From assembly GCF_000875775.1 (NCBI RefSeq), contig NZ_CP010868.1:1375707-1439706 (forward strand): 64,000 nt of DNA, read 5' to 3'. A model generated the notes under the pieces. It did no database searches. It was not told where the DNA came from and was given only the letters and a program-made list of their open reading frames with translations. Source of the DNA: Nitrosopumilus piranensis. Lineage in GTDB: Archaea; Thermoproteota; Nitrososphaeria; Nitrososphaerales; Nitrosopumilaceae. Below, piece by piece: positions 1 through 64,000 of this stretch. Position 1 is the stretch's first letter. Each line of letters opens with the position of its first letter. The translations under genes and the position numbers were made by a program.

Positions 1-1
1 C

Positions 2-415
2 GATACTTTTGTTTGTGTGTACGGGGATTCAATTTTTGATTTTAGTCTTAGAAATATGATCAAACAACACAAAGCAAAGAAAGCATTTGCAACAATGAGT
101 CTATATGAATACAAAACTAACTTGGAATATGGAGTGATTAATACTTCAAAAACAGGTAAAGTGACAAGTTGGATAGAAAAACCAGAGATTAAGGCAAACA
201 TCAACATGGGATGTTATGTAATGGAACCAGGAATTTTGAAGTACATTCCAAAAAACAAGCCATATGGTATGGATGACGTCATTAAAAAAGCGATGAATAG
301 AAAAAAGATTGTCAATAGTTTCATTACAAAAAAAGGTTTTACTGATATTGGAAATAAAGAATCATATGAACAAGCAAATAAAGAATATGCTAAAAAATTC
401 AGAAAGAAAGGATAG
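2..415 (+). CDS. Sugar-1-phosphate nucleotidylyltransferase, C-terminal part (partial)
   Basis: The reading frame is open to the left edge of the window, so the N-terminal nucleotide-binding part lies outside. The visible 137 residues look like the C-terminal half of an NTP_transferase (RmlA/GMP family) protein: a YGDS box where the family has its metal-binding NGD, then GVINTSKTGKV, WIEKP and NMGCYVM, the usual order of the sugar-binding core. These enzymes make NDP-sugars from sugar-1-phosphates. The next gene starts 2 bases downstream and encodes a GNA1-like acetyltransferase, so an amino-sugar nucleotide pathway is plausible. The exact sugar and nucleotide cannot be read from this fragment. 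Confidence 0.75.
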   Translation, partial: DTFVCVYGDSIFDFSLRNMIKQHKAKKAFATMSLYEYKTNLEYGVINTSKTGKVTSWIEKPEIKANINMGCYVMEPGILKYIPKNKPYGMDDVIKKAMNRKKIVNSFITKKGFTDIGNKESYEQANKEYAKKFRKKG

Positions 416-417
416 AA

Positions 418-855
418 ATGAGTACACCAATAATTAGAAAATTAAAAAAAGATGATTTGAATAAGGGATTTCTCACTACGCTTGATTCATTAAGAAAAGC
501 AAGTGACATTGACAAAAATAAAGCAGAAGAGATTTTTAAAAAAATTGATTCAAATCCAGATTATACCATAGCAATAGCAGAAATAGATGGAAAGATAGTT
601 GGTTCAACTACACTTTTGATTGAGCAAAAATTCATCCACAAGGGCGGACTAGTAGGCCATATTGAGGATGTGGTAGTGGATAAAAATTTTCAAGGACAAA
701 AAATAGGAGAGAAAATCATGAGATATCTTCTTGAAATTGCAAAAAATCAAGGCTGTTACAAGACAATTTTAGATTGTACGGATGATGTAAAACCATTTTA
801 TGAAAAACTGGGATTCAAACAAGTAGCAAATGAATTAAGATATGATCATACTTAG
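418..855 (+). CDS. GNAT acetyltransferase resembling glucosamine-6-phosphate N-acetyltransferase (GNA1)
   Basis: The 145-residue protein is a single GNAT domain. The central block GHIEDVVVD (residues 80-88), the acetyl-CoA loop QGQKIG (92-97), the segment GCYKTILDC (112-120) and FYEKLGF (127-133) closely follow eukaryotic GNA1, which acetylates glucosamine-6-phosphate on the way to UDP-GlcNAc. The gene sits 2 bases after a sugar nucleotidyltransferase, which supports that role. The 3' end overlaps the convergent membrane-protein gene by 4 bases. The GNAT fold is clear; the GNA1 substrate is an inference from motif similarity. Confidence 0.8.
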   Translation: MSTPIIRKLKKDDLNKGFLTTLDSLRKASDIDKNKAEEIFKKIDSNPDYTIAIAEIDGKIVGSTTLLIEQKFIHKGGLVGHIEDVVVDKNFQGQKIGEKIMRYLLEIAKNQGCYKTILDCTDDVKPFYEKLGFKQVANELRYDHT

Positions 856-1298
856 AAGTATTCTTTTTTTGGACGAGCCTTTCTAACTTTCATTAGTCGT
901 ATTCCAAAATACATTACAGGTGCAGACAATACCATGAACAGAGGAGGCACAAGTAAAACAGTATCTGTCATGTATGAATCATTAATTTTTTCTACGAGAG
1001 TTTGACAAAATGCCATTCCAACAAGTAAAATAATTCCGTCTACTAAAAGCATCATACCTATTTTTTTAGAGCCATAGTATTTTGATAGAATGAACGCAAC
1101 TGCAGCTAAAATTCCTCCAGGGGCAATGGTAATTGAAATAAACTGAAGGAGTTTTGGATTTGCAAAGTTATCTGGATTTATAGGAAGATCAGAAGTATTT
1201 GGATCATCAAACATGAAAAAATATAGTGAACTTACTACGAGAACAAATAATACAAAAAAAGCAATACTACCAAGCCCTAACCAGTATTCGAGTTGCAT
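852..1298 (-). CDS. Small integral membrane protein, function unknown
   Basis: The 148-residue protein has four hydrophobic stretches, near residues 8-30, 52-74, 80-97 and 113-135, with a short polar loop (DDPNTSDLPINPDNF) between the first and second and a basic C-terminal tail (KVRKARPKK). I recognise no family motif and no catalytic residues. It is convergent with the acetyltransferase gene and lies 43 bases downstream of the galT-like gene on the same strand, so co-transcription with galT is possible. Confidence 0.6.
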   Translation of the reverse strand: MQLEYWLGLGSIAFFVLFVLVVSSLYFFMFDDPNTSDLPINPDNFANPKLLQFISITIAPGGILAAVAFILSKYYGSKKIGMMLLVDGIILLVGMAFCQTLVEKINDSYMTDTVLLVPPLFMVLSAPVMYFGIRLMKVRKARPKKEYF

Positions 1299-1341
1299 GG
1301 TTTATGAAAGATATTAGTCAGATAATAAACTATTCAAAAAG

Positions 1342-2349
1342 TTATACAATTCCAACTAGGTTTGCCAATTCTTTTCTGCATGCTGCACCAAGTTTTTCTG
1401 CAGCCTCCTCAGGAGAGATATCATTTAAGAAAATTCCATATCCCCGTTCTAATCCAGACCAGGATTTGGTGATTGGATAAATTTCAATATGCCAATGAAT
1501 CTGTCTACTGTTTTTTTTCTCAGGAGAAAGATGGAATACAAGATTATAGGACACATTTTTGATAGTTTGAGACAATCCACCAAGTGTGGCCCGGAGGATC
1601 AGAGACAAATCATTGATTTCTTTTTGGGTGATTTTAGAGAAACTAGTAGTGTGTTTTTTAGGAGCAATCCAAAATTCGTATGGATATGAAGGAGACCAAG
1701 GGCAAAATGCAATAAATCCTTCAGTTTGAAGAACCTGCCTAGGGCCACTTATTTCCTCATTTACGGTTTGGCACATAGGACACACTCCTTTTTCATTTAG
1801 AATTTTGTGTGAGGCTTCTGCCTCTTCCTCAATAATTGGAGGAATTGTAGAAAAGGTCAGTATGTTAAGATGTGGATGAGGGGTGGTGCTTCCAGATAAT
1901 TCACCTTGATCAGCATAAATTGAAACGTATGTGACACCTTTTTGGGTATAAAGCCATCTTAATCTATCTTGAACAACAACTAGAATGTTGGACCATTGCT
2001 CAGTATCAATTGTTGCAAAAGTATCTTTTTGATTTGGAGAGGCAACAACAATGTAATGATATCCATATGCTGGTTCACTATAAAATGGCCTATCACTGTA
2101 GGAGTTTTCAGTTTCAACAGAGACAATAGGATCCTTACTTTCAAAGACTCTGATTGACCAACCTTCAACAAACTCATCATCACTGTCTTGTAATCTTTGC
2201 AACATCCCATCTTTTGCAACAAGAGACAGAACTGAAGGGTTGGTCATAGACTCATTTCCAGGTGCAAATGGTGATTTTTTTGAATCTTTTACTTTGTCAT
2301 CTTTTTTCGAAACAATCATGAAACGCTCAGAAACATAATCTTTGCGCAT
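1342..2349 (-). CDS. galT: Galactose-1-phosphate uridylyltransferase-like (HIT superfamily)
   Basis: Galactose-1-phosphate uridylyltransferases move UMP between UDP-glucose and galactose-1-phosphate through a uridylylated histidine. The family start MRKDYVSERF is at 2349 (ATG); an ATG at 2358 and a TTG at 2406 also lie in frame. The active-site HPH is at residues 158-160, a CPMC metal-binding pair at 190-193 and a C-terminal HWHIE at 285-289. Length (335 aa) fits the family. One oddity: the Gln two residues after the second His in classical GalT (HPHGQ) is Asn here (HPHLN), which could change activity or substrate. Another NDP-sugar or an ADP-sugar phosphorylase activity cannot be excluded. 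Confidence 0.8.
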   Translation of the reverse strand: MRKDYVSERFMIVSKKDDKVKDSKKSPFAPGNESMTNPSVLSLVAKDGMLQRLQDSDDEFVEGWSIRVFESKDPIVSVETENSYSDRPFYSEPAYGYHYIVVASPNQKDTFATIDTEQWSNILVVVQDRLRWLYTQKGVTYVSIYADQGELSGSTTPHPHLNILTFSTIPPIIEEEAEASHKILNEKGVCPMCQTVNEEISGPRQVLQTEGFIAFCPWSPSYPYEFWIAPKKHTTSFSKITQKEINDLSLILRATLGGLSQTIKNVSYNLVFHLSPEKKNSRQIHWHIEIYPITKSWSGLERGYGIFLNDISPEEAAEKLGAACRKELANLVGIV

Positions 2350-2596
2350 ATCCCCCATAATTGTAATTTGCAGTAAATGTCTGTTAAAACGTTTACTAAG
2401 ATCCAAGAAGATGTGAAATAAAAAATATTTTTCAAATAAATTTTATAAAAAAATAAGAAAATACGAAATTCATCAAAAACAGTTCTGAATAGAAATTAAA
2501 AAGAAGAAAATACAAAATTTCAGTATTGTTTTGATCGCAAAATTTGTTGCAAGCTTTAAAGGAGAGCATCAGGTCTGAATTAATCAGGGGAAAATC

Positions 2597-3883
2597 ATGG
2601 AGAATTCTGATATTCATATGATTTACGTTCTTTTAGATGGTATAGGGGACCTGCCACATCCAGATTTAGATGGAAAAACACCATTGGAGGCTGCAAATAC
2701 ACCAATTTTAGACAAAATTGCAAGCAATGGCGCAATCGGTGAAGTGATTTCAGTTGGAAAAGGAATCGCTCCAGAATCAGATATTGCGGTATTCAATATG
2801 CTTGGATACAAATTCAAACACGAAGATTATGCAGGTAGAGGAGTAATTGAAGCAATTGGGATCGGGATTGATTTTAAAGATGGAGACTTGGCCTTAAGAG
2901 GAAATTATTCAACATTAGATGATCAGGAAGTTATTATTGATAGAAGGGCAGGAAGACATATTGAAAAAGAAGATGCAGATGGAATAGCAAAAGAGATTGA
3001 AGAAAAGATAAAGTTTTCAAATCCGGATACATCTGTTGTAGTAGCACCAACAATTGGTCACAGAGTAACTGTAAGGATTAGAAATACATCTAAGAAACTA
3101 TCATCAAAGATTACAAACACGGATCCGGCATACAGCAACATTGGAGGTATGGGAGTAGCAAAAGCGGTTGGTGATTTTTTGAAAATTGAAAAATGTTTAC
3201 CATTAGAAGACACCGAAGATTCAAAATCTACTGCAAATACAGTAAATGAATTTTCAGACCAAACAATTAGCATTTGTAAAGAAAGTCAGATAAATAAAAA
3301 ACGTCAAGAACAAGGGAAAAAGAGACTCAGTTGTATTCTACTCAGAGATGCGGGAAACAAGTACCCAGATGTAATTCCAATTAATGAAAAGTATGGTATG
3401 AATTTTTCATGTATAGTAGACATGCCAGTAGAGTTAGGAATTTCAGAAGTGCTAAAGATGAAAGCCTTTGAAGCAGGAGGACTAACAGATTATGAAGAGA
3501 AGGCAAAAGTTGCTGCAAAAGCTATGGAGACTCAAAATTCAATCTACGTTCACCTTAAAGGGCCAGATGAGTTTGGACATGATGGAGATGCAATAGGAAA
3601 GATGAAAAACATAGAAGAGATTGATCAAAGATTCTTCAAAACACTTGTGGATAATATCGATACAAATAAGGTTGCAATAGTGATTTCAGCAGATCATTCA
3701 ACTCCATGTATTAACAAAGGACATAGTGATGATCCAGTTCCAGTTTTGGTTTCAGGCCAATTTATTAAAAAAGATGGAACAACTAGAATGACGGAAGCAC
3801 AAGCAAAGAAAGGAAGTATAGGGCTGCTACAAGGTGCAGAGGTAGTTACAAAATCTTTAGAGTTAATTAAATCTCAAACGTAG
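2597..3883 (+). CDS. apgM: 2,3-bisphosphoglycerate-independent phosphoglycerate mutase, archaeal type
   Basis: The enzyme interconverts 3- and 2-phosphoglycerate in gluconeogenesis and glycolysis. The 428-residue protein belongs to the archaeal ApgM branch of the alkaline phosphatase superfamily. It shows the N-terminal metal site LLDGIGDLP, the segment ESDIAVFNMLGY around the nucleophilic Ser, the GPDEFGHDGD block and the C-terminal ADHSTPC metal site. Length is close to the usual 400-430. ATG at 2597 follows a 190-base AT-rich gap shared with the divergent galT gene; a ctttaaag box about 40 bases upstream may be the promoter. The last 17 bases overlap the convergent DUF309 gene. PGK elsewhere in the window (31.4 kb) serves the neighbouring step. 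Confidence 0.92.
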   Translation: MENSDIHMIYVLLDGIGDLPHPDLDGKTPLEAANTPILDKIASNGAIGEVISVGKGIAPESDIAVFNMLGYKFKHEDYAGRGVIEAIGIGIDFKDGDLALRGNYSTLDDQEVIIDRRAGRHIEKEDADGIAKEIEEKIKFSNPDTSVVVAPTIGHRVTVRIRNTSKKLSSKITNTDPAYSNIGGMGVAKAVGDFLKIEKCLPLEDTEDSKSTANTVNEFSDQTISICKESQINKKRQEQGKKRLSCILLRDAGNKYPDVIPINEKYGMNFSCIVDMPVELGISEVLKMKAFEAGGLTDYEEKAKVAAKAMETQNSIYVHLKGPDEFGHDGDAIGKMKNIEEIDQRFFKTLVDNIDTNKVAIVISADHSTPCINKGHSDDPVPVLVSGQFIKKDGTTRMTEAQAKKGSIGLLQGAEVVTKSLELIKSQT

Positions 3884-4475
3884 TTAGTTTATTTTCTTGC
3901 TGCATTTCAACTGCTTTAGTTCTAATTCTATCAACATCAATTGAATGATATGTAGATGGAGATGTTCCTAGTTTTTCTAGAACTCTTCGAAGCATGCCAA
4001 TTCCAATACTCAATTCATTCTTTTGGGCATGAGCAAAAGCAACAGCCATTAAGATAATTCCTTGAACAATTTCTTTTTCTCTTCCAAAGCATTTTTTCCA
4101 AACACCTTCAAATGCTTCATGACTTTCCCAAAATCGTTCATTGTTAAAATAAAATATTCCATCAGCAATTCCTTTTTCTTTATCAATTTCTTCTTCAAGT
4201 ACATGACGAATGTTGTCAATTGGTCCTATAGGCGATAACTTTTCAATTAGTTGATCAAGATCGTCAGGTTTCACAGATACATCCAGTTCTACAAATTTCT
4301 TAGCAATTCTGGCGACCCTGATTGAGGCATTCATGTCAGATACAAGATCTCTTGCTTTGTAAACAACCTCACGGGAATTCTCAGGGGTATAACGAGTGTT
4401 TTTCAAATGTAGCATATAGCGTTCCATACTAGATTTCAACAAGATTTTCTTAAATTTCTTATCTATTTCAATCAA
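3867..4475 (-). CDS. DUF309 domain protein
   Basis: The C-terminal half carries the DUF309 signature: FYFNNERFWESHEAFEGVW, with paired His/Glu residues, followed by GIILMAVAFAHAQ. This small helical family has no established biochemical role. The first ~90 residues are an extra helical region not typical of the minimal family. The frame opens with TTG at 4475; an ATG at 4427 (MERYMLHLKNTRY) is an equally good start and would give 186 residues. It is divergent from rps24e with only 7 bases between the annotated starts, which favours the shorter start so that both genes have promoter space. Confidence 0.75.
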   Translation of the reverse strand: MIEIDKKFKKILLKSSMERYMLHLKNTRYTPENSREVVYKARDLVSDMNASIRVARIAKKFVELDVSVKPDDLDQLIEKLSPIGPIDNIRHVLEEEIDKEKGIADGIFYFNNERFWESHEAFEGVWKKCFGREKEIVQGIILMAVAFAHAQKNELSIGIGMLRRVLEKLGTSPSTYHSIDVDRIRTKAVEMQQENKLTTFEI

Positions 4476-4482
4476 GGTTTAT

Positions 4483-4941
4483 ATGAAATATCTAAAGGAT
4501 TTTGGATACATGTCCATCATTGAGACCATTACAGACATAGACAATACCTTTCTATCCAGAAGAGAGCTTACGTGCAATTTTGCTGGATTGGCAGGAAAAC
4601 TCAAAAAACTTGAGGCAATAGATATGGTTACTAAAGAATTCAAACTTGATGGAAAAGTGGTAATTCCAATGAGACTACAAACTCATGTAGGAAAGCCAAT
4701 AGTGACAGGAACTTTCTTTGTTTATGAAGATGAAGGATTGGCAAAGAGACATGTCAACCCAACAATTTTCTCAAGATTAGAAAAATCAAAAACAAAACTT
4801 GCTGAAGCAGAAGCTGCAACACAAGAAGCCCCATCTGAAGATGCAGTTGCTGAAGAGAAATCATCTGAAGATTCTCCAGCAGAAGAAAAAGCAGTAGATG
4901 CACCCGCTGAAGAACCAAAAAAAGAGGAGAAATCTGAATAA
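4483..4941 (+). CDS. rps24e: 30S ribosomal protein S24e
   Basis: S24e is a small-subunit protein of archaea and eukaryotes. The core fits the family: [12 protein letters not shown], then an [13 protein letters not shown] strand and [12 protein letters not shown], ending in SRLEKSK. After residue ~105 comes an acidic Ala/Glu-rich tail (repeated EEK, PAEE, SSED) that is not part of the ribosomal fold and is unusually long for an archaeal S24e. An internal ATG at 4510 (MSIIETI) matches the family N-terminus better than 4483. The stop overlaps the rps27ae start by one base (TAATG), so the two are translationally coupled. Confidence 0.85.
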
Positions 4942-5114
4942 TGACAGGCAAAAAGGGTTCTAGCCCAAATGTTTATGCATACTACAAAGTAGATGGAGAC
5001 AAAATTTCACGAATTAAAAAAATTTGTTCAAGATGCGGTAAAGGAGTTTTCATGTCAGAGCACAAAGATAGACATACTTGTGGAAAGTGTGGCCTAACAG
5101 AATTTAATCAATAA
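4941..5114 (+). CDS. rps27ae: 30S ribosomal protein S27ae
   Basis: This 57-residue zinc-ribbon protein of the small subunit begins [20 protein letters not shown]. It carries the C-x2-C pairs CSRCGKG and CGKCGLTEF that bind one zinc, a typical archaeal S27ae without the ubiquitin fusion found in eukaryotes. It overlaps the S24e stop by one base, and the S24e-S27ae pair is a standard archaeal arrangement. It is too short for routine ORF calling but the match is unambiguous. Confidence 0.92.
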
Positions 5115-5123
5115 AATTTAATT

Positions 5124-5837
5124 TTAATATAATTTCTTTTTACGAATTTTAGAACTCTTTTCTTCTAATTGTTCAATCCTTGAAACAAATGCAGGATCAA
5201 GTTTAATTTTTGAAAGTGCATCAGCAGGTAATTTTATTGTATTTTCATCCAAAGAAACATTGATCTTCGGGAGATTTTTATTAATCCAAAATTTTGTAAC
5301 TTTATCTTCAAGTTTATAATCACGAAATCCAGCAGGGAATTTTTTTGTAATATGATTTAACAATGTACGATCTTTGAATACAACTCTTGGTTCAAACAAT
5401 CGGGTTTCATCACTGTAAACATTTTCAAACAAATTTCCAGAAATTTCATCGGAGAGTAATTCCATCTTTGAGATTTTTCGTATCAATTCTAGGAAATGCA
5501 AAAACTCATGTGCCAGAATTGCATGAATCGTGCCTTTGAGACCATAAGCAACCAAAGGTGCAGATATTTGAATCACTACCTGAAATTTATTCTCAAAAAC
5601 TACAGGGATGGTTCTTGCAAATAAAATTCCATATTCATAAGAATTAGGATTTGGCGTAGATAGTACCAATGAGGGCTCTACATATGCAATAGGATAACGT
5701 ATTCCAGATGCTTTTTCAATTCGATTAATTCCTGCAACAGTAATTGGAAAACGCTTAAGTGTTAAATCATACACATTGTCAGGAATAATTCCTTTAGAAT
5801 GTGCATCTTTGAAGCGAACTAGTGGATCCAATATCAT
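5124..5837 (-). CDS. Putative zinc metallopeptidase with HExxH motif
   Basis: The 237-residue protein has one strong feature, HEFLH at residues 110-114 inside a hydrophobic helix (IHAILAHEFLHFLEL), the zincin HExxH signature. A downstream Glu-rich stretch (KMELLSDEISGNLFE, ~124-138) may supply the third zinc ligand. There is no signal peptide or membrane segment, so it should be cytoplasmic. The C-terminus is lysine-rich. I do not recognise the family; Thaumarchaeota-restricted conservation is possible. It lies 36 bases downstream of a 32-residue basic ORF and may share its transcript with pus10. Confidence 0.6.
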   Translation of the reverse strand: MILDPLVRFKDAHSKGIIPDNVYDLTLKRFPITVAGINRIEKASGIRYPIAYVEPSLVLSTPNPNSYEYGILFARTIPVVFENKFQVVIQISAPLVAYGLKGTIHAILAHEFLHFLELIRKISKMELLSDEISGNLFENVYSDETRLFEPRVVFKDRTLLNHITKKFPAGFRDYKLEDKVTKFWINKNLPKINVSLDENTIKLPADALSKIKLDPAFVSRIEQLEEKSSKIRKKKLY

Positions 5838-5873
5838 CCCTCGACAATTTTGAATGTAAAAAGGTTGATTTGG

Positions 5874-5972
5874 CTATGAACTTGGTTTTCCAGCTTTTGC
5901 GTGCTTTTTTCTTCGTCTCTCTGCTCTTTGATCAGCATGTCTTTGGTGTTTACCTTTTTTTCTTAGGGGCAT
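5874..5972 (-). CDS. Very small basic protein (32 aa), function unknown
   Basis: ATG at 5972 reads MPLRKKGKHQRHADQRAERR followed by RKKHAKAGKPSS and a TAG stop. Nearly half the residues are Lys, Arg or His, and most of the protein is predicted helical. Such composition suggests binding to RNA or a ribosome, but I recognise no family. It fills most of the space between pus10 and the HExxH gene, on their strand, and starts 35 bases after the pus10 stop. Clean start, stop and operon position make it more likely real than chance. Confidence 0.5.
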   Translation of the reverse strand: MPLRKKGKHQRHADQRAERRRKKHAKAGKPSS

Positions 5973-6007
5973 GATATTTTGAAATATTCAGAGCTAGTTA
6001 ATTGTTA

Positions 6008-7153
6008 TCATTTTACCTCAACGTCATAAAAATCAAATTCAAGACATTTGCATGAAATGTCAAGAATTTGAGATATTCCGGGAGAGACATCATCTCCTGC
6101 AACAAAACGTTTTACTGGTAGCCCTCCTTCAAACTTGAAAAATAACGTAAACAAATGATCGTTTTGTTTTTTGTATTTTATTGAAAAAATTTTTTTTTCA
6201 GTTCGTTTTCCAGATTTTTCATAAACAATTACGGGGTTTTCTGTAAGAGTTTTTAATTTTTGTAATAGTTTTGAATCAATTTTTAATGATGCAGAAATCT
6301 TTGCCTCAACTAAAGAATTGAACTTTAGGGGCGTTTTTGGAGATTCTCGAACGATCTTAAAATTACTAACTTTGACATGCTTTAGATTAGCAGAAGATAT
6401 CTTCAGATGACGTTTGTGGGGGTTTCGAATTTTGACAAAAAAGGGTCGTCCTGTGCCCAGAATTAAACTAGATTTATCCTCACCTCCAATCCAAGTAAAT
6501 TTAGCAGTTGTACCTCCTAATTTTTTAAAAAGAAATTCAGAAATTTCACCTTCAACGCTATCAAATTCTGAAATTCCATGAAAATCACAAATTCGGCAGC
6601 CCTTTCCAGAACAATTTGAACAAGATTTTTGTTTTTGTGGGAAGCCTCGTAAAGATTTCACATATCTACCAGAAAGAGTCAATGATTTTGAGCGAATAGC
6701 ACAAGTCTCTTCCTTGAGATTTACAGTGAAAACAATTTCAGGATCTAAATAATCAAAACTCTTTTTTGTTTTTTTAGAAAACAGTTTTACTAGTTCTTGT
6801 GTGATGTCAGTTTTTATCCCATCTATTCCTTTTAATTTAAATTTTGACCGAATTATATCATCTCTATCTACGATTGAGGGTTTAATTATAGCCCCAACGC
6901 TAAATGACGAAAAAGAATACAAGGATGCAGAATCATGCATCATTTTCAAGAAATAATTTAGATTATCAAACAGATTTTTGCAAATGTAGCATCTTTGATT
7001 TGATTTAGAATTTCTCTTTAGTTTTTTCCCAAGAAGTTTATTTGATGAAAGGTGAAGTTGTTTTGAGAATAATCGTCCAAGACAATGTTCACATAGATCA
7101 TATTTTTTTAATATTTTATTTGCGATAGGAACAATTTTTTGATAGGTAGTCAT
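6008..7153 (-). CDS. pus10: tRNA pseudouridine synthase Pus10
   Basis: Pus10 makes pseudouridine 55 (and 54) in archaeal tRNAs. The 381-residue protein has the expected order: an N-terminal zinc site (C21, C24, C55, C58) followed by a THUMP-like region, then a C-terminal catalytic domain. The latter contains GGEDKSSLILGTGRPF (residues 223-238) with the presumed catalytic Asp226. A second Cys cluster (CSNCSGKGCRIC, ~178-189) precedes the catalytic core. It lies 25 bases downstream of srp54 on the same strand, forming a dph6-srp54-pus10 group. Confidence 0.9.
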   Translation of the reverse strand: MTTYQKIVPIANKILKKYDLCEHCLGRLFSKQLHLSSNKLLGKKLKRNSKSNQRCYICKNLFDNLNYFLKMMHDSASLYSFSSFSVGAIIKPSIVDRDDIIRSKFKLKGIDGIKTDITQELVKLFSKKTKKSFDYLDPEIVFTVNLKEETCAIRSKSLTLSGRYVKSLRGFPQKQKSCSNCSGKGCRICDFHGISEFDSVEGEISEFLFKKLGGTTAKFTWIGGEDKSSLILGTGRPFFVKIRNPHKRHLKISSANLKHVKVSNFKIVRESPKTPLKFNSLVEAKISASLKIDSKLLQKLKTLTENPVIVYEKSGKRTEKKIFSIKYKKQNDHLFTLFFKFEGGLPVKRFVAGDDVSPGISQILDISCKCLEFDFYDVEVK

Positions 7154-7178
7154 TTTATAGAAAGATTTGTTTGTACTG

Positions 7179-8504
7179 CTAACCTAATCCCATTCTTCTA
7201 AGAGTTCCTTGCATTTGCCTTCCTTTGGAGGCCTTCATCATATTCTTAGAATTTTTGTAATTTTTAATCAGTTCTTTAACTTCACCTTCTGGCCAGCCTG
7301 AACCACGAGCAATTCTCTTAATTCTAGAGGAGTTTAACAAGTCAGGATCTGCTTTCTCTTCTTTGGTCATACTTTGTATAATGTATCTCCATTTTGAGAC
7401 TCTGTCCTCCATTTGGTTTACTTGATCATCTTTTACCATTCCAGAAAGACCAGGCATACTTTCTAGCAGCCCTTGAAGTGAACCAACTTTAGTTACTTCC
7501 TCTAATTGATAAAAAAAATCATCCATGTTCATCTTTCCACTAGAAATTCTTTTCATTCTAACATCATCACCCTCATTTTCCAAACGTTTTGCCAGATCTA
7601 GAACGGCTTGAATGTCACCCATCCCCAACAAACGGCCAACAAATCTTGTTGGAGAGAACTTTTCTAAATCATCAATTCGTTCACCAGTACCAATGTACAT
7701 TATCTGTGCACCAGTAGCTGCAGATGCAGCTAATGCACCACCGCCCTTTGCAGAACTATCTAATTTTGTAATTATTACACCACCCACAGGGATTGTTTTG
7801 TGAAATGCTTCAGCTTGATTGAAACACTGTTGCCCAATTGTTCCATCAATTACAAGTAATGCTAAATCGGGATCAGTAACTTTGTTGATTCTATCCATTT
7901 CTTCAAGCAGATCTTGTTCTTCCTTATGACGACCTGCAGTATCAATTAAGATAACATCTAGGGGTTGATCCTCAAAATGTTTCAGTCCATTTTTTACAAT
8001 ACTAGGGGAATCTTTGTTATTTTCTTCACCAAATACCTCAACATTGGATTTTTCACACATTGTTTTGAGCTGTACCAAAGCGCCAGGTCGGTAGGTATCT
8101 GCTCCAATAACACCAACTTTGTATCCTTGTCTAGTGAGGAATTTAGCAAGTTTTGATGCAACAGTAGTTTTACCACTTCCCTGAATTCCCAAAAGAATGA
8201 TTTTATTTTGTTTTCCAGGCTTGAAATCAAATTCTGATTCATTTCCAAGTAGGTTTGAGAGTTCATCATAGAGTATTTTTACAATATGATCCTTTCTAGA
8301 AAGACCGGGTGGAGGGGTTTCGTTTAGAGCGCGTTCCTCCAAGTGTTTTGTTATTTCAAGAACCAATCTCACATTAACATCAGATTGGAGTAGTGCCCTT
8401 TGAACATCCTTTGAGAGTTCCTTAATAAGTTCTTCATCTATTCCTGAGGATTTGACAATTTTTTTGATTGCATCGCCTAAACTACTCTTAAGTCCATCAA
8501 GCAT
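7179..8504 (-). CDS. srp54: Signal recognition particle protein SRP54
   Basis: SRP54 is the GTPase subunit that binds signal peptides and SRP RNA and delivers ribosomes to the membrane receptor. The 441-residue protein shows an N helical domain (1-~90) and a G domain with the P-loop GIQGSGKT (106-113), DTAGRH and TKLDSSAKGGG. The Met-rich M domain carries SMPGLSGM and RIKRIARGSGW. Length is normal. Its start overlaps the dph6 stop by 8 bases. SRP19 is encoded 9 kb away at 16987. Confidence 0.95.
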   Translation of the reverse strand: MLDGLKSSLGDAIKKIVKSSGIDEELIKELSKDVQRALLQSDVNVRLVLEITKHLEERALNETPPPGLSRKDHIVKILYDELSNLLGNESEFDFKPGKQNKIILLGIQGSGKTTVASKLAKFLTRQGYKVGVIGADTYRPGALVQLKTMCEKSNVEVFGEENNKDSPSIVKNGLKHFEDQPLDVILIDTAGRHKEEQDLLEEMDRINKVTDPDLALLVIDGTIGQQCFNQAEAFHKTIPVGGVIITKLDSSAKGGGALAASAATGAQIMYIGTGERIDDLEKFSPTRFVGRLLGMGDIQAVLDLAKRLENEGDDVRMKRISSGKMNMDDFFYQLEEVTKVGSLQGLLESMPGLSGMVKDDQVNQMEDRVSKWRYIIQSMTKEEKADPDLLNSSRIKRIARGSGWPEGEVKELIKNYKNSKNMMKASKGRQMQGTLRRMGLG

Positions 8505-9186
8505 TGTAATTCAATTCTGCATCCACTATTTCAAACCTTCCTCTATAGCCATCCCATTTTTTTTCTGATTGATTAATTTTGATCGAGTTTGAAAATAAAG
8601 GACAGCCAATTACAAATGTTTCAGCTTCGCCACCTTCAAAATTTAAATTGAATCCAAACTTTTTAGATAGTTTTTTTAGAGTTTGTATTTCATTAATCCC
8701 AATTGATTTTCCCAACCATGAATCATCCAAGCCATCAGATGAAACAGTTATCATAATAAATGAAAAATTTGCTTCAAGTAAATCATTCATGTATTGTTCG
8801 GGTTCTGCATTCCACAATGGTGCAACTATAACCAAATTATATTTTGAACAAACCTTTTCAAATTTTTCTTTTTGGAAATTGCTTTTAATTCCACCATGCA
8901 CTATTCCTTTTACTCCATATTCATCCTTTGCAGTCTTCAATAAAATTTCTAATGCAGATAATTCATCATCAGTTTTATCAGAATCAGAACTGATTGTGAT
9001 GTGAGGGATTTTCATTGATTCAGATTGTAATTTTGTCCATTGTATGTTTGGATGATGAAGTAAATGGCTTTCCTCAGATTTTGTAAATACACTTAGAAGA
9101 CATTCTACATCGTGGCCTTGTTTTTGTGCCAGATATATGGCATAAGTACTATCTTTTCCACCTGAAAAAAGAGACGCAAGTTTCAT
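8497..9186 (-). CDS. dph6: Diphthine--ammonia ligase (Dph6-type ATP pyrophosphatase)
   Basis: Dph6 performs the last step of diphthamide synthesis on elongation factor 2, amidating diphthine with ammonia and ATP. The 229-residue protein begins MKLASLFSGGKDSTYAIYLA, with the PP-loop SGGKDS at residues 8-13. It also has the family block VHGGIKSNFQKEKFE and the C-terminal FEGGEAETFVIGCPLF (~194-209). Length matches archaeal members. It overlaps srp54 by 8 bases. Upstream, the 111 bases to aif5A hold a C/D box guide RNA on the same strand. Confidence 0.85.
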   Translation of the reverse strand: MKLASLFSGGKDSTYAIYLAQKQGHDVECLLSVFTKSEESHLLHHPNIQWTKLQSESMKIPHITISSDSDKTDDELSALEILLKTAKDEYGVKGIVHGGIKSNFQKEKFEKVCSKYNLVIVAPLWNAEPEQYMNDLLEANFSFIMITVSSDGLDDSWLGKSIGINEIQTLKKLSKKFGFNLNFEGGEAETFVIGCPLFSNSIKINQSEKKWDGYRGRFEIVDAELNYNA

Positions 9187-9228
9187 TTAACAAAAAATTA
9201 ATTCAATAATTGTTTAAGTTTATTCAAA

Positions 9229-9294
9229 GGACGCTTCAATACTCATAATCGTCATCACAAAATCAGACGGCTTTTCCGATAATCATCAGCATCC
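9229..9294 (-). ncRNA. C/D box sRNA predicted to guide 2'-O-methylation of C34 in elongator tRNA-Met
   Basis: On the minus strand a 7-bp terminal stem GGATGCT/AGCGTCC (9294-9288 with 9235-9229) encloses box C TGATGA (9288-9283), box D' CTGA (9266-9263), box C' TGATGA (9257-9252) and a variant box D TTGA (9239-9236). The 12-nt D guide just upstream of box D is complementary to ACTCATAATCG, the loop of a CAU-anticodon tRNA-Met (A31 to G41). The fifth guide base from box D pairs with C34, exactly the N+5 rule. Known archaeal sR49-type RNAs methylate this same residue. The D' guide (complement ACGGCTTTTCCGATAA) has no target I can name. The RNA begins 4 bases after the aif5A stop, so it may be processed from that mRNA. 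Confidence 0.75.
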
Positions 9295-9297
9295 GCA

Positions 9298-9708
9298 CTA
9301 TGTCTTAATGCGCATGATTTTAGTTTTATCCATCACAACCCAGTACTCTACATTTTGTCCATTTTCTAATTTACCTTTAACTTCATCATCAATTAGACTG
9401 ACGTCAATTGTTTCAAAAGTTTCAGAGTCCATAACTTGTACTGTGTCACCATTAATAGAGATGATCTGACCTACTTTTTTGTTAATCATAGGCACATGAA
9501 TTTGCATACTGACAGGGCCCACATGAGGTCTTTTTTGACCATCAAAAATTCCTTCAGCTACAATTCTTGCTTTTGCTGCACCATGTTTTCCTGGTTTAGA
9601 TGTATCATATTCAACAATTCTACATGGCTCACCACTTGGTTGATCTGAGTGAGGTAATAGAATGTAAGAACCAATTTTTAACGAACCTAAATCAGATGGT
9701 TTACTCAT
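9298..9708 (-). CDS. eif5a: Translation initiation factor 5A (aIF5A)
   Basis: aIF5A assists peptide-bond formation and carries hypusine or deoxyhypusine. From the ATG at 9708 the protein reads MSKPSDLGSLKIGSY; the modification loop TSKPGKHGAAK places the modified Lys at residue 41. The C-terminal OB fold (TVQVMDSETFETIDV) follows. Length (136 aa) is normal. The open frame extends 14 codons upstream, but that part has no family similarity, so 9708 is chosen. A C/D box sRNA lies immediately downstream. Confidence 0.92.
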   Translation of the reverse strand: MSKPSDLGSLKIGSYILLPHSDQPSGEPCRIVEYDTSKPGKHGAAKARIVAEGIFDGQKRPHVGPVSMQIHVPMINKKVGQIISINGDTVQVMDSETFETIDVSLIDDEVKGKLENGQNVEYWVVMDKTKIMRIKT

Positions 9709-9985
9709 GCAAAAACAATTTTTGGTCGAATATTTAACGTTTACACCCACAAGTCAAGTAGAACAAATAAAAAATATGAAAATTTTACTAAAAATGGATC
9801 AAGAAATGATCTAATCAATTATTCAATATCATCAAATTGAAACATTTCTACAATCACCACAAAGTTGATTGTAAACTAGATGCGGATAAGATGAGATAAT
9901 TTTCCACAGTTCTTACAAAAATATCAGTGAATCAATTTCCATTTTTGGTGGGATTATCTTAATTATATCTAGAAATAGTAAATTT
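9709..9985. other. Intergenic region between aif5A and a small RHH gene
   Basis: About 280 AT-rich bases between divergent genes. I see no coding frame with family motifs, no tRNA and no guide-RNA boxes. Promoters for both flanking genes should lie here; the segment ttaattatatctagaaatag just before 9986 could hold the TATA element of the RHH gene. Confidence 0.4.
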
Positions 9986-10138
9986 ATGGCAGAAAGAATT
10001 ACAATCATGTTAAATAGTGATATTGCAAAAAAATTAAGGAATTTGCAGGCAAAAAAACTGAAAGAAACTTCATCATCAGTTAGCTTTTCAAGAATTGTGA
10101 ATGAAGTGTTAGAAAAAGGATTGGACAACATATCCTAA
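9986..10138 (+). CDS. Small ribbon-helix-helix DNA-binding protein (50 aa)
   Basis: ATG at 9986 gives MAERITIMLNSDIAKKLRNL, then QAKKLKETSSSVSFSRIVNE and VLEKGLDNIS. The pattern is that of an RHH (CopG/Arc-like) repressor: a short N-terminal beta strand (ERITIML), helix A (DIAKKLRNLQAKKLKE), then SVSFSRIVNEVLEKGL as helix B. It is paralogous to the RHH gene at 15547-15687 (shared RxTxMxxxD, LQAKK, SVSFSxxxN). Its stop overlaps the convergent zinc-finger ORF by 4 bases. It probably regulates a nearby promoter; the target is unknown. Confidence 0.7.
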   Translation: MAERITIMLNSDIAKKLRNLQAKKLKETSSSVSFSRIVNEVLEKGLDNIS

Positions 10139-10251
10139 AAACTACTGAAGACATTATCTGTATTTGATTTATGAAATGCTTGAATGTGTCTAGAAAGAAA
10201 ACCTTTAACTAGAAATTTTTTGCAGTAAGGACATTGTATTCTTTCAGACAT
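10135..10251 (-). CDS. Small C2H2-type zinc-finger protein (38 aa)
   Basis: ATG at 10251 reads MSERIQCPYCKKFLVKGFLS followed by RHIQAFHKSNTDNVFSSF. CPYC (residues 7-10) and H22/H27 form a C-x2-C-x11-H-x4-H pattern, a single C2H2-like finger. This is a common type of microprotein in archaea; most have no known function but may bind DNA or RNA. The stop codon lies inside the stop region of the convergent RHH gene. Too short for standard ORF calling; motif and clean ends support it. Confidence 0.6.
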   Translation of the reverse strand: MSERIQCPYCKKFLVKGFLSRHIQAFHKSNTDNVFSSF

Positions 10252-10467
10252 AATAAATTCATACTTTTTATGAAGTTCATATATTTTAATGTTGAATCCA
10301 TGTAAATTAGAAAAAATAACCCAAATTTATGATCTCACATACTATGAAATGCCAAAATTTACACAAATTTGGTATTCCATTCTTTTGACCAACGTCTAAC
10401 AAGACAGATTGCAAGAATACTAATCCAGCATGTTGAATCATGTATGAGATAGAACAAATTAGATTAT
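10252..10467. other. Intergenic stretch without a recognisable gene
   Basis: AT-rich sequence between two minus-strand microprotein ORFs. A 60-codon minus-strand frame (10307-10489) overlaps it but has no motif and looks like chance. No RNA structure was recognised. Confidence 0.35.
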
Positions 10468-10581
10468 TTACATAATCAAAGAACAACAACCAGTATTACT
10501 GTCTCCAAAACCTTGATCAATAGAAATTCCATGTGACACCCCATATACTCTGAACCTACGGCAAATGTTACAGGTATTCAT
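10468..10581 (-). CDS. Candidate Cys-containing microprotein (37 aa)
   Basis: From the ATG at 10581 the frame reads MNTCNICRRFRVYGVSHGIS followed by IDQGFGDSNTGCCSLIM. The CNIC pair near the N-terminus and the CC near the end could bind a metal. The frame continues upstream to 10659 without similarity. Evidence is limited to the Cys pattern and resemblance in style to the other microproteins here; it may not be expressed. Confidence 0.3.
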   Translation of the reverse strand: MNTCNICRRFRVYGVSHGISIDQGFGDSNTGCCSLIM

Positions 10582-10868
10582 GACTATCAAATATTTTCGC
10601 AGTCTTTTTGACTCTATGCTGCGTAAATATCGATAAAATATATCATACAATATAACCAATAGATTACAATTTGGGCATATTTGGAGATGACTATGCCTTA
10701 CCTAAAAGCTCGCGAACCTCTCTTAGGGTTTGCAAAATCAAAATAACTATAATTATTTTGTAATTTATTGATTATGAATTATCTTCTACAAATCACATAA
10801 TCAGGCTTAAAATCAATATGGCTTGATCAAGTCTTTTCTATTGGTCATATGTGTAAACGTTAAATATT
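10582..10868. other. Intergenic region, no gene recognised
   Basis: Nearly 290 AT-rich bases downstream of the 10869-11477 gene. A weak 5-bp inverted pair CCTAA/TTAGG at 10701-10727 surrounds a GC-richer segment (agctcgcgaacctctc) but is too short to call a structure. No coding frame stands out. Confidence 0.35.
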
Positions 10869-11477
10869 CTACTTTAGTTGCTCTAAAAGTGAAAGACTCA
10901 TCAGATTGGTCATTGTCAGTCCCCTTCGGTTAGCATCTCGTCTTGTTTGCTCACAGTATTTTTTTACACTTTGATGACTTTTCTCACTTGCAACTTCAAT
11001 GACAATAATATTTTCAGAGTATGGAAATGTAAATTTGGAGGGATTTGAACAGAAAGTTTCCACATTACCTATTCCAGCTTTCTCAATTTGGTCTTTTTTG
11101 ACTAGTAATTGAGCAATTTCAGAAACATCTTCATCCTCACCATATTCCATGTAATAGACAGATACAAAATTAACATCTCCATTAACTTCATGCTCAAATA
11201 GATCGTCTTTTACATTAAAGACAAAAGATGTTTTTTCTTGATTATGTGCAATCAGATCATTTGTAATCTTTTCACTATCCTTGAATTTAGCTAAAAGGTA
11301 ATGGTTTGTGGAATCTGAAAAGTAAGGCTTGCTTTCTGATGAAAAAGTACAGGTAACAAAGTACAGTCTTTCAATATTTTTTGAAGTCATCCAGGATTCT
11401 TTAAGTTCAATAGATTCATGGGTGTGTAGATAAGGTGCGCAAACGTAACCAGAATATGAGAGTTTTAGTTCAGACAT
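10869..11477 (-). CDS. Hypothetical soluble protein (202 aa)
   Basis: I do not recognise this protein. It has no signal peptide or membrane segment, is mixed alpha/beta by composition, and contains acidic stretches (MEYGEDEDVSEI) and a basic C-terminal helix (CEQTRRDANRRGL). Codon use resembles its neighbours, and the ATG start at 11477 is followed by a long uninterrupted frame, so it should be real. It precedes tRNA-Tyr divergently by 100 bases. Lineage-specific conservation is likely. Confidence 0.6.
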   Translation of the reverse strand: MSELKLSYSGYVCAPYLHTHESIELKESWMTSKNIERLYFVTCTFSSESKPYFSDSTNHYLLAKFKDSEKITNDLIAHNQEKTSFVFNVKDDLFEHEVNGDVNFVSVYYMEYGEDEDVSEIAQLLVKKDQIEKAGIGNVETFCSNPSKFTFPYSENIIVIEVASEKSHQSVKKYCEQTRRDANRRGLTMTNLMSLSLLEQLK

Positions 11478-11577
11478 TAAACAATCAACAATTTTGGAGG
11501 CTATTTATGCTTATATTGATTACTAGATCAAATCGCTACGATAGTTTTTTAATAGCAGTAAACTTCGTTTTTCTTGT

Positions 11578-11701
11578 CCCAAGCTAGCTCAGCCTGGTAG
11601 AGCTTCCGGCTGTAGTTGTTGGCTTTAGATGGCTGACCAAATAACAGCATATCAGGCATACAGAAACCGGGTTGTCGAAGGTTCAATTCCTTCGCTTGGG
11701 A
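11578..11701 (+). tRNA. tRNA-Tyr (GTA) with a 50-nt intron
   Basis: The acceptor stem CCCAAGC (11578-11584) pairs with GCTTGGG (11694-11700), the D stem GCTC pairs with GAGC, and the T arm is GAAGG-TTCAATT-CCTTC (11677-11693). The anticodon stem TCCGG/CCGGG closes a loop with anticodon GTA at 11612-11614. Between positions 37 (11615) and 38 (11666) lies an intron at 11616-11665, the canonical archaeal site cut by the splicing endonuclease at a bulge-helix-bulge. CCA (11702-11704) appears encoded after discriminator A11701. A T/A-rich promoter (tagttttttaatag) lies about 30 bases upstream. Confidence 0.93.
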
Positions 11702-11799
11702 CCACAAATTTTTTGATTAAAAAATAATTGTAAAAATAATAAAAAGATAGACTAGGTTAAGAAAACATAAGATGAAATCTTAAATTAAAAATTCATTGT

Positions 11800-11991
11800 C
11801 TACTCTGTTTTTTTGACTTTTTGTGCTGCTGGGCCTTTTTTGCCTTCACCGATTTCAAACTCGACTTTATCGCCTTCGTTGATGAATCCGTCAACATCTG
11901 TTTTGTGAACAAATAGATCGTCTCCACCTTCTCTTTCAATAAAACCAAAGCCCTTAGTACGGTTAAACCATTTTACGGTACCTTGTTCCAT
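11800..11991 (-). CDS. Cold-shock domain protein
   Basis: Cold-shock proteins are small single-stranded nucleic-acid binders that act as RNA chaperones. From the ATG at 11991 the protein reads [20 protein letters not shown], containing RNP1-like KGFGFI, then DLFVHKTD (RNP2-like FVH) and a [10 protein letters not shown] end; 63 residues is the usual CspA length. The open frame begins at 12015, but the eight extra residues are outside the family. CSD proteins are typical of bacteria and occur in Thaumarchaeota, so its ancestry probably involves transfer. Confidence 0.93.
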
Positions 11992-12036
11992 TTGGTTTAC
12001 AAGGAATTTATTCACTATATTAACTAAGGTATTAAA

Positions 12037-12345
12037 TTAGAAATCTTTTGGAATGTGCCCATTTTCCTTTAGCCATTCTACTTGAGGTAGTGTGAATCTC
12101 CAAACAATATCACCTTTTTCTGCTTCGTTAAAGTCCCAAGGTGCAATAATTACAATGTCATTGTCTCTAATCCAAACTCTTCTCTTTAATTTTCCTCTAA
12201 TTCTACCTCGTCTTGTGACATTATCAGTACATTTGATCAAGACATTTTCTCCACCAAGCATCTTGAGGACTCTGCCAAAGAGTTCACCCTCTTCAGGTAG
12301 ACGAATTTCTTTTAATGCACTCTCACTTTTTACTTGGCGCTTACC
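12037..12345 (-). CDS. eif1a: Translation initiation factor 1A (aIF1A)
   Basis: aIF1A binds the small ribosomal subunit A site and helps start-codon selection. The ATG at 12345 gives MGKRQVKSESALKEIRLPEE; the S1-like OB fold follows with GRVLKMLGGENVLIKCTD and the basic segment RGRIRGKLKRRVWIR, ending in the conserved DIVWRFTLPQVEWLK. Length (102 aa) fits. An upstream in-frame ATG at 12372 would add nine residues of poor similarity. It lies 45 bases upstream of the cold-shock gene on the same strand. Confidence 0.93.
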   Translation of the reverse strand, partial: GKRQVKSESALKEIRLPEEGELFGRVLKMLGGENVLIKCTDNVTRRGRIRGKLKRRVWIRDNDIVIIAPWDFNEAEKGDIVWRFTLPQVEWLKENGHIPKDF

Positions 12346-12444
12346 CATGAAAGTAATTTGCATAAAGAGCATATAACTGATAGGGTTTTTTTAAAAAATC
12401 ATAACTGCGTAATGAATTTTATGCTTTAAAATTAGAATAAAAAT

Positions 12445-13008
12445 ATGGAATTCAGATGTGTTGAAGAATGTTCTCAATGCTGCATAGAAAGAGAATATTA
12501 TCCCAGCAAAAAATTTGGAAAAATTGGAGTTTTGATATTACCTGAAGAAAAAGAAAGGATAGAAAAATTAGCAAAAGAAAAAAATCTAGATATTAAAATT
12601 TTACCAAGGATAGGAATATCAAATGACAGGAGTTCACCTCCAACAAAAATTTTAGCATATCAAATGATGGGCATTGATAAAAATGGTAACACCTGCCCTT
12701 TCTTGGATACAGAGAGCGGAAACAAATCACCACATAATGGATTTCCATGTAAAATTTACAAAGACAGGCCACTAGCATGCAAAACATATCCGCTAATTGA
12801 ATCAGACCCAATCACACTTGATGAGAAATGTAAATTTTGTAAAGAACACAAAACAGCTGATGAAAATCTAAATTCTGAAATGGAGTCATTGATAAAAATT
12901 AAAGAACAGATGAGTACAGATTCTCCATTTATTTGGAGATTTGCAACAGAGGTAGGTGAGATTCAAGATAGTTCCATGTTTGAATCAGGTTGGATTTTAG
13001 AAGAATAG
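12445..13008 (+). CDS. YkgJ family Cys-cluster protein
   Basis: The protein has the YkgJ (putative zinc- or iron-chelating) pattern: an N-terminal ECSQCC cluster (~9-14), CPFLD in the middle, CKIYKDRPLACKTYPL (~112-127), and a late CKFCK. Members of this family are sometimes labelled Fe-S oxidoreductases, but no reaction is established. ATG at 12445 starts a clean 187-codon frame. It stands alone between aif1A and the HTH remnant, with tttaaaattagaataaaa upstream as a likely promoter. Confidence 0.8.
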   Translation: MEFRCVEECSQCCIEREYYPSKKFGKIGVLILPEEKERIEKLAKEKNLDIKILPRIGISNDRSSPPTKILAYQMMGIDKNGNTCPFLDTESGNKSPHNGFPCKIYKDRPLACKTYPLIESDPITLDEKCKFCKEHKTADENLNSEMESLIKIKEQMSTDSPFIWRFATEVGEIQDSSMFESGWILEE

Positions 13009-13068
13009 GCAATTCTTTTTGATACAAACATGAAAATAGCCAAAAATTCTTAGACGGTATAAGTGAAG

Positions 13069-13254
13069 ATGTCTGGTCTACTTTGTCAAATAGATCAGAA
13101 AATTATTGAGATTCTTAACAACAATGCTAAAACACCATCAAAAGAAATTGCTGCAGAATTAGAAAAATCAGGACATAATGTTTCAAATGTTACAATTAGA
13201 TCATGGATTAATTACTGCACGGCCAATAATTTTTCTGGCTTTAAGATCTTCTAA
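13069..13254 (+). pseudogene. Truncated Lrp/AsnC-type helix-turn-helix remnant
   Basis: From ATG 13069 the frame reads MSGLLCQIDQKIIEILNNNA, then KTPSKEIAAELEKSGHNVSN and VTIRSWIN, matching the first helices of an Lrp/AsnC HTH (IDxKIIEIL, KEIAxEL, S..TIR). From about 13201 the ORF simply reads through the antisense of the alcohol dehydrogenase C-terminus, so the recognition helix is cut off and the ligand-binding half is missing. This looks like a regulator gene broken by a deletion or rearrangement that abutted the adh 3' end. A short expressed HTH protein is possible but less likely. Confidence 0.5.
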
Positions 13255-14277
13255 AGCAGTATTTGCTTCATCAAGAGTATATCTTTTTGAGATGACTGGG
13301 TTGATTGTTCCCTTTCTTGCAAGATCAAGAAGTTCAACCATATCATTATAGTTTCCAGTATAAGCACCTTGAATTGTTATTGATTTGAGAGGGATTGTAA
13401 CAAGAGAAAGTTCCAAAGAGCCACCAAACAACCCTACCAATACAAGATTTCCTCTTTTACGTAAAACAGCTAAAGCAGTTTTTACTGTAGGTGGGGCATT
13501 GACAAAGTCAATTACACTATCAGCGCCCTTGCCATTACAAAGTGAAATTATTTTTTCAATTGGGCCTCCAGTTCCAGTAGATACAGATGCAGAGACATTG
13601 GTGTTTACAACATAATCAGCACCCATTTCTTTTGCAGTATCAAATTTTTTGTCATCATTATCAATACAAATAATTTTTGCATTTGTGATTGCTTTTGCAA
13701 TTTGTATTGCCATGAGACCCAAACCACCTGCACCAACAATGACTAAAAATTCAGGAGAATTTGCATTAGCTTTTTTGACTGCATTGTATGCTGTAAGTCC
13801 AGAACATGCAAGAGATGTTGCAGAATCTGGATTAACACCATCAAGTTTTGCTAAATATTTGAAATTTGGGATCAAAGAATAATCAGAATAACCACCATCT
13901 TGAAAAACACCCATTGATTTTGGTGTGTCACAAAGATTTTCATTTCCCACTTTACATGCAGGGCATTCACCACAACCTATCCATGGAAAAACTAGAACTT
14001 CATCGCCTTTTGATATACCAGAAACAGAATCACCAATTTCTTCAATGGTTCCAACAATTTCATGGCCAGGAGTTACAGGATATTTTACTCCCCTATCAGT
14101 GACTTTCATGAATTGGCCATCTCCAAGATCATAACCTCCTTCCCACAAGTGCAAATCACTATGACAAACACCTACAGATTTGACTTTAACTAAAACCTGA
14201 GGTCCTTGTGGTTTTGGAGTTTCAGATTCAGATACTGCAAGTGGTTGATTAGGGCCAATAATTCTAGCAGATTTCAC
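13201..14277 (-). CDS. Zinc-dependent alcohol dehydrogenase (MDR family)
   Basis: This 358-residue medium-chain dehydrogenase oxidises or reduces alcohols and aldehydes with NAD(P). It has the catalytic zinc ligands in GVCHSDLHLW and GHEIVG, and the structural zinc loop CGECPACKVGNENLC. The Rossmann fingerprint GAGGLGLMAIQIAK follows. The GTG at 14277 (reading MKSARIIGPNQPL) is the family start; the open frame runs 41 codons further upstream without similarity and into the divergent scpA region. The substrate is unknown. Its 3' end overlaps the HTH remnant. Confidence 0.88.
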   Translation of the reverse strand: MKSARIIGPNQPLAVSESETPKPQGPQVLVKVKSVGVCHSDLHLWEGGYDLGDGQFMKVTDRGVKYPVTPGHEIVGTIEEIGDSVSGISKGDEVLVFPWIGCGECPACKVGNENLCDTPKSMGVFQDGGYSDYSLIPNFKYLAKLDGVNPDSATSLACSGLTAYNAVKKANANSPEFLVIVGAGGLGLMAIQIAKAITNAKIICIDNDDKKFDTAKEMGADYVVNTNVSASVSTGTGGPIEKIISLCNGKGADSVIDFVNAPPTVKTALAVLRKRGNLVLVGLFGGSLELSLVTIPLKSITIQGAYTGNYNDMVELLDLARKGTINPVISKRYTLDEANTALEDLKARKIIGRAVINP

Positions 14278-14308
14278 AAAGTGACTTTTGATACTAACAA
14301 TATAAGAG

Positions 14309-15040
14309 TTGACTGGATATGAGAAAAAAATAGAGCCCTTAGATATTATTGAATATGAAGAGAATACACGTGTGAGCGAGTCGCCAACACCTAACAGCAT
14401 ATCTCAAGAACCAGTAAATATCCTATTTAGCCCTCAATCAGTTGCCAAAAAAGACGTTTGGGAAATTGATTTAATTCAAATTTTAAACTTGTTGATAAAA
14501 ATTCTTGAAAAATCAGGTAAGAAAGACCTCAAAGTAGCAGGAATGGCCGCACTTTCTTCATCACTAATTTACAGAATGAAGGTTGAAAGTATTTTTGCAT
14601 TACAAAGAGCAGCGATGCAGAAAAAACCAATGCATCAAAGAACAGATGTAGATATTGATTTAATAGATATGCCATACAGACATGAATCCACATATCCAGT
14701 TTCATTAGATGATTTGCTAGGATTACTTCAGAATCTAATCGGTACAATTGCAAATCCCCAATCAAGAAGAAACAGACAAGTAGAGATAGAACCAATTGAG
14801 GCACCTGACTTTCAGGAATATTTTATTTCACTTGAAAGTATAATTGGAAAATATGAAGACTTGGTAATGAAAAAAATTGCAGATGCAGGATACGGATTAC
14901 TTCAGAATATAATTTCAGAGCTTGACTCTGTTGATTCAATCAGATGCTTTTTTGCAATATTGTTTTTGGCAAGAGACCAAAAAGTAGACTTGGAGCAGTT
15001 TGAAGACGATATCAAGATTACGATGATAAAAGAAGTATAG
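14309..15040 (+). CDS. scpA: Segregation and condensation protein A (kleisin ScpA)
   Basis: ScpA is the kleisin that bridges SMC heads in chromosome condensation. The 243-residue protein contains the diagnostic block VWEIDLIQILNLLIKILEK, then GKKDLKVAGMAALSSSLIYR and MKVESIFALQ. The C-terminal winged helix (DSIRCFFAILFLARDQKVDL) contacts SMC. Start codon at 14309 lies 31 bases from the divergent adh start. ScpB is encoded 0.9 kb downstream on the same strand, separated by fragments and a small RHH gene. No SMC gene is in the window. Confidence 0.88.
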   Translation: MTGYEKKIEPLDIIEYEENTRVSESPTPNSISQEPVNILFSPQSVAKKDVWEIDLIQILNLLIKILEKSGKKDLKVAGMAALSSSLIYRMKVESIFALQRAAMQKKPMHQRTDVDIDLIDMPYRHESTYPVSLDDLLGLLQNLIGTIANPQSRRNRQVEIEPIEAPDFQEYFISLESIIGKYEDLVMKKIADAGYGLLQNIISELDSVDSIRCFFAILFLARDQKVDLEQFEDDIKITMIKEV

Positions 15041-15346
15041 CTCATTTTGACAAGCATTTACTTTAACAAATGATCAGTTTTTGTGCCTAGAAAATCACTA
15101 AATTCTAAACTCAGGTCAATCTTCAATATTTACGATCAGAAAAATCTACACTCAGACAAAAAAATACACAAAACTCATGAAATCACATCTAGAAAGTAAA
15201 TCACCCAGATTCAAACTCACCATAAAAGAAGATATGGAATCAAGTAAATTTGGAATATTTTAGTCAGTGTAAGAGATAGTTTTCTCAAATAAGAATATGT
15301 TGATAAGATAGGATCATATTTTTTAATAGTAAAAACTAATGAAATA
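15041..15346. other. Intergenic region between scpA and a gene fragment
   Basis: About 300 bases of AT-rich sequence. Two short plus-strand frames are present (a 38-codon frame starting GTG near 15082 and a 28-codon frame starting ATG at 15177), both basic and without motifs; neither is convincing. A likely promoter element for the 15347 ORF is ttttttaatagtaaaaac at about 15320-15336. Confidence 0.4.
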
Positions 15347-15550
15347 ATGGAAGATTATAAGAGTTTTTTAGAAGATTTGATGACATCGAACAAAAATGTG
15401 AGATTGTCAGCTATTTGCAATTTAGATGGCCAATTATTATTTCAAAAATGTCGTGATGATAGCAGACAGTTGTTTTCCTTAGAAGAAACAAAAAAACAAT
15501 TGAATCATGAAAATCACATGCATCTAACCGCAGGATTGGATCTAGTTTAA
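15347..15550 (+). pseudogene. Truncated N-terminal fragment of a thaumarchaeal sensor-like domain protein
   Basis: The 67-residue frame MEDYKSFLEDLMTSNKNVRL, then SAICNLDGQLLFQKCRDDSR, resembles the N-terminal third of a protein family abundant in Thaumarchaeota (probably DUF6659), which has a helix, an IRFxxxxxxxG strand pair and a long C-terminal half. A fuller relative is at 42601-43017. Here the frame stops after residue 67, where a complete member would continue for about 70 more. It could be a decayed gene or a short functional variant. Its stop overlaps the convergent RHH gene by 4 bases. Confidence 0.45.
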
Positions 15551-15687
15551 AGTGCTTTTCTCAGGCAGTCATTAATCACTGCTGAAAAGCTTACGGACTT
15601 TTCAGTGTCTCGTATCTTCTTTGCCTGAAGCATCCTTATTTTTTTGTCAAGGTCATCGTCTATCATTACTGTTACCCTTTTTGCCAT
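15547..15687 (-). CDS. Small ribbon-helix-helix DNA-binding protein (46 aa)
   Basis: ATG at 15687 reads MAKRVTVMIDDDLDKKIRML, then QAKKIRDTEKSVSFSAVIND and CLRKAL. This is a classic RHH layout: strand KRVTVMID, helix A (DDLDKKIRMLQAKKIRD), then SVSFSAVINDCLRKAL. It is a paralogue of the RHH gene at 9986. Like that one, its stop codon overlaps the stop of a convergent small ORF by 4 bases. It probably acts as a dimeric repressor; no operator was identified. Confidence 0.75.
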   Translation of the reverse strand: MAKRVTVMIDDDLDKKIRMLQAKKIRDTEKSVSFSAVINDCLRKAL

Positions 15688-15957
15688 GTCTAGAGTCTGC
15701 TGCTAAATTATTAAACACATCCTGCCAAAAATGGAAACTCCAAAAAAATAATTTTACAATAATAGTTCTTTGTAATATTTCTCAAAAATAATTCTAAAGA
15801 TTCAATCCATACGATTCTGCAATTTCCATGAATCTCCTAATGATTCCAGATATTCTCTTCCTTTGGATGTGTCAATGAACTGTTCGAAGAATTAACAAAC
15901 TGATCAAAAATGAAGAAAGGGTTTCTTTAACTATATTTTGTAGGAATAGACGAGTAA
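15688..15957. other. Intergenic region upstream of scpB
   Basis: 270 AT-rich bases. No gene seen. The sequence tttctttaactatattttgtagg (15922-15944) contains a TATA-like element about 25 bases upstream of the scpB TTG start and suggests leaderless transcription. Confidence 0.4.
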
Positions 15958-16536
15958 TTGGCCAAAATCGATAATATTGACGAAGCAACAGCAAGAGTTG
16001 AGGCGGCACTCTATTCAGCAGGCAGACCACTACGAATAGAAGACATTATCAAAGCCTCAGGCACAGAGTCAAGGACAAAAACACTAGATATTCTTCAAAA
16101 CATAATGAAAAAGACAAAGTCTGCCTTTAAGGCGTTAGAAGTAGTCATACTACCTGACGGATCCTATGTTATGCAGTTAAAACCAGAGTACAGTGCTACA
16201 GTCAAAAGATATGCTTCAAAACCAGTTCTTCCAAATGCTACCCTCAAGACATTATCATACATTGCATATCAACAGCCAATATCATCAAAGCAACTTGTCG
16301 AAGTTAGAGGTTCGGGTGTTTATGCACATCTAAAAGAGCTTAGACAATTAGATTACATTAGTCATCAAAATGTTGGGCGAATCAAAATTTACACCACAAC
16401 AGAAAAGTTTCAAAAATATTTTGGAATTCAAGGAGATGTAGAAGATCTAAAACAAAGATTATTCTCAAAAGTAAGAAAGACTGCAAGTACAAGACATACA
16501 AATCCCCCACCTCAAATGGTAACAGAAGTAAACTAG
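15958..16536 (+). CDS. scpB: Segregation and condensation protein B (ScpB)
   Basis: ScpB is the winged-helix partner that binds ScpA in the SMC complex. The 192-residue protein has the family layout of two winged helices: ARVEAALYSAGRPLRIEDI near the N-terminus and LKTLSYIAYQQPISSKQLVE, then VRGSGVYAHLKELRQLDYI, in the second. The C-terminal tail (SKVRKTASTRHTN) is basic. The start is TTG at 15958; no ATG or GTG gives the full family N-terminus. It is followed 65 bases later by rps8e. Confidence 0.88.
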   Translation: MAKIDNIDEATARVEAALYSAGRPLRIEDIIKASGTESRTKTLDILQNIMKKTKSAFKALEVVILPDGSYVMQLKPEYSATVKRYASKPVLPNATLKTLSYIAYQQPISSKQLVEVRGSGVYAHLKELRQLDYISHQNVGRIKIYTTTEKFQKYFGIQGDVEDLKQRLFSKVRKTASTRHTNPPPQMVTEVN

Positions 16537-16601
16537 GATTTTTTACTTTAAGGCTAATTTTTTGCGTTTTGTATAAATTAGAGTGATTCAGACAAGTTTT
16601 C

Positions 16602-16985
16602 GTGAGAAAATCAGTAGAGAATCTAGCAACCAGTAAAACAACTGGAGGAAGAAGACATCCACTTAGAATTAGACGAAAGTATGAAACTGATAGATATCCA
16701 AATGAAGCTGAAACAGGAGCTCAAGTAACAATAACAAGAGCAGTCCGTGGAAAAAATAGAAAAACAGCTGTTAAAACAATTGATTTTGTTAACCTTGCAA
16801 CAGGAGATGCTAAAGTAAAGAAAACAAAAATTCTCAAAGTATTAGATAATGCAACAAACAATGATTACAAAAGACGTGGCATCATTACAAAAGGTGCAAT
16901 ATTAGAAACACAGGAAGGAAAGTGTAGAGTAGTTTCCAAACCAGGACAGAACGGAATAGTAAACGCAATTTTAGTAAAGGAATAA
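16602..16985 (+). CDS. rps8e: 30S ribosomal protein S8e
   Basis: S8e is a small-subunit protein specific to archaea and eukaryotes. The family start is present, with GTG at 16602 giving MRKSVENLATSKTTGGRRHP, then LRIRRKYETDRYPNE. The C-terminal part (NNDYKRRGIITKGAILETQE) and GQNGIVNAILVKE are conserved. Length (127 aa) is normal for archaea. SRP19 begins one base after its stop, so the two form an operon. Confidence 0.93.
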   Translation: MRKSVENLATSKTTGGRRHPLRIRRKYETDRYPNEAETGAQVTITRAVRGKNRKTAVKTIDFVNLATGDAKVKKTKILKVLDNATNNDYKRRGIITKGAILETQEGKCRVVSKPGQNGIVNAILVKE

Positions 16986-16986
16986 A

Positions 16987-17286
16987 ATGAAAGATTACGA
17001 ACATGTCGTAATCTGGTTGGATTATTTCAACAAGAATTTAAAAAAATCAAAAGGTAGAAGACTAGGATTAGACAAATGTGTTTTTGATCCTTCATTAAAA
17101 GAATTAATGGATGCAACAAAATCTGCAGGATTTGAAATAACAGAATCCGATGACAAAGTACGATTCCCAAAAAGACCATTTGTTAGATCAGGGTATGTTG
17201 TTTTGCCAAAAGGATCCTCTAAGACAAAAATTCTTAACAAAATTTCCGAAAAACTTGTTGCAAAAAGGTCCAAACAATCAAAATAA
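16987..17286 (+). CDS. srp19: Signal recognition particle subunit SRP19
   Basis: SRP19 binds helices 6 and 8 of SRP RNA and promotes SRP54 binding. The 99-residue protein has the N-terminal VVIWLDYFNKNLKKSKGRRL, the PSLKELMDATKSAGF helix, and the FPKRPFVRSGYVVLPK block, all typical. Length matches archaeal SRP19. It starts one base after rps8e; gar1 and tfb follow on the same strand, giving an rps8e-srp19-gar1-tfb cluster. The SRP RNA gene was not seen here. Confidence 0.93.
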   Translation: MKDYEHVVIWLDYFNKNLKKSKGRRLGLDKCVFDPSLKELMDATKSAGFEITESDDKVRFPKRPFVRSGYVVLPKGSSKTKILNKISEKLVAKRSKQSK

Positions 17287-17360
17287 AATCAAATCTAGCT
17301 CTTAGCTAAAGTAAAGTTGACAGAAGTCTATGATAAGAATATCATGATTAGTGTTTTTAA

Positions 17361-17630
17361 TTGCAGGAGGTAGGCGAAATAATGCACCTAGCCGGTAGTG
17401 GCAGGGTAATCATTCAACTATCAAACAAATTAGTTGAAGGACAGATACTCTGCGACGAGAAGGGAACTAGAGTTGCAAAAGTAATGGAATTGATTGGTCC
17501 AGTAAGAAGACCATTTGCATCGGCAACGCCGTTGACAAACAACATCAAAAAATACATTGGCAAAAGTGTTTTCGCAACTGAACATTCTCCTGACAATTCA
17601 AAGAAAAAATTTAGGAGAAGAAAAAAATGA
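17361..17630 (+). CDS. gar1: H/ACA ribonucleoprotein protein Gar1
   Basis: Gar1 is a core protein of H/ACA guide RNPs that pseudouridylate rRNA. The 89-residue beta-barrel is recognised by GRVIIQLSNKLVEGQIL, then GTRVAKVMELIGPVRRPFAS and IKKYIGKSVFA, with a basic tail KKKFRRRKK. TTG at 17361 gives MQEVGEIMHLAG; the ATG at 17382 would trim seven residues. Its stop overlaps the tfb start by 4 bases (ATGA), a common archaeal arrangement. Confidence 0.9.
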   Translation: MQEVGEIMHLAGSGRVIIQLSNKLVEGQILCDEKGTRVAKVMELIGPVRRPFASATPLTNNIKKYIGKSVFATEHSPDNSKKKFRRRKK

Positions 17631-18583
17631 ACATACTAGAAAAACAAAACTGTCCTGAATGTCAAGCAACAGTAGTTAATGACATGCAGAACGGAGAAAT
17701 AATCTGCTCTGGCTGTGGTGTAGTAGTTGCAGATCAAGTAGCAGATTATGGTCCAGAAACAATAAGTTCGAATCTTGAAGACAAAATGAAATTAGCAAGA
17801 GCGACCGGACAAACAACTTATTCCCAACATGATTTGGGAATTACAACTGAGATAGCAATTAGTACAAAGGACTTTAGTGGAAAAACAATCAACCACGAAG
17901 TCGCAAACCAAATGCATAATCTCAGAAAGTGGCAACAAAGAGTAAGAGTATCCTCACCAAAAGAAAGACGACTTGCAAATGTTTTAACAAAAATGGGCGA
18001 AACATGTGATGGTCTAGGTCTATCAAAAAATGTGTTGGAGACTGCTTCTATGATATACAGAAACTTGGATGGACATGTTGATGTGAAGGGAAAGTCAGTA
18101 GTAAGCATTACAGCTGCTACAATTTACATGGCATGCAAACAATGTGATGTAGTAAGATCGTTAGAAGAAATTATTCGAGGAATATGTCCGCCAAAAGACG
18201 TAAAATCAAAAACAAAACTTGCAGCAAGATACTATAGAACCATGGTAATGGAAATGGGACAATTAACTGCCCCAGTAGTGACCATGGACAAATACATCTC
18301 AAAGATAGCAAACATGACACAAACTGAGGTAAGAGTCGAAAGATTAGCCTTGGAAATTGCAGAGAAAACTAAAGACAGCAGTATTGCAGATGGGAAAGCC
18401 CCAAATGGAATTGCTGCAGCATATCTGTATGTGTCATCAGTCCTGCTTGGACAAAGCGTACTCCAAAGAGACGTTTCAAGTATTGCAGGAGTAACTGAAG
18501 TTACTATCAGAAATAGATGTAAAGAGATTCTAACAAATTACAAACTCAAAATTACTTTGAGACCATCTCTGGCCAAATACTAA
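17627..18583 (+). CDS. tfb: Transcription initiation factor IIB (TFB)
   Basis: TFB recruits archaeal RNA polymerase to TBP-bound promoters. The N-terminal zinc ribbon uses C9, C12, C27 and C30 (CPEC and CSGC), followed by the B-finger/linker. Two cyclin repeats span about residues 115-315 (LGLSKNVLETASMIYRNLDG, and ERLALEIAEKTKDSSI in the second). Length (318 aa) is normal. The start ATGA overlaps the gar1 stop. Thaumarchaeota often carry several tfb genes; whether this is the housekeeping copy cannot be told here. Confidence 0.95.
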   Translation: MNILEKQNCPECQATVVNDMQNGEIICSGCGVVVADQVADYGPETISSNLEDKMKLARATGQTTYSQHDLGITTEIAISTKDFSGKTINHEVANQMHNLRKWQQRVRVSSPKERRLANVLTKMGETCDGLGLSKNVLETASMIYRNLDGHVDVKGKSVVSITAATIYMACKQCDVVRSLEEIIRGICPPKDVKSKTKLAARYYRTMVMEMGQLTAPVVTMDKYISKIANMTQTEVRVERLALEIAEKTKDSSIADGKAPNGIAAAYLYVSSVLLGQSVLQRDVSSIAGVTEVTIRNRCKEILTNYKLKITLRPSLAKY

Positions 18584-18648
18584 CATCCCCCCCTCTTTTC
18601 ATTTTATTATCAAAAACGTACGTTAGGATCAGCTAAATTTCGTCGGTA

Positions 18649-18657
18649 TTATATATA
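18649..18657 (+). promoter_or_regulatory. TATA box of sufC
   Basis: The segment ttatatata is centred 25 bases before the ATG at 18678, the spacing expected for a leaderless archaeal mRNA. It lies in the 94-base gap after tfb. Confidence 0.5.
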
Positions 18658-18677
18658 GAAACAAAGCATTGCGCAAC

Positions 18678-19448
18678 ATGGCAATTCTTGAGATCAAAAA
18701 CCTTCATGTAACAAGAGAAGGAAAAGAGATTCTCAAAGGTGTTAATTTGAAAACAGGTCCTGGAGAAGTTCATGCCATTATGGGACCAAACGGTTCAGGA
18801 AAGAGTACATTAGCTTACACATTACTTGCACACCCAAAATACGAAGTTACACAAGGAGATATTTTGTTAGATGGTGAAAGCATTTTAGAATTAACAGCAG
18901 ATGAAAGAGCAAAGAAGGGATTATTCTTAGGATTTCAATACCCAACAGAGGTTGCAGGTGTTGGATTTTCTCACTTTCTTAGAACAGCTTACAATTCTCT
19001 AAGTAAAGCACTTGAAGGTGATGACAGAGAAGTGTTCATCACAGTAAGAGAATTCCAGAAATATCTCAAAGAGAATTTAGAAAAAGTTGGACTAAAAGAA
19101 GAATTTCTTTCAAGATATCTTAATGAAGGATTTTCTGGAGGAGAGAAGAAGAGAGCAGAAGTTTTGCAAATGGCAGTACTAAAACCAAAAATCTCCATTT
19201 TAGACGAACCAGATTCGGGTTTAGATATTGATGCAGTTCAAGCAGTTGCAAAAGCAATCAGTCAAGTTTCAGGTAAAGATGCAACAGTAATTGTCATTAC
19301 CCACTATGCAAGAATTTTAAAATTCTTAGACAAACTAGACTTTGTCCATGTATTTGCAAGAGGTCAAGTTCTCAAAACTGGTGATGCATCACTTGCAGAC
19401 AAACTCGAATCAGAAGGATATGATTGGGTTTTAGAGCAAACAGCATAA
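18678..19448 (+). CDS. sufC: Fe-S cluster assembly ATPase SufC
   Basis: SufC is the ABC-type ATPase of the SufBCD scaffold complex. From ATG 18678 the protein reads MAILEIKNLHVTREGKEILK, with Walker A GPNGSGKST, the signature FSGGEKKRAEVLQM, Walker B ILDEPDSGLDID and the switch His in VITHYAR. Length (256 aa) is normal. A TTG at 18669 would add three residues. Its partners sufB, sufD, sufS and sufU lie 13-19 kb away on the other strand; here sufC has its own promoter. Confidence 0.94.
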   Translation: MAILEIKNLHVTREGKEILKGVNLKTGPGEVHAIMGPNGSGKSTLAYTLLAHPKYEVTQGDILLDGESILELTADERAKKGLFLGFQYPTEVAGVGFSHFLRTAYNSLSKALEGDDREVFITVREFQKYLKENLEKVGLKEEFLSRYLNEGFSGGEKKRAEVLQMAVLKPKISILDEPDSGLDIDAVQAVAKAISQVSGKDATVIVITHYARILKFLDKLDFVHVFARGQVLKTGDASLADKLESEGYDWVLEQTA

Positions 19449-19519
19449 TCAAACTAATAGAAATTTCACAATAGAAAATCTAGTTTTTATTTAAATAGGG
19501 TTTTCAAATTCTACAAAAC

Positions 19520-20197
19520 ATGTCAGAGAACAATGAACAATATTATTTCAATTTCTCATTTTTCAAAGTTGATCCAAAGTGGAGATGGATGGCAGACTTG
19601 GCAAAAGAAGAATCTGCAAAAGAGGTAGAAAATATTTTAAAAAATTCAGGTATAAAATATAGATCATATTCGAATTTAGGACTAAGAGACGATGCAGATT
19701 TTCTATTATGGTTTGTCGCAAATTCATTAGAAGAAATTCAAAAGGCCATAGAAAAAATATACAAAACTGTTTTTGGAAAATATATCATTCCATCAAGAAC
19801 ATATCTATCATGTTCAAGACCATCAATATATGTAAAAGGACAAGGAAAGGAGCACGGATTCATCACAGGAATGGAACCAAAGAAACATGTTATAGTTTAT
19901 CCATTTACAAAAACTAGAGAATGGTATCTCCTACCTCAAGAGAAAAGACAAGAGATAATGGATGAACATATTGAAGTGAGTAAGAAGTATCCACAAATTA
20001 TCCTAAACACAACATACTCGTTTGGAATACATGATGAGGATTTCATGTTAGCATTTGAGGTAGACAATGTCAGAGACTTTCAAGATTTGATAATGGATTT
20101 GAGAGAGACTCAGGTGTCATCATACGTAAAAAATGACATTCCCATGATTGTGTGTGTCAAAAAGGATATTGTACCATTGATTTCCAGTTTAGGTTAA
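19520..20197 (+). CDS. Chlorite dismutase/HemQ family heme protein (possible coproheme decarboxylase)
   Basis: The 225-residue protein belongs to the Cld superfamily, which includes ChdC/HemQ, the enzyme that decarboxylates coproheme III to heme b. The segment YPFTKTREWYLLPQEKR, then QEIMDEH, aligns with the HemQ YPM...WYMLP.EER...H block. Tyr127 would be the catalytic tyrosine and His150 the proximal heme ligand. The later QIILNTTYSFGIHDED part matches the distal segment. It lies 1.4 kb from the AhbA/AhbB siroheme decarboxylase and upstream of hemA and hemB, supporting a heme role. A peroxide- or NO-detoxifying role is the alternative. Confidence 0.75.
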   Translation: MSENNEQYYFNFSFFKVDPKWRWMADLAKEESAKEVENILKNSGIKYRSYSNLGLRDDADFLLWFVANSLEEIQKAIEKIYKTVFGKYIIPSRTYLSCSRPSIYVKGQGKEHGFITGMEPKKHVIVYPFTKTREWYLLPQEKRQEIMDEHIEVSKKYPQIILNTTYSFGIHDEDFMLAFEVDNVRDFQDLIMDLRETQVSSYVKNDIPMIVCVKKDIVPLISSLG

Positions 20198-20292
20198 CAA
20201 CTTTTTAAAAAGGTCAATATCACGTGTGCAAATTTTGGATAAACATAAATGATGAAATTAAAGATCTGGAAATAGTTTAGGAGTAAGTTGAA

Positions 20293-21291
20293 ATGAATTA
20301 CAATAAACTAGGAAAATCAGATATCAAAGTATCAGAGTTAGGATTTGGTGCATGGTCTATTGCATTAGATTGGTGGGGTAAAAAAATAGAAGAAGATGAA
20401 GCAAAAAGAATGCTAAAAAAAGCATATGATTTGGGAATTAACTTTTTTGAAACTGGTGACATGTATGGAAAGGGTAAAAGTGAGAAATTAATCGGTGAAG
20501 TTTTCAAGGATATGAGAGAGGAAATTGTAATATCAACAAAATACGGCTATGATTTTTCAGAAGTAGAACAAATTGGTCATAGTGAGTTACCACAAAAATT
20601 TGATGAAGACTTTACAAGAAAAGCATTAAGAAACAGTTTAGAAAGATTACAAACAGATCATGTAGATATGTACGGATTACATAATCCAAAATTAAAACAT
20701 ATTAGAGATAATTCAATTTTTAATGTACTTGATAGTTTTATTGCAGATGGAAGTATCAAAACATATCAAGTTGCATTAGGTCCAGCAATTGGTTGGACAC
20801 AAGAGGGTCTTGAGGCAATGGAAAGACCAAATGTTAGTGCAGTTCAAACAGTTTACAATATTTTAGAACAAACACCAGGAAATGAATTGATGAGAAAAGC
20901 TGTAGAAAAAGATGTTGGTATTTTAGTCAGAGTTCCAGAAGCATCAGGAATTTTAACTGGAAAAGTAAATGCAGAAACTAAAATTGATGAAAAAGATCAT
21001 AGATCAGTCAGAAAAGGAGAATGGATTAAAGCATCATTGCAAAAAGTTGAACAGTTAAGACCAATTGCAGAAAAAAACGATTTGACAATTACAGAATTAG
21101 CAATGAAATTTATTATGACAAAGAAAGGATTTGCATCAGTATTTCCCACAGTGATTAGTGAAGATGAAATTGTAAATTATGTTGAAATGACAAAAGGTCA
21201 ATACATTTCGGCATCAGATATGAAAGAAATTGAAGAATTGTATAATACATGGCCTGAATATGAATTAAAAGCAACACCTCAAGCAAATTAA
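20293..21291 (+). CDS. Aldo/keto reductase
   Basis: This 332-residue NADPH-dependent oxidoreductase has the AKR TIM-barrel motifs: N-terminal LGFGAWSIALDWWGKK, the FETGDMYGKGKSEKLIG segment with the catalytic Tyr, ISTKYG with the catalytic Lys, and YGLHNP with the catalytic His. The usual Asp of FDTADxYG is replaced by Glu in FETGDMYG, a mild oddity. No substrate can be assigned. It stands between the Cld-like protein and a small zinc-binding protein, starting a few bases before the latter. Confidence 0.88.
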   Translation: MNYNKLGKSDIKVSELGFGAWSIALDWWGKKIEEDEAKRMLKKAYDLGINFFETGDMYGKGKSEKLIGEVFKDMREEIVISTKYGYDFSEVEQIGHSELPQKFDEDFTRKALRNSLERLQTDHVDMYGLHNPKLKHIRDNSIFNVLDSFIADGSIKTYQVALGPAIGWTQEGLEAMERPNVSAVQTVYNILEQTPGNELMRKAVEKDVGILVRVPEASGILTGKVNAETKIDEKDHRSVRKGEWIKASLQKVEQLRPIAEKNDLTITELAMKFIMTKKGFASVFPTVISEDEIVNYVEMTKGQYISASDMKEIEELYNTWPEYELKATPQAN

Positions 21292-21298
21292 TTTGCAG

Positions 21299-21637
21299 AT
21301 GAATTCTTCAATAGATTCTCAAAAAACCCTAGAAGTCATTGAACGAATGAAGCTTGCCAAAATTGGAGAGTATAAGAAATGGGAATCAATTATTAAAAAA
21401 ATAAAAAATGATGTGCCACTAAACCAAGGAGAATTAGAATACTATACTAATCTCACGAGAATTTACAAAGATTCCACAATTACAAGTAGAAGTAAGGTTT
21501 ACCATACAAAACTATCAGAAGAAGACGAGAAACCTCCATGCAAAAAATGTGGCGAGGATTCAGCATTTTATTGCAACATGAATGATCAATATTTCTGCAC
21601 AAAACATGTCGTTGGACATGATGAAAATGAGATTTAA
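21299..21637 (+). CDS. Small protein with C-terminal zinc-binding knuckle
   Basis: The 112-residue protein is mostly helical, then ends with CKKCGEDSAFYCNMNDQYFC, followed by TKHVVGHDENE. This is a compact cluster of Cys and His (C-x2-C, C-x8-C, then H) resembling a B-box or treble-clef knuckle. The family is unknown to me. ATG 21299 is preferred; TTG 21293 is also in frame. It follows the aldo/keto reductase by one base and its stop overlaps the convergent ahbA/ahbB gene by 4 bases. Confidence 0.6.
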   Translation: MNSSIDSQKTLEVIERMKLAKIGEYKKWESIIKKIKNDVPLNQGELEYYTNLTRIYKDSTITSRSKVYHTKLSEEDEKPPCKKCGEDSAFYCNMNDQYFCTKHVVGHDENEI

Positions 21638-22650
21638 GATGCAGTGACTGCTTCTTCTAATGAAAACGAGTTCTCTACAAAATATTCTACACGTGTTTTT
21701 TTGAATTCACGAGAACTAAAAAGAATTCTATAATCATCAACATTGATTTGTTTTTGAATTGTTTTTGCCATTTCATTTGCCTCATCATGGGTTTTACAAT
21801 GAATCATTGAAAAAACATTGTAAGGCCAATCAGGATAAGTAGGCCTTTCATAACAATGACTTACTTGAGGAAATGCACCAAGTTGGGCTCCAACGTCAGA
21901 TATTTTTTCTTCAGGAACTTTCCATACAATCATTCCATTTGCAGTAAAGCCGACTTGTCTATGTCTTAGAATTGCAGCAAAACGTCGCATCACTCCAATT
22001 TCTTCATAATACTTCATCTTTTCAAACAATTCATTTTCTGAAATTCCGAGATTGTTAGCTGCCTTTACAAATGGCTTATCAATTATGTCCATATCTTTTT
22101 GTAATTCACGAATGAAATCTTTGTCTTGTTCAGTAGGTTCAAATTTTACATTTTTAATTTCTTTTTTCTCCTCAGTTGGTGCAACATCATGTTTCTTTTC
22201 ATCAACCATGTCAAGTTTCACACCAATCTTGAATAATTGTAACGTAGGAAGCATTCTAACTTTTTTAATTCCTTTTAATACATTGAATTTCTCAAGCTCA
22301 GTTTTTAGATCAGAACCAGGAGGAACTGCCAAAGTAAACCAAAGATTGAATTGGTGATCACGCTCATAATTATGACTAACACCGGGATGTCTGTTTATTT
22401 GACTTGCAACATATTCCAATTTGTCATGTTCAATTTCCATTGCAACTAGTGAGCTAGTATAACCAAGTTTTCGCGTATCAAAAATTGCACTAAGCTGTCT
22501 TAGTACACCAATCTCTTTTAGTTGCTTTAGACGCTCTTTAACAATCTCAGGAGTAGTATCAAATTTTTTTGCAATTTCATCAAAGGGTCTTGTAACTAAT
22601 GGGAATGTCCACTGAATTTCATTAAGAAGTTCTTTGTCCAATTCATCCAT
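21634..22650 (-). CDS. ahbAB: Siroheme decarboxylase, AhbA-AhbB two-domain fusion
   Basis: AhbA and AhbB together decarboxylate siroheme to 12,18-didecarboxysiroheme in the alternative heme pathway of archaea and sulfate reducers. The two subunits are normally separate ~150-180 residue Lrp/AsnC-like proteins; here one polypeptide carries both. The first unit (residues ~1-150) has RHPGVSHNYERDHQFNLWFT; the second (~185-330) has FPQVSHCYERPTYPDWPYNV. Each begins with a winged HTH (VKERLKQLKEIGVLR, and FEKMKYYEEIGVMRR). ATG 22650 (MDELDKELLNEIQ) is the likely start; a TTG at 22683 is in frame. It is divergent from the cysG-hemA-hemB operon. Confidence 0.88.
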   Translation of the reverse strand: MDELDKELLNEIQWTFPLVTRPFDEIAKKFDTTPEIVKERLKQLKEIGVLRQLSAIFDTRKLGYTSSLVAMEIEHDKLEYVASQINRHPGVSHNYERDHQFNLWFTLAVPPGSDLKTELEKFNVLKGIKKVRMLPTLQLFKIGVKLDMVDEKKHDVAPTEEKKEIKNVKFEPTEQDKDFIRELQKDMDIIDKPFVKAANNLGISENELFEKMKYYEEIGVMRRFAAILRHRQVGFTANGMIVWKVPEEKISDVGAQLGAFPQVSHCYERPTYPDWPYNVFSMIHCKTHDEANEMAKTIQKQINVDDYRILFSSREFKKTRVEYFVENSFSLEEAVTAS

Positions 22651-22753
22651 AGATGTCAACAAAACAATGACCCTTTCATTCAATTAAAAATGTAGCTAGG
22701 TAAACACGCTGAAATTTTTAATACATAAATAGAAATCGAAGGCTTTTTGATCG

Positions 22754-23406
22754 ATGATAGTAAATCTAAACATTCAGGGAAAAACAGTAATTGTTATTGG
22801 GGGAGGAAGTGAGGCACAAAAAAGAATCAATTCCTTGATAAAAGAAAAATGCAATATTACAGTAATCAGTGATAAAGTAAATTCACAAATTAGCAAATTC
22901 GTAAAATCAAAAAAATTCAATTAAAAAAACAAAAAATTGAAAATACAAAATTCATTTCAGAATACAAACCAGACATCATAATAACTACAACCAATGACAA
23001 AAAACTTAATCAAAAAATCATTAATGCTGGAAAAAAGAAGAAAATAGTAACTTACAGTTCAGATAACCCTGAAGAAAGTGACTTCTCAAATCCATCCATA
23101 GTTGATTTTGAGAAAATAATCCAGATAGCAATTTTTACAGGAGGTCAAAGCCCTGCAATGTCAAAAAAACTCAAAAGAAAATCAGAAGAGGTATTTAGAA
23201 AAGTCATTACAAAAGAAGACATTGATCAAATTAAAATTCAAAAGATCGCAAGAGAGATGGCAAAAAGGAGTATTACAACACCAGTACAAAGAAGAGCATG
23301 CCTTCAAAGTATCATGAATGACAAGGAGATTGATCAATTAATAAAAGACGGCCAGATGAAAAAAGCTGAGAAGCGAGCCATTACAATATTGAGGAATTGG
23401 AAATGA
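22754..23406 (+). pseudogene. cysG: Precorrin-2 dehydrogenase (siroheme synthase N-domain) with a frameshift
   Basis: From ATG 22754 the frame reads MIVNLNIQGKTVIVIGGGSE and KRINSLIKEKCNITVISDK, the NAD-binding fold of Met8/CysG-N that oxidises precorrin-2 to sirohydrochlorin. It ends at TAA 22922 just after a run of seven A (22909-22915). In the -1 frame the protein resumes as KKIQLKKQKIENTKFISEYK, runs through ITTTNDKKLN and GGQSPAMSKKLKRKSEEVF, and stops at 23406. One more A in the run would give a single ~217-residue protein. This may be a real mutation, a homopolymer error or slippage-based expression. The stop overlaps the hemA ATG (ATGA). Confidence 0.8.
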
Positions 23407-24668
23407 ATCAAAATATCATTAATGCACGTGTGACTTTTCGTAATTCACCAATCCATATTTTAGAACAATTTACAATAAAAGACATTGAAACTGCATATGA
23501 GCAATTCAAAAAGCATTCAGGATTAGATGAGTGCGTCATTATTCAAACATGTAATAGAATTGAATTGTTTGGAAAATCAAAAAATCAGGAATTTGATAAA
23601 ATAAAAAAGACGTGGGCATCACTTGCAGGACTAGAAGAACAAGTTTTTGATGAAAATATGGAGATTGAAGAAAATCAAAAAGCACTACACCATCTATTAA
23701 AGTTAACATCAGGACTAGATTCCATGGTATTAGGAGAAGAACAAATCCTGGGCCAAATTAAAAATTCCATTACATCAGCTAGAGAAACAAAAGCATCAGG
23801 TCAACATCTCAACACATTATTTGACAAAGCAATTAGAATAGGTACTAGAATTAGAAATTCTAGCGGAATTGGCAAGGGCGGGATTTCAGTTGGCTCAATG
23901 GCAGTTAAACTTGCAGAAGAAAACATTGATGAATTAAAAACAAAGAAAACTTTGCTTATAGGAACTGGCGAAGTATCTACATTAGTTGCAAAGTCATTAC
24001 AGAGGCGAGGATATTCATTTGATGTAACCAGCAGAACTCTTAGTAGATCAAAAACATTTTGTGAAACAATGGGTGGAAATCCAATTAAGTTCGAACATGT
24101 TCTTTCAGGGTTTGATAATTATGATGTAATATTTGTAGCAACAACTGCGCCATATTTTCTTGTAACATATGAAAGAATTACAGAAGCAATGAAAGATAAA
24201 GACAAAGGAATAATGATTTTGGATTTATCAAATCCACGAACAGTAGATGAAAAAGTTGCAACTATTGGAGGAGTGAAACTGATGAACTTGGATCAAATTG
24301 CAGAAATGGTAGAAAAAAACATGAATGCAAGATTAAACAAGGTAAAAACCGTTGAAAATATAATTAACGAAGAAGTATCGGTATTAGAAGCCTCGATGAA
24401 AAGACTAGATGCCGAACCGCTTGTAAAAGATGTTTTCAAGAACATAGATTCACTTAGAGAAAAAGAGCTCCAAAAGGCACTCCAAATGCTTGATGAAAAA
24501 GATGAGAAAAAGATCAAGATTATTGATGAATTAACAAAAGCAGTAGTAGAAAGTATTGTTTCAACTCCAATGAACAATATCAGAAAGGCATCTGAACAAG
24601 GCAAGCCTGATGTTGTGGATTTGGCAAGTAAACTCTTTGACTACAAAAAACAAGAAGAGGCAGACTAG
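23403..24668 (+). CDS. hemA: Glutamyl-tRNA reductase
   Basis: HemA reduces glutamyl-tRNA(Glu) to glutamate-1-semialdehyde, the first step of the C5 tetrapyrrole route. From ATG 23403 (overlapping the cysG stop as ATGA) the protein begins MNQNIINARVTFRNSPIHIL. It carries the catalytic IIQTCNRIELF with the active-site Cys, LTSGLDSMVLGEEQILGQIK and the NADPH-binding LIGTGEVSTLVAKSL. The C-terminal dimerisation helix follows. Length (421 aa) is normal. An in-frame TTG at 23397 is also possible. HemL, the next enzyme, is at 40567-41847. Confidence 0.94.
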   Translation: MNQNIINARVTFRNSPIHILEQFTIKDIETAYEQFKKHSGLDECVIIQTCNRIELFGKSKNQEFDKIKKTWASLAGLEEQVFDENMEIEENQKALHHLLKLTSGLDSMVLGEEQILGQIKNSITSARETKASGQHLNTLFDKAIRIGTRIRNSSGIGKGGISVGSMAVKLAEENIDELKTKKTLLIGTGEVSTLVAKSLQRRGYSFDVTSRTLSRSKTFCETMGGNPIKFEHVLSGFDNYDVIFVATTAPYFLVTYERITEAMKDKDKGIMILDLSNPRTVDEKVATIGGVKLMNLDQIAEMVEKNMNARLNKVKTVENIINEEVSVLEASMKRLDAEPLVKDVFKNIDSLREKELQKALQMLDEKDEKKIKIIDELTKAVVESIVSTPMNNIRKASEQGKPDVVDLASKLFDYKKQEEAD

Positions 24669-24699
24669 GATTATATTTTACCCAAAGAGAATTTCTAGT

Positions 24700-25680
24700 A
24701 TGTCATTTCCAACTAGACGTCTACGCAGATTAAGAACATCAGACAAAATGAGAGAGTTAGTCCAACAAACTACACTTTCTCCAAAGGATTTCATTTGTCC
24801 AGTATTTGTTCAAGAAGATCTAAAGACTAGAACCAAAGTCGAATCAATGACAGAGATTGAAAGACTGCCATTAGATGATGTTAATGATGAGGTTGGAACA
24901 ATTAGTGATTTAGGCATTCCTGCAATCATGTTATTTGGAATTCCTACTCAAAAAGACGAAGCAGGTACTTCTGCATTTGATGATAACGGAATTGTCCAAA
25001 AAGCAATTTCTCAAATTAGAGAAAACTTTGGAGATAAGATGGTGATTATGGCAGATGTATGTCTATGCCAATTTACATCCACCGGACATTGTGGAATCGT
25101 TCAAGGAAACAAGATTGATAATGATACTAGTTTAGATACACTTTCAAAAGTTGCCGTTAGTCAAGCAAAGGCAGGTGTAGATACAGTTTCACCTTCGGCA
25201 ATGATGGATGGTCAAGTTGCAGTAATTAGAAATGCACTTGATGATGAGGGATTCTCAGATGTATCTATAATGTCACATTCAGCTAAACATCGTTCAAACT
25301 TTTATTCTCCATTTAGAGATGCAGCAGAATGTGCACCAAAATTTGGTGACAGAAAAACATACCAAGTTCCATATACAAATGCTAGAGAAGCAATGATGGA
25401 AGTGGAAACTGATATCAACGAAGGGGTAGACATTGTCATGATAAAACCTGCACTATCATATTTGGATTTGATTGCGGAAACTAGAAGAAGATTCAATGTT
25501 CCAGTATCAGCATATAGCGTTTCAGGAGAATATGCATTGGTAAAAGCAGCATCACAATTAGGATATGTAAATGAGAAAGACATGACTGAAGAGATACTGT
25601 ATTCAATTAAGAGGGCAGGAGCAGACATGATAGTAACTTATTTTGCAAAATCTGCTTCAAGATTTCTACAAGAATCATGA
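24700..25680 (+). CDS. hemB: Delta-aminolevulinic acid dehydratase (porphobilinogen synthase)
   Basis: HemB condenses two 5-aminolevulinates to porphobilinogen. From ATG 24700 the protein reads MSFPTRRLRRLRTSDKMREL. It has the metal-binding Cys-rich loop DVCLCQFTSTGHCGIV, the first Schiff-base Lys in SHSAKHRSNFYSPFRDA, and the second in MIKPALSYLD. Length (326 aa) is normal; the open frame from 24610 overlaps hemA and lacks similarity. Three Cys in the DVCLC...HC loop suggest the zinc type. It starts 31 bases after the hemA stop. Confidence 0.94.
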   Translation: MSFPTRRLRRLRTSDKMRELVQQTTLSPKDFICPVFVQEDLKTRTKVESMTEIERLPLDDVNDEVGTISDLGIPAIMLFGIPTQKDEAGTSAFDDNGIVQKAISQIRENFGDKMVIMADVCLCQFTSTGHCGIVQGNKIDNDTSLDTLSKVAVSQAKAGVDTVSPSAMMDGQVAVIRNALDDEGFSDVSIMSHSAKHRSNFYSPFRDAAECAPKFGDRKTYQVPYTNAREAMMEVETDINEGVDIVMIKPALSYLDLIAETRRRFNVPVSAYSVSGEYALVKAASQLGYVNEKDMTEEILYSIKRAGADMIVTYFAKSASRFLQES

Positions 25681-25988
25681 GAAACGACGAACGCTACGAG
25701 ATTCAAAGAGCATTTGATTTACTCCCACACGTAATAGGCGCAAGCTGGGCAGCAGTTGAATTTAGAATGAGAGGTATCAAAAAACCCTCAAGAGAGGAAT
25801 TTCGTGAAAAAACTTTAGAATACCTAAAGATGGCAGAGCCAATCTTTGAATCATATCCACCAGACGAAGAATTTGCTGCCATCCGCAAGTATATTGATTT
25901 TAGAAAGAATGATGAGTATGAGAAAATAAAATCGGGATTAAACAAAGAGATTGAAAAAAGATACGACAGATATGTAGATTATGGCTAA
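25677..25988 (+). CDS. Hypothetical protein coupled to hemB (103 aa)
   Basis: The start overlaps the hemB stop as ATGA, so translation is probably coupled. The protein is highly charged and helical, with no signal peptide, membrane segment or Cys. I recognise no family. Position at the end of cysG-hemA-hemB suggests a role linked to tetrapyrrole synthesis, but nothing in the sequence shows one. Motif-like features are limited to FDLLPHVIGASWAAVEFRM and repeated Tyr/Arg near the C-terminus (KRYDRYVDYG). Confidence 0.6.
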   Translation: MRNDERYEIQRAFDLLPHVIGASWAAVEFRMRGIKKPSREEFREKTLEYLKMAEPIFESYPPDEEFAAIRKYIDFRKNDEYEKIKSGLNKEIEKRYDRYVDYG

Positions 25989-26040
25989 AACAGCCATTGA
26001 CAAAGAAATGAAATAAATGTTAAGGCAAACATCAAAGTGT

Positions 26041-26478
26041 ATGAAAAATATTTTAGTTCCATTTGATGGTTCAGGATTCTCTCAAAAGGCATTTGAAAAA
26101 GCGTTAGAGATAGCAGAAAAATTTAGTTCACAGATTATAGTTTTAACGGTGTTGCAATCTAAAGTATCAGATTCTGCAGGAATTTCTCTAAAGAGGTTGC
26201 AAGAAATTCAGGAGGAAGAGGAAAATGAAGCTTTGGCCATACTAAAGAAATTAGAAGATCAGGCAAGTGCAAAAAACATTTCCTTATCAATGAAAATAAT
26301 TCACAATCCTTCATCATCAGATGGAATAGTGGCTTTTGCTGCAAACAACAATATTGATTTGATTATAATGGGATCTCAGGGTAAAACAGGTCTTAAAAAG
26401 ATTGTATTAGGAAGTGTTGCAAGTGGGGTTCTAGCACATACCAAATGTTCTGTTTTAATTACCAAAGGAACAGAGTAA
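26041..26478 (+). CDS. Universal stress protein (UspA family)
   Basis: Single-domain Usp proteins bind ATP and are linked to stress survival. From ATG 26041 the sequence is MKNILVPFDGSGFSQKAFEK, the normal N-terminus. The ATP motif G-x2-G-x9-G-S is present as GSQGKTGLKKIVLGS, followed by VASGVLAHTKCSVLITK. Length (145 aa) is standard. An upstream in-frame start at 26017 adds eight unrelated residues. It stands alone after the hem cluster, convergent with the HD gene. Confidence 0.93.
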   Translation: MKNILVPFDGSGFSQKAFEKALEIAEKFSSQIIVLTVLQSKVSDSAGISLKRLQEIQEEEENEALAILKKLEDQASAKNISLSMKIIHNPSSSDGIVAFAANNNIDLIIMGSQGKTGLKKIVLGSVASGVLAHTKCSVLITKGTE

Positions 26479-26506
26479 TTATTTCATCTATACAAGTACG
26501 TGAACG

Positions 26507-27127
26507 CTAAACTTCTTGTTTTAGTTGTTTAAGGTAGTCTCTTAGGATTTTGGTTCTTCGTTTTGCTTCTATTTTTCCAGATTTCGTATTCATTAATGAT
26601 TCAAGTTTTAGTAATTTTTGAAAGAAATGGTCCACAGTCCATGTTTTGTCATCAGGAATTCTTTTTTTACAAAAGGGATCATCAATATGGTAAAATGGTC
26701 TATTCAAAGAACCACCCGTAGCAAAGACTCTAGCAATTCCTATTGCGCCCAAGGCATCCAATCTATCTGAATCCTGAAGTATTTTGCCTTCAATTGTTTT
26801 GGGAATTTTCTTTTGAGAAAAGCTATGATCACGTATGGCGTCTGAAATTATTGTGATTTCATCTTTAGAAAAATTATATTTCTTTAGAATTTGTTGTGAC
26901 TTTTTAGCACTTTGAATAGAAGACATTTTTGAGCGCTTGTCAGATTTTGGATAAGAAACAATGTCATGTAACAATGTTGCACTCAAAACCAGTTTTTCAT
27001 TTGCTTTTTCATATTTACAGATTTTTTGTGCATTTTTGTATACCCTCATAACATGTTGGAAATCATGAGCAGGATCATTATCCATAATTTTTTTTACATC
27101 CTTTTTTAGTAATTCAAGAACTTTCAT
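26507..27127 (-). CDS. HD-domain phosphohydrolase
   Basis: HD proteins are metal-dependent phosphohydrolases, often on nucleotides. The motif order is clear: HDFQHVMRVYKNA with the first His, LLHDIVS as the HD pair, and RDHSF, then DSDRLDALGAIGIARVFATG with a further Asp. The 206-residue length resembles YedJ-type members. It is immediately downstream (zero-base gap) of the VTT membrane-protein gene on the same strand, so they form a pair. Substrate unknown. Confidence 0.87.
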   Translation of the reverse strand: MKVLELLKKDVKKIMDNDPAHDFQHVMRVYKNAQKICKYEKANEKLVLSATLLHDIVSYPKSDKRSKMSSIQSAKKSQQILKKYNFSKDEITIISDAIRDHSFSQKKIPKTIEGKILQDSDRLDALGAIGIARVFATGGSLNRPFYHIDDPFCKKRIPDDKTWTVDHFFQKLLKLESLMNTKSGKIEAKRRTKILRDYLKQLKQEV

Positions 27128-27748
27128 TTAGAACCTCCAGATTTTGGGTTTGACAAATTTTAATTTTTTCTGAGTAATTAAAACAGTCCAGTTAATAGAT
27201 GCAAAGAGAACAATCACCCCAATTCCAACACCGTCAATTAGTAGTATTCCAGTAAGACGATCTTCGAATATTTCCAAAAAAGGTTGTAAAACAGCATTTC
27301 CAAAATATATCATAATGATGTAAGAGATTGTTCTACCAAACCAAAATCCAACATAGATTCCAATGCTTTTTGCACGCATTAGACCATAGGTGATAAACAG
27401 CATATTACTTGGAAGAGGAGTGGCACCAAAAAGAAATGATGCAAGCAAGTAGCCATATTTTTTATGATTTAGATAATCTCCAATTATGTCAAGATTGGAT
27501 TTTTGTTCTTCTCCAACAAATTTCCTAAATAATCCACTGATTTTTTTGAGAAAAAATCTACCAAGTGTGGCACCAGTAGCACCAACTGTAGCAAGAAAGA
27601 CTACGTTCAAGTTTGGATCAAGAAGATAAAATGATGTTAGAACAATCCAGCTTGGTGGCATCAAAATTGGAGATGCGTTTACTAGAATCAGTACTAAAAA
27701 AATTCCAAAATAGGATAATTCGCCAAAAATTTCAAAAATATCTGCCAT
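27128..27748 (-). CDS. VTT/DedA-like membrane protein
   Basis: The 206-residue protein has about five hydrophobic segments and the SNARE-associated/DedA pattern: a PPSWIVLTSFYL re-entrant-like stretch near residue 32, GATGATLGRFFLKK, and SFLFGATPLPSNMLFITYGL. DedA proteins are now linked to lipid scrambling or undecaprenyl-phosphate recycling in other organisms; that role here is an inference. It is adjacent to the HD phosphohydrolase with no gap between the coding regions. Confidence 0.75.
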   Translation of the reverse strand: MADIFEIFGELSYFGIFLVLILVNASPILMPPSWIVLTSFYLLDPNLNVVFLATVGATGATLGRFFLKKISGLFRKFVGEEQKSNLDIIGDYLNHKKYGYLLASFLFGATPLPSNMLFITYGLMRAKSIGIYVGFWFGRTISYIIMIYFGNAVLQPFLEIFEDRLTGILLIDGVGIGVIVLFASINWTVLITQKKLKFVKPKIWRF

Positions 27749-27932
27749 CTTTCAAAGATTATGTCAGCTTTTTTGTTTCTAAACCCTTGGATCGGGTTTT
27801 AGTCACAAAATAATTTGATTCTGATCCAAAAAATTAAAAAAATTACAATTTTTTCAAAACAATGATCATGTATTGTAAAAAATTGGATCAATCATGCAAT
27901 ATCTTTATAAGCAAATTGCGCCTATATCATGC

Positions 27933-28055
27933 ATGTCTGAGATGGTTTGGAAGTGTTTTAGATGCAATCTATCCTTCAAGGACGAAAATTTGGCAGACAT
28001 GCACAAGGTAATTTCAGAGCATTCTGTAACCAAAGTTAAGACACTTGTTGCTTAA
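27933..28055 (+). CDS. Small C2H2-like zinc protein (40 aa)
   Basis: ATG 27933 gives MSEMVWKCFRCNLSFKDENL, then ADMHKVISEHSVTKVKTLVA. CFRC (residues 8-11) with His24 and His30 gives a C-x2-C-x12-H-x5-H finger. A good TATA element, tctttataagc, lies about 25 bases upstream, consistent with leaderless transcription. It resembles the other one-finger microproteins in the window (10135, 57460) and is adjacent to tRNA-Leu on the opposite strand. Confidence 0.65.
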   Translation: MSEMVWKCFRCNLSFKDENLADMHKVISEHSVTKVKTLVA

Positions 28056-28088
28056 TTTCAAAAATTTGTAATTTTGTATAAAATTTAG

Positions 28089-28189
28089 TGCAGAGAGTGG
28101 GATTTGAACCCACGAACTCCTAAAAGAAGGGATTTCCTATTTGGAAGATCTTGAGTCCCTCTCGGTTGACCGGGCTTCGATATCTCTGC
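28089..28189 (-). tRNA. tRNA-Leu (CAA) with a 16-nt intron
   Basis: On the minus strand, acceptor GCAGAGA pairs with TCTCTGC, T arm GTGGG-TTCAAAT-CCCAC, and D arm TCG...CGA. The anticodon stem AGGGA (28160-28156) pairs perfectly with TCCCT (28132-28128) only if 16 bases (28149-28134) are removed between positions 37 and 38, leaving loop CTCAAGA with anticodon CAA (28153-28151). The long variable arm (14 nt) is typical of leucine tRNA. No CCA is encoded. The short intron at the canonical 37/38 site needs the archaeal splicing endonuclease. Confidence 0.9.
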
Positions 28190-28310
28190 AATGAGAATGG
28201 ACAAAGAGCAGTATTTTTCGATTACTATTGGGAAAAATTTGAAAAATGATCTGTTGTTTTAAAGAAGTTTTAACAAAGCTTATAATCGTGCACAATGGAC
28301 TCAAAAATAC

Positions 28311-28625
28311 ATGGCAGAATACATACCAATTTCACAAGTAAAAAAAATGCGAAGTGGAATAAATGCTAAAGCAGAAGTGAAAAGCAAAGGAGACCCAAGA
28401 ACTGTAAATCTAAAAAGTGGAGGTACAGTTGACGTCTGTGATGCAGTTATAGCTGATGGTGAAACTGAAGATGACCAAATGAAATTGACATTGTGGGGAG
28501 ATGATATCAAAGCAGTAAATGTTGGAGATGTTGTTGTGATAACAAATGGATACACCAACGAATTCAAAGGTGAAGTCTCTTTAACAAAAGGAAAGTTTGG
28601 TCAAATGGAAGTAAACCCTCAATAA
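28311..28625 (+). CDS. ssb: Single-stranded DNA-binding protein, single OB fold
   Basis: The 104-residue protein resembles the Crenarchaeal-type SSB OB fold: YIPISQVKKMRSGINAKAEV, TVDVCDAVIADGETEDDQMK, LTLWGDDIKAVNVGDVVVI and TNGYTNEFKGEVSLTKGKFG. These strands and the aromatic positions bind ssDNA during replication and repair. Unlike Sulfolobus SSB it lacks a long acidic tail and stops right after the fold. A TATA-like agcttataatc lies about 30 bases upstream. The stop overlaps the convergent membrane-protein gene by 7 bases. Confidence 0.85.
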   Translation: MAEYIPISQVKKMRSGINAKAEVKSKGDPRTVNLKSGGTVDVCDAVIADGETEDDQMKLTLWGDDIKAVNVGDVVVITNGYTNEFKGEVSLTKGKFGQMEVNPQ

Positions 28626-29224
28626 TTCCTTTTATTATCTAGATTATTTTTCAGATCCACCAGTATTACAATAATTCCAACTATCAATACTATAATTCCT
28701 AAAACAAGTAAAAATCCAGAGATCATTAATGGTAAAACCATATTCATTACAGGGGAGTTTGGATTAGTCAAAGATTCAGAATTTTCAGGATCTTCAGAAA
28801 ACATAGCAACCACAGTAACACTTCTTTCACCAAGGTTTTGGATTTCAAGATTCAATGTGTCAGATTGAGATATTTGTAAGACTTCAAAAAGAATTGGTTC
28901 GTCTTGAACAAAGGTTCCATAACTATCACCAAAAATATTTGAAATAATTATTGACAGTTTATCACCATCTTGATAATCAAGAATTTGAATTCCCCACAAA
29001 AGAGGTACATCTGAAGAATATGTCGTGTAAGAAAAGTGTGCCGAGTCATCAGGCATGATTTGAATCTCATTTGAAATTTCATCAAACATGCCTTCAAACA
29101 ATGAGGATACAGAAAAATCATCAGGTCCAGTGACATTAGATGGAACAGTAGATACTGCAATCGAAAGTGAAACTACAATCAATACAATTCCAGAAATAGT
29201 AATGATGGGCCCACGTTTTTTCAT
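28619..29224 (-). CDS. Membrane-anchored extracellular protein, function unknown
   Basis: The 201-residue protein has an N-terminal signal-anchor (GPIITISGIVLIVVSLSIAV, residues 5-24), an extracellular beta-rich domain of about 120 residues, and a C-terminal hydrophobic segment (MISGFLLVLGIIVLIVGIIV) followed by a short basic tail. The layout suggests both ends inside and the middle domain outside. I do not recognise the outer domain. It is convergent with ssb. Confidence 0.65.
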   Translation of the reverse strand: MKKRGPIITISGIVLIVVSLSIAVSTVPSNVTGPDDFSVSSLFEGMFDEISNEIQIMPDDSAHFSYTTYSSDVPLLWGIQILDYQDGDKLSIIISNIFGDSYGTFVQDEPILFEVLQISQSDTLNLEIQNLGERSVTVVAMFSEDPENSESLTNPNSPVMNMVLPLMISGFLLVLGIIVLIVGIIVILVDLKNNLDNKRNY

Positions 29225-29273
29225 TGTAAAAATATTGATGTAAAACCTACTTTAAGGGTATAGAAAATTTATT

Positions 29274-30197
29274 CTAACGTTTTCTTTTCTTTTTAGATGC
29301 AGTCTTTCTTGCTGGTTTCTTTTTAGATGCAGTCTTTCTTGCTGGTTTCTTTTTAGATGCAGTCTTTCTTGCTGGTTTCTTTTTAGATGCAGTCTTTCTT
29401 GCTGGTTTCTTTTTAGATGCAGTCTTTCTTGCTGGTTTCTTTTTAGATGCAGTCTTTCTTGCTGGTTTCTTTTTAGATGCAGTCTTTCTTGCTGGTTTCT
29501 TTTTAGATGCAGTCTTTCTTGCTGGTTTCTTTTTAGGAGATTTTTTTCGCTTAGACAAAAGTTCTTTTAGTTTTGATGCAGCTTTTTCTAATGCTTTTTT
29601 GGCAGAATCCTCAGACTTTTTTCGTCTTTCTAATTCTTTAACAAATTTTTCTGCTGCTTTTTTACTAGATACCATTGTCTCACGTAGGGAGGGCTTTGAT
29701 TGAGATTGCTTTTGAATTTTAGTTGAAATCTTTGATTTTATTGTATCAAATTTGGCAACATCATTAGCAATTTTTTTGGCAGTTTTTTGCCTACTTTTAA
29801 TTTCAGAGTTTAACTCCTCAACATGGTCTTCAAGTGAGCGTAGTCTTGCCTCAGCATTTTGTTTTTCTTCAGGATTTTCAGAAAATTCAATTTCCTGCTT
29901 TGTCTGCTCAATTGCCTCTTTTTCTCTAGATAATCTCTCTTCAGCTGCCTGAACTAATCTTTCAATACTTTCTAATTGAGAATTTTTTTGATTAAGAACA
30001 CCAGAGACATCTGAAACATCTTCTTTCTCAGATTCTATTTTTCTATCAATAGAGTTAAGACCAGAAGATGAACGTCTTTGAGCAGATAGAACCTCCTTGA
30101 GCTGTTTTTCAGCTTTTTTTCTTAGTTTAGTAGATTCTTGCTGCTTTTTGCGTAGTTGTAAAACTGTTTTTTCTAATGATGCCAATGACTCAAACAA
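29274..30197 (-). CDS. Coiled-coil protein with a histone H1-like basic repeat tail
   Basis: Residues 1-~215 are almost continuous charged helix (heptad-rich Leu, Glu, Lys) and should form a long coiled coil. Then comes SKRKKSPKKKPARKTAS and eight perfect copies of the decapeptide KKKPARKTAS, ending KKKRKR. The tail resembles linker-histone or bacterial HU/HctB-type tails that neutralise DNA. A DNA-organising or nucleoid-tethering role is plausible but unproven. The repeats are identical even at the third codon positions (30-bp unit), showing recent expansion or gene conversion, so copy number may vary between strains. Confidence 0.75.
   Translation of the reverse strand: MFESLASLEKTVLQLRKKQQESTKLRKKAEKQLKEVLSAQRRSSSGLNSIDRKIESEKEDVSDVSGVLNQKNSQLESIERLVQAAEERLSREKEAIEQTKQEIEFSENPEEKQNAEARLRSLEDHVEELNSEIKSRQKTAKKIANDVAKFDTIKSKISTKIQKQSQSKPSLRETMVSSKKAAEKFVKELERRKKSEDSAKKALEKAASKLKELLSKRKKSPKKKPARKTASKKKPARKTASKKKPARKTASKKKPARKTASKKKPARKTASKKKPARKTASKKKPARKTASKKKPARKTASKKKRKR
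29291..29530 (-). repeat. Eight perfect 30-bp tandem repeats coding for KKKPARKTAS
   Basis: Eight identical units, starting ttttagatgcagtctttctt on the plus strand, run without a gap from 29291 to 29530. They lie fully inside the 3' end of the coiled-coil gene, in frame. Confidence 0.97.
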
Positions 30198-30322
30198 ATC
30201 AAAAGAGTCGATTAAGTTGTTAATATAATCATGATTTGACTTTCCAGTTAAGAAAATTAACTAATATTGATCGCAAATATCACTTTTTTAAAAAATATTA
30301 GTCAATGAATTTGATAATTATC

Positions 30323-30634
30323 ATGGATTTTCATCCAAAAGACTTGCCAATTTTTAAAACTTATGATCTAAAAGACGAAAAAGATGCAGCAAGTGCTGTT
30401 GAAGACATGGTAAAAATTGGATTTCAAGATAAAAATGAGGGGTTTCGAGTTTTGATGCCAAAAGAATCAAAGATTGCAAAAAGAATTGGATATACTGTCA
30501 CAACAGGTGTAACTCATGGATTGAGACAAAAAAATGAAATTCGCGATGTAAGATATTGGACATATCATCATGATTCTGATCACTATGCAATAGTCTTGAT
30601 TAGCAATTCTGCACTAACAAAATTAGGTTTTTGA
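30323..30634 (+). CDS. Hypothetical protein (103 aa)
   Basis: ATG 30323 gives MDFHPKDLPIFKTYDLKDEK; an ATG at 30305 adds six hydrophobic residues. The protein is soluble, with His- and Tyr-rich TYHHDSDHYAIVLIS near the C-terminus and a mid-section RIGYTVTTGVTHGLRQ. No family is recognised. Its stop overlaps the convergent PAP2 gene by 12 bases. Codon use is like its neighbours; probably lineage-specific. Confidence 0.55.
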   Translation: MDFHPKDLPIFKTYDLKDEKDAASAVEDMVKIGFQDKNEGFRVLMPKESKIAKRIGYTVTTGVTHGLRQKNEIRDVRYWTYHHDSDHYAIVLISNSALTKLGF

Positions 30635-31291
30635 TTTTTCAAAAATTTTGTAGAGTTTTGTTCTATTTGCCATCACACCTGCAAGCATTATTCCAATAAC
30701 AGTTCCACCTATCACATCCATAGGATAGTGTTGTAAAACATAGATTCTACTCAATGAAATCATTGCAGGATACAAGAACATCAGATAGGCTCCACGTGGG
30801 AATCTTTCAGATAACGCATATCCCAGAATAATTCCAAATATCATGGCTCGAGCAGCATGCCCAGATGGATATGATGCATCAAATCCACCCTCACAAAACA
30901 GGGCAAACGTATCACGGCTAATTTCTACGGGAAATTCCACACCTTCATAATCAAAGTCAGGTCTATCACGGTCAACTCCACATTTTATGTATCCAGTTAG
31001 AAGAGTAGTCAATACAATTAGAATCATAAGAGTAATTCCTATTCTTCGTGTTTTAGGAATAAGTAACATCAAAATTCCAAAAATTAACATGTTAAAGACA
31101 TCACCACTTTCAGTCACATATTGCATTATGATGTCAAGTGTAGGGTTTCCAACATTTTGAGAGAAAAACGAAATAATACTTTGATCAAAACTTTCAGTGA
31201 TTCCTGAATACACCAATCCTGTCAGAATCAAAAATAAAATTGTCAGCAATACAAATGAACGAGACCTAATATCAAAAAGCCAGCTTTGCAA
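30623..31291 (-). CDS. PAP2-family membrane phosphatase
   Basis: The 222-residue protein carries the three PAP2 motifs: KCGVDRDRPDF (K-x6-RP), YPSGHAARA (PSGH), and SRIYVLQHYPMDVIGG (SR-x5-H-x3-D). Six hydrophobic segments surround them, as in lipid-phosphate phosphatases. Members dephosphorylate phosphatidate or polyprenyl diphosphates; in archaea a role in recycling the lipid carrier for glycosylation is possible. It is divergent from pgk. Confidence 0.9.
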   Translation of the reverse strand: MQSWLFDIRSRSFVLLTILFLILTGLVYSGITESFDQSIISFFSQNVGNPTLDIIMQYVTESGDVFNMLIFGILMLLIPKTRRIGITLMILIVLTTLLTGYIKCGVDRDRPDFDYEGVEFPVEISRDTFALFCEGGFDASYPSGHAARAMIFGIILGYALSERFPRGAYLMFLYPAMISLSRIYVLQHYPMDVIGGTVIGIMLAGVMANRTKLYKIFEKSKT

Positions 31292-31408
31292 TTAATCAAA
31301 CTCCATGTATGCATCTTTTAATTTTTGTCAATAGATAAGTTTTGGAAATCATTATTTTGAAAATAGATTTGTCAAAATAATTCTGATCGGCTCAAAGAAT
31401 TTAACCAA

Positions 31409-32635
31409 GTGGATAATAGAAAAGGCGTGAAGGTACTCACATTAGATGATTTTGATTTAAAAGGTAAAACTGTTTTTTTAAGAGTGGACATGAATTGTCC
31501 CATCGATCCAGAAACAATGAAGATTTCAGGTACAAAAAGAATTGAAGAAGCAATTGAAACACTACAATCACTAGAAGAAGCTAAAGTGGTTGTTGCATCA
31601 CATCAAGGAAGAGTTGGAAATAATGATTATACAGGAATGGACAAGCATGCCAAAGTTCTTGAAAAATTAATGAATCGTAAAATAAAATATGTTGAAGACG
31701 TTATTGGCGAAGCTGCACAAAATGCAATCAAGAATTTAGAGAATGGAGACATTTTACTTTTAGATAACCTCAGATTATGTGCTGAGGAGAATTACGAGTT
31801 TACACCAGAGAATGCAGCAAAAACAATCATGGTAACTCGCTTGGCCAAATTGTTTGATCTATGTGTATTAGATTCATTTCCTAGCGCCCATAGATCACAT
31901 CCATCAATTGTTGGATTTCCACAAGTTTTACCAGCATGTGCAGGAAGAATTGTTGAAAGAGAGGTTAGAAATCTAGATGAAATAATGACAGTAGCCAAGG
32001 CACCTCACGTAATTGTTCTTGGAGGTTCCAAGGTACCAGACAGACTTGAGGCAATAAAATTACTTATTCAAAATGGCAGAGCAGACCACGTCTTACTTAC
32101 AGGATTGATAGGAAATGTGTTTATGCGTGCCCAAGCTAGAGTCAAGTCATCATTAGGAATTAAAAGAGAAGAAGAAGTTGTGGCAAAAGCTCACACATTG
32201 ATAGGAGAATACCCAGATGTATTTGCAACTCCGGTAGATATTGCAATTGACAAAGATGGTGAAAGAGTAGAGATGGATGTAAGAGAGATGGGTAAAGGCG
32301 ATAAGATTTTTGATCTGGGCCCAAAAACTGTGGAGTATTATTCAAAATTAATTGCAGGTGCAGGAACTGTATTTATTAGTGGACCAGCGGGATTTTTTGA
32401 AAAAGAGAACTTTAGTTATGGTACAAAGGCACTACTTTCTGCTGTTGCAAATTCTATGGCAACAACTATTGTTAGTGGAGGTCATTTAACAACGGCACTA
32501 AAACAACAAGGATTAGCAGATAAAATTAATCATATCAGTACTGCAGGTGGAGCACTTGTACTTTATCTTACAGGAGAAAAATTACCAATGATAAAAGCAC
32601 TTGAAGATGCTAGAATAAAACAGCAATCTAAATAG
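31409..32635 (+). CDS. pgk: Phosphoglycerate kinase
   Basis: PGK phosphorylates 3-phosphoglycerate with ATP in the gluconeogenic direction, next to the ApgM step encoded at 2.6 kb. The 408-residue protein has KTVFLRVDMNCPID, the substrate segment VVASHQGRVG, LLLDNLRLCAEENYEF, HRSHPSIVG, and the C-terminal FISGPAGFFE and TTIVSGGHLTTAL nucleotide site. GTG 31409 opens the frame; GTG 31427 (MKVLTLDDFDLKGK) is closer to the usual family start. No gap with strong promoter features was resolved. Confidence 0.93.
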   Translation: MDNRKGVKVLTLDDFDLKGKTVFLRVDMNCPIDPETMKISGTKRIEEAIETLQSLEEAKVVVASHQGRVGNNDYTGMDKHAKVLEKLMNRKIKYVEDVIGEAAQNAIKNLENGDILLLDNLRLCAEENYEFTPENAAKTIMVTRLAKLFDLCVLDSFPSAHRSHPSIVGFPQVLPACAGRIVEREVRNLDEIMTVAKAPHVIVLGGSKVPDRLEAIKLLIQNGRADHVLLTGLIGNVFMRAQARVKSSLGIKREEEVVAKAHTLIGEYPDVFATPVDIAIDKDGERVEMDVREMGKGDKIFDLGPKTVEYYSKLIAGAGTVFISGPAGFFEKENFSYGTKALLSAVANSMATTIVSGGHLTTALKQQGLADKINHISTAGGALVLYLTGEKLPMIKALEDARIKQQSK

Positions 32636-32972
32636 ATGATTTACAAGAAGGGTTTGGGCAAATTTTATCTTCAGATGGACTAAGATAGATATCTTGATTG
32701 CAAGAATTGCAGTGAGTTTTTTCTACGGGTTCAAATAATTTTAGATGTATGGTTGTAAAATTTTGAGCTACATTTCTTGCAAGACCAGAATCACAAATAC
32801 CATTGATAAATGATTCAATATCATCAACTATCCAAGAGGATTCAATATCACCATTTTCTTTTAGAATTTCAAAAATAGAGTCATTGGTAAAGACAGTATC
32901 AACGTCGTTAAATTTTTCAAAAATTATTTTTCGGATTTGAAGTTCGATTGGTACAGTAGGAGTAAAACTCAT
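32628..32972 (-). CDS. Suf-linked protein with C-terminal zinc ribbon
   Basis: The 114-residue protein has an N-terminal helical domain and a zinc ribbon at the end: CNSCNQDIYLSPSEDKICPN, then PSCKSSI (C-x2-C...C-x4-C). It follows sufU by one base on the same strand and is the last gene of the suf operon. I do not recognise the family. A role in metal delivery or regulation of Fe-S assembly would fit the position but is not shown by sequence. Confidence 0.6.
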   Translation of the reverse strand: MSFTPTVPIELQIRKIIFEKFNDVDTVFTNDSIFEILKENGDIESSWIVDDIESFINGICDSGLARNVAQNFTTIHLKLFEPVEKTHCNSCNQDIYLSPSEDKICPNPSCKSSI

Positions 32973-32973
32973 T

Positions 32974-33417
32974 CTAGTACAGATTTGCTGCCTCTTCTTT
33001 TAGTTTATCCACATCTTCTGTATTTTCAAGATGTTTTCCAATGTAGGTATAAAGTGCGGATTTGAGTACCTTAAGAGATAGCAAGGCACATTTTATTCGA
33101 ACAGCCTGTAGGTGTTCAAGACCTAATTCACTAAGAACGTCATTTTTTTCAATCTTTCTTACATCCTCAAGGCTTTTGCCTTTAGTTATTTCAGTTAGGA
33201 CAGAAGAGCATGCCATACAAATTGCACATCCCTTTCCATGAAATTTAATGTCAGTTACCTTGTTTTCATCAATTTTCATATCAATATCAATACTGTCACC
33301 ACATAATGGATTTGAGTCATGAAATGTTACATCATGATCTTCAATTGTTCCATAGTTTATAGGATTTCTTGAATAATCCACAATCATTTCATGATAGATA
33401 TCTGCATTGCTACTCAT
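32974..33417 (-). CDS. sufU: Fe-S scaffold / sulfur acceptor SufU (IscU-like)
   Basis: The 147-residue protein has the three conserved Cys of the IscU/SufU fold: LCGDSIDIDM, GCAICMACSSVLTEI and IKCALLSLKVL. The N-terminus (YHEMIVDYSRNPINYG) is also typical. SufU accepts sulfur from SufS and can hold zinc or a nascent cluster. Its start overlaps the sufS stop by 4 bases (ATGA-type). Confidence 0.92.
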   Translation of the reverse strand: MSSNADIYHEMIVDYSRNPINYGTIEDHDVTFHDSNPLCGDSIDIDMKIDENKVTDIKFHGKGCAICMACSSVLTEITKGKSLEDVRKIEKNDVLSELGLEHLQAVRIKCALLSLKVLKSALYTYIGKHLENTEDVDKLKEEAANLY

Positions 33418-34658
33418 AACTTAAACACCTTTGCTACTATATTTAATGAATTAACAAGAACATCAATGTCTTCTTTAGTGTTGTAAATGTAAAAACTAGC
33501 TCTCGAAGTTGCTGCAACATTTAGTCTTTCCATCAAGACTTGAGCACAATGGTGTCCAGAACGTACTGCAATTCCTTCCTCATCAATGATTTGTGCAACA
33601 TCATGTGGATGCACGTCTGCAAAATTAAATGAGATAACGCCACCTCGCTTTGAGATATCTTTAGTACCGTAGATGTGAAGTCCTTTTACTTGAGATAGTT
33701 TTTCAATAGCATATTTTGTTAGTTCAACTTCATGTTCTCGTATGTTATCCATTCCTATCTTTGTCAGATAATCAATTGCAGCACCTAGTCCTACAACATC
33801 AGCAATGTTTGGAGTTCCTGCTTCAAATTTGTAAGGCAAATCATTCCATGTAGTTTCATATTTGTGAACTTCACGAATCATATCTCCACCACCATGGAAA
33901 GGACTCATAGTTTCAAGTACAGGTTTTCTAACCCACAAGACACCAATTCCTGTTGGACCAAGCATCTTATGCCCTGAAAATGCAAAAAAGTCACATCCCA
34001 ATTTTTCCAGGTCAACTTTCATGTGTGGAACTGCTTGAGCCCCATCAACTAAGGTGGGAATTCCTGCAGCCTTGCATTTTTCAATGATTTTTTGAGCATC
34101 AGTAATCGTACCAAGGACATTGGACATCAGACTAAATGTTACAAGTTTTACTTTTCCTGTAGCAATAAGTTTGTCAAGATCATCTAAAATTAATTCGCCG
34201 TTATCATCCATTCCAATGTATTCTAATTTTGCATGTTTTTCTTGTGTAAGAATTTGCCAAGGAACAATGTTGCTGTGATGTTCGTATTCAGTAGTAACAA
34301 TAATGTCTCCTTCTTTGATGTGAGGCCTACCCCATGCATATGCAACTAGATTGATTGCTTCAGTTGTTCCCCTAACAAAGATTATTTCTTGTCTGTCCTT
34401 GATGTTGACAAATTTTGCAATTTTATCTCTAGTTTCCTCATATGCCTGTGTTGCTTCTTCGGCTAGAGCATAAACTGCTCTGTGGATATTTGCATTATGA
34501 TTTTGATAATAGTTTGTAATAGCATCAATTACTTGGTTTGGTTTTTGTGTAGTAGATGCATTATCAAGATAAACTAGATGTTTGTTATCTCTAACAGTTC
34601 TTTTAAGTATTGGAAAGTCTTTTCTTAGATTTTCAAAAGATGATTCTGCAGTTTGCAT
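33414..34658 (-). CDS. sufS: Cysteine desulfurase SufS
   Basis: SufS is a PLP enzyme that removes sulfur from cysteine for Fe-S assembly. The 414-residue protein has YLDNASTTQKP, the PLP-Lys in FAFSGHKMLGPTG, TEYEHHSNIVPW, and the catalytic Cys in RSGHHCAQ. Length is normal for group II desulfurases. It is 3 bases downstream of the Rieske-type gene and overlaps sufU. Confidence 0.94.
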   Translation of the reverse strand: MQTAESSFENLRKDFPILKRTVRDNKHLVYLDNASTTQKPNQVIDAITNYYQNHNANIHRAVYALAEEATQAYEETRDKIAKFVNIKDRQEIIFVRGTTEAINLVAYAWGRPHIKEGDIIVTTEYEHHSNIVPWQILTQEKHAKLEYIGMDDNGELILDDLDKLIATGKVKLVTFSLMSNVLGTITDAQKIIEKCKAAGIPTLVDGAQAVPHMKVDLEKLGCDFFAFSGHKMLGPTGIGVLWVRKPVLETMSPFHGGGDMIREVHKYETTWNDLPYKFEAGTPNIADVVGLGAAIDYLTKIGMDNIREHEVELTKYAIEKLSQVKGLHIYGTKDISKRGGVISFNFADVHPHDVAQIIDEEGIAVRSGHHCAQVLMERLNVAATSRASFYIYNTKEDIDVLVNSLNIVAKVFKL

Positions 34659-34661
34659 ATT

Positions 34662-34979
34662 TTAAACCTCCAAGTAAATTTTGCTGTCATCTATTTTAAC
34701 ATTGTATACCTTAAGGGGGGTTTCAGCAGGAAGATTTTGAGGTTCACCATTCTCTAAATTGAAAACAGAGAGATGTAATGGACACCTAACTCCTTCATCA
34801 CTTAGAATACCTGTTGACAGGTCTGCATCAGCATGTGTACAGATTAGGTCTGTTGCATAAATTTTTCCTTTAAGATTTGCCAAAAGAATTTTTTTATCAT
34901 CATGTGTAAAACCGAAAAGTTGTCCTTCTTTTACTTGATCTAGATTACAAGCTTTTATCCATTCAGACAGAAAAATCAC
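34662..34979 (-). CDS. Rieske-type [2Fe-2S] ferredoxin
   Basis: The 105-residue protein is a single Rieske domain: C-x-H and C-x2-H in CTHADADLSTG and VRCPLHLSVFNLENGEP, with no membrane anchor. Soluble Rieske ferredoxins of this kind (NirD/BphF-like) transfer electrons to partner enzymes. Here it lies between sufD and sufS, overlapping sufD by 4 bases, so it probably works in Fe-S cluster assembly or supplies electrons for it. The pairing is known in some archaeal suf operons. Confidence 0.87.
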   Translation of the reverse strand: MIFLSEWIKACNLDQVKEGQLFGFTHDDKKILLANLKGKIYATDLICTHADADLSTGILSDEGVRCPLHLSVFNLENGEPQNLPAETPLKVYNVKIDDSKIYLEV

Positions 34980-36373
34980 CTATACTTGTAATGTTGTTCT
35001 ATTTCTGCATCTTCATTATAGCGTGTTTCTTCTATCTCAACGAATTTGGTTAATTCCTCATCGGTGTTAATAGTAAGTTCACGATTGTCCCATTTAGATT
35101 CAATAAGATAAGCAATCCATGCTCTGACTTGGTAAGACATCTTTCTAGAAAGTGGTTCTAGAAATCCTTCAACAATAGTTCTTTCAGCCTCTTCATGGCT
35201 TAGGCATCTTGTTTTTAGGTAGAAAATTTGTTCTTCATCAATTTGAGCAACGGATGCAGAGTGTGTTGCCTTTACGTCATTTGTGAAAATCTCTAGTCCA
35301 GGAATTGCATCTGACTTTGCATCTTTGTCTAGTAAAATTGAACGTCCAGATAGAAAAGAGTTTGATTTTGTGGCATTTTCTTTAATCCTAATCATGCCTT
35401 TGAATAAAGATTTTGATTTGTTTCTGAGAATTGATTTTTCAACTACACGTCCTTCAGTTGCAGGACTCTCATGGTTTACATTTGTTTGAATGTCAAATGA
35501 TTGCTCATTATTACCAAAGACTACTTCAGAGTCATTTGATGATGCACCTGTCCCGTTTAAGAAATAATCAATTTTGTATCTCGATAGCATAGAGCCAAAG
35601 AGACCAGAATACCAGTTTATTTTTGCATCTTGTGCAAGATCAGTTCTTCTTGTAGAGAAATTAACTGCATGCTGATCAATCATTTGTAATGTTGTAACAT
35701 CTAGTTGTGCATTTGCTGCAACATTGGTGTTAAGTAACTCAAGATATGCTTGTTGAGAATCAGATTTTGGAGAATATAGTTCCTGTACAACTGTTGCCTT
35801 GCTGCTTTCATCAGCAAAGATGATGTTTCTAGATATGACAGAGTGTCCATCATTAGACAAGCAAGATAAGAAATGAATTGGTCTCTCTAAAACTAAATTG
35901 CGTGGAATGTGGATAAACACTCCTGAGTTGAATGCAGCATTGTTTAATGCAGTAAATTTGTCATCTTGAGATTTTGATGCCTCAAGTGCTTTTTTGACAA
36001 GTTCAGGGTTGTTGGCAATTGCATCCGAGATAGATGAGATTACCAACCCCTTTGATTTAAGATCATCAGGTAAGTTGATTTTTGTAATATTTGCTCCAAT
36101 TTGAATAATACAGATTTCATTTTCAAGCTCTCCTAATCTTTTTTGAAGAAATGATGGGGCTGTTTGTGCAGTTGATGCAGACAATGAAACCTTTTCAGGA
36201 TCCATCTTTTTTGCATCAGTGTACTTGTTGTAAAGAGGAGATAACTCAAGTGGAAGACTAGCATAAACAGATAGCGAATCCTTTCTGTAATTTTTTAGCC
36301 AATCTGGCTCATTTAGAAATGAAGAGATTTCATCGATGTGACTTGTATCTAATTTAGAGAGAGTTTGTGACAT
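34976..36373 (-). CDS. sufD: Fe-S cluster assembly protein SufD
   Basis: SufD is the non-ligating partner of SufB in the SufBCD complex. The 465-residue protein has the beta-helix core, SIDYFLNG-like repeats, SFDIQTNVNHESPATEGRV and the C-terminal THSASVAQIDEEQIFYLKTR, then CLSHEEAERTIVEGF that binds SufC. It begins 25 bases after the sufB stop and overlaps the Rieske gene. Length fits the family. Confidence 0.92.
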   Translation of the reverse strand: MSQTLSKLDTSHIDEISSFLNEPDWLKNYRKDSLSVYASLPLELSPLYNKYTDAKKMDPEKVSLSASTAQTAPSFLQKRLGELENEICIIQIGANITKINLPDDLKSKGLVISSISDAIANNPELVKKALEASKSQDDKFTALNNAAFNSGVFIHIPRNLVLERPIHFLSCLSNDGHSVISRNIIFADESSKATVVQELYSPKSDSQQAYLELLNTNVAANAQLDVTTLQMIDQHAVNFSTRRTDLAQDAKINWYSGLFGSMLSRYKIDYFLNGTGASSNDSEVVFGNNEQSFDIQTNVNHESPATEGRVVEKSILRNKSKSLFKGMIRIKENATKSNSFLSGRSILLDKDAKSDAIPGLEIFTNDVKATHSASVAQIDEEQIFYLKTRCLSHEEAERTIVEGFLEPLSRKMSYQVRAWIAYLIESKWDNRELTINTDEELTKFVEIEETRYNEDAEIEQHYKYR

Positions 36374-36398
36374 GGTTAATCAAAATGAAATTGGGAGT

Positions 36399-37799
36399 TT
36401 ATCCCACAGAGTCGTCCATCTCTAGTTTGATGAGTCTGTTTAGTTCTACTGCATATTCCATTGGAAGTTCTTTTGTAAATGGTTCCATGAAACCATTAAC
36501 AATTAAGGACAATGCCTCTTCTTCTGAAAAGCCTCTACTCATAAGATAGAAGATTTGCTCATCACCAATTTTTCCAACTGTTGCTTCGTGGGTAATAGTG
36601 GCATCTTCCTGATTAATTTCCATGTAAGGATATGTATCAGTCTTTGATGTATCATCTAAGAGTAATGCATCACATCTCACAGTGGATTTTACACCAGTTG
36701 CGCCCTTTGCTACATTGAGTAGTCCTCTGTAAGTGGAACGTCCATTCAATCTGCTTACGGATTTGGATGTAATTTTAGAGGTAGTGTTTGGTGCCAAATG
36801 AACCATTTTTGCACCAGTATCTTGGTGTTGGTCCTTACCTGCAAATGCAATAGATAATGTTTCACCATATGCACGTTCGCCCATAAGATAAACACCTGGA
36901 TACTTCATTGTGAGTTTACTTCCAATGTTTCCATCAATCCATTCAACTGTAGCACCTTCATATGCATAAGCTCGTTTTGTTACGAGATTGTAAACATCGT
37001 TACTCCAGTTTTGGATTGTTGTATATCTTAGATGTGCATCTTTGTGTGCAACCAGCTCAACAACTGCAGAATGCAATGATTCTGAAGAGTAAACAGGAGC
37101 AGTACATCCTTCGATATAGTGAACATCTGCACCTTCATCTACAATGATCAATGTTCTTTCAAACTGACCAATGTTTTCTGCATTAATTCTAAAGTAAGCT
37201 TGTAGTGGCATGTCAACTTTGACACCAGGTGGAACATAGATGAATGAACCACCACTCCAAACTGCACTGTTTAGTGCTGCAAACTTGTTATCCTCAGGAG
37301 GAATAATCTTTCCAAAGTATTTTTTGAAAATTTCTGGATGTTCCTTTAATGCTGAATCAGTATCCAAAAACAGAACACCTTGTTTTGCTAAATCTTCTCT
37401 TAAGCTGTGATATACAACTTCTGATTCGTATTGTGCACCAACACCTGCCAAGAATTTCTTTTCAGCTTCTGGAATTCCTAATTTGTCAAAAGTATTTTTG
37501 ACGTCTGCTGGAACATCATCCCAGCTCTTTTCTGTCTTTTCAGATGCTTTTGCATAATAGTAGATATTTTGAAAATCAATGACACTAAGATCTCCACCCC
37601 AGGTTGGCATTGGTTTTTTCATGAAAATTTCATAAGAACGCAATCTAAAATCAAGCATCCATTGTGGCTCATCTTTCATTTTACTGATGCCAATTACTGT
37701 TTCCTTAGTCAGGCCTTTCTTGCTAAGGTGGACATACAATTCTGTAGAGTCCTTAAAATCATATTTTGAATAATCCATATCGAGGTTTTCAGTTGCCAT
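36399..37799 (-). CDS. sufB: Fe-S cluster assembly protein SufB
   Basis: SufB is the scaffold on which a cluster forms. The 466-residue protein begins with a typical SufB N-terminus ([20 protein letters not shown]), and has the core [20 protein letters not shown] with the conserved Cys, [14 protein letters not shown], and C-terminal [20 protein letters not shown]. It is the first gene of the operon. The 65 bases upstream include ttatattataaatac, the likely TATA element. Confidence 0.94.
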
Positions 37800-37841
37800 G
37801 AGTAAAATAACCCCGTTATATTATAAATACATGAGGAAAAA

Positions 37842-37869
37842 TAGGCAGAGCTAAATAGGCAGAGCTAAA
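37842..37869. repeat. 14-bp perfect tandem duplication
   Basis: The unit taggcagagctaaa occurs twice in a row (37842-37855 and 37856-37869). The second copy covers the stop codon and last codon of the minus-strand ORF ending at 37865. It lies in the sufB upstream region; probably a slippage event with no clear function. Confidence 0.9.
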
Positions 37870-38053
37870 GTTCTTCATCATAGAACTTTTTTGATTTCTT
37901 CTTTTTTGAATCTGTTTTCATTTCTTTCTTGTGCTTTTTCTTGTCTTTCTTTTTCTTCTCTTCTACTTCAAGCTCAATCTCAATTTCAGTCTCTATTGGT
38001 TTTTCACAATGAGGACACGTGATATGGATCTTCTTTTTTATTTCGTATTCCAT
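37865..38053 (-). CDS. Small Lys/Glu-rich protein with one Cys pair (62 aa)
   Basis: ATG 38053 reads MEYEIKKKIHITCPHCEKPI, then a Glu-rich strand (ETEIEIELEVEE) and a Lys-rich tail (KKKKDKKKHKKEMK). CPHC at 13-16 may bind metal, perhaps through dimerisation, since no second pair is present. The tail suggests nucleic-acid contact. No family is recognised. It lies just downstream of hemD on the same strand and upstream of sufB. Confidence 0.5.
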   Translation of the reverse strand: MEYEIKKKIHITCPHCEKPIETEIEIELEVEEKKKKDKKKHKKEMKTDSKKKKSKKFYDEEL

Positions 38054-38094
38054 AATTTCAAAAACATTTCAAAGTATTAGAATTTGATCATAAT

Positions 38095-38898
38095 TTATGC
38101 AATAGTTAAAGTGTTTTTCATTGCATCAAATGCGCCTGCAACAGTATGGACTTCAGCGACTGTATTTTTGACTTTGAATTTTTTTAATTCGTCGGAAGTA
38201 AACGGTCCAATAGAAACTACGGATAGTTTGGCAAGATTATCCAACAAGGTATTTTGATCATAATCTTTTTCCATAATTTCAAAGAATCCTCTAACTGATG
38301 ATGCACTGGTAAATACAATCCCATCAATCTTGTTTTGAGAGAATAGCTCTCTGAATCCATTCCATTGAGTGGTATCTCTGAATGCACAAACATCATACAA
38401 GTGAATTTCAAAAACATCTATGCCTATTTTGTTTAAGAGTTCTTTTAGAAATGGTGTAGATGCACCGCTCCTAGGAACTATGACTTTTTTGCCAACAGCA
38501 GTAAGTTGTGTGAATAATTCTCCGATACCAACAGAGGAGAATGTTTCTGCAGGCTGATGATTAACTTTGATTCCTTGTTCTTCAAGGGCAATAGTGGTTT
38601 TTGGGCCAACAGAGAGCACAATTGTGTTTGCTACTGCTAATTGCAGTGTTTCGAGTTTTCCAGATTGTTTTGCAGTATCAAACAATAGTTTTACAGCCTT
38701 TGAACTCATAAAAACAGAATAGTCAGGGTTGTAAGTTTTTACTGATTCTAAAAATTCATCTACAATTTTTTCTCCTTTGCTGACAAGTTCAATTGTTGGT
38801 AATGCAATAGGTGTTGCATTATTTTGCTCAGATAGAGAAATAAACTCAGCAGCATCATCTTTGGAGCGAGTAATTGCTATAGTCTTTCCATCAAGCAT
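38095..38898 (-). CDS. hemD: Uroporphyrinogen-III synthase
   Basis: HemD closes hydroxymethylbilane with inversion of ring D. From ATG 38898 (overlapping the cobA stop by one base, TAATG) the protein reads MLDGKTIAITRSKDDAAEFI, the normal N-terminus. The two Rossmann-like halves include DYSVFMSSKAVKLLF, LSVGPKTTIALEEQG, DGIVFTSASSVRGFF and VVSIGPFTSDELKKF. HemD sequences are divergent, but these blocks and the operon place make the call safe. A GTG at 38907 would add three residues. Confidence 0.9.
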   Translation of the reverse strand: MLDGKTIAITRSKDDAAEFISLSEQNNATPIALPTIELVSKGEKIVDEFLESVKTYNPDYSVFMSSKAVKLLFDTAKQSGKLETLQLAVANTIVLSVGPKTTIALEEQGIKVNHQPAETFSSVGIGELFTQLTAVGKKVIVPRSGASTPFLKELLNKIGIDVFEIHLYDVCAFRDTTQWNGFRELFSQNKIDGIVFTSASSVRGFFEIMEKDYDQNTLLDNLAKLSVVSIGPFTSDELKKFKVKNTVAEVHTVAGAFDAMKNTLTIA

Positions 38899-39638
38899 TA
38901 TTTCCACCCAATTGTATCTGACAGGTCAACAACTTTACCAATTATGATATTAGATGGAGGAGTTATTTTATTTTCTTTAACTTTTTTTGCAATGTTTGTG
39001 ACTGTTCCTTTAATCATTTTTTGTTTAGGAGTAGTTCCATTTTGAATTACAGCAACTGGAGTTTTTTTATCCATTCCACCTGCAACCAGTTGTTTACAGA
39101 TAATATCAATTCGAGATAACCCCATCATAATTACTATTGTGTCAACAGACTTTGCAAGTCTCTTCCATTTTACAATCTCTTGTTTCTTTTCAGGATCCTC
39201 ATGACCAGTTACAAAGACAACGGACGAGGCATGTTTACGATGAGTCAGTGGAATTCCGGCATAAGTGGCAGAGCCAATTCCTGAAGTTATACCAGGTACA
39301 ATTTCATATCTTACCTTGTTTTCTTTGAGAAATTCTGCTTCTTCTCCACCGCGTCCAAAGATTATTGGATCGCCTCCCTTTAGTCTGACAACGTTCTTTT
39401 TTGATTTTGCATATTTTACCATCAGATCATTTGTGGTATTTTGATGAGTAGTGTCATCACCTACTGCCCGTCCTACATAGACTTTATCAGTTTTTTTAGG
39501 GATCATGGAAATAATTTTTTTGCTAACTAGTCTATCATACAAAACTACATCTGCCTTTTTGAGCAATTCAACTGCTCGAAGTGTAATTAATTTACTATCC
39601 CCGGGTCCGGCTCCAACAAGATACACCTTTCCTGTCAT
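38898..39638 (-). CDS. cobA: Uroporphyrinogen-III C-methyltransferase (SUMT)
   Basis: SUMT adds two methyl groups from SAM to uroporphyrinogen III, giving precorrin-2 for siroheme, heme and cobalamin. The 246-residue protein has VYLVGAGPGDSKLITLRA at the N-terminus, VVLYDRLVS, RLKGGDPIIFGRGGEE and PGITSGIGSATYAGIPLTHR. It is a single-function SUMT; the dehydrogenase is encoded separately (22754). It overlaps hemC by 4 bases and hemD by one. Confidence 0.95.
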   Translation of the reverse strand: MTGKVYLVGAGPGDSKLITLRAVELLKKADVVLYDRLVSKKIISMIPKKTDKVYVGRAVGDDTTHQNTTNDLMVKYAKSKKNVVRLKGGDPIIFGRGGEEAEFLKENKVRYEIVPGITSGIGSATYAGIPLTHRKHASSVVFVTGHEDPEKKQEIVKWKRLAKSVDTIVIMMGLSRIDIICKQLVAGGMDKKTPVAVIQNGTTPKQKMIKGTVTNIAKKVKENKITPPSNIIIGKVVDLSDTIGWK

Positions 39639-40570
39639 GTCTTATTCCATTCCTCCACTTTTTCTCTCCAATTTAATGCAAGATCATTTACCCCTTTCTT
39701 GCGAAGTTCTTCTCCAGCACTTTTGCCAAGAGATTTTGGATTGTTTTTATCACCAGTCTTGCTTACGTGAAGAGATTGCTTTCCATCAACAGAAAATGCA
39801 GTTACTGTTAGTGTAATATCAGAGTCATTAGACTTTGCATATGCACCAACTGGAAATCTACATCCAGAATCAACAAAGTCAGATAATGTACGTTCTGCCT
39901 CAATCTCCAAACGAGAGTCAGCGTCCTCAATTCTTTTGAGCATCTCAATTGTTTGTGAATCATCAGCTCTTGCAACAATAGCTATTGCTCCCTGACCAGG
40001 TGAAGGAGAAAAGTCATCAGTAGATAGTTCGGTGTGTTTTACATCAAGTCCTAATCTAGTTATTCCTGCTTTTGCAAGAACAATTGCATCATAGTTGTCT
40101 CCAGATATTTTTTTTATTCGAGTTTCAATGTTTCCGCGAATTGGTTTAACTGTAACATCAGGTCTTTTTCTAGATACTTGGACTGCCCTCCTGAGTGAAC
40201 TTGTTCCAATCACAGCACCAGGTTTTATTGAATCAAGTGAAGATCCATCAGGTGAGATAAACACATCATTTACTGCTTCTCTTTTTGGGATACAAGCTAA
40301 AATTAGATTCTCATCTAACTCTGATGGAACATCTTTTAGACTATGGACTGCAAAATCAATTTCCTTTAGTGCGACTGCCTTATCAATCTCTTTTTCAAAA
40401 ATTCCTTTCTGGTCTATTGTAAATAAGGGTCTGTTATCAGTATCGCCTTTTGTTGTAATTGTTTTAATTTCATATTCTGCATCAGGATTTGCTTTTTTTA
40501 ATTCATCAATGACCCAATTTGTTTGAGCGATAGATAACTGGCTGCCTCTGGCCCCTACCACATACTTCAA
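39635..40570 (-). CDS. hemC: Porphobilinogen deaminase (hydroxymethylbilane synthase)
   Basis: HemC polymerises four porphobilinogens. The 311-residue protein has VVGARGSQLSIAQTNWVIDE, the catalytic Asp in FAVHSLKDVPSEL, TSSLRRAVQVSRKRPD, and the cofactor-bearing Cys in DSGCRFPVGAYA. Length is normal. It overlaps hemL by 4 bases and cobA by 4 bases, so hemL-hemC-cobA-hemD is a tightly coupled operon. Confidence 0.95.
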   Translation of the reverse strand: MKYVVGARGSQLSIAQTNWVIDELKKANPDAEYEIKTITTKGDTDNRPLFTIDQKGIFEKEIDKAVALKEIDFAVHSLKDVPSELDENLILACIPKREAVNDVFISPDGSSLDSIKPGAVIGTSSLRRAVQVSRKRPDVTVKPIRGNIETRIKKISGDNYDAIVLAKAGITRLGLDVKHTELSTDDFSPSPGQGAIAIVARADDSQTIEMLKRIEDADSRLEIEAERTLSDFVDSGCRFPVGAYAKSNDSDITLTVTAFSVDGKQSLHVSKTGDKNNPKSLGKSAGEELRKKGVNDLALNWREKVEEWNKT

Positions 40571-41847
40571 TTTTTCACCGACTTTAGTGCCAAATGATAT
40601 GCATCAAGTGTTTTGTTTAGATCATTTTCAGTGTGGGCATCAGACAAGAAAACAACTTCAAACTGAGATGGGGCAATGAAGATTCCTTGTTTGAGTAAAG
40701 TTTTGAATAGTTTTTGGAATTTCTTTGCATTTGCTTTTTTTGATGTCTCATAATTGGTTACGGGTTTGTTTGTAAAGAAAATCTGGAACATTGATGCTGC
40801 AAAATTGATTTGATGGGGGATTCCCATGTCAGTTGCCATATCATCTAAAGCAGTGGAAAACAAGAGATTGAATCGCTCTAGTTTAGAGTATAGCTTGCTT
40901 TTGAGTTTGTTTATAGTCTTAATTGAGGCAATTGCAGCGCTAACAGAGATAGGATTTCCAGCAAATGTGCTTGCCTGATAGACTTTACCTCCAGGAGAAA
41001 GCAAATCCATTATCTCTTTTTTGCCACCTACTGCAGAAATTGTAAATCCATTGCTCAGAGCCTTTGCCATAGTAGTAAGGTCTGGTTTTATTCCAAAGTG
41101 TTCTTGTGCACCACCAGGAGCAACTCTGAATCCAGTAACAACTTCATCAAAGATTAACGGGATGTTGTTTTCTTTTGTTATTTTTCTCAAGTCAGATAGA
41201 AAATTTTTCTCAGGTAAAATTAATCCCATGTTAGCTAGAATTGGTTCAACAATTACTCCAGCAATGTCCTTATTTTTTTGAATTGTTTTTTGCAAATCTT
41301 CAATGCTGTTGTATTGAACTACCAAAGTATTCTTTGAGACTTCATCTAATCCACCATCAGAAACTGAGATGCCGTTATGTGCAGAACCTGAGCCAGCTTT
41401 TACTAAAACAGAGTCATGAGCTCCATGATAGCATCCTTCAAACTTGATAATCTTTTTCTTTTTTGTGAATCCACGTGCAAGTCTAATTGCAGTCATTGTG
41501 GCCTCACCACCAGTATTCATTAATCGAACTTTGTTAATGGATGGGAAATTACCAATGATCAGTTTAGCAAGTTCAGTTTCAGATTCTGTGGGAGTACAGT
41601 AAAGTGTACCTTTGGCTAGTTGTTTTGAGACAGAGTTGATGATCTCTTTTCTTCTATGTCCTAAAAGTAATGCACCATAACCATTGCAAAAATCAATTAG
41701 TTTTCTATTATCTTCATCCCAGATGTATGCGCCATCTGCCTTTTTTGTGAAAAATGGATATGGTTCAAAGTATCTAACAGGACTATTGACACCTGAAGGA
41801 GTCACCTTTTTTGCATCTGAGAAGAGTTTAGAATTTGTCAACATCAT
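40567..41847 (-). CDS. hemL: Glutamate-1-semialdehyde 2,1-aminomutase
   Basis: HemL converts glutamate-1-semialdehyde to 5-aminolevulinate with PLP. The 426-residue protein has SGVNSPVRYFEPYPFF, YGALLLGHR, MNTGGEATMTAIRLAR, FEGCYHGAHDSVLVKAGSG, the Asp-containing PLIFDEVVTGFR, and TMAKALSNGFTISAVGG with the PLP Lys. It is the first gene of the operon; hemA, the preceding enzyme, is at 23403. The start (MMLTNSKLFSDAKKV) has two adjacent ATGs. Confidence 0.95.
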   Translation of the reverse strand: MMLTNSKLFSDAKKVTPSGVNSPVRYFEPYPFFTKKADGAYIWDEDNRKLIDFCNGYGALLLGHRRKEIINSVSKQLAKGTLYCTPTESETELAKLIIGNFPSINKVRLMNTGGEATMTAIRLARGFTKKKKIIKFEGCYHGAHDSVLVKAGSGSAHNGISVSDGGLDEVSKNTLVVQYNSIEDLQKTIQKNKDIAGVIVEPILANMGLILPEKNFLSDLRKITKENNIPLIFDEVVTGFRVAPGGAQEHFGIKPDLTTMAKALSNGFTISAVGGKKEIMDLLSPGGKVYQASTFAGNPISVSAAIASIKTINKLKSKLYSKLERFNLLFSTALDDMATDMGIPHQINFAASMFQIFFTNKPVTNYETSKKANAKKFQKLFKTLLKQGIFIAPSQFEVVFLSDAHTENDLNKTLDAYHLALKSVKN

Positions 41848-41909
41848 AGTCTGAATTAGGTTATTATTATTCGTAAAAGCCTAAATTTTGAGAATTTTTA
41901 GGCATAAAA

Positions 41910-41990
41910 CTATGCATAAAGATATTCATCAGATCTTTCTTTTTTACACCAACAATTAGGGCTACATTGATTATCTCTATTTTCAGACAT
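41910..41990 (-). CDS. Candidate Cys-containing microprotein (26 aa)
   Basis: ATG 41990 reads MSENRDNQCSPNCWCKKERS and ends DEYLYA with TAG. Cys9, Cys13 and Cys15 are close together in a polar peptide. The start overlaps the stop of the 54-residue ORF upstream by 8 bases. Short and without homologues known to me; support comes from the Cys pattern and the run of similar ORFs on this strand. Confidence 0.3.
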   Translation of the reverse strand: MSENRDNQCSPNCWCKKERSDEYLYA

Positions 41991-42147
41991 GATTTGTTCC
42001 CTTTTGGTTCTCCCTATCATTGCAACTTGGATGAATCGCCTGGGTTGACTCTCGTACAACTTGTTTTATAATGTCTGCAACTTCTTTCGACAATAAGATT
42101 TTCGAAAATGAATAAGTGTCATGCTCAAGGAAGCGGGCAGCAGTCAT
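41983..42147 (-). CDS. Candidate small protein (54 aa)
   Basis: ATG 42147 reads MTAARFLEHDTYSFSKILLS, then KEVADIIKQVVRESTQAIHP and SCNDRENQKGTNHV. It has a plausible amphipathic helix (FSKILLSKEVADIIKQVVRE). The GC content of this segment is a bit higher than its surroundings, as expected for coding DNA. No family recognised; the overlap with the next ORF suggests a small operon. Confidence 0.4.
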   Translation of the reverse strand: MTAARFLEHDTYSFSKILLSKEVADIIKQVVRESTQAIHPSCNDRENQKGTNHV

Positions 42148-42235
42148 TGATAATAGTAATAAGAAATTTGTTAAAACATAATTGTAATTATTTTATGTAA
42201 AAAACTAAAATTGTGTAATCTATATAGAAACTGAA
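42148..42235. other. Short AT-rich gap between microprotein ORFs
   Basis: Contains taatagtaataagaaatttg and ttattttatgtaaaaaac, A/T-rich tracts that could hold the promoter of the 42147 ORF. Nothing else seen. Confidence 0.3.
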
Positions 42236-42358
42236 TTATTGAAGTTTATTACAAATATCATCGCAAGAAGGACAGAATAATACATCCTCAGCAAATTTTC
42301 CTCGTCTCAAGATTTCAGTTTCATTATTTCTACATTTTGTGCATTTGATTTTTTGCAT
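42236..42358 (-). CDS. Small zinc-ribbon protein (40 aa)
   Basis: ATG 42358 reads MQKIKCTKCRNNETEILRRG, then KFAEDVLFCPSCDDICNKLQ. CTKC (6-9) and CPSC (29-32) form a C-x2-C-x19-C-x2-C zinc ribbon, with a further Cys36. Function unknown; zinc ribbons of this size often bind RNA polymerase, RNA or DNA. It is one of a series of Cys-rich ORFs on the same strand. Confidence 0.6.
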   Translation of the reverse strand: MQKIKCTKCRNNETEILRRGKFAEDVLFCPSCDDICNKLQ

Positions 42359-42442
42359 GTTAAGGGATTATTTAGTAGATCTAAAAATAATTTCTAAAGG
42401 ATTTATGTAAGATATATAAAAAGAATACCAAAATACATAAAA

Positions 42443-42601
42443 TTATGAAGTTATAGAAATTTCAGTGTTACATCCATGAAATCGAAGTAATGTTTTTTGC
42501 TCACATTCAAAACAAATTTCTTGGATAACAATATTACATGAAGAACATTTTAAATGATTTTGTAATTTATTTCCACATTTACGGCAACTTTCATCAGGCA
42601 T
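42443..42601 (-). CDS. Small Cys-rich multi-knuckle protein (52 aa)
   Basis: ATG 42601 reads MPDESCRKCGNKLQNHLKCS, then SCNIVIQEICFECEQKTLLR and FHGCNTEISITS. Three C-x2-C pairs (CRKC, CSSC, CFEC) plus His42 and Cys44 could hold two zinc ions. The start overlaps the stop of the 42601-43017 gene by one base (TAATG), so the two are translationally coupled and this protein is probably real. No family name is known to me. Confidence 0.65.
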   Translation of the reverse strand: MPDESCRKCGNKLQNHLKCSSCNIVIQEICFECEQKTLLRFHGCNTEISITS

Positions 42602-43017
42602 TATGCAAAAAGAGTTTCCTTTAATCTCCAGTCAAAATCTCGAAGTAAAAATGAAATTTTTTTTGCAACATAATTTGGAACTACATCTAAATCACATAAA
42701 ACAAGAATTTGACCTTCGGCATAAGGGAAGATAAATTCCAAAAGAGTTTCCCTCTGAACACAAATATAGTTTAGAGGTCCAATAAGGTCATCAAATTCTT
42801 TGCTAAGGGAAGTTTGTAAGCTTCTTTGCATGAAAAACATCTCTACCTCTTGTTTTGACATCTTTGTGATGATTCTATCATTGCGAAATTGGAGCTCTGT
42901 TGATTTACCGTTCTTGCTTAAAGAAGATACAAAAAATATTCTCTCATCAGAGGCCAGAATGTCTTGGCACAGGTGTAAAATTGCTTGATTCCGCTCAAGA
43001 TTAGATGATATCATCAT
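42601..43017 (-). CDS. Thaumarchaeal sensor-like small domain protein (DUF6659-like)
   Basis: The 138-residue protein has the layout of an abundant thaumarchaeal family (I believe DUF6659): an N-terminal helix with LCQDILASDERIFFVSSL, a strand, a central helix SKQEVEMFFMQRSLQTSLSK, then Tyr/Arg and a hydrophobic strand QILVLCDLDVVPNYVAKKI. The fold may be roadblock-like. No catalytic residues stand out. It is coupled to the Cys-rich 52-residue protein, and its truncated relative is at 15347. The role is unknown. Confidence 0.55.
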   Translation of the reverse strand: MMISSNLERNQAILHLCQDILASDERIFFVSSLSKNGKSTELQFRNDRIITKMSKQEVEMFFMQRSLQTSLSKEFDDLIGPLNYICVQRETLLEFIFPYAEGQILVLCDLDVVPNYVAKKISFLLRDFDWRLKETLFA

Positions 43018-43098
43018 AAATCATAGGCTCAACTGGAACTAAAATAAGGAGTCTTTAGATTAGATAAAACTAAGAAAACTATGAAAGATATGGTTTTT

Positions 43099-43779
43099 CT
43101 ATAATTCTTCTCTTCGTTGTTTTTCAAATTTTTTCTTGAACAAAAATGCCACAATTATGGTTCCAACAAAAGGAGCAGTCCAATATAGCCACAAATCACC
43201 CACAGCACCAGACAACAAAGCAGGTGCAAGTGCTCTTGCAGGATTCATCGATGCACCTGAGATAAAGGCCAAAAACAAAATATCCAATCCAACAATACCT
43301 CCAATTGCAACGCCACTAAATCCTCTCAATCCTTTTGTATACACCACATAGAAGATTACGCCCATAAGCATTGCAGAAGCTAATACTTCGACTGGAAAAA
43401 TTAGAAATAATGAAAAATCATAGTTTGGTGCATTGGCACCAAGATTTGATTTGTTTCCGATAAACTGCAAAACAAAAAGTGAACCTAGCAGCGCACCAAT
43501 AATTTCTGCTGCAAAATAATATACAACTTGAATTTTTGATATGTGTCCTGTAATATAATATCCAATAGTCACTGCAGGGTTAAAATGCGCAAGAGAAATC
43601 TTTCCAAAAGAATATACGCCTATCAGTAGTGCAATAAATGGAGCTACTGCAGCAAACGGAATCCCCAACTGCCCATTAAAGAATTCAGCATCATAAACAA
43701 TAGAACCTGTAGCAAATACTACAAGAATAAAAGTTCCAATTAATTCAACAGTAAAAATTTGTAAATTGGAGTAAGCCAT
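43099..43779 (-). CDS. MIP family channel (aquaporin/aquaglyceroporin)
   Basis: The 226-residue protein has six transmembrane segments and two half-helix NPA boxes, HFNPAVTIG and SMNPARALAPAL, with the Arg of the second box that lines the channel filter. Such channels pass water, glycerol or arsenite. It lies 3 bases downstream of arsC and divergent from an ArsR regulator, the arsR-aqpS-arsC arrangement seen in some bacteria, where the channel lets arsenite out. That is the favoured role here; a general osmotic role is the alternative. Confidence 0.9.
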   Translation of the reverse strand: MAYSNLQIFTVELIGTFILVVFATGSIVYDAEFFNGQLGIPFAAVAPFIALLIGVYSFGKISLAHFNPAVTIGYYITGHISKIQVVYYFAAEIIGALLGSLFVLQFIGNKSNLGANAPNYDFSLFLIFPVEVLASAMLMGVIFYVVYTKGLRGFSGVAIGGIVGLDILFLAFISGASMNPARALAPALLSGAVGDLWLYWTAPFVGTIIVAFLFKKKFEKQRREEL

Positions 43780-43782
43780 TGT

Positions 43783-44181
43783 TTATTTCTCAAGAGATTC
43801 AATTAACTGCAAAACTTCTTTTAATATTTGATCACGAATTTTTCTAACATCATCAATTGATTTTTCTTTAGGATCTGAAATATTCCAATCAAGTACATCT
43901 TTTACAAACAATGCAGGACATGACTCTTTATCCATACATCCCATATTGATTGTTTTTGAAGAAGTTTCAATCATTTCATTAGATAATGATTTTGGAGATT
44001 GTTGTGTCATGTCAATTCCAACTTCTTTCATCACTTGAACAACTATAGGATTTAGTTGAGAAGATGGAGTTACGCCAGCACTAATCACGTTAAATTTTGC
44101 AGGAGCATATTTTCGAAAAAATGCCTCAGCCATTTGGCTCCTACCAGCATTTTCTACACACACAAACAAGATATTTTCCAT
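43783..44181 (-). CDS. arsC: Arsenate reductase, LMW protein-phosphatase type
   Basis: The protein belongs to the thioredoxin-coupled arsenate reductases that share the LMW phosphatase fold. The P-loop C-x5-R is CVENAGRS with Cys8 and Arg14. The redox Cys pair is Cys82 and Cys88 in NMGCMDKESCP, matching the C10/C82/C89 triad of S. aureus ArsC. The fold's Asp is in WNISDP. It reduces arsenate to arsenite, which could leave by the adjacent aquaporin. The gene is divergent from arsR with a 40-base gap. Confidence 0.9.
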   Translation of the reverse strand: MENILFVCVENAGRSQMAEAFFRKYAPAKFNVISAGVTPSSQLNPIVVQVMKEVGIDMTQQSPKSLSNEMIETSSKTINMGCMDKESCPALFVKDVLDWNISDPKEKSIDDVRKIRDQILKEVLQLIESLEK

Positions 44182-44221
44182 ACATTAACATAAATATTAG
44201 TTTATATAAATTTAGATTGAT
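44182..44221. promoter_or_regulatory. Divergent arsC/arsR promoter region
   Basis: The 40 bases between the two starts include ttagtttatataaatttaga, with a TATA element usable by arsR, and cattaacataaatat toward arsC. Such a short shared region would let ArsR control both genes. No perfect operator palindrome was found. Confidence 0.4.
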
Positions 44222-44521
44222 ATGAATGGAGTGAGTCTACTAAAATGCATATGTGATGATACCAGATTTGAGATTTTAGAATTATTACAAAAAAACAAAG
44301 AACTGTGCGTAAACGATTTTGTAGAGAAATTAAAAAAAGATCAGCCATTAGTGTCACATCATCTCAAGACACTCAAAAAGTGTGGAATTGTAAAATCAAG
44401 AGATGAAGGAAAAAAGGCAATGTATGCAATTTCAAGTAATCAACTTGCAGAACTTATCTCAAATGTTACTAACGCAAGCAAAAAGATTCCAGTTTTATGT
44501 TCAGATGATTCTTGTTGTTAA
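44222..44521 (+). CDS. arsR: ArsR family transcriptional repressor
   Basis: The 99-residue protein is a winged HTH of the ArsR/SmtB type: DDTRFEILELLQKNKELCVN, then QPLVSHHLKTLKKCGIVKSR and DEGKKAMYAIS. Candidate metal-thiol ligands are Cys29, Cys49-type residues and the C-terminal cluster CSDDSCC. The E. coli ELCVCDLC box is altered to ELCVND, so ligand use may differ. It faces arsC and the aquaporin divergently. Its stop overlaps the convergent sbtB by 4 bases. Confidence 0.9.
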   Translation: MNGVSLLKCICDDTRFEILELLQKNKELCVNDFVEKLKKDQPLVSHHLKTLKKCGIVKSRDEGKKAMYAISSNQLAELISNVTNASKKIPVLCSDDSCC

Positions 44522-44820
44522 AATTTTTCTGGGCGTAACACGCCAACATCACTAACATAAAGCACTATAGCAAAGTTTGCAAAGAGGGTTCGAGATATTT
44601 CTTCTACAACATCAGGTAGTTTTTCTTCTCTCATAATTACTTCAACTTTGACATTTTTTTCATTTTTGAATCCCTGTCCACGTAAACCACGTGCACCATT
44701 TCCATCAACTTCATAAGTTGTATATCCAGTGATTTCATGTTTTTTGAGTATCCCAATAATATTTTCTTGTGCTAAAATCTCACAAGTAATTGTAAGCAGT
44801 TTAACGTTGAACAGTTTCAT
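44518..44820 (-). CDS. sbtB: P-II-like regulator SbtB
   Basis: The 100-residue protein is a PII-superfamily trimer subunit, like SbtB rather than GlnB: ITCEILAQENIIGILKKHEI, the short T-loop-like GNGARGLRGQGF, then a second beta-alpha-beta and a C-terminal VGVLRPEKF. In cyanobacteria SbtB binds adenine nucleotides (including cAMP) and inhibits SbtA. The C-terminal redox CGPEGC loop of some SbtB is absent. It overlaps sbtA by 4 bases, the conserved sbtA-sbtB arrangement. Confidence 0.85.
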   Translation of the reverse strand: MKLFNVKLLTITCEILAQENIIGILKKHEITGYTTYEVDGNGARGLRGQGFKNEKNVKVEVIMREEKLPDVVEEISRTLFANFAIVLYVSDVGVLRPEKF

Positions 44821-45899
44821 GAGAATACCTCAGTTATGTAATTGAATAAGTCTATCGTTCCTTCTCCAGTATGCACAAGTGTTGATATTGTAAACAGAAT
44901 CGGCAATGTGACAATAATGTTAAATGGAAATGTAATTCCCAGAGCAGATGTGATATACAAACTTGGTTTTGCCTGAGGAATTGCATGGCGTAAAACTGCA
45001 GGAGCTGCAATAAATGAGGCACTAGCCATTAACAATCCAAACATTACTGCACCACCTATACTTAATCCCAGAGCAGTTGAAACTAGAACACCAATGATTC
45101 CATTGAATAAAGGAATGAGTATAGCAAAACCAGTAAGGAAAATGCCTACTTTTTTGATGTCATCGAGCCTTTGACCGGCAATGATTCCCATCTCAATCAT
45201 GAAAATTACTATTGCACCAGTAAACATATCATCAAATACAATCTTGATGGACTCAAATCCATCTTTACCTATGATATAACCAATCACTATACTTCCTAGA
45301 AGAATTACAATTGCTTTTCCAGTTATGGATTCATGTAGCACTTTTGAGAGTTTTGTCTTTGTTTGGTTTAATCCAACATCAATTTCAGTATCATCATCTG
45401 AAAAAGACTGCTTCTTTGCTTTGATCTGTTTTGATACTGCCATATTTGTCATAAATATTGCTAAAATGAAGGCAAGTGGTTCTAGCACTGCAAGGATTGC
45501 TGCAATATATCCTTCAGATGAAACGCCTTGATTTTTCAAAAATGACAAGCCAACTGAAAAATGGACTGCGCCAACTGCACCATAAGTTGATGCGAGTGCA
45601 TAAGAATCAAAGATGTTGAATTTTCCTAATCGTCTGAGAATTTGATAGTGATTTAATGTAAATAATAATGAAAGTCCAATTGCAACAAACATTGGAATCA
45701 ACATGTTTTCAAATCCAGTGTTACGCATCTCTATTCCACCATGAAGACCGATTGCTGCCAAGAGATAGATTGGTAGGAATTCTGAAATTGCTTCAGGAAT
45801 TTTCAAGTCAGATTTTATTCTAGCAGCAATAATCCCAAATAAGAAGAAAAGAATTATTGGAGTAAGAAGATTAGCTTGAATTAATTCTAGAATTTCCAT
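44817..45899 (-). CDS. sbtA: Sodium-dependent bicarbonate transporter SbtA
   Basis: The 360-residue protein has about ten hydrophobic segments in the SbtA two-domain inverted-repeat fold. Typical blocks include FLPIYLLAAIGLHGGIEMRN, STYGAVGAVHFSVGLSFL, a central polar loop (KAKKQSFSDDDTEIDVGL), and GLLMASASFIAAPAVLRHAI. SbtA symports bicarbonate with sodium at high affinity. Ammonia-oxidising archaea fix bicarbonate by the 3-hydroxypropionate/4-hydroxybutyrate cycle, whose carboxylase uses bicarbonate directly, so the gene would feed carbon fixation; that link is an inference. Confidence 0.88.
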   Translation of the reverse strand: MEILELIQANLLTPIILFFLFGIIAARIKSDLKIPEAISEFLPIYLLAAIGLHGGIEMRNTGFENMLIPMFVAIGLSLLFTLNHYQILRRLGKFNIFDSYALASTYGAVGAVHFSVGLSFLKNQGVSSEGYIAAILAVLEPLAFILAIFMTNMAVSKQIKAKKQSFSDDDTEIDVGLNQTKTKLSKVLHESITGKAIVILLGSIVIGYIIGKDGFESIKIVFDDMFTGAIVIFMIEMGIIAGQRLDDIKKVGIFLTGFAILIPLFNGIIGVLVSTALGLSIGGAVMFGLLMASASFIAAPAVLRHAIPQAKPSLYITSALGITFPFNIIVTLPILFTISTLVHTGEGTIDLFNYITEVFS

Positions 45900-45945
45900 T
45901 TGAATATTTCAGCCAATTTTTGGTTGAATAAAAATCAAGGTACGC

Positions 45946-46605
45946 CTAGTCAGACTTTGTATGAGATGCAATTCTAGCCTCACTAGGTCTGTGTTTTCCA
46001 GTAACGATGTAGTTAATTGCATCACTCATAAACACAGCATGATCACCAATACGTTCTAGATATCGTAAGAGTAATGCTTCAGCTAGAGCACATTTGGTGT
46101 TGTTTGATTCAATGAGTTTAGGAAGTCTGTCTTTGTAGATTTGATCAATTACTTTTTCATCCTCACGAATCTTAATTGCTTTTCTCACATCAAGTTCTGC
46201 AAATGACATAACTGCTTCTTTTATCATATGCTTTACTTTTTTTGTAGATTCAATTAGTGATGCGTTTGTACATTCTGAAACATCTCCAAACAAGTCACGT
46301 ACTTGTGTTATATCATAGGCATACCTACCAAATCTAGAAAATGCGTAAGATATTTCAGTAGATGAACGTATCAATCTAAAATCGTCAGCTACTGGTTGAA
46401 ATTTTAGCAACATGTCAAAAGTCAAGTCTTCTACTTCATAGTATTTGGAGCGGATTGAATCAGATAATGCCAAGACTTTATCCATCGTGTTTGTCCCATC
46501 AAGATACGAATCTATTGCAAGCGATATTGATTCAATTACCATATCACCCATCTCTGCCATAATAAAAGACAGTTTTTCTAAAGAGGGATCAATTAAACGA
46601 GCCAT
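45946..46605 (-). CDS. phoU: Phosphate signalling regulator PhoU
   Basis: The 219-residue protein is an all-helical PhoU repeat protein: [20 protein letters not shown] and a second bundle LRYLERIGDHAVFMSDAINY, with D/E-rich metal-binding motifs (ERIGDHA). PhoU mediates control of PstSCAB and polyphosphate. Its start overlaps the pstB stop by one base (TAATG), closing the pstC-pstA-pstB-phoU operon. A second, AbrB-fused PhoU is divergent from it (49459). Confidence 0.88.
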   Translation of the reverse strand: MARLIDPSLEKLSFIMAEMGDMVIESISLAIDSYLDGTNTMDKVLALSDSIRSKYYEVEDLTFDMLLKFQPVADDFRLIRSSTEISYAFSRFGRYAYDITQVRDLFGDVSECTNASLIESTKKVKHMIKEAVMSFAELDVRKAIKIREDEKVIDQIYKDRLPKLIESNNTKCALAEALLLRYLERIGDHAVFMSDAINYIVTGKHRPSEARIASHTKSD

Positions 46606-47438
46606 TATCCAAACTGACCCTGAACATATTTTGCAGTCAATTCATCTTTAGGATCGGTAAAGAGTTTCTTTGTTTCTCTAAACTCTATCAAGTCACCAAG
46701 ATACATGAATCCAGTATAATCAGAAACCCTAACTGCTTGCTGCATGTTATGGGTAACGATAATGATAGTATACTCTTTTTTGAGTTCAGTAATTGTCTCT
46801 TCAATTTTTTGGGTGGCTATAGGATCAAGTGCTGATGCAGGCTCATCCATAAGCAACACTTCAGGCTGTATTGCCAATGCTCTTGCAATGCAAAGGCGTT
46901 GTTGTTGACCACCAGACAATTCAATTGCAGATTTTTTCAAATCAGTTTTCACCTCATCCCAAAGGTAGGCCATCTTAAGGGAGTCCTCTACAATTTCATC
47001 AAGGATTTTTTTGTCTCTAACGCCGTTTAGTTTCAGTCCAGCAGTTACATTATCATAAATAGACATTGTTGGAAAAGGATTTGGTTTTTGGAAGACCATT
47101 CCAACTTTTCTTCTGTGATAAATTGGATCAATTGATTTATCATAAAGATCAATATTATCAATCATCACTTTACCATCAACTTTGGCATTTTTTGTCATAT
47201 CATGCATTCTGTTTAGACAACGAAGAAATGTTGTCTTACCACACCCAGATGGTCCAATCAAGGCAGTAACAGATTTTTCTTTGAATTTCATTGTGACATT
47301 TTTTACAGCTTCAAAACCATCATAGCTGATTGTGACATTTTCAGCAATCATTTTATATTTTTCAGAATCAACGGTAATAGTTGGATCAGAAGTAACCTGT
47401 GTTTCTATATCGGTTGGTTTAACGCTCAATGCTGTCAA
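46605..47438 (-). CDS. pstB: Phosphate ABC transporter ATPase PstB
   Basis: The 277-residue ATPase powers phosphate uptake. It has Walker [17 protein letters not shown]-loop [19 protein letters not shown], signature [15 protein letters not shown], Walker [14 protein letters not shown] and switch His THNMQQ. The N-terminal 25 residues are extra to the usual start. It overlaps pstA by 4 bases and phoU by one. Confidence 0.95.
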
Positions 47439-48367
47439 TTTTTAGTCTTGCCTCCTTTCTTAATTAATTGTCCGAATAATCCATTCTTTCTTTTCTTATT
47501 TGCAAAAAAGTATCTAACAGTAAGATTGATTCCAAGAATAATGAAGATCAAGACTAATGCAGATCCCCAGCCTTGTAGTTGCGCACTATCATAAGGCAAC
47601 AAAGACAATCTCCAAATTCGTAATGGGAGCGCATCCATTGGAACATCCATACTGCTAAAGAATTGACTGCTTCCCAAAATAGTCATGATTAATGGAGCAG
47701 TTTCACCACCTATTCTTGAAACAGAAAGCAAAATTCCAGTAATCATTCCATTTTTTGCAGCAGAAACTACAATTCTAAATGTAATTACCCATTTTTTAAG
47801 TCCAAGGGCAGTACCTGCTTCACGATATGTTATAGGCACCATTTTGAGAGACTCCTCAGTAGTTCTAGCAACTATTGGGAACATAATCAAAGACAGTGCA
47901 AACGCTCCTGCCCAAACTGAGAAATGTCCTAAAATCAATACAATCACCAAGAATGCAAATATTCCTAAAACGATTGATGGGAATTCCATAAACACATCAT
48001 TGAAGAATCGAATAGTACGAGCAAGTTTATTGTCGCCATATTCAGAGAGATAAATTCCAGACATCACACCAATCGGAACACCAATCAGACTAGACAATCC
48101 AATAATTATCAGAGTTCCTTGAATGGCAGGACCAATTCCTCCTTCACCGGAACCAATTGCACCAGGAGTTGCAGTTAAAAATTCATAGCTTATTGCAGCA
48201 ATTCCATTTTTAAAAACTTCAACAAGAATACTGCCTAAAGGAATTATTGCAATAATTACACAAGCAAAAACAATAATTCTAACAATTTTATCAACGACTA
48301 GTCGTTTCTCTACATTTTGTTTGAATAATGCGCGATACTCTTGTCTTCTTTCATTAGTTGTGCTCAA
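47435..48367 (-). CDS. pstA: Phosphate ABC transporter permease PstA
   Basis: The 310-residue permease has six predicted membrane helices with the MetI-type EAA loop: [40 protein letters not shown] and [20 protein letters not shown] match PstA. It forms the channel together with PstC; its start overlaps the pstC stop by 4 bases and its stop overlaps pstB by 4. Confidence 0.93.
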
Positions 48368-49341
48368 TTGTTAATCGCACCTTCCTTTACTTTGAGCATT
48401 CTAGTAACTAGTAAGTGAGCAACAATATTGATGGCAATTGCAATTAATAACAAAACCAATGCAACACCAATCAACGCGGGAAGATGAAGTGATGCAGGGG
48501 ATGCCTCAACAAATTCATTTGCAATAATACTAGACATAGTTTGGCTAGGTTTGAAAAATGATGATGGGATTGCAGCAATTCCGGTTGCATTTCCAATTAG
48601 CATAGTCACTGCCATTGTCTCACCTACAGCTCTACCTAATCCAAGAATAGAGGCCCCAATCAAACCAGTTTTTGAATAAGGAAATACTGCAAGCTTGAAC
48701 ATCTCCCACTTTGTTGCGCCAAGCATATATGCAGCCTCCTTTTGTTGTTGAGGGACTGCCTTCATTACTTCTCGAGAAACAGCAGATACTGTTGGAATAA
48801 TCATAATAGCTAAAATCACACTTGCAGTAATGATGTCCAAACCAAAAGGAGTTCCAGAAAATAACCAAATAGAATCACCAAACACATCATGAAGTGGAGT
48901 TTCAATCCAATCCTTGAAATAAATTCTAAAAACAAAGAGACCCCACAGTCCATAAATTACACTTGGGACAGCTGCCAACAATTCTACAATAAATCCTAAA
49001 GGGCCTCCAATCTTTGCAGGTGCATCTGAAATGAACATCGCAATTCCAATACTTAGCGGAACACCAATAATCATTGCAAGGGCAGCAGTTACCAAAGTTC
49101 CCAAAATATAGGGCAGTGCGCCAAATGATTCACGACCTTCTACAGCATTCCAATCAGTTCCAGAAATAAAAGATAATCCTTCTTCCTCCCAAATGGGATA
49201 AGATTCAGAAAATAATTGAAATACCAATAACACTACCATTACTAAAACATAAACACCCGCAACGGTTGCACCAATTTTGAAGATTTTATCAGCGATTGGT
49301 CGTCTGCTAGATTTTTCAGATTTTAGTTTTATCTTTCCCAC
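48364..49341 (-). CDS. pstC: Phosphate ABC transporter permease PstC
   Basis: The 325-residue permease partners PstA. It has an N-terminal helix after a basic stretch, FGALPYILGTLVTAALAMII, the ELLAAVPSVIYGLWGLFVFR segment typical of PstC, and the EAA loop KEAAYMLGATKWEMFKLAVF. It is the first gene of the operon. The 117-base gap to the divergent AbrB-PhoU gene holds paired promoter elements. Confidence 0.93.
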   Translation of the reverse strand: MGKIKLKSEKSSRRPIADKIFKIGATVAGVYVLVMVVLLVFQLFSESYPIWEEEGLSFISGTDWNAVEGRESFGALPYILGTLVTAALAMIIGVPLSIGIAMFISDAPAKIGGPLGFIVELLAAVPSVIYGLWGLFVFRIYFKDWIETPLHDVFGDSIWLFSGTPFGLDIITASVILAIMIIPTVSAVSREVMKAVPQQQKEAAYMLGATKWEMFKLAVFPYSKTGLIGASILGLGRAVGETMAVTMLIGNATGIAAIPSSFFKPSQTMSSIIANEFVEASPASLHLPALIGVALVLLLIAIAINIVAHLLVTRMLKVKEGAINN

Positions 49342-49369
49342 AATTTTGGGCGTAAATGTGATGTTATCT

Positions 49370-49420
49370 AGGATCTGATCATATTTTATGAGAACATCAT
49401 AGTTCTATATAGATCCTCAA
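49370..49420. promoter_or_regulatory. Bidirectional promoter region with an inverted AGGATC/GATCCT pair
   Basis: Between pstC (minus) and the AbrB-PhoU gene (plus) lies a palindromic TATA element CTATATAG (49406-49413). It directly overlaps TAGATCCTCA (49411-49420), whose core GATCCT pairs with AGGATC at 49370-49375. The 10-mer TGAGGATCTA (minus strand) recurs before the 52422 gene (52454-52463). It could bind a phosphate-responsive regulator; this is not proven. Confidence 0.4.
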
Positions 49421-49458
49421 CAAAATTGTAAAAAGGAAAATTTCCAAATAGAAATCAA

Positions 49459-50502
49459 TTGGAAACCGTTGAAAGTTCAAAGCAAACTAGACGTATGCAA
49501 CTCAGTGGCGGCTCTACATACATTATTTCATTACCAAAAAACTGGATAGAGGAATTAAAGATCAAAGTTGGGCAAAACGTTACAATTGTTAAGAATTCCA
49601 ATCAATCATTAACACTATTTTCAAATGAAAAGACCAACAATGGGGGGAAAACCATAGCAGTCATTCCGTCTAGTCAAAAAGAATCAGGTGAATCTATAAA
49701 AAGAAAAATAATTGCAGCATATCTTAGAGGATACAACACCATTGAGATAAAATCAAAGGGAATCAGACTTCCTACAGAACACACTAGAAATGTCAGGGAA
49801 TTAGTTAGAACAAGTATGATCGGAACTGAGATCGTGGAATCTAGTTCAGAGAAAATCTCAATTCAGATTCTAACTCGTCTTCCAGAATTATCATTTGAGA
49901 CAGCTCTCAAGAGAATGTATCTTATGGCAAGCAATATGGTAAGAGAAGCTGTTGAGAGTATTGATGAAGAAGAAGATATTCACGCAGATGAAGTGGTAAA
50001 CATGGATGATGAGGTAGACAGATTTGGATTATACATGAGACGTAACCTGGTATTAGCAGTAGAAAATGAAAACATACTACAAGACATGGGACTAAGAAAA
50101 CCATCAGATTGTCTGGGGTATAGAGCAGTAGTTACAAGAATTGAAAGGATTGCAGACCATGCAGCACATGTTGCAAAAAGAAAAAAATTCATCGAAGGAA
50201 AACTAGATACAAAGTTATTCAATAAAATTAAAAGACTATCTGAAGAATCCCTTACAGTATTTGAAGAAGCAATTACGGCAGTTCAAAATCAAGATTTCAT
50301 TAAAGGCGAAAAGGTTGCACAGAAGGTTGCAGATGTGATTGAAGATGAACGGCAGATAATGTCCAAAGTTTCAGATACAGACAAAAATTCCATTTCAATC
50401 AGATTCATTCTACAAGACCTGAGAAGAATTGCAGAATATTCAGGAGATATTGCAGAAGTAGCCATAGATGAAAATATTCAAAAAATAATCATAGAAGAGT
50501 AA
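49459..50502 (+). CDS. AbrB-PhoU fusion regulator
   Basis: The 347-residue protein joins an N-terminal AbrB/SpoVT-like DNA-binding domain (RRMQLSGGSTYIISLPKNWI, then KIKVGQNVTIV) to a C-terminal PhoU domain (residues ~135-345; RIERIADHAAHVAK and DLRRIAEYSGDIAEVAI carry the metal-binding pattern). It is divergent from the pst operon, so it probably senses phosphate state and regulates that promoter. The start is TTG at 49459. Similar fusions occur across archaea and are often called phosphate uptake regulators. Confidence 0.87.
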   Translation: METVESSKQTRRMQLSGGSTYIISLPKNWIEELKIKVGQNVTIVKNSNQSLTLFSNEKTNNGGKTIAVIPSSQKESGESIKRKIIAAYLRGYNTIEIKSKGIRLPTEHTRNVRELVRTSMIGTEIVESSSEKISIQILTRLPELSFETALKRMYLMASNMVREAVESIDEEEDIHADEVVNMDDEVDRFGLYMRRNLVLAVENENILQDMGLRKPSDCLGYRAVVTRIERIADHAAHVAKRKKFIEGKLDTKLFNKIKRLSEESLTVFEEAITAVQNQDFIKGEKVAQKVADVIEDERQIMSKVSDTDKNSISIRFILQDLRRIAEYSGDIAEVAIDENIQKIIIEE

Positions 50503-50573
50503 TTTTTAGGAAAATTTACTCATAAGTTCTTGAATTTATGATAAAAACTATCTAATTTGTCAAAAATATTACG

Positions 50574-50765
50574 ATGGAATACGATTTAACATATTATCGC
50601 TATAATTACACAGTGATAGAGTGGTTCTCTCAAGTATTGTGTTGGAAGCATGCAGGGATTGTAGATTCATCAACAGTTGCAAATGCATACATCTGGTTGA
50701 CTGCACATTTTAGCGATATTGCAGGATATGCTAGCTGTAATGCAAATCATTTAGCAACAATTTGA
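50574..50765 (+). CDS. Candidate hypothetical protein (63 aa)
   Basis: ATG 50574 gives MEYDLTYYRYNYTVIEWFSQ, then VLCWKHAGIVDSSTVANAYI. The N-terminus is very Tyr-rich; the rest is mixed. There is no signal peptide or motif. It sits in the gap between the AbrB-PhoU gene and a convergent secreted-protein gene. A TATA-like ttatgataaaaac lies about 30 bases upstream. It is possibly real, but the evidence is thin. Confidence 0.4.
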   Translation: MEYDLTYYRYNYTVIEWFSQVLCWKHAGIVDSSTVANAYIWLTAHFSDIAGYASCNANHLATI

Positions 50766-50790
50766 TAAAATAAAGAAAAAGGAAAAGAAT

Positions 50791-52422
50791 CTACTGAACG
50801 TAGAAGCCTTTACCCCAGTCTTGGGTATTTCTTAGGTCTGCAGAACTAATGTTGTTTGCAGATTCGATTTCAAACATTGCATCGTAGATTGGATTGTTTG
50901 GAGTATATCCTTGGCATTCAAAGTTAAAGATGCTTTCTAATGCAAACTTATTTTTGATGTAGCTCTCTTCGTTGTTTGGATCTGTTTCAACAGTGTAATC
51001 AGTTACTCTACAAGTAGAATAGTTAAATCCACGAACTACTTCACCATTAGAAACAATTTCTACATCAATGTCTACAAGATCTTTTAGTGCAGATCCTGCA
51101 ACACTTTGAATCTTACGATTGTTATCTACATGCTTATACAGCATTGGATAATCACCTACAATTCCTCGCAATTCCAAGGTAGGAGCTACAGTTTTTCTTG
51201 TAAACTTTTCTGCAGCAACACCCGTGTTACCGTTTTCATTGTTTACATTTTCAGTTGCAGTCAACACTTCACTTTGCTTAAACATTGAAAACTCTATTGT
51301 CTCAATGCCGTTTGCAAAGGTAAAGGTTGTAAATACATCTAGTCCTTGATCAGTATTTTGCAAAGATTCCATGTAAACATTTGAAAGTTGGGAGGTTTTC
51401 CAGATAGGAGTATCTCCATACAGTTTTTCAAAGTTTGAATTTATGGGCTTAATACCAGAGCATGTAAAGGTTAACTGATGAACAACAGCAAAGCCACTTT
51501 TTCCGGTAAAGCCTTCTTCTTTGTCAGCCTTTGTAACAATCTTAGCATCACTTACAACACATTCTCTGAAATTGAATCCTCTCAAAGTCTCCTCACCATT
51601 AGTAAACTCGACTTTAGCATCAAAGTCTATATTTGATGCATATGTCATTCCAGAGACATCTTTTGAATTCTTAATTGCTTTGTATAGTAGTGGATAATAT
51701 TCTAAAACACCTTCCACTTTAAACTCTGCAATAACATTCTCTTGAGATTCTTCATATGCTGAAACTAGGTTAAACACAGGAAATTGAATTTTTTCTGCAC
51801 CGTTATCATACATAAAAGTCACAAAAGTTTTTGTGTCCTTTGCAAACTTGAATCCAGAATCACCAAAATCAGTAAATGATACGGCAGGTTTTACAAATTT
51901 TTTATCTATATCTACACCGCTACATACAAAGTCTATCTTATCTACAACTGCAAATCCAACATCTTTGAAATAGCTTTCATAGTCGTTGGAATCCAGAGTT
52001 TCAACTTGATAGTTGTCAATTCTACAGGTGTTATAATCTATAGACATGATAGATTTGCCTTCTTTAATAAAAGCCGCATCTACGTCAAAGTATTTCATTT
52101 GATAATCAAATGCGTTGTTTGAGAATCTGTATTTGTATGCCTGATCCATTGCTTCGTGCAACAATGGTGATTTGGTAACAGTTCCTTCAACTGAGAAGGA
52201 TACGCCTGAATCACTTATGAGATTTTCACCCATATTAAAGACAGGAAATGAATACACTTCAACTCCATCTCTAAATGTAAAGGTAAGTACAGGAGTAATG
52301 TCACCAGTCATTTTGTATTTTCTATCCTCTTCTGCAAATACACTAGAAGTTGCAAAAGTAGCAAAAGCAATTGTTGCAATAATGCTAAACACTGCAATGT
52401 TTTGTACGTTTTTGATAGTCAT
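50791..52422 (-). CDS. Secreted protein with three repeated ~150-residue beta domains
   Basis: A signal peptide (VFSIIATIAFATFATSSVFA, residues 11-30) precedes three repeats starting near residues 41, 193 and 355. Each has a TFTFxxGxExxxFPVF-type strand pair, a later CRIDNYQVET-like segment (CVVSDAKIVT, CRVTDYTVET) and an end DFVCSGVDI (TFTCSGIKP, NFECQGYTP). So each repeat has two conserved Cys that may form a disulfide. I know no function. It lies between phosphate regulators and pstS and shares an upstream 10-mer with pstC, hinting at phosphate control. No membrane anchor is visible. Confidence 0.7.
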   Translation of the reverse strand: MTIKNVQNIAVFSIIATIAFATFATSSVFAEEDRKYKMTGDITPVLTFTFRDGVEVYSFPVFNMGENLISDSGVSFSVEGTVTKSPLLHEAMDQAYKYRFSNNAFDYQMKYFDVDAAFIKEGKSIMSIDYNTCRIDNYQVETLDSNDYESYFKDVGFAVVDKIDFVCSGVDIDKKFVKPAVSFTDFGDSGFKFAKDTKTFVTFMYDNGAEKIQFPVFNLVSAYEESQENVIAEFKVEGVLEYYPLLYKAIKNSKDVSGMTYASNIDFDAKVEFTNGEETLRGFNFRECVVSDAKIVTKADKEEGFTGKSGFAVVHQLTFTCSGIKPINSNFEKLYGDTPIWKTSQLSNVYMESLQNTDQGLDVFTTFTFANGIETIEFSMFKQSEVLTATENVNNENGNTGVAAEKFTRKTVAPTLELRGIVGDYPMLYKHVDNNRKIQSVAGSALKDLVDIDVEIVSNGEVVRGFNYSTCRVTDYTVETDPNNEESYIKNKFALESIFNFECQGYTPNNPIYDAMFEIESANNISSADLRNTQDWGKGFYVQ

Positions 52423-52599
52423 TGAATATCAAAATGAAATTCTATCTATAAGCTAGATCCTCATTCTATCCAATTAGAATATATCAATAGATAGCCATCG
52501 TAATGCTATATAGAGAAATTTTTTGAATATCAGTCTAAGAAGTTAGAATAAAAATTTGTAATATCAAGTTTCAAAAAATAAAAGTAAAAAGAAAAGAGT

Positions 52600-53853
52600 T
52601 TAGACTTTGAGAATTCCTTCTTTGATTAGGAATTGTAGTCCGTTGATATAGTCTTGATCAGTTATCAGTCCTTCTGACCACCATTTTGCGTTATCTCTAA
52701 TCCATTTTGGAATTTCTAATGCACCGCCATCTGCAGATGCCTGATAATCCCAAAGTACTTCACCATCATAGGTTATTTTGGATAGTCCTTGCTTTCCTAT
52801 CTCTTTGACTTTGTCAGCTAGTGGAACATACAAAAGACTAGAAGAGAATTCCTGACCATCTGTAATCATCCAGTGAATAAGGTGAATGACTGCTTTTGCC
52901 TGCTCTTTGTTTTTAGTAACTGGTTTTAGATCATCATACACAAGTAGGTATGTGAAACTAGCAAGTGGATATGAATCTGAACCAGGTGCATTTACTAGAG
53001 ATACTCCAACCCAGCTTTCTTCAGCTGCAGGTAGGGAATTTGCAACACCACTAGATGCAGCAGAGATGCTGTCTAATGTTGGTTCAATAAATGCACTTTT
53101 GTCAGCATTTTCAATGAATGCAAAACTCATTCCTGTTTGGAATGCATATGCAAGTTCAATGTATCCAATTGAGTAAGCAGTTGATTTTACAATTCCAGCA
53201 ACACCTTCATTTCCTGCAGCAGCAAGACCTGAAGGCCATGGAACAGATTTTCCTTTACCTATCTGTTCATCCCATTTTGGGCTTACAGTTGTTAGATAAT
53301 CTGTGAAGATGAAAGTTGTTCCTGAACCATCTGATCTGTGTGCAGTAACTATTTCTTTGTCAGGCAAATTCAAACCTGGATTCTCTGCAGCAATTGCAGG
53401 ATCATTCCATTTTGTAATTTCTCCCAAGAAGATTTTAGCTACAACATCTGCAGTCAGTTTTAGTCCTTTGTTTGGGACTTCAGGAAGGTTGTAAACTAGC
53501 ACTACACCGCCAATTGATTCAGGGATGTGTAATGTTCCTTTAGCTAGATCTCTTTCTTTTTCACTCATTGGTTTATCTGATGCTGCAAAGTTTACAGTTT
53601 TTTCAATGTGCTGTTTGATTCCACCGCCACTTCCAATTGATTGGTAGTTGAGATTTACATTGTTGTAAATTTTGTTGTATTCAACTCTCCACAAATCAAT
53701 GAGTGGAAAGGGAAATGTTGCACCGGCACCTGTCAAATTAAATTCAACATTTGCATCTGGGGCATCAGGCATAGAATCGGCATTTGCATTAAGAGGTGGT
53801 ACGATAGCAACTAATGTTGCGATCAAAAGTATTGATGTTATTTGTTTTCTCAT
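52600..53853 (-). CDS. pstS: Phosphate-binding protein PstS with an archaeal C-terminal surface domain
   Basis: A signal peptide (ITSILLIATLVAIVPPLNAN, residues 4-23) leads a PstS-like fold: LTGAGATFPFPLIDLW, NYQSIGSGGGIKQHIEKTV, VTAHRSDGSGTTFIFTDYLT, all phosphate-ligating. It feeds PstCAB. The last ~40 residues are an added domain, IPKWIRDNAKWWSEGLITDQ, then DYINGLQFLIKEGILKV. This W-rich domain recurs, doubled, in the protein at 63151. In PstS it may hold the protein on the cell surface. The gene has its own promoter, apart from pstCAB. Confidence 0.93.
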   Translation of the reverse strand: MRKQITSILLIATLVAIVPPLNANADSMPDAPDANVEFNLTGAGATFPFPLIDLWRVEYNKIYNNVNLNYQSIGSGGGIKQHIEKTVNFAASDKPMSEKERDLAKGTLHIPESIGGVVLVYNLPEVPNKGLKLTADVVAKIFLGEITKWNDPAIAAENPGLNLPDKEIVTAHRSDGSGTTFIFTDYLTTVSPKWDEQIGKGKSVPWPSGLAAAGNEGVAGIVKSTAYSIGYIELAYAFQTGMSFAFIENADKSAFIEPTLDSISAASSGVANSLPAAEESWVGVSLVNAPGSDSYPLASFTYLLVYDDLKPVTKNKEQAKAVIHLIHWMITDGQEFSSSLLYVPLADKVKEIGKQGLSKITYDGEVLWDYQASADGGALEIPKWIRDNAKWWSEGLITDQDYINGLQFLIKEGILKV

Positions 53854-53939
53854 TGAAAGAACATGTTTTGAAATTTATTTACAAATAGCAATCATAGATT
53901 ACGGGAAAACAAGATCACTCTATTAACTATATAGAAATT

Positions 53940-55517
53940 CTAGTCATTACAATTTAGAATGATGCTTTCTTGTGAGTCATAGCAGTTATCACTCTCAGAA
54001 CCACCATCAATCACATCAGAGCCTGAACCGCCATAAATCACATCATATCCTGATTCGCCTTTGAGGATGTCATGTCCACCATTTCCATTAATGGTGTCAG
54101 ATCCATCATTTCCAAAGATAATGTCATCGCCGTCCCCACCAAAGATACAGTCATCTCCTTCAAGACCGCTAATCACATCGTTTCCACCTAGTCCAAAGAT
54201 TAGATCATTTGCAGCAGTTCCCTCTAGATAATCGCCATCATCGGAGCCAACTACCATGTTATAGTCAGAATAAACATTTCCACATGCAAAGACGGTAATG
54301 ATTTGATAATCTTCAGCAGTATTTCCGGCATAATCAAATGCAATCCAGGTGACTTTGTTTACACCCAAAGAGAATGCTTCAGGAGCGTTATTCAAAATTG
54401 CCTTTATCCCACTATGAAAATCATGTGCAATCGCATCACCGATTGATACTGGTGTAAATAGATCAGTTGCCTCTAATTTCATATCACTTGGAGCCATGAT
54501 CGTAGGATCAATATCATCAAAGGTGTAATCTTCAGTTATTTCAGGTGCAATGATTTCTACTTTTTCAACTATCGCAGGTTCTGAGTAAAAGGGAGTTTCA
54601 AATGATTTTACCTTGTGTGCTGCAGAATCTACTACCAGTAATTCTCCGTTTGGTCCCAATGCAACATCAGTTAATCTAGTAAAGGTTTGAGATAACGGAC
54701 CGTTCTTCTCAAAGATATCTAAACGCAAATCACCATCTAGGTGAAGATACAAAACCTTGTTATTATCTGAATTTGTAACAAAAACTTTGTCTTCAGGAGA
54801 TACTGCAATTCCTTCAGGGGAAAATACATAGTCTAGTCCATTAAACTGATATGACTTTATGTGATTTCCATTAGAATCAAATTGTTCAATCTTGCGATTG
54901 CCTTTATCAGTTACATAGACATCACCGTTTTCATCAACATCAATTCCAATTGCTGTAAGAAATTGTCCTGGGCCCATTCCGCTAGTTCCAAATGATAAAA
55001 CAAATTCCCCATCAGTTGTAAATTTTTGAATTCGTTGATTGCCAGTATCTACGACATAGACACTTTCTGAATCAGCTGCAATGCCATATGGATACTTGAA
55101 CTCTCCATCATGAATTCCCTTGCTGCCCCATCCATCTACATAGGTTCCATTCATAGTAAACACTTGAACTCTATGCAAACTCTGGTCTGCAACATAAACT
55201 AAATCACCGCTTATTGCAATACCAGATGGGTAATGAAATTCACCAGGCAGTTTTCCGCTCTGTCCCCAATGAGTAATGTATTGACCATCACTTGAGAACT
55301 TTTGAATTCGTTTATTTCCTAAATCACTGACGTAAGAGTTTCCGTCCTCATCAACTGCAATAAATTCAGGATATGAAAAATATCCAGGTGTGTATATTCC
55401 AAATTCCCCCCATTCCAAAATAAAGTCATAGTCACCCAAAGCAAAAGAGTATTGAGTTAAAGTGCTAGATAGTAATATTACAGAAAAGACTGCTACAAGT
55501 GCAGGTATTGTTGTCAA
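53940..55517 (-). CDS. Secreted NHL-propeller protein with RTX-type calcium repeats
   Basis: A signal peptide ends near residue 26 (SSTLTQYSFA). Residues ~28-320 hold six NHL repeats (YVSDLGNKRIQKFSSDGQYI, YVADQSLHRVQVF, YVVDTGNQRIQKFTTDGEFV and so on), a beta-propeller. A HYR-like domain (~335-410, ending VTWIAFDYAGNTAEDYQIIT) follows. Residues ~425-510 carry RTX nonapeptides (GGNDVISGL, GGDGDDIIFGNDGSDTI, GGSGSDVIDG), which bind calcium. A cell-surface or secreted adhesion or binding role is likely; RTX repeats suggest horizontal acquisition. No enzymatic motif seen. Confidence 0.85.
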   Translation of the reverse strand: MTTIPALVAVFSVILLSSTLTQYSFALGDYDFILEWGEFGIYTPGYFSYPEFIAVDEDGNSYVSDLGNKRIQKFSSDGQYITHWGQSGKLPGEFHYPSGIAISGDLVYVADQSLHRVQVFTMNGTYVDGWGSKGIHDGEFKYPYGIAADSESVYVVDTGNQRIQKFTTDGEFVLSFGTSGMGPGQFLTAIGIDVDENGDVYVTDKGNRKIEQFDSNGNHIKSYQFNGLDYVFSPEGIAVSPEDKVFVTNSDNNKVLYLHLDGDLRLDIFEKNGPLSQTFTRLTDVALGPNGELLVVDSAAHKVKSFETPFYSEPAIVEKVEIIAPEITEDYTFDDIDPTIMAPSDMKLEATDLFTPVSIGDAIAHDFHSGIKAILNNAPEAFSLGVNKVTWIAFDYAGNTAEDYQIITVFACGNVYSDYNMVVGSDDGDYLEGTAANDLIFGLGGNDVISGLEGDDCIFGGDGDDIIFGNDGSDTINGNGGHDILKGESGYDVIYGGSGSDVIDGGSESDNCYDSQESIILNCND

Positions 55518-55588
55518 CAGATAGTCGTTTCAAAATTTCTCAAAGATCAACAGAGTTAACAATAGTTTGATTTTTTGTCAACTTTATC

Positions 55589-56374
55589 TCAAAATGGTTT
55601 GTTTACTTCACGCGTGAACACATAGCTTGCAAGCCCAACCATCACCAATACAAAGACAAAGATAATTCCAAGGCTAAGCAATACAGACACCCCTCCCTCA
55701 GAAACACCAGTCATCATCTCCCTTACAAGCAAAACTGTGTAGGTTACAGGATTGAGTTTTGCAATTGTTGCAAGCCAATCAGGAAGCAGTTCCAAGGGGA
55801 ACAGTGCAGGACTCAGCATGAACAAAGGCATTCCAAGGAAATTGATTACACCCCAAAAGGTCTCCTGAGACTTTGCAGTAGCTGCAACCATCACAGAGAT
55901 TCCTGAAAATCCTAGAGAAAACAAAATTACAATTGCCATAATCGGGGCAATCATTATTGGATTTGGAAACGTTACACCAATTGCCAAAGCAATTCCCAGA
56001 ATCAAACTAGCTTGCAGAGCTGCAATTAGAGATATTGCAGACATTTTTCCCAGTGCGATTGCAGAGCGAGAAATTGGAGATGTTAGTGCCTTGTTCATAA
56101 AACCATATCGTCTATCCCACAAGGTATTGACACCACCAAAGATGCTTGTAAAAATTGCAGTAAGAATAATGACACCCGGTGCCATAAACTCAATGTACTC
56201 ACCTTCAAAACCAACTGATTGAATTAGTGGTTGAGTTCCTGAAAACGTATTTCCAATCACTATAATCCAGATTGCAGGTTGTATTAATCGAATTAAAACA
56301 CCACTGCGGGATTTTTTGTATCGTTTTAGTTCTCTCCAAAAAATTGTATAGGTATCACACATCAAAGTATTCAT
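55589..56374 (-). CDS. ABC-2 type transporter permease
   Basis: The 261-residue permease has six hydrophobic segments and the ABC-2 pattern (FTSIFGGVNTLWDRRYGFMN, ALTSPISRSAIALGKM). It overlaps the ATPase gene by 4 bases and would form a DrrA/DrrB-like exporter. The final segments (GLASYVFTREVNKPF) end cleanly. Substrate unknown; polysaccharide, lipid or drug export are all possible. Confidence 0.88.
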   Translation of the reverse strand: MNTLMCDTYTIFWRELKRYKKSRSGVLIRLIQPAIWIIVIGNTFSGTQPLIQSVGFEGEYIEFMAPGVIILTAIFTSIFGGVNTLWDRRYGFMNKALTSPISRSAIALGKMSAISLIAALQASLILGIALAIGVTFPNPIMIAPIMAIVILFSLGFSGISVMVAATAKSQETFWGVINFLGMPLFMLSPALFPLELLPDWLATIAKLNPVTYTVLLVREMMTGVSEGGVSVLLSLGIIFVFVLVMVGLASYVFTREVNKPF

Positions 56375-57390
56375 GCACGTAACCTCTTCATTTTTGCGTG
56401 TTCTCGTTTTCGATTAAACGTTACATCATCGTCTCGAATCTCATGACCTGTATAAGATATGAATACATCATCAAGTGTGGGTTGGGTCAATGAGATAGAA
56501 GTAATCTTGATTCCAATGTCTGATGAAATTTGAAATACTTTGGGGATAACTTCAGCTCCATTTGATACAAACAAAGTGAGTTTGAAATTGTCTTCATTAA
56601 TTTTGTTAATAGGCTCTATTTTTTTGAGTTCAGATATGAAAGAGTCCCTATTGGAATCATCCTCAGTCACAATAGAGATCACTTCATTTCCCATAGCATT
56701 TTTCATGTTTTCAGGTGAATCTATCACCTGAATTTTTCCCCCATCAATTATTCCAATTCTATCGCAGAGTTGATCAGCCTCTTCCATGTAGTGGGTTGAA
56801 AGAAATATTGTCATCTCAAACTCGTCATGAATTTTTTTAATATATTCCCAAATTTTCCGTCTAGTCTGAATATCTAGCCCAACTGTTGGCTCATCAAGAA
56901 ACAAAACCTTTGGTCGATGCAACAATCCACCAGCAATATCTAGTCTCTTTCTCATACCACCTGAATAAGTTACAACTGGCTCGTTTTGTTTGTCAGATAA
57001 TTCAATTAAATCTAAAACTTCATCAATTCTAGAATCAATTTCATTTTTTGGTATGTGGTTTAGTTTTGCTTGTAACAAGAGATTTTCTCGTCCAGTAAGA
57101 TATTCATCTACTGTAGTCTCTTGCTGAACATATCCAATATTTTCTCTGACCTTTTTTGCATCAACTCTTACATCATATCCAGAAATCAAAGCTTGGCCAG
57201 ATGTAGGTTTTAGCAAAGTTGTTAGAATCATCATAGTAGTGCTTTTTCCTGCCCCATTAGGTCCAAGAAATCCAAAGATCTCACCATTCTCAACAGTAAA
57301 TGAGATATCGTCTACTGCAATGACATCACCAAATGATTTTGTCAGTGATTTTGTCTCTATGGAATGCAACACATAGATCGCATTTTTCAA
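56371..57390 (-). CDS. ABC transporter ATPase, DrrA type
   Basis: The 339-residue protein has Walker A GPNGAGKSTTMMIL, signature YSGGMRKRLDIAGGLLH, Walker B VLFLDEPTVGLD, and a ~100-residue C-terminal extension typical of DrrA/CcmA-type exporters. The true start is probably the GTG or TTG near 57372 (VLHSIETKSLTKSFGD); the ATG at 57390 adds six residues. It overlaps the permease by 4 bases. Confidence 0.9.
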   Translation of the reverse strand: MKNAIYVLHSIETKSLTKSFGDVIAVDDISFTVENGEIFGFLGPNGAGKSTTMMILTTLLKPTSGQALISGYDVRVDAKKVRENIGYVQQETTVDEYLTGRENLLLQAKLNHIPKNEIDSRIDEVLDLIELSDKQNEPVVTYSGGMRKRLDIAGGLLHRPKVLFLDEPTVGLDIQTRRKIWEYIKKIHDEFEMTIFLSTHYMEEADQLCDRIGIIDGGKIQVIDSPENMKNAMGNEVISIVTEDDSNRDSFISELKKIEPINKINEDNFKLTLFVSNGAEVIPKVFQISSDIGIKITSISLTQPTLDDVFISYTGHEIRDDDVTFNRKREHAKMKRLRA

Positions 57391-57459
57391 TTATAAATTG
57401 CTAAGTATTCAATTACTAATTCATAAAAAAATTTAAAGAGTGATTTGAGAGTATTCTTC

Positions 57460-57555
57460 ATGAAAGGGTTATGTCAAAAATGTCACTCATCAAATGTAGA
57501 TGTAGTAATTCAGGAAGGAATTCCTGTTTGTGAAAACTGTTCGAAGAAAAGCTAA
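57460..57555 (+). CDS. Zinc-ribbon microprotein (31 aa)
   Basis: ATG 57460 reads MKGLCQKCHSSNVDVVIQEG, then IPVCENCSKKS. CQKC (5-8) and CENC (24-27) form a C-x2-C-x15-C-x2-C ribbon. It stands between divergent genes with a TATA-like tttaaagag about 25 bases upstream. Function unknown. Confidence 0.55.
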   Translation: MKGLCQKCHSSNVDVVIQEGIPVCENCSKKS

Positions 57556-57588
57556 GTGATTTTTGAAAAAAGAAATTAAAAAAAGAGA

Positions 57589-58041
57589 TTATTCAAGTTC
57601 CTTGAATTCGTCTTTGGTCATTCTTAAAATGATTTTTTCTCCAATTCCCCAAATTTCTGATTTGGATAGGATCTTTGAATGCATCAATCCATCTGATACT
57701 TCGATTGATTCTAATTCATTGGTATCAGGATGTCTGTGCAATCTCTTTACTTTGCCAATCTTGCGGCCATCGATATCAATTACAGGAATTCCTGTTCGGA
57801 CAGGAGGTCTACAAAGAAGTAATTTCTCCTCAGAGAATTTGTCAATGTAATCATTTGAGAGAAAATAGTCTTTGTTGAATCCTTGGTGGATTGTAACACC
57901 AGATACGGTAAGTGTGTCTTGATTGATGTGAATGTGTTTGACTTTGCCGTACTCTATTCCTTCTCTATCTATGACTTTTTTTCCAGTAAAGGTATCTGCA
58001 GTAGCCAGGTTTGATGGCATTCCTTCTAGTTTTACGGACAT
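57589..58041 (-). CDS. PRC-barrel domain protein
   Basis: The 150-residue protein contains two PRC-barrel-like units: TGKKVIDREGIEYGKVKHIH near the N-terminus and GIPVIDIDGRKIGKVKRLHR in the second half, each a small beta barrel of the kind found in RimM and photosynthetic reaction-centre H subunits. Archaeal PRC-barrel proteins may act as adaptors (some, CdpB, bind FtsZ-associated proteins in haloarchaea). No membrane segment. Function here is not known. Confidence 0.75.
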   Translation of the reverse strand: MSVKLEGMPSNLATADTFTGKKVIDREGIEYGKVKHIHINQDTLTVSGVTIHQGFNKDYFLSNDYIDKFSEEKLLLCRPPVRTGIPVIDIDGRKIGKVKRLHRHPDTNELESIEVSDGLMHSKILSKSEIWGIGEKIILRMTKDEFKELE

Positions 58042-58129
58042 GGATTGAGGTGTTCAGATTTGCTTATCATACCAAATATCAGAAATTTCTAGCAATGGGG
58101 TTAAATTACTTGACAGAAAGAAATTACGC

Positions 58130-58447
58130 ATGAAGATTACAGAGGACTTGTTTAGGCCGGTTCTAGTAACAAAGGGAAGAAAGACAGGAAAAGAGCATGC
58201 AGTGATGCTAAGGGCTGTAAACTATAATGGAAAAATCTATTTTTCAAGACACAGACCAGATGGAGATTGGTTTCAAAATGTAATTGCAAATCCTCAAGTA
58301 AAAATTCAATACAATGATTCTGTTTTTTTAGGAAAAGCAAAACTAGTTGCAGATGAAGAGTTGGGCAAAAAAATTTCTGAGCTAAAATATCCTGGCGAAG
58401 AGAGGGCAAAAGAGAAAAGAGTAACAATAGAAGTTACTCTAGACTAA
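58130..58447 (+). CDS. Split-barrel flavin/F420-dependent oxidoreductase family protein
   Basis: The 105-residue protein resembles the deazaflavin (F420)-dependent nitroreductase/DUF385 group: PVLVTKGRKTGKEHAVMLRA, then GKIYFSRHRPDGDWFQNVIA and NPQVKIQY. Members bind F420, FMN or heme in a small split barrel. F420 is present in Thaumarchaeota, so an F420 role is plausible. It overlaps the convergent HTH gene by 4 bases. Confidence 0.7.
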   Translation: MKITEDLFRPVLVTKGRKTGKEHAVMLRAVNYNGKIYFSRHRPDGDWFQNVIANPQVKIQYNDSVFLGKAKLVADEELGKKISELKYPGEERAKEKRVTIEVTLD

Positions 58448-59190
58448 CTAGATTTTTTAAATTTCCACAAATAATATGCAGTCAATCCGCCAAGAATTAC
58501 TGTAATTACTACAAATGGTATAAACAAATCAATCTGAGTTACACCAGAATCAATTACATCTTCAGTAATTTCTAAACTTCGTGGTGCAAAATCCTGTGAT
58601 TGTGATTCGGCAACAGGAGCAGAAGCAATAGATTCAGGCTCTCCCACATGGACAGAAGCAACAGATTCATCACCTGACTCTAGACGCTTAGACATGTCTT
58701 CAGTTGCAGCAAACTGTTTTGAGGAATCTACTGGAATTGATTTTTCTTGCAGTTGAGATAGTGACAATAATCCTGAAACTCCAGTTGCAATAGCAAGTCC
58801 AGCTACCTTGTAGATGTGTCTAAATGAGCGAACAAGTAGTTTGCTTTCTTTAGTTTTTTCAGATAGTTTTGGAGGAACAATTACAATACTAAATTTTGTA
58901 GCAGAATAAACTTTCATGTCTTGAGATTTTGAATTTTTTTCAATCTTTGAAATTTTTACGACACCCAAGTCTTGTAATTTGTTAAGATGGTATTTTACCA
59001 GTTGCAGTGAGATGTCGGTCTTTTGTGCAATTTGGTTTGCTGTCAACTCTTCGTTGAAGAGCAATTGCAGAATTTCACGGCTAGAATCATTTGTAAACAG
59101 TTCTCCAAAGGACTTTATTTTTTCATCATCTGTGGCTAGAATTTTGATTTTCTCAGTTAGTCCGTCATCAGGATTTTCAGCTGACATCAA
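58444..59190 (-). CDS. Membrane-tethered winged-helix regulator
   Basis: The N-terminal half has an ArsR/TrmB-like wHTH: NDSSREILQLLFNEELTANQ, then IAQKTDISLQLVKYHLNKLQ and DLGVVKISKI. A hydrophobic segment (VAGLAIATGVSGLLSLSQL, ~131-149) follows, then an extracytoplasmic Ser/Glu/Ala-rich stretch and a final membrane helix (FIPFVVITVILGGLTAYYLW). So DNA-binding and outside-facing parts are in one protein. It may sense a surface signal and control the divergent beta-propeller gene, whose upstream region has a perfect 10-bp inverted repeat. ATG at 59190 is followed by a second at 59187. Confidence 0.75.
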   Translation of the reverse strand: MMSAENPDDGLTEKIKILATDDEKIKSFGELFTNDSSREILQLLFNEELTANQIAQKTDISLQLVKYHLNKLQDLGVVKISKIEKNSKSQDMKVYSATKFSIVIVPPKLSEKTKESKLLVRSFRHIYKVAGLAIATGVSGLLSLSQLQEKSIPVDSSKQFAATEDMSKRLESGDESVASVHVGEPESIASAPVAESQSQDFAPRSLEITEDVIDSGVTQIDLFIPFVVITVILGGLTAYYLWKFKKSS

Positions 59191-59220
59191 ATTTGATAGG
59201 GAGAATCTTGAATATGTAAG

Positions 59221-59274
59221 TTCTTTGGTAAAATTTCAATTTCACTAATCCTTTTATCCCAAACTACCAAAGAA
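59221..59274. promoter_or_regulatory. Perfect 10-bp inverted repeat between divergent genes
   Basis: TTCTTTGGTA (59221-59230) and TACCAAAGAA (59265-59274) are exact inverses with a 34-base spacer. They lie between the membrane-tethered regulator (59190) and the beta-propeller gene (59307), a good place for an autoregulatory operator. Confidence 0.5.
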
Positions 59275-59315
59275 TAGTAATCACTAAAACGGATAAACAA
59301 AAAAAGATGATAAAA

Positions 59316-61538
59316 ATGAACTCAAAAATAATAATCCCAATTGTAGTTGCCATTTCGGTAATAGTAACAGCAGGTATCACATATTCCGTAACATTTGACC
59401 AAGAGCCACAAACAAGAATAGTTACAGAGGTACCAGAACCAGAAATTATCTATGTAGACAAATCAATTTCAGAATTTTTTGAAGGAACAAACGACATAAA
59501 GAAAATATCATCACAAGAAGATCTTGCATCAATTCTTGAGGCATCATCAACGTTTAGAACAGTATACAGTGATGGAATGATTAGAACATTTGCAGCAGTT
59601 GATGAAATGGCATTTGATAGTGCCATGCCAACTGCAGTCCCTGAATCAGGAATGATGATGGAAAAAAGACAGTCAGGTGCAGAGTATTCAACAACAAATG
59701 TTCAAGTGCAAAATGTTGATGAGCCAGACTATCTCAAAAATGATGGCAAGTATGTCTATATTGTTTCAAGAAATACACTTTCAATAATTGATGCGTATCC
59801 TGCCAAAGACGCAAAATTAATTCTAAAAATTGCCCTAGACATTGAATCTCAATACATTCACAACATGTTCCTCAACGGTGACAGATTGGTGATATTTTAC
59901 AACGGACAAAGTGACGAAGAGATCATTCCACAGTTTGACTTTATCCCAAGACCATCTTACAGTCCAGTTACTCATGCATTGATTGTAGATGTCTCAGACA
60001 AGGAAAACCCAACAATTCTCAAGGACTACTCAATTGATGGTCATTTCAGAGATGCCCGAATGATTGGAGACTATGCATATTTTGTTACAAATAGCCACAT
60101 CAACCACCAACACCCAAGACTCCCAGTAATAATGGAGGATTCTGTTAGAATCATGACACCAGAGGCATTTTACTTTGATAATGTCGAAGAGTTTTCAAAC
60201 TTTAACACATTAACTGCAATTGATATCTTTGGAGATACAGTAAACTCTGAGACATTCCTTATGGGATATACGGGCTCATTCTATGTTTCAGAGAATAATT
60301 TCTACGTGACATATCAGCAAAACATGCCATTTGGATTCTATGAAAACTCATCACGAGATAGATTCTATGAAGTAATTGTTCCACTATTGCCAATTGACAT
60401 TCAAAACCAAATTAACAATATCAAAAATGATTCATCACTAAGTTCATCCCAACAATGGGTAAAGATTTCTGAATTTATGCAAGACTTTTACAACAAAATG
60501 GACAAAAAAGACAAAGAGGAATTATTTGAAAAAATTAGAGATGCGCTAAATGAGTATGATGCAAAAATCCAAGAAGAAACAAGAAAGACAATCATTCATA
60601 AAATTTCAATTGATGAGGACAAAATAGAATATGTTGCAAAGGGAACTGTCCCAGGAAGACTACTTAACCAGTTCTCAATGGATGAGTCAGGAGACAGATT
60701 CAGAGTTGCAACCACAATAGAGTATTACATTCAGCATGAAGGAACAGTCAGATCAAATGCAGTCTATGTCTTAGATGATCAGCTCAACATAGTTGGAGAA
60801 CTAGAAAACATTGCACCTGATGAGAGCATATTTTCATCAAGATTCATGGACGATAGGCTCTACTTGGTAACATTTGAGCAGATTGACCCATTCTTTGTAA
60901 TCGATTTATCAACTGACACACCAAAGATTCTAGGCGAACTAAAGATTCCTGGATTCTCAAACTATTTGCATCCATTTGATGAAGAGCATGTAATTGGAGT
61001 GGGCAGAGACACCAAAGTGGATAGTAATGATAGAGTTCAGCAATTGGGAGTCAAAATTGCATTGTTTAATGTAGCAGATGTAAAGAACCCCAAAGTTGTA
61101 GATGACTATATTATTGGAGACAGGTCAAGTCATTCTGAAGCATTACACAACCACAAGGCATTCTTCTTTGATAAGACAAGAAACGTGCTTTCAATTCCAA
61201 TAAGTAGCGATTCAAAGGGCTTGGAGGGAATTTCTTCAAAGATGTTTGCACCAGAGTACAACCGCTGGAGTGGATTCTATGTATTTGATATAGATGAGAC
61301 AAATGGATTTAGCATCAAAGGAACAATCACTCATTCAGATAGTGATTCAAGATACTACGGCATGGGAGATGCTAGAACATTTTACATCGATGATGTTTTA
61401 TACACAGCATCACAAGGATACTTGAAGATGAATTCTTTTGAGAATCTAGAAAAGATTAATTCAATAAAACTAGAGAACACTGGCAAGTTTATTGATTACT
61501 TGGAAGAGCCAGTAATGGAAGTAGAACCTGTCAGATAG
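59316..61538 (+). CDS. Secreted beta-propeller protein (Beta_propel family)
   Basis: A signal-anchor (IIIPIVVAISVIVTAGITYS, residues 4-23) precedes a 720-residue extracellular region of the Beta_propel type, with repeated YVDKSIS-, YVYIVSRN-, HALIVDVSDK- and YVLDDQLNI-like blades. Blocks such as RDARMIGDYAYFVTNSHINH and HSEALHNHKAFFFDKTRNVL are characteristic. No catalytic residues are known for the family. An alternative start at 59307 adds three residues. Possible control by the adjacent HTH protein is discussed under findings. Confidence 0.85.
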   Translation: MNSKIIIPIVVAISVIVTAGITYSVTFDQEPQTRIVTEVPEPEIIYVDKSISEFFEGTNDIKKISSQEDLASILEASSTFRTVYSDGMIRTFAAVDEMAFDSAMPTAVPESGMMMEKRQSGAEYSTTNVQVQNVDEPDYLKNDGKYVYIVSRNTLSIIDAYPAKDAKLILKIALDIESQYIHNMFLNGDRLVIFYNGQSDEEIIPQFDFIPRPSYSPVTHALIVDVSDKENPTILKDYSIDGHFRDARMIGDYAYFVTNSHINHQHPRLPVIMEDSVRIMTPEAFYFDNVEEFSNFNTLTAIDIFGDTVNSETFLMGYTGSFYVSENNFYVTYQQNMPFGFYENSSRDRFYEVIVPLLPIDIQNQINNIKNDSSLSSSQQWVKISEFMQDFYNKMDKKDKEELFEKIRDALNEYDAKIQEETRKTIIHKISIDEDKIEYVAKGTVPGRLLNQFSMDESGDRFRVATTIEYYIQHEGTVRSNAVYVLDDQLNIVGELENIAPDESIFSSRFMDDRLYLVTFEQIDPFFVIDLSTDTPKILGELKIPGFSNYLHPFDEEHVIGVGRDTKVDSNDRVQQLGVKIALFNVADVKNPKVVDDYIIGDRSSHSEALHNHKAFFFDKTRNVLSIPISSDSKGLEGISSKMFAPEYNRWSGFYVFDIDETNGFSIKGTITHSDSDSRYYGMGDARTFYIDDVLYTASQGYLKMNSFENLEKINSIKLENTGKFIDYLEEPVMEVEPVR

Positions 61539-61541
61539 AAT

Positions 61542-62183
61542 TCAAACAATGTGAACTATAGTACTTAGTCCTCGCTTTTCTGTTTCAACATCATTTTCAA
61601 ATTCATAAATGGTAACCGTAAATGATATGACATCTCGCTGCTTTGCATTTTCTGCATGAAGTTTTAGATGTATATCCATAAATTCAAAATCATCTAGGGG
61701 CAGATTTGTCTCATCCAAGTATGCGCCACATGTTGATTCTATCCTAAATCGGTCATCTTTGAAGTGATATCCCAGTCTAACTTTCCTACCTTTTCTTGCA
61801 GTTGCTTTTACATTTACATCAATTATTCCAGGTTTTGCCTCAGTGTAACTTGCAGTCTTGTTTACAAAGACTCCAATTTGGAGAGGTTTTCCAGCAGTTG
61901 ATTCTGCCATCTTTTGTATACCGTCATTCATTACAACATCTATTGCTGGAATCGATGTTGCTACTTTTGCAATCCAAGTGTTTGTTTTAGTAATGGTTGC
62001 ACGAATTCCTTCTCTTCTTCGTTTATCTTCATCTTCAGGCAATTTGTAATAATCAACCCATGCCTCATAGTCATGAGAAATATCTTCGATAAAGTCCATG
62101 CATGTCCTTTGATATGAGTTCACATCAGTAGTTCTCTCTGACTCATCACCAGTTCTCATAGAGTCATCAGTCGGCATTGCCAT
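61542..62183 (-). CDS. Hypothetical protein (213 aa)
   Basis: The protein is soluble, acidic at the start (Asp/Glu-rich first 45 residues) and beta-rich in the second half (GIIDVNVKATARKGRKVRLG, then YHFKDDRFRIEST and FEFMDIHLKLHAENAKQRDV). I recognise no family. It is convergent with the beta-propeller gene, 3 bases apart. Probably lineage-specific. Confidence 0.6.
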   Translation of the reverse strand: MAMPTDDSMRTGDESERTTDVNSYQRTCMDFIEDISHDYEAWVDYYKLPEDEDKRRREGIRATITKTNTWIAKVATSIPAIDVVMNDGIQKMAESTAGKPLQIGVFVNKTASYTEAKPGIIDVNVKATARKGRKVRLGYHFKDDRFRIESTCGAYLDETNLPLDDFEFMDIHLKLHAENAKQRDVISFTVTIYEFENDVETEKRGLSTIVHIV

Positions 62184-62266
62184 ACCCTAAGCCATTCCAA
62201 AGTTCTAAAAAAACCAATCTGGGAAAAAATTAATGGTTATAATAGGAATTTCTTTTCAAAATAATC

Positions 62267-62743
62267 ATGATATTTTCAGAATTGATTGCAGATCTTCAAG
62301 ATGCTTTGAAAAAGGACTTGGCGCAGATTCGGTTTCTCTTAAAGAAAAACCCAGCAATGGGATACACCAGAATTGTCGATATTGGAAAAGAGGTAGGCAA
62401 AAAATACAACATCAAACTAGTTGTGAATTTTCCAAAAGAAGGAAGAATCGAAGAATTTGAGATGTATGGGAAAAGGGATTTGAGCTTGATCGTAGACTAT
62501 GAAAGAAAGAGATTTCCAATAGACAGAGAGCAAATCAAACAAAAGGCATTGGAGTTCTTAGGAGATGTTCAAACAGAAGATGCATACATGTATGAGAACA
62601 AAGAAGGGGTCAGAGTTTTTGGGAAAAACTGGAAGATAGACATTTTGCCTCACTCAGTACACATCTGGACTGAGTTTGATGAAAAAGTTACAGCATTTTG
62701 TGATTGGTTAATGGAAAATGCATATCAGATGAAAAAGAAATAA
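62267..62743 (+). CDS. Hypothetical protein (158 aa)
   Basis: The 158-residue protein has a Lys-rich first half (LIADLQDALKKDLAQIRFLL, then MGYTRIVDIGKEVGKKYNIK) and a mixed second half with RVFGKNWKIDILPHSVHIWT. No signal peptide or motif is recognised. ATG 62267 has an AT-rich upstream region (tttcaaaataatc). Convergent with the TPR gene, 4 bases apart. Confidence 0.55.
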   Translation: MIFSELIADLQDALKKDLAQIRFLLKKNPAMGYTRIVDIGKEVGKKYNIKLVVNFPKEGRIEEFEMYGKRDLSLIVDYERKRFPIDREQIKQKALEFLGDVQTEDAYMYENKEGVRVFGKNWKIDILPHSVHIWTEFDEKVTAFCDWLMENAYQMKKK

Positions 62744-62747
62744 TCTA

Positions 62748-63104
62748 CTAGTTTTCTAGTTTTTCAAGCAAGTCTTGGGCTTCAGAATTTTTAGAGTCTA
62801 TCTTTAGAACTTGTTTGCAGCACTCTATGGCTTTGTCTTTTTGTTCCAAAGCCAAATGAACATTGGTCTTTAGTTTTAGTGTCTCAACGTCAGTCTCATC
62901 TAGCTCAAATGCTTTCTCAAAATATGGTAATGCATTTTTTGCATCATCTACTAAAAAATAGACACTGCCCATAATGAACATAAAATCATGATCATCTGAA
63001 TATTGAGATTCTAGACTTTTTCCAAGTTTTATTGCGTCTCCATACTCACCATCTTTGATCAATTTTTTTATTTTACGTTTAGGATGCTTGAAAAGTCCAA
63101 CCAT
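62748..63104 (-). CDS. Small tetratricopeptide-repeat protein
   Basis: The 118-residue protein has about three TPR motifs, such as FMFIMGSVYFLVDDAKNALP, then YFEKAFELDETDVETLKLKT and NVHLALEQKDKAIECCKQVL. TPRs form helical scaffolds for protein-protein contact. No other domain is present, and partners are unknown. It begins 47 bases downstream of the 63151 gene stop on the same strand? No: it lies on the same strand and is read after that gene's 3' end at 63151 toward lower coordinates. Confidence 0.75.
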   Translation of the reverse strand: MVGLFKHPKRKIKKLIKDGEYGDAIKLGKSLESQYSDDHDFMFIMGSVYFLVDDAKNALPYFEKAFELDETDVETLKLKTNVHLALEQKDKAIECCKQVLKIDSKNSEAQDLLEKLEN

Positions 63105-63150
63105 TTTTCCTCAATTGAGTTTAGCTAGTTCACAATTTGAATGTAGACAA

Positions 63151-64000
63151 TCATGAAGAGATGCTCATGATTCCTTCTTTGATTAGGAATTGAATGCCCT
63201 GAACAAAGGAGTTATCATCAATTGCGCCATCTGCCCACCATGCAGCATTTTGTTTTATCCAAGAGGGAATTTCATTTGAAGAGCCAGTTCCTTGTGCAGT
63301 TGGTGGAATCTGCATAATTCCTTCTTTGATTAGGAACTGAATACCCTGAACAAAGGAGTTATCATCAATTGCGCCATCTGCCCACCATCCAGCGTTGTTC
63401 TTAATCCATTCAGGGATTTTTTGAGTTGTGCTTACTGGGGGAGTTACTGTGCTTCCATCACCATAAATTGTAATAGGAATTTCCAAATAATCATCTTGAG
63501 TTGATGGGACAAGTCCTTCAGGGGCCAAGCCATAAATCCAAATAACATAATTTGCAGTTCCTGGTTTTTCCTTAACTACCATATCCAAAATATACTGGCC
63601 TGATGGAGAATAGAGGTATTGCCTGCCTTCTTCTTGAGCAAGGGATCTTAGCGGAGTCAAATTATCATCTACAACCAGAACATCAAATTGGACTTGATTC
63701 AAAAATTCTGTATCATCAAATTTACTGATGAATTTGATTAGCCATTGCATTTCACATCCTTGCACAGGATCTTCAGGTCCATAAAATACATGAATTTGAT
63801 AAGCAAAGTTTTTGGTGGCCTTCTTTACTTGAGTATCTCTTTCAAAGCTAGTATCACATCCTTGTGCTGAAAAAGTATCAACAGTTGAAACAATTCCAGA
63901 AAATGGACTAGTAGATACATTCTCTTGATATTTTAATAATTCAAATTTGTATTCAGCTGGTGGAATACCTTCTGAGACATGTGTCAAAGTATGTGCTTTT
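63151..64000 (-). CDS. Secreted-type protein with two W-rich C-terminal surface repeats (partial)
   Basis: The frame is open to the right edge of the window, so the N-terminus (probably a signal peptide) is outside; a TTG at 63987 is the first start codon inside. About 170 residues of beta-rich domain (FAYQIHVFYGPEDPVQGCEM, then GQYILDMVVKEKPGTANYVI) lead to two copies of a W-rich unit, IPEWIKNNAGWWADGAIDDN, then SFVQGIQFLIKEGIM, separated by 49 residues. PstS at 52600 ends with one copy. The unit is archaeal and probably extracellular. Function of the main domain is unknown. Confidence 0.7.
   Translation of the reverse strand, partial: KAHTLTHVSEGIPPAEYKFELLKYQENVSTSPFSGIVSTVDTFSAQGCDTSFERDTQVKKATKNFAYQIHVFYGPEDPVQGCEMQWLIKFISKFDDTEFLNQVQFDVLVVDDNLTPLRSLAQEEGRQYLYSPSGQYILDMVVKEKPGTANYVIWIYGLAPEGLVPSTQDDYLEIPITIYGDGSTVTPPVSTTQKIPEWIKNNAGWWADGAIDDNSFVQGIQFLIKEGIMQIPPTAQGTGSSNEIPSWIKQNAAWWADGAIDDNSFVQGIQFLIKEGIMSISS

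Follow-up and report, generated by a model that had tools for sequence, protein, structure and literature searches.

Positions 9229–9294 of the minus strand of the window (the whole 64,000-nucleotide stretch of DNA that was analysed, from a marine ammonia-oxidising archaeon) were assigned to a C/D box sRNA with two guides. Its D guide would direct 2'-O-methylation of C34 of elongator tRNA-Met, and its D' guide would direct 2'-O-methylation of 23S rRNA C2602 (E. coli C2510). This dual-guide reading was given a probability of about 0.88 because of sequence conservation, covariation of the terminal stem, complementarity of both guides to their targets, coevolution of the 23S guide with its target and the presence of fibrillarin and Nop5 genes. 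Judged from its sequence, the element is a real C/D box sRNA of an already known type; the mixture of predicted tRNA and rRNA targets and the conserved linkage of aIF5A, sRNA and dph6 are its notable features.

The RNA measured 66 nt from stem to stem, was delimited by conserved sequence and class-wide covariance-model matches, and read GGATGCT GAT GATTATC GGAAAAGCCGT CTGA TTTT GTGATGA CGATTATGAGTA TTGA AGCGTCC on the minus strand from 9294 to 9229. All elements named in the original prediction (boxes D' and C', a variant box D, the D guide and a 7-bp stem) were found on this strand, with boxes C, D', C' and D in order and spacers of 13 and 12 nt. The 5' arm GGATGCT (9288–9294) and 3' arm AGCGTCC (9229–9235) form the 7-bp terminal stem, which carries compensatory changes. 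Between them lie box C (ATGATTA, 9280–9286), the D' guide spacer TCGGAAAAGCCGT (9267–9279), box D' (CTGA, 9263–9266), box C' (GTGATGA, 9252–9258), the D guide spacer CGATTATGAGTA (9240–9251) and box D (TTGA, 9236–9239), all on the minus strand. The register of box C (consensus RUGAUGA, positions 1–4 invariant) was set by the covarying stem and a 3-nt bulge, GAT; the upstream CTGATGA, probably the register first proposed, was rejected, since it reads CTAATGA or CCGATGA in relatives and gives no covarying stem, unlike the register adopted here. A hairpin in the D' region (CGG-AAAAG-CCG) was considered as a candidate and set aside once the 23S pairing was found. Boxes C and D would fold into a k-turn and boxes C' and D' into a k-loop, and L7Ae, Nop5 and fibrillarin would bind the sRNA. 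Genes for fibrillarin and Nop5 are adjacent in the host genome (G000:C1:1616524-1618258), a single contig of 1.71 Mb.

Conservation was assessed at 80 aIF5A loci from public species genomes of Nitrosopumilaceae and relatives. The sRNA was present at 65 of the 80, with a 66th copy interrupted by a contig end; where it was absent, dph6 was also absent from the stretch examined. Alignment of the aIF5A–dph6 gap in relatives, which had been suggested as a check, showed boxes and guide to be conserved. GGAAAAGCC, CTGA, TGATGA and GATTATGAGT were invariant in 39 distinct Nitrosopumilaceae sequences; part of these motifs had been demanded by the first regular expression, so conservation is better judged from the independent searches with covariance models. 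Within the class, a model built from this RNA (R1) matched 302 of 400 genomes, and within the phylum a model built from diverse families (R2) matched 118 of 398; the match of the RNA itself scored 91 bits (E 6.5e-22). Among Nitrosopumilaceae, 99.3% of terminal-stem cells were paired and 5 of 7 pairs had changed on both sides, rising to 7 of 7 in the wider, cross-family set. The covariation score was reached by none of 500 shuffles, and slid versions of the stem collapsed.

The GA of box C and the GA of box D, corresponding to the tandem G-A pairs of the k-turn, were invariant, and the 3-nt bulge is GAT given the covarying stem. Around this core the boxes vary by clade. The window has ATGATTA as box C, where the sister clade has ATGATGA. 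Box D was TTGA in 39 and ATGA (the sister-clade form) in 27 of the 66 copies, and CTGA in none of them; several other families have CTGA. The variant boxes (AUGAUUA and UUGA) are thus kept across a clade, and the TTGA earlier singled out as unusual is a real departure but typical of this clade. A Watson-Crick pair between position 6 of box C and position 1 of box D was absent from all 66 Nitrosopumilaceae copies, in which the pair was mostly U-U, G-A in 27 and G-U in 4; it is G-C again in some other families. This pair is a typical and dispensable feature of archaeal C/D box sRNAs. It is demanded by snoReport (PMC7994747), and a program of that kind would miss the sRNA because the pair is not Watson-Crick in Nitrosopumilaceae. 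The degenerate C/D k-turn is one of the less ordinary features of this RNA.

The D guide was compared with the three CAU tRNAs of the host genome: elongator tRNA-Met (G000:C1:679754-679867, minus strand), initiator tRNA-Met (G000:C1:97486-97542) and tRNA-Ile2 (L017). The initiator was presumed from A1-U72 and GGG:CCC, and Ile2 from its GGGCCCG ends. GATTATGAGT (9241–9250) pairs contiguously with A31–C40 of elongator tRNA-Met (10 bp, matching ACTCATAATC), and the N+5 base at 9244 faces C34, as had been predicted for the fifth guide base. The ten-nucleotide match to the genomic loop stood, but the eleventh base earlier assumed, G41, is U here. Against the unspliced precursor 11 bp were formed, the extra pair lying at N1 only, and the initiator and Ile2 tRNAs gave 7 bp each. 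The anticodon stem of elongator tRNA-Met is restored only if its intron is cut between positions 30 and 31, giving the spliced sequence CCAG-ACTCATAATCTGG; this intron thus interrupts the anticodon stem and is not at 37/38. The proposal of a thaumarchaeal sRNA functionally like sR49, for elongator C34, is supported by conservation, by covariation of the stem, by the fit to the tRNA of the host itself and by the weaker pairing with the two other CAU tRNAs. Separately, the initiator tRNA has a D-arm insertion, was missed by ARAGORN and gave only a partial match to the Rfam tRNA model.

The D' guide, previously described as an orphan, was found to fit 23S rRNA when the host rRNAs and tRNAs were searched. 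GGAAAAGCCG (9268–9277) pairs over 10 bp with CGGCTTTTCC at positions 2599–2608 of the host's own 23S rRNA, and its base at 9271, in the N+5 position, is opposite C2602. The E. coli counterpart of C2602 in the alignment is C2510, which is only four nucleotides away from U2506, a member of the peptidyl transferase ring. The N1 base of this guide mismatches U2506, a mismatch also shown by SNORD49. As a control, 400 shuffled guides were compared with the rRNA and tRNA set of the host genome; 6 of the 400 gave 10 contiguous pairs including N+5, as against both real guides.

Guide and target were then compared across 25 genomes (4 Nitrosopumilaceae, 16 from other families of the class and 5 from another group of the phylum). 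The guide GGAAAAGCC pairs with 23S GGCUUUUCC in Nitrosopumilaceae, and the guide GAAGAGCC pairs with 23S GGCUCUUC in the other genomes checked (21 of 21). The fuller form outside Nitrosopumilaceae is 23S CGGCUCUUCC with guide GAAGAGCCG. One base pair thus differs, A-U in the 4 Nitrosopumilaceae and G-C in the 21 others, with no exceptions among the 25; the two forms of the guide are GGAAAAGCC and GGAAGAGCC, facing the U and C versions of 23S. By this sequence comparison the 23S guide and its target have evolved together, perhaps through one change only, in the ancestor of Nitrosopumilaceae, along a path made easy by the available G-U intermediate.

The sRNA lies between the genes for aIF5A (9298–9705, minus strand; TIGR00037, PF01287), directly upstream, and diphthine-ammonia ligase (dph6; 8497–9186, minus strand; TIGR03679), directly downstream; SRP54 (7179–8504, minus strand) follows dph6. 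It begins 3 nt past the aIF5A stop codon, a gap earlier put at 4 bases, and 42 nt separate its end from dph6. The most constant neighbour in Nitrosopumilaceae is dph6, which follows the sRNA at almost every locus, including those with aIF5A 0.1–1.7 kb away; the distance to the start of dph6 hardly varies from about 48 nt. Other families have aIF5A, dph6 or both as flanking genes. In another class of the phylum the sRNA follows aIF5A, often before SRP54, or lies beside unrelated genes; there the D' guide is unchanged and the D guides differ. Since other lineages keep the locus and the D' guide and swap the D guide, this comparison makes the locus and its 23S guide old, and the guide for tRNA-Met either younger or more readily exchanged.

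A TATA-like CTAAAAT (9317–9323, minus strand) lies at -29 from the start of the stem, within the last codons of aIF5A (overlapping those for TKI). Among 20 sRNA copies located away from aIF5A, a TATA-like TAAAAT preceded the stem by about 29 nt, and the exact CTAAAAT stood at -29/-30 in 16 of the 20. Because this element persists without an adjacent aIF5A gene, the sRNA probably has its own putative promoter in the coding end of aIF5A, from which it would be transcribed, although conservation of the element may partly be a relic of decayed aIF5A sequence. The same element makes it less likely that the sRNA arises solely by processing from the aIF5A mRNA, a source that the original prediction had suggested as possible.

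Three other explanations were weighed. That a single guide works, with either D' (23S) or D (tRNA) methylating and the other serving as a passenger or folding chaperone, is improbable, though it is the strongest of the three: it would accommodate the replacement of the D guide beside a retained D' guide in other lineages, but both guides are invariant over 9–10 nt in the 39 distinct Nitrosopumilaceae sequences, both put their target at N+5 with a 12–13 nt spacer, and a eukaryotic counterpart guide exists for both target sites. It is much less probable still that the element acts in cis, as a k-turn leader of dph6 or a 3' UTR element of aIF5A through which L7Ae would regulate the mRNA. L7Ae binds k-turns in archaeal mRNAs (PMC5539422), and the near-constant spacing to dph6 in Nitrosopumilaceae would suit such a role; a cis element cannot account for the complementarity of two guides to rRNA and tRNA and the coevolving base, and in another class the RNA stands before SRP54 or by unrelated genes. 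That an intergenic sequence merely happens to look like a C/D RNA can practically be discounted: short degenerate boxes do arise by chance, but the E value of the window's own copy stands against it, as does the fact that hundreds of genomes show conservation and covariation.

The dual-guide C/D box sRNA may be extended to a broader proposal, in which one ancient sRNP would couple maturation of the tRNA-Met wobble base and the peptidyl transferase region, for that reason being kept beside aIF5A, dph6 and SRP54 with a promoter in the aIF5A coding end and a 23S guide orthologous to SNORD49. We regard this as speculative and rather unlikely. The predicted dual guide adds, for a mesophilic lineage, two predicted methylation sites with eukaryotic counterparts (SNORD97 and SNORD49), and provides a natural case of guide–target coevolution (guide A/G against 23S U/C). 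It would also be an exception to the reported pattern in which tRNA-guiding sRNAs have an idle second guide.

A second C/D sRNA was observed in the host genome (L155, G000:C1:110893-110955, minus strand), with a homologue in L263; its D guide GGATCTTGAGTT fits the anticodon loop of tRNA-Leu(CAA) (window 28089–28189, minus strand) with C34 at N+5. This tRNA and tRNA-Tyr(GUA) (11578–11701, plus strand) contain introns and were unreported by ARAGORN on the window. In one locus of another family (L178) the 23S D' guide is joined to a D guide fitting tRNA-Leu(CAA), and in two more (L182 and L184) the D guide ATCGAGG is complementary to 23S CCUCGAU, in the region of E. coli C2501. These sequences suggest that guide halves are exchanged.

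Comparison with known RNAs placed the whole sRNA below the gathering threshold of every Rfam family, and assignment to an existing family was rejected on these scores; the literature searched held no description of C/D sRNAs of ammonia-oxidising archaea. For the 23S site, the methylation 28S Cm4456 (Cm4426 in the old numbering) is guided by eukaryotic SNORD49, plant U49 and Plasmodium PFS9, and we take human 28S C4456 to be the equivalent of E. coli C2510. On the homologue L163 the SNORD49 model (RF00277) scored 22.1 bits (E 0.0016), under its 37-bit gathering threshold, with the SNORD49 guide AGGAAGUGCCGUC aligned on AGGAAGAGCCGUC. SNORD49, a guide for 28S Cm4456 (PMC9941101), resembles the present RNA in that AGGAAGUGCCGUC aligns with GGAAAAGCCGUC at an equal distance from box D' and for an equal target C, but differs by one mismatch within its guide and has no tRNA-Met guide; the two guides may equally well have converged on a favourable target site as be orthologous. 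Human SNORD97 and SCARNA97 guide tRNA-Met Cm34 (PMC6601510), the identical target nucleotide, also from box D, but their model is 142 nt long and its Rfam match was weak (22 bits, E 0.064). Archaeal dual guides typically target two nearby rRNA sites (Dennis 2015, PMC4644070); the present RNA shares with them two guides, a symmetric k-turn and k-loop and a methylation hot spot close to the peptidyl transferase centre, but its predicted targets are a tRNA and 23S rRNA. A homologue scored an insignificant 15.2 bits (E 2.2) with RF02163 (sR-tMet), whose gathering threshold is 50 bits, and the window was unlisted for that family. Pyrococcus sR49 is a predicted guide for tRNA-Met Cm34, and the guides of sR49 and Haloferax sR-tMet pair partly with intron sequence (PMC2584109). 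Like these, the present RNA is a free-standing, non-intronic C/D sRNA with elongator tRNA-Met C34 at N+5; unlike them, it has a 10-nt target that is all exon, following the 30/31 intron, and its other guide would serve 23S rRNA.
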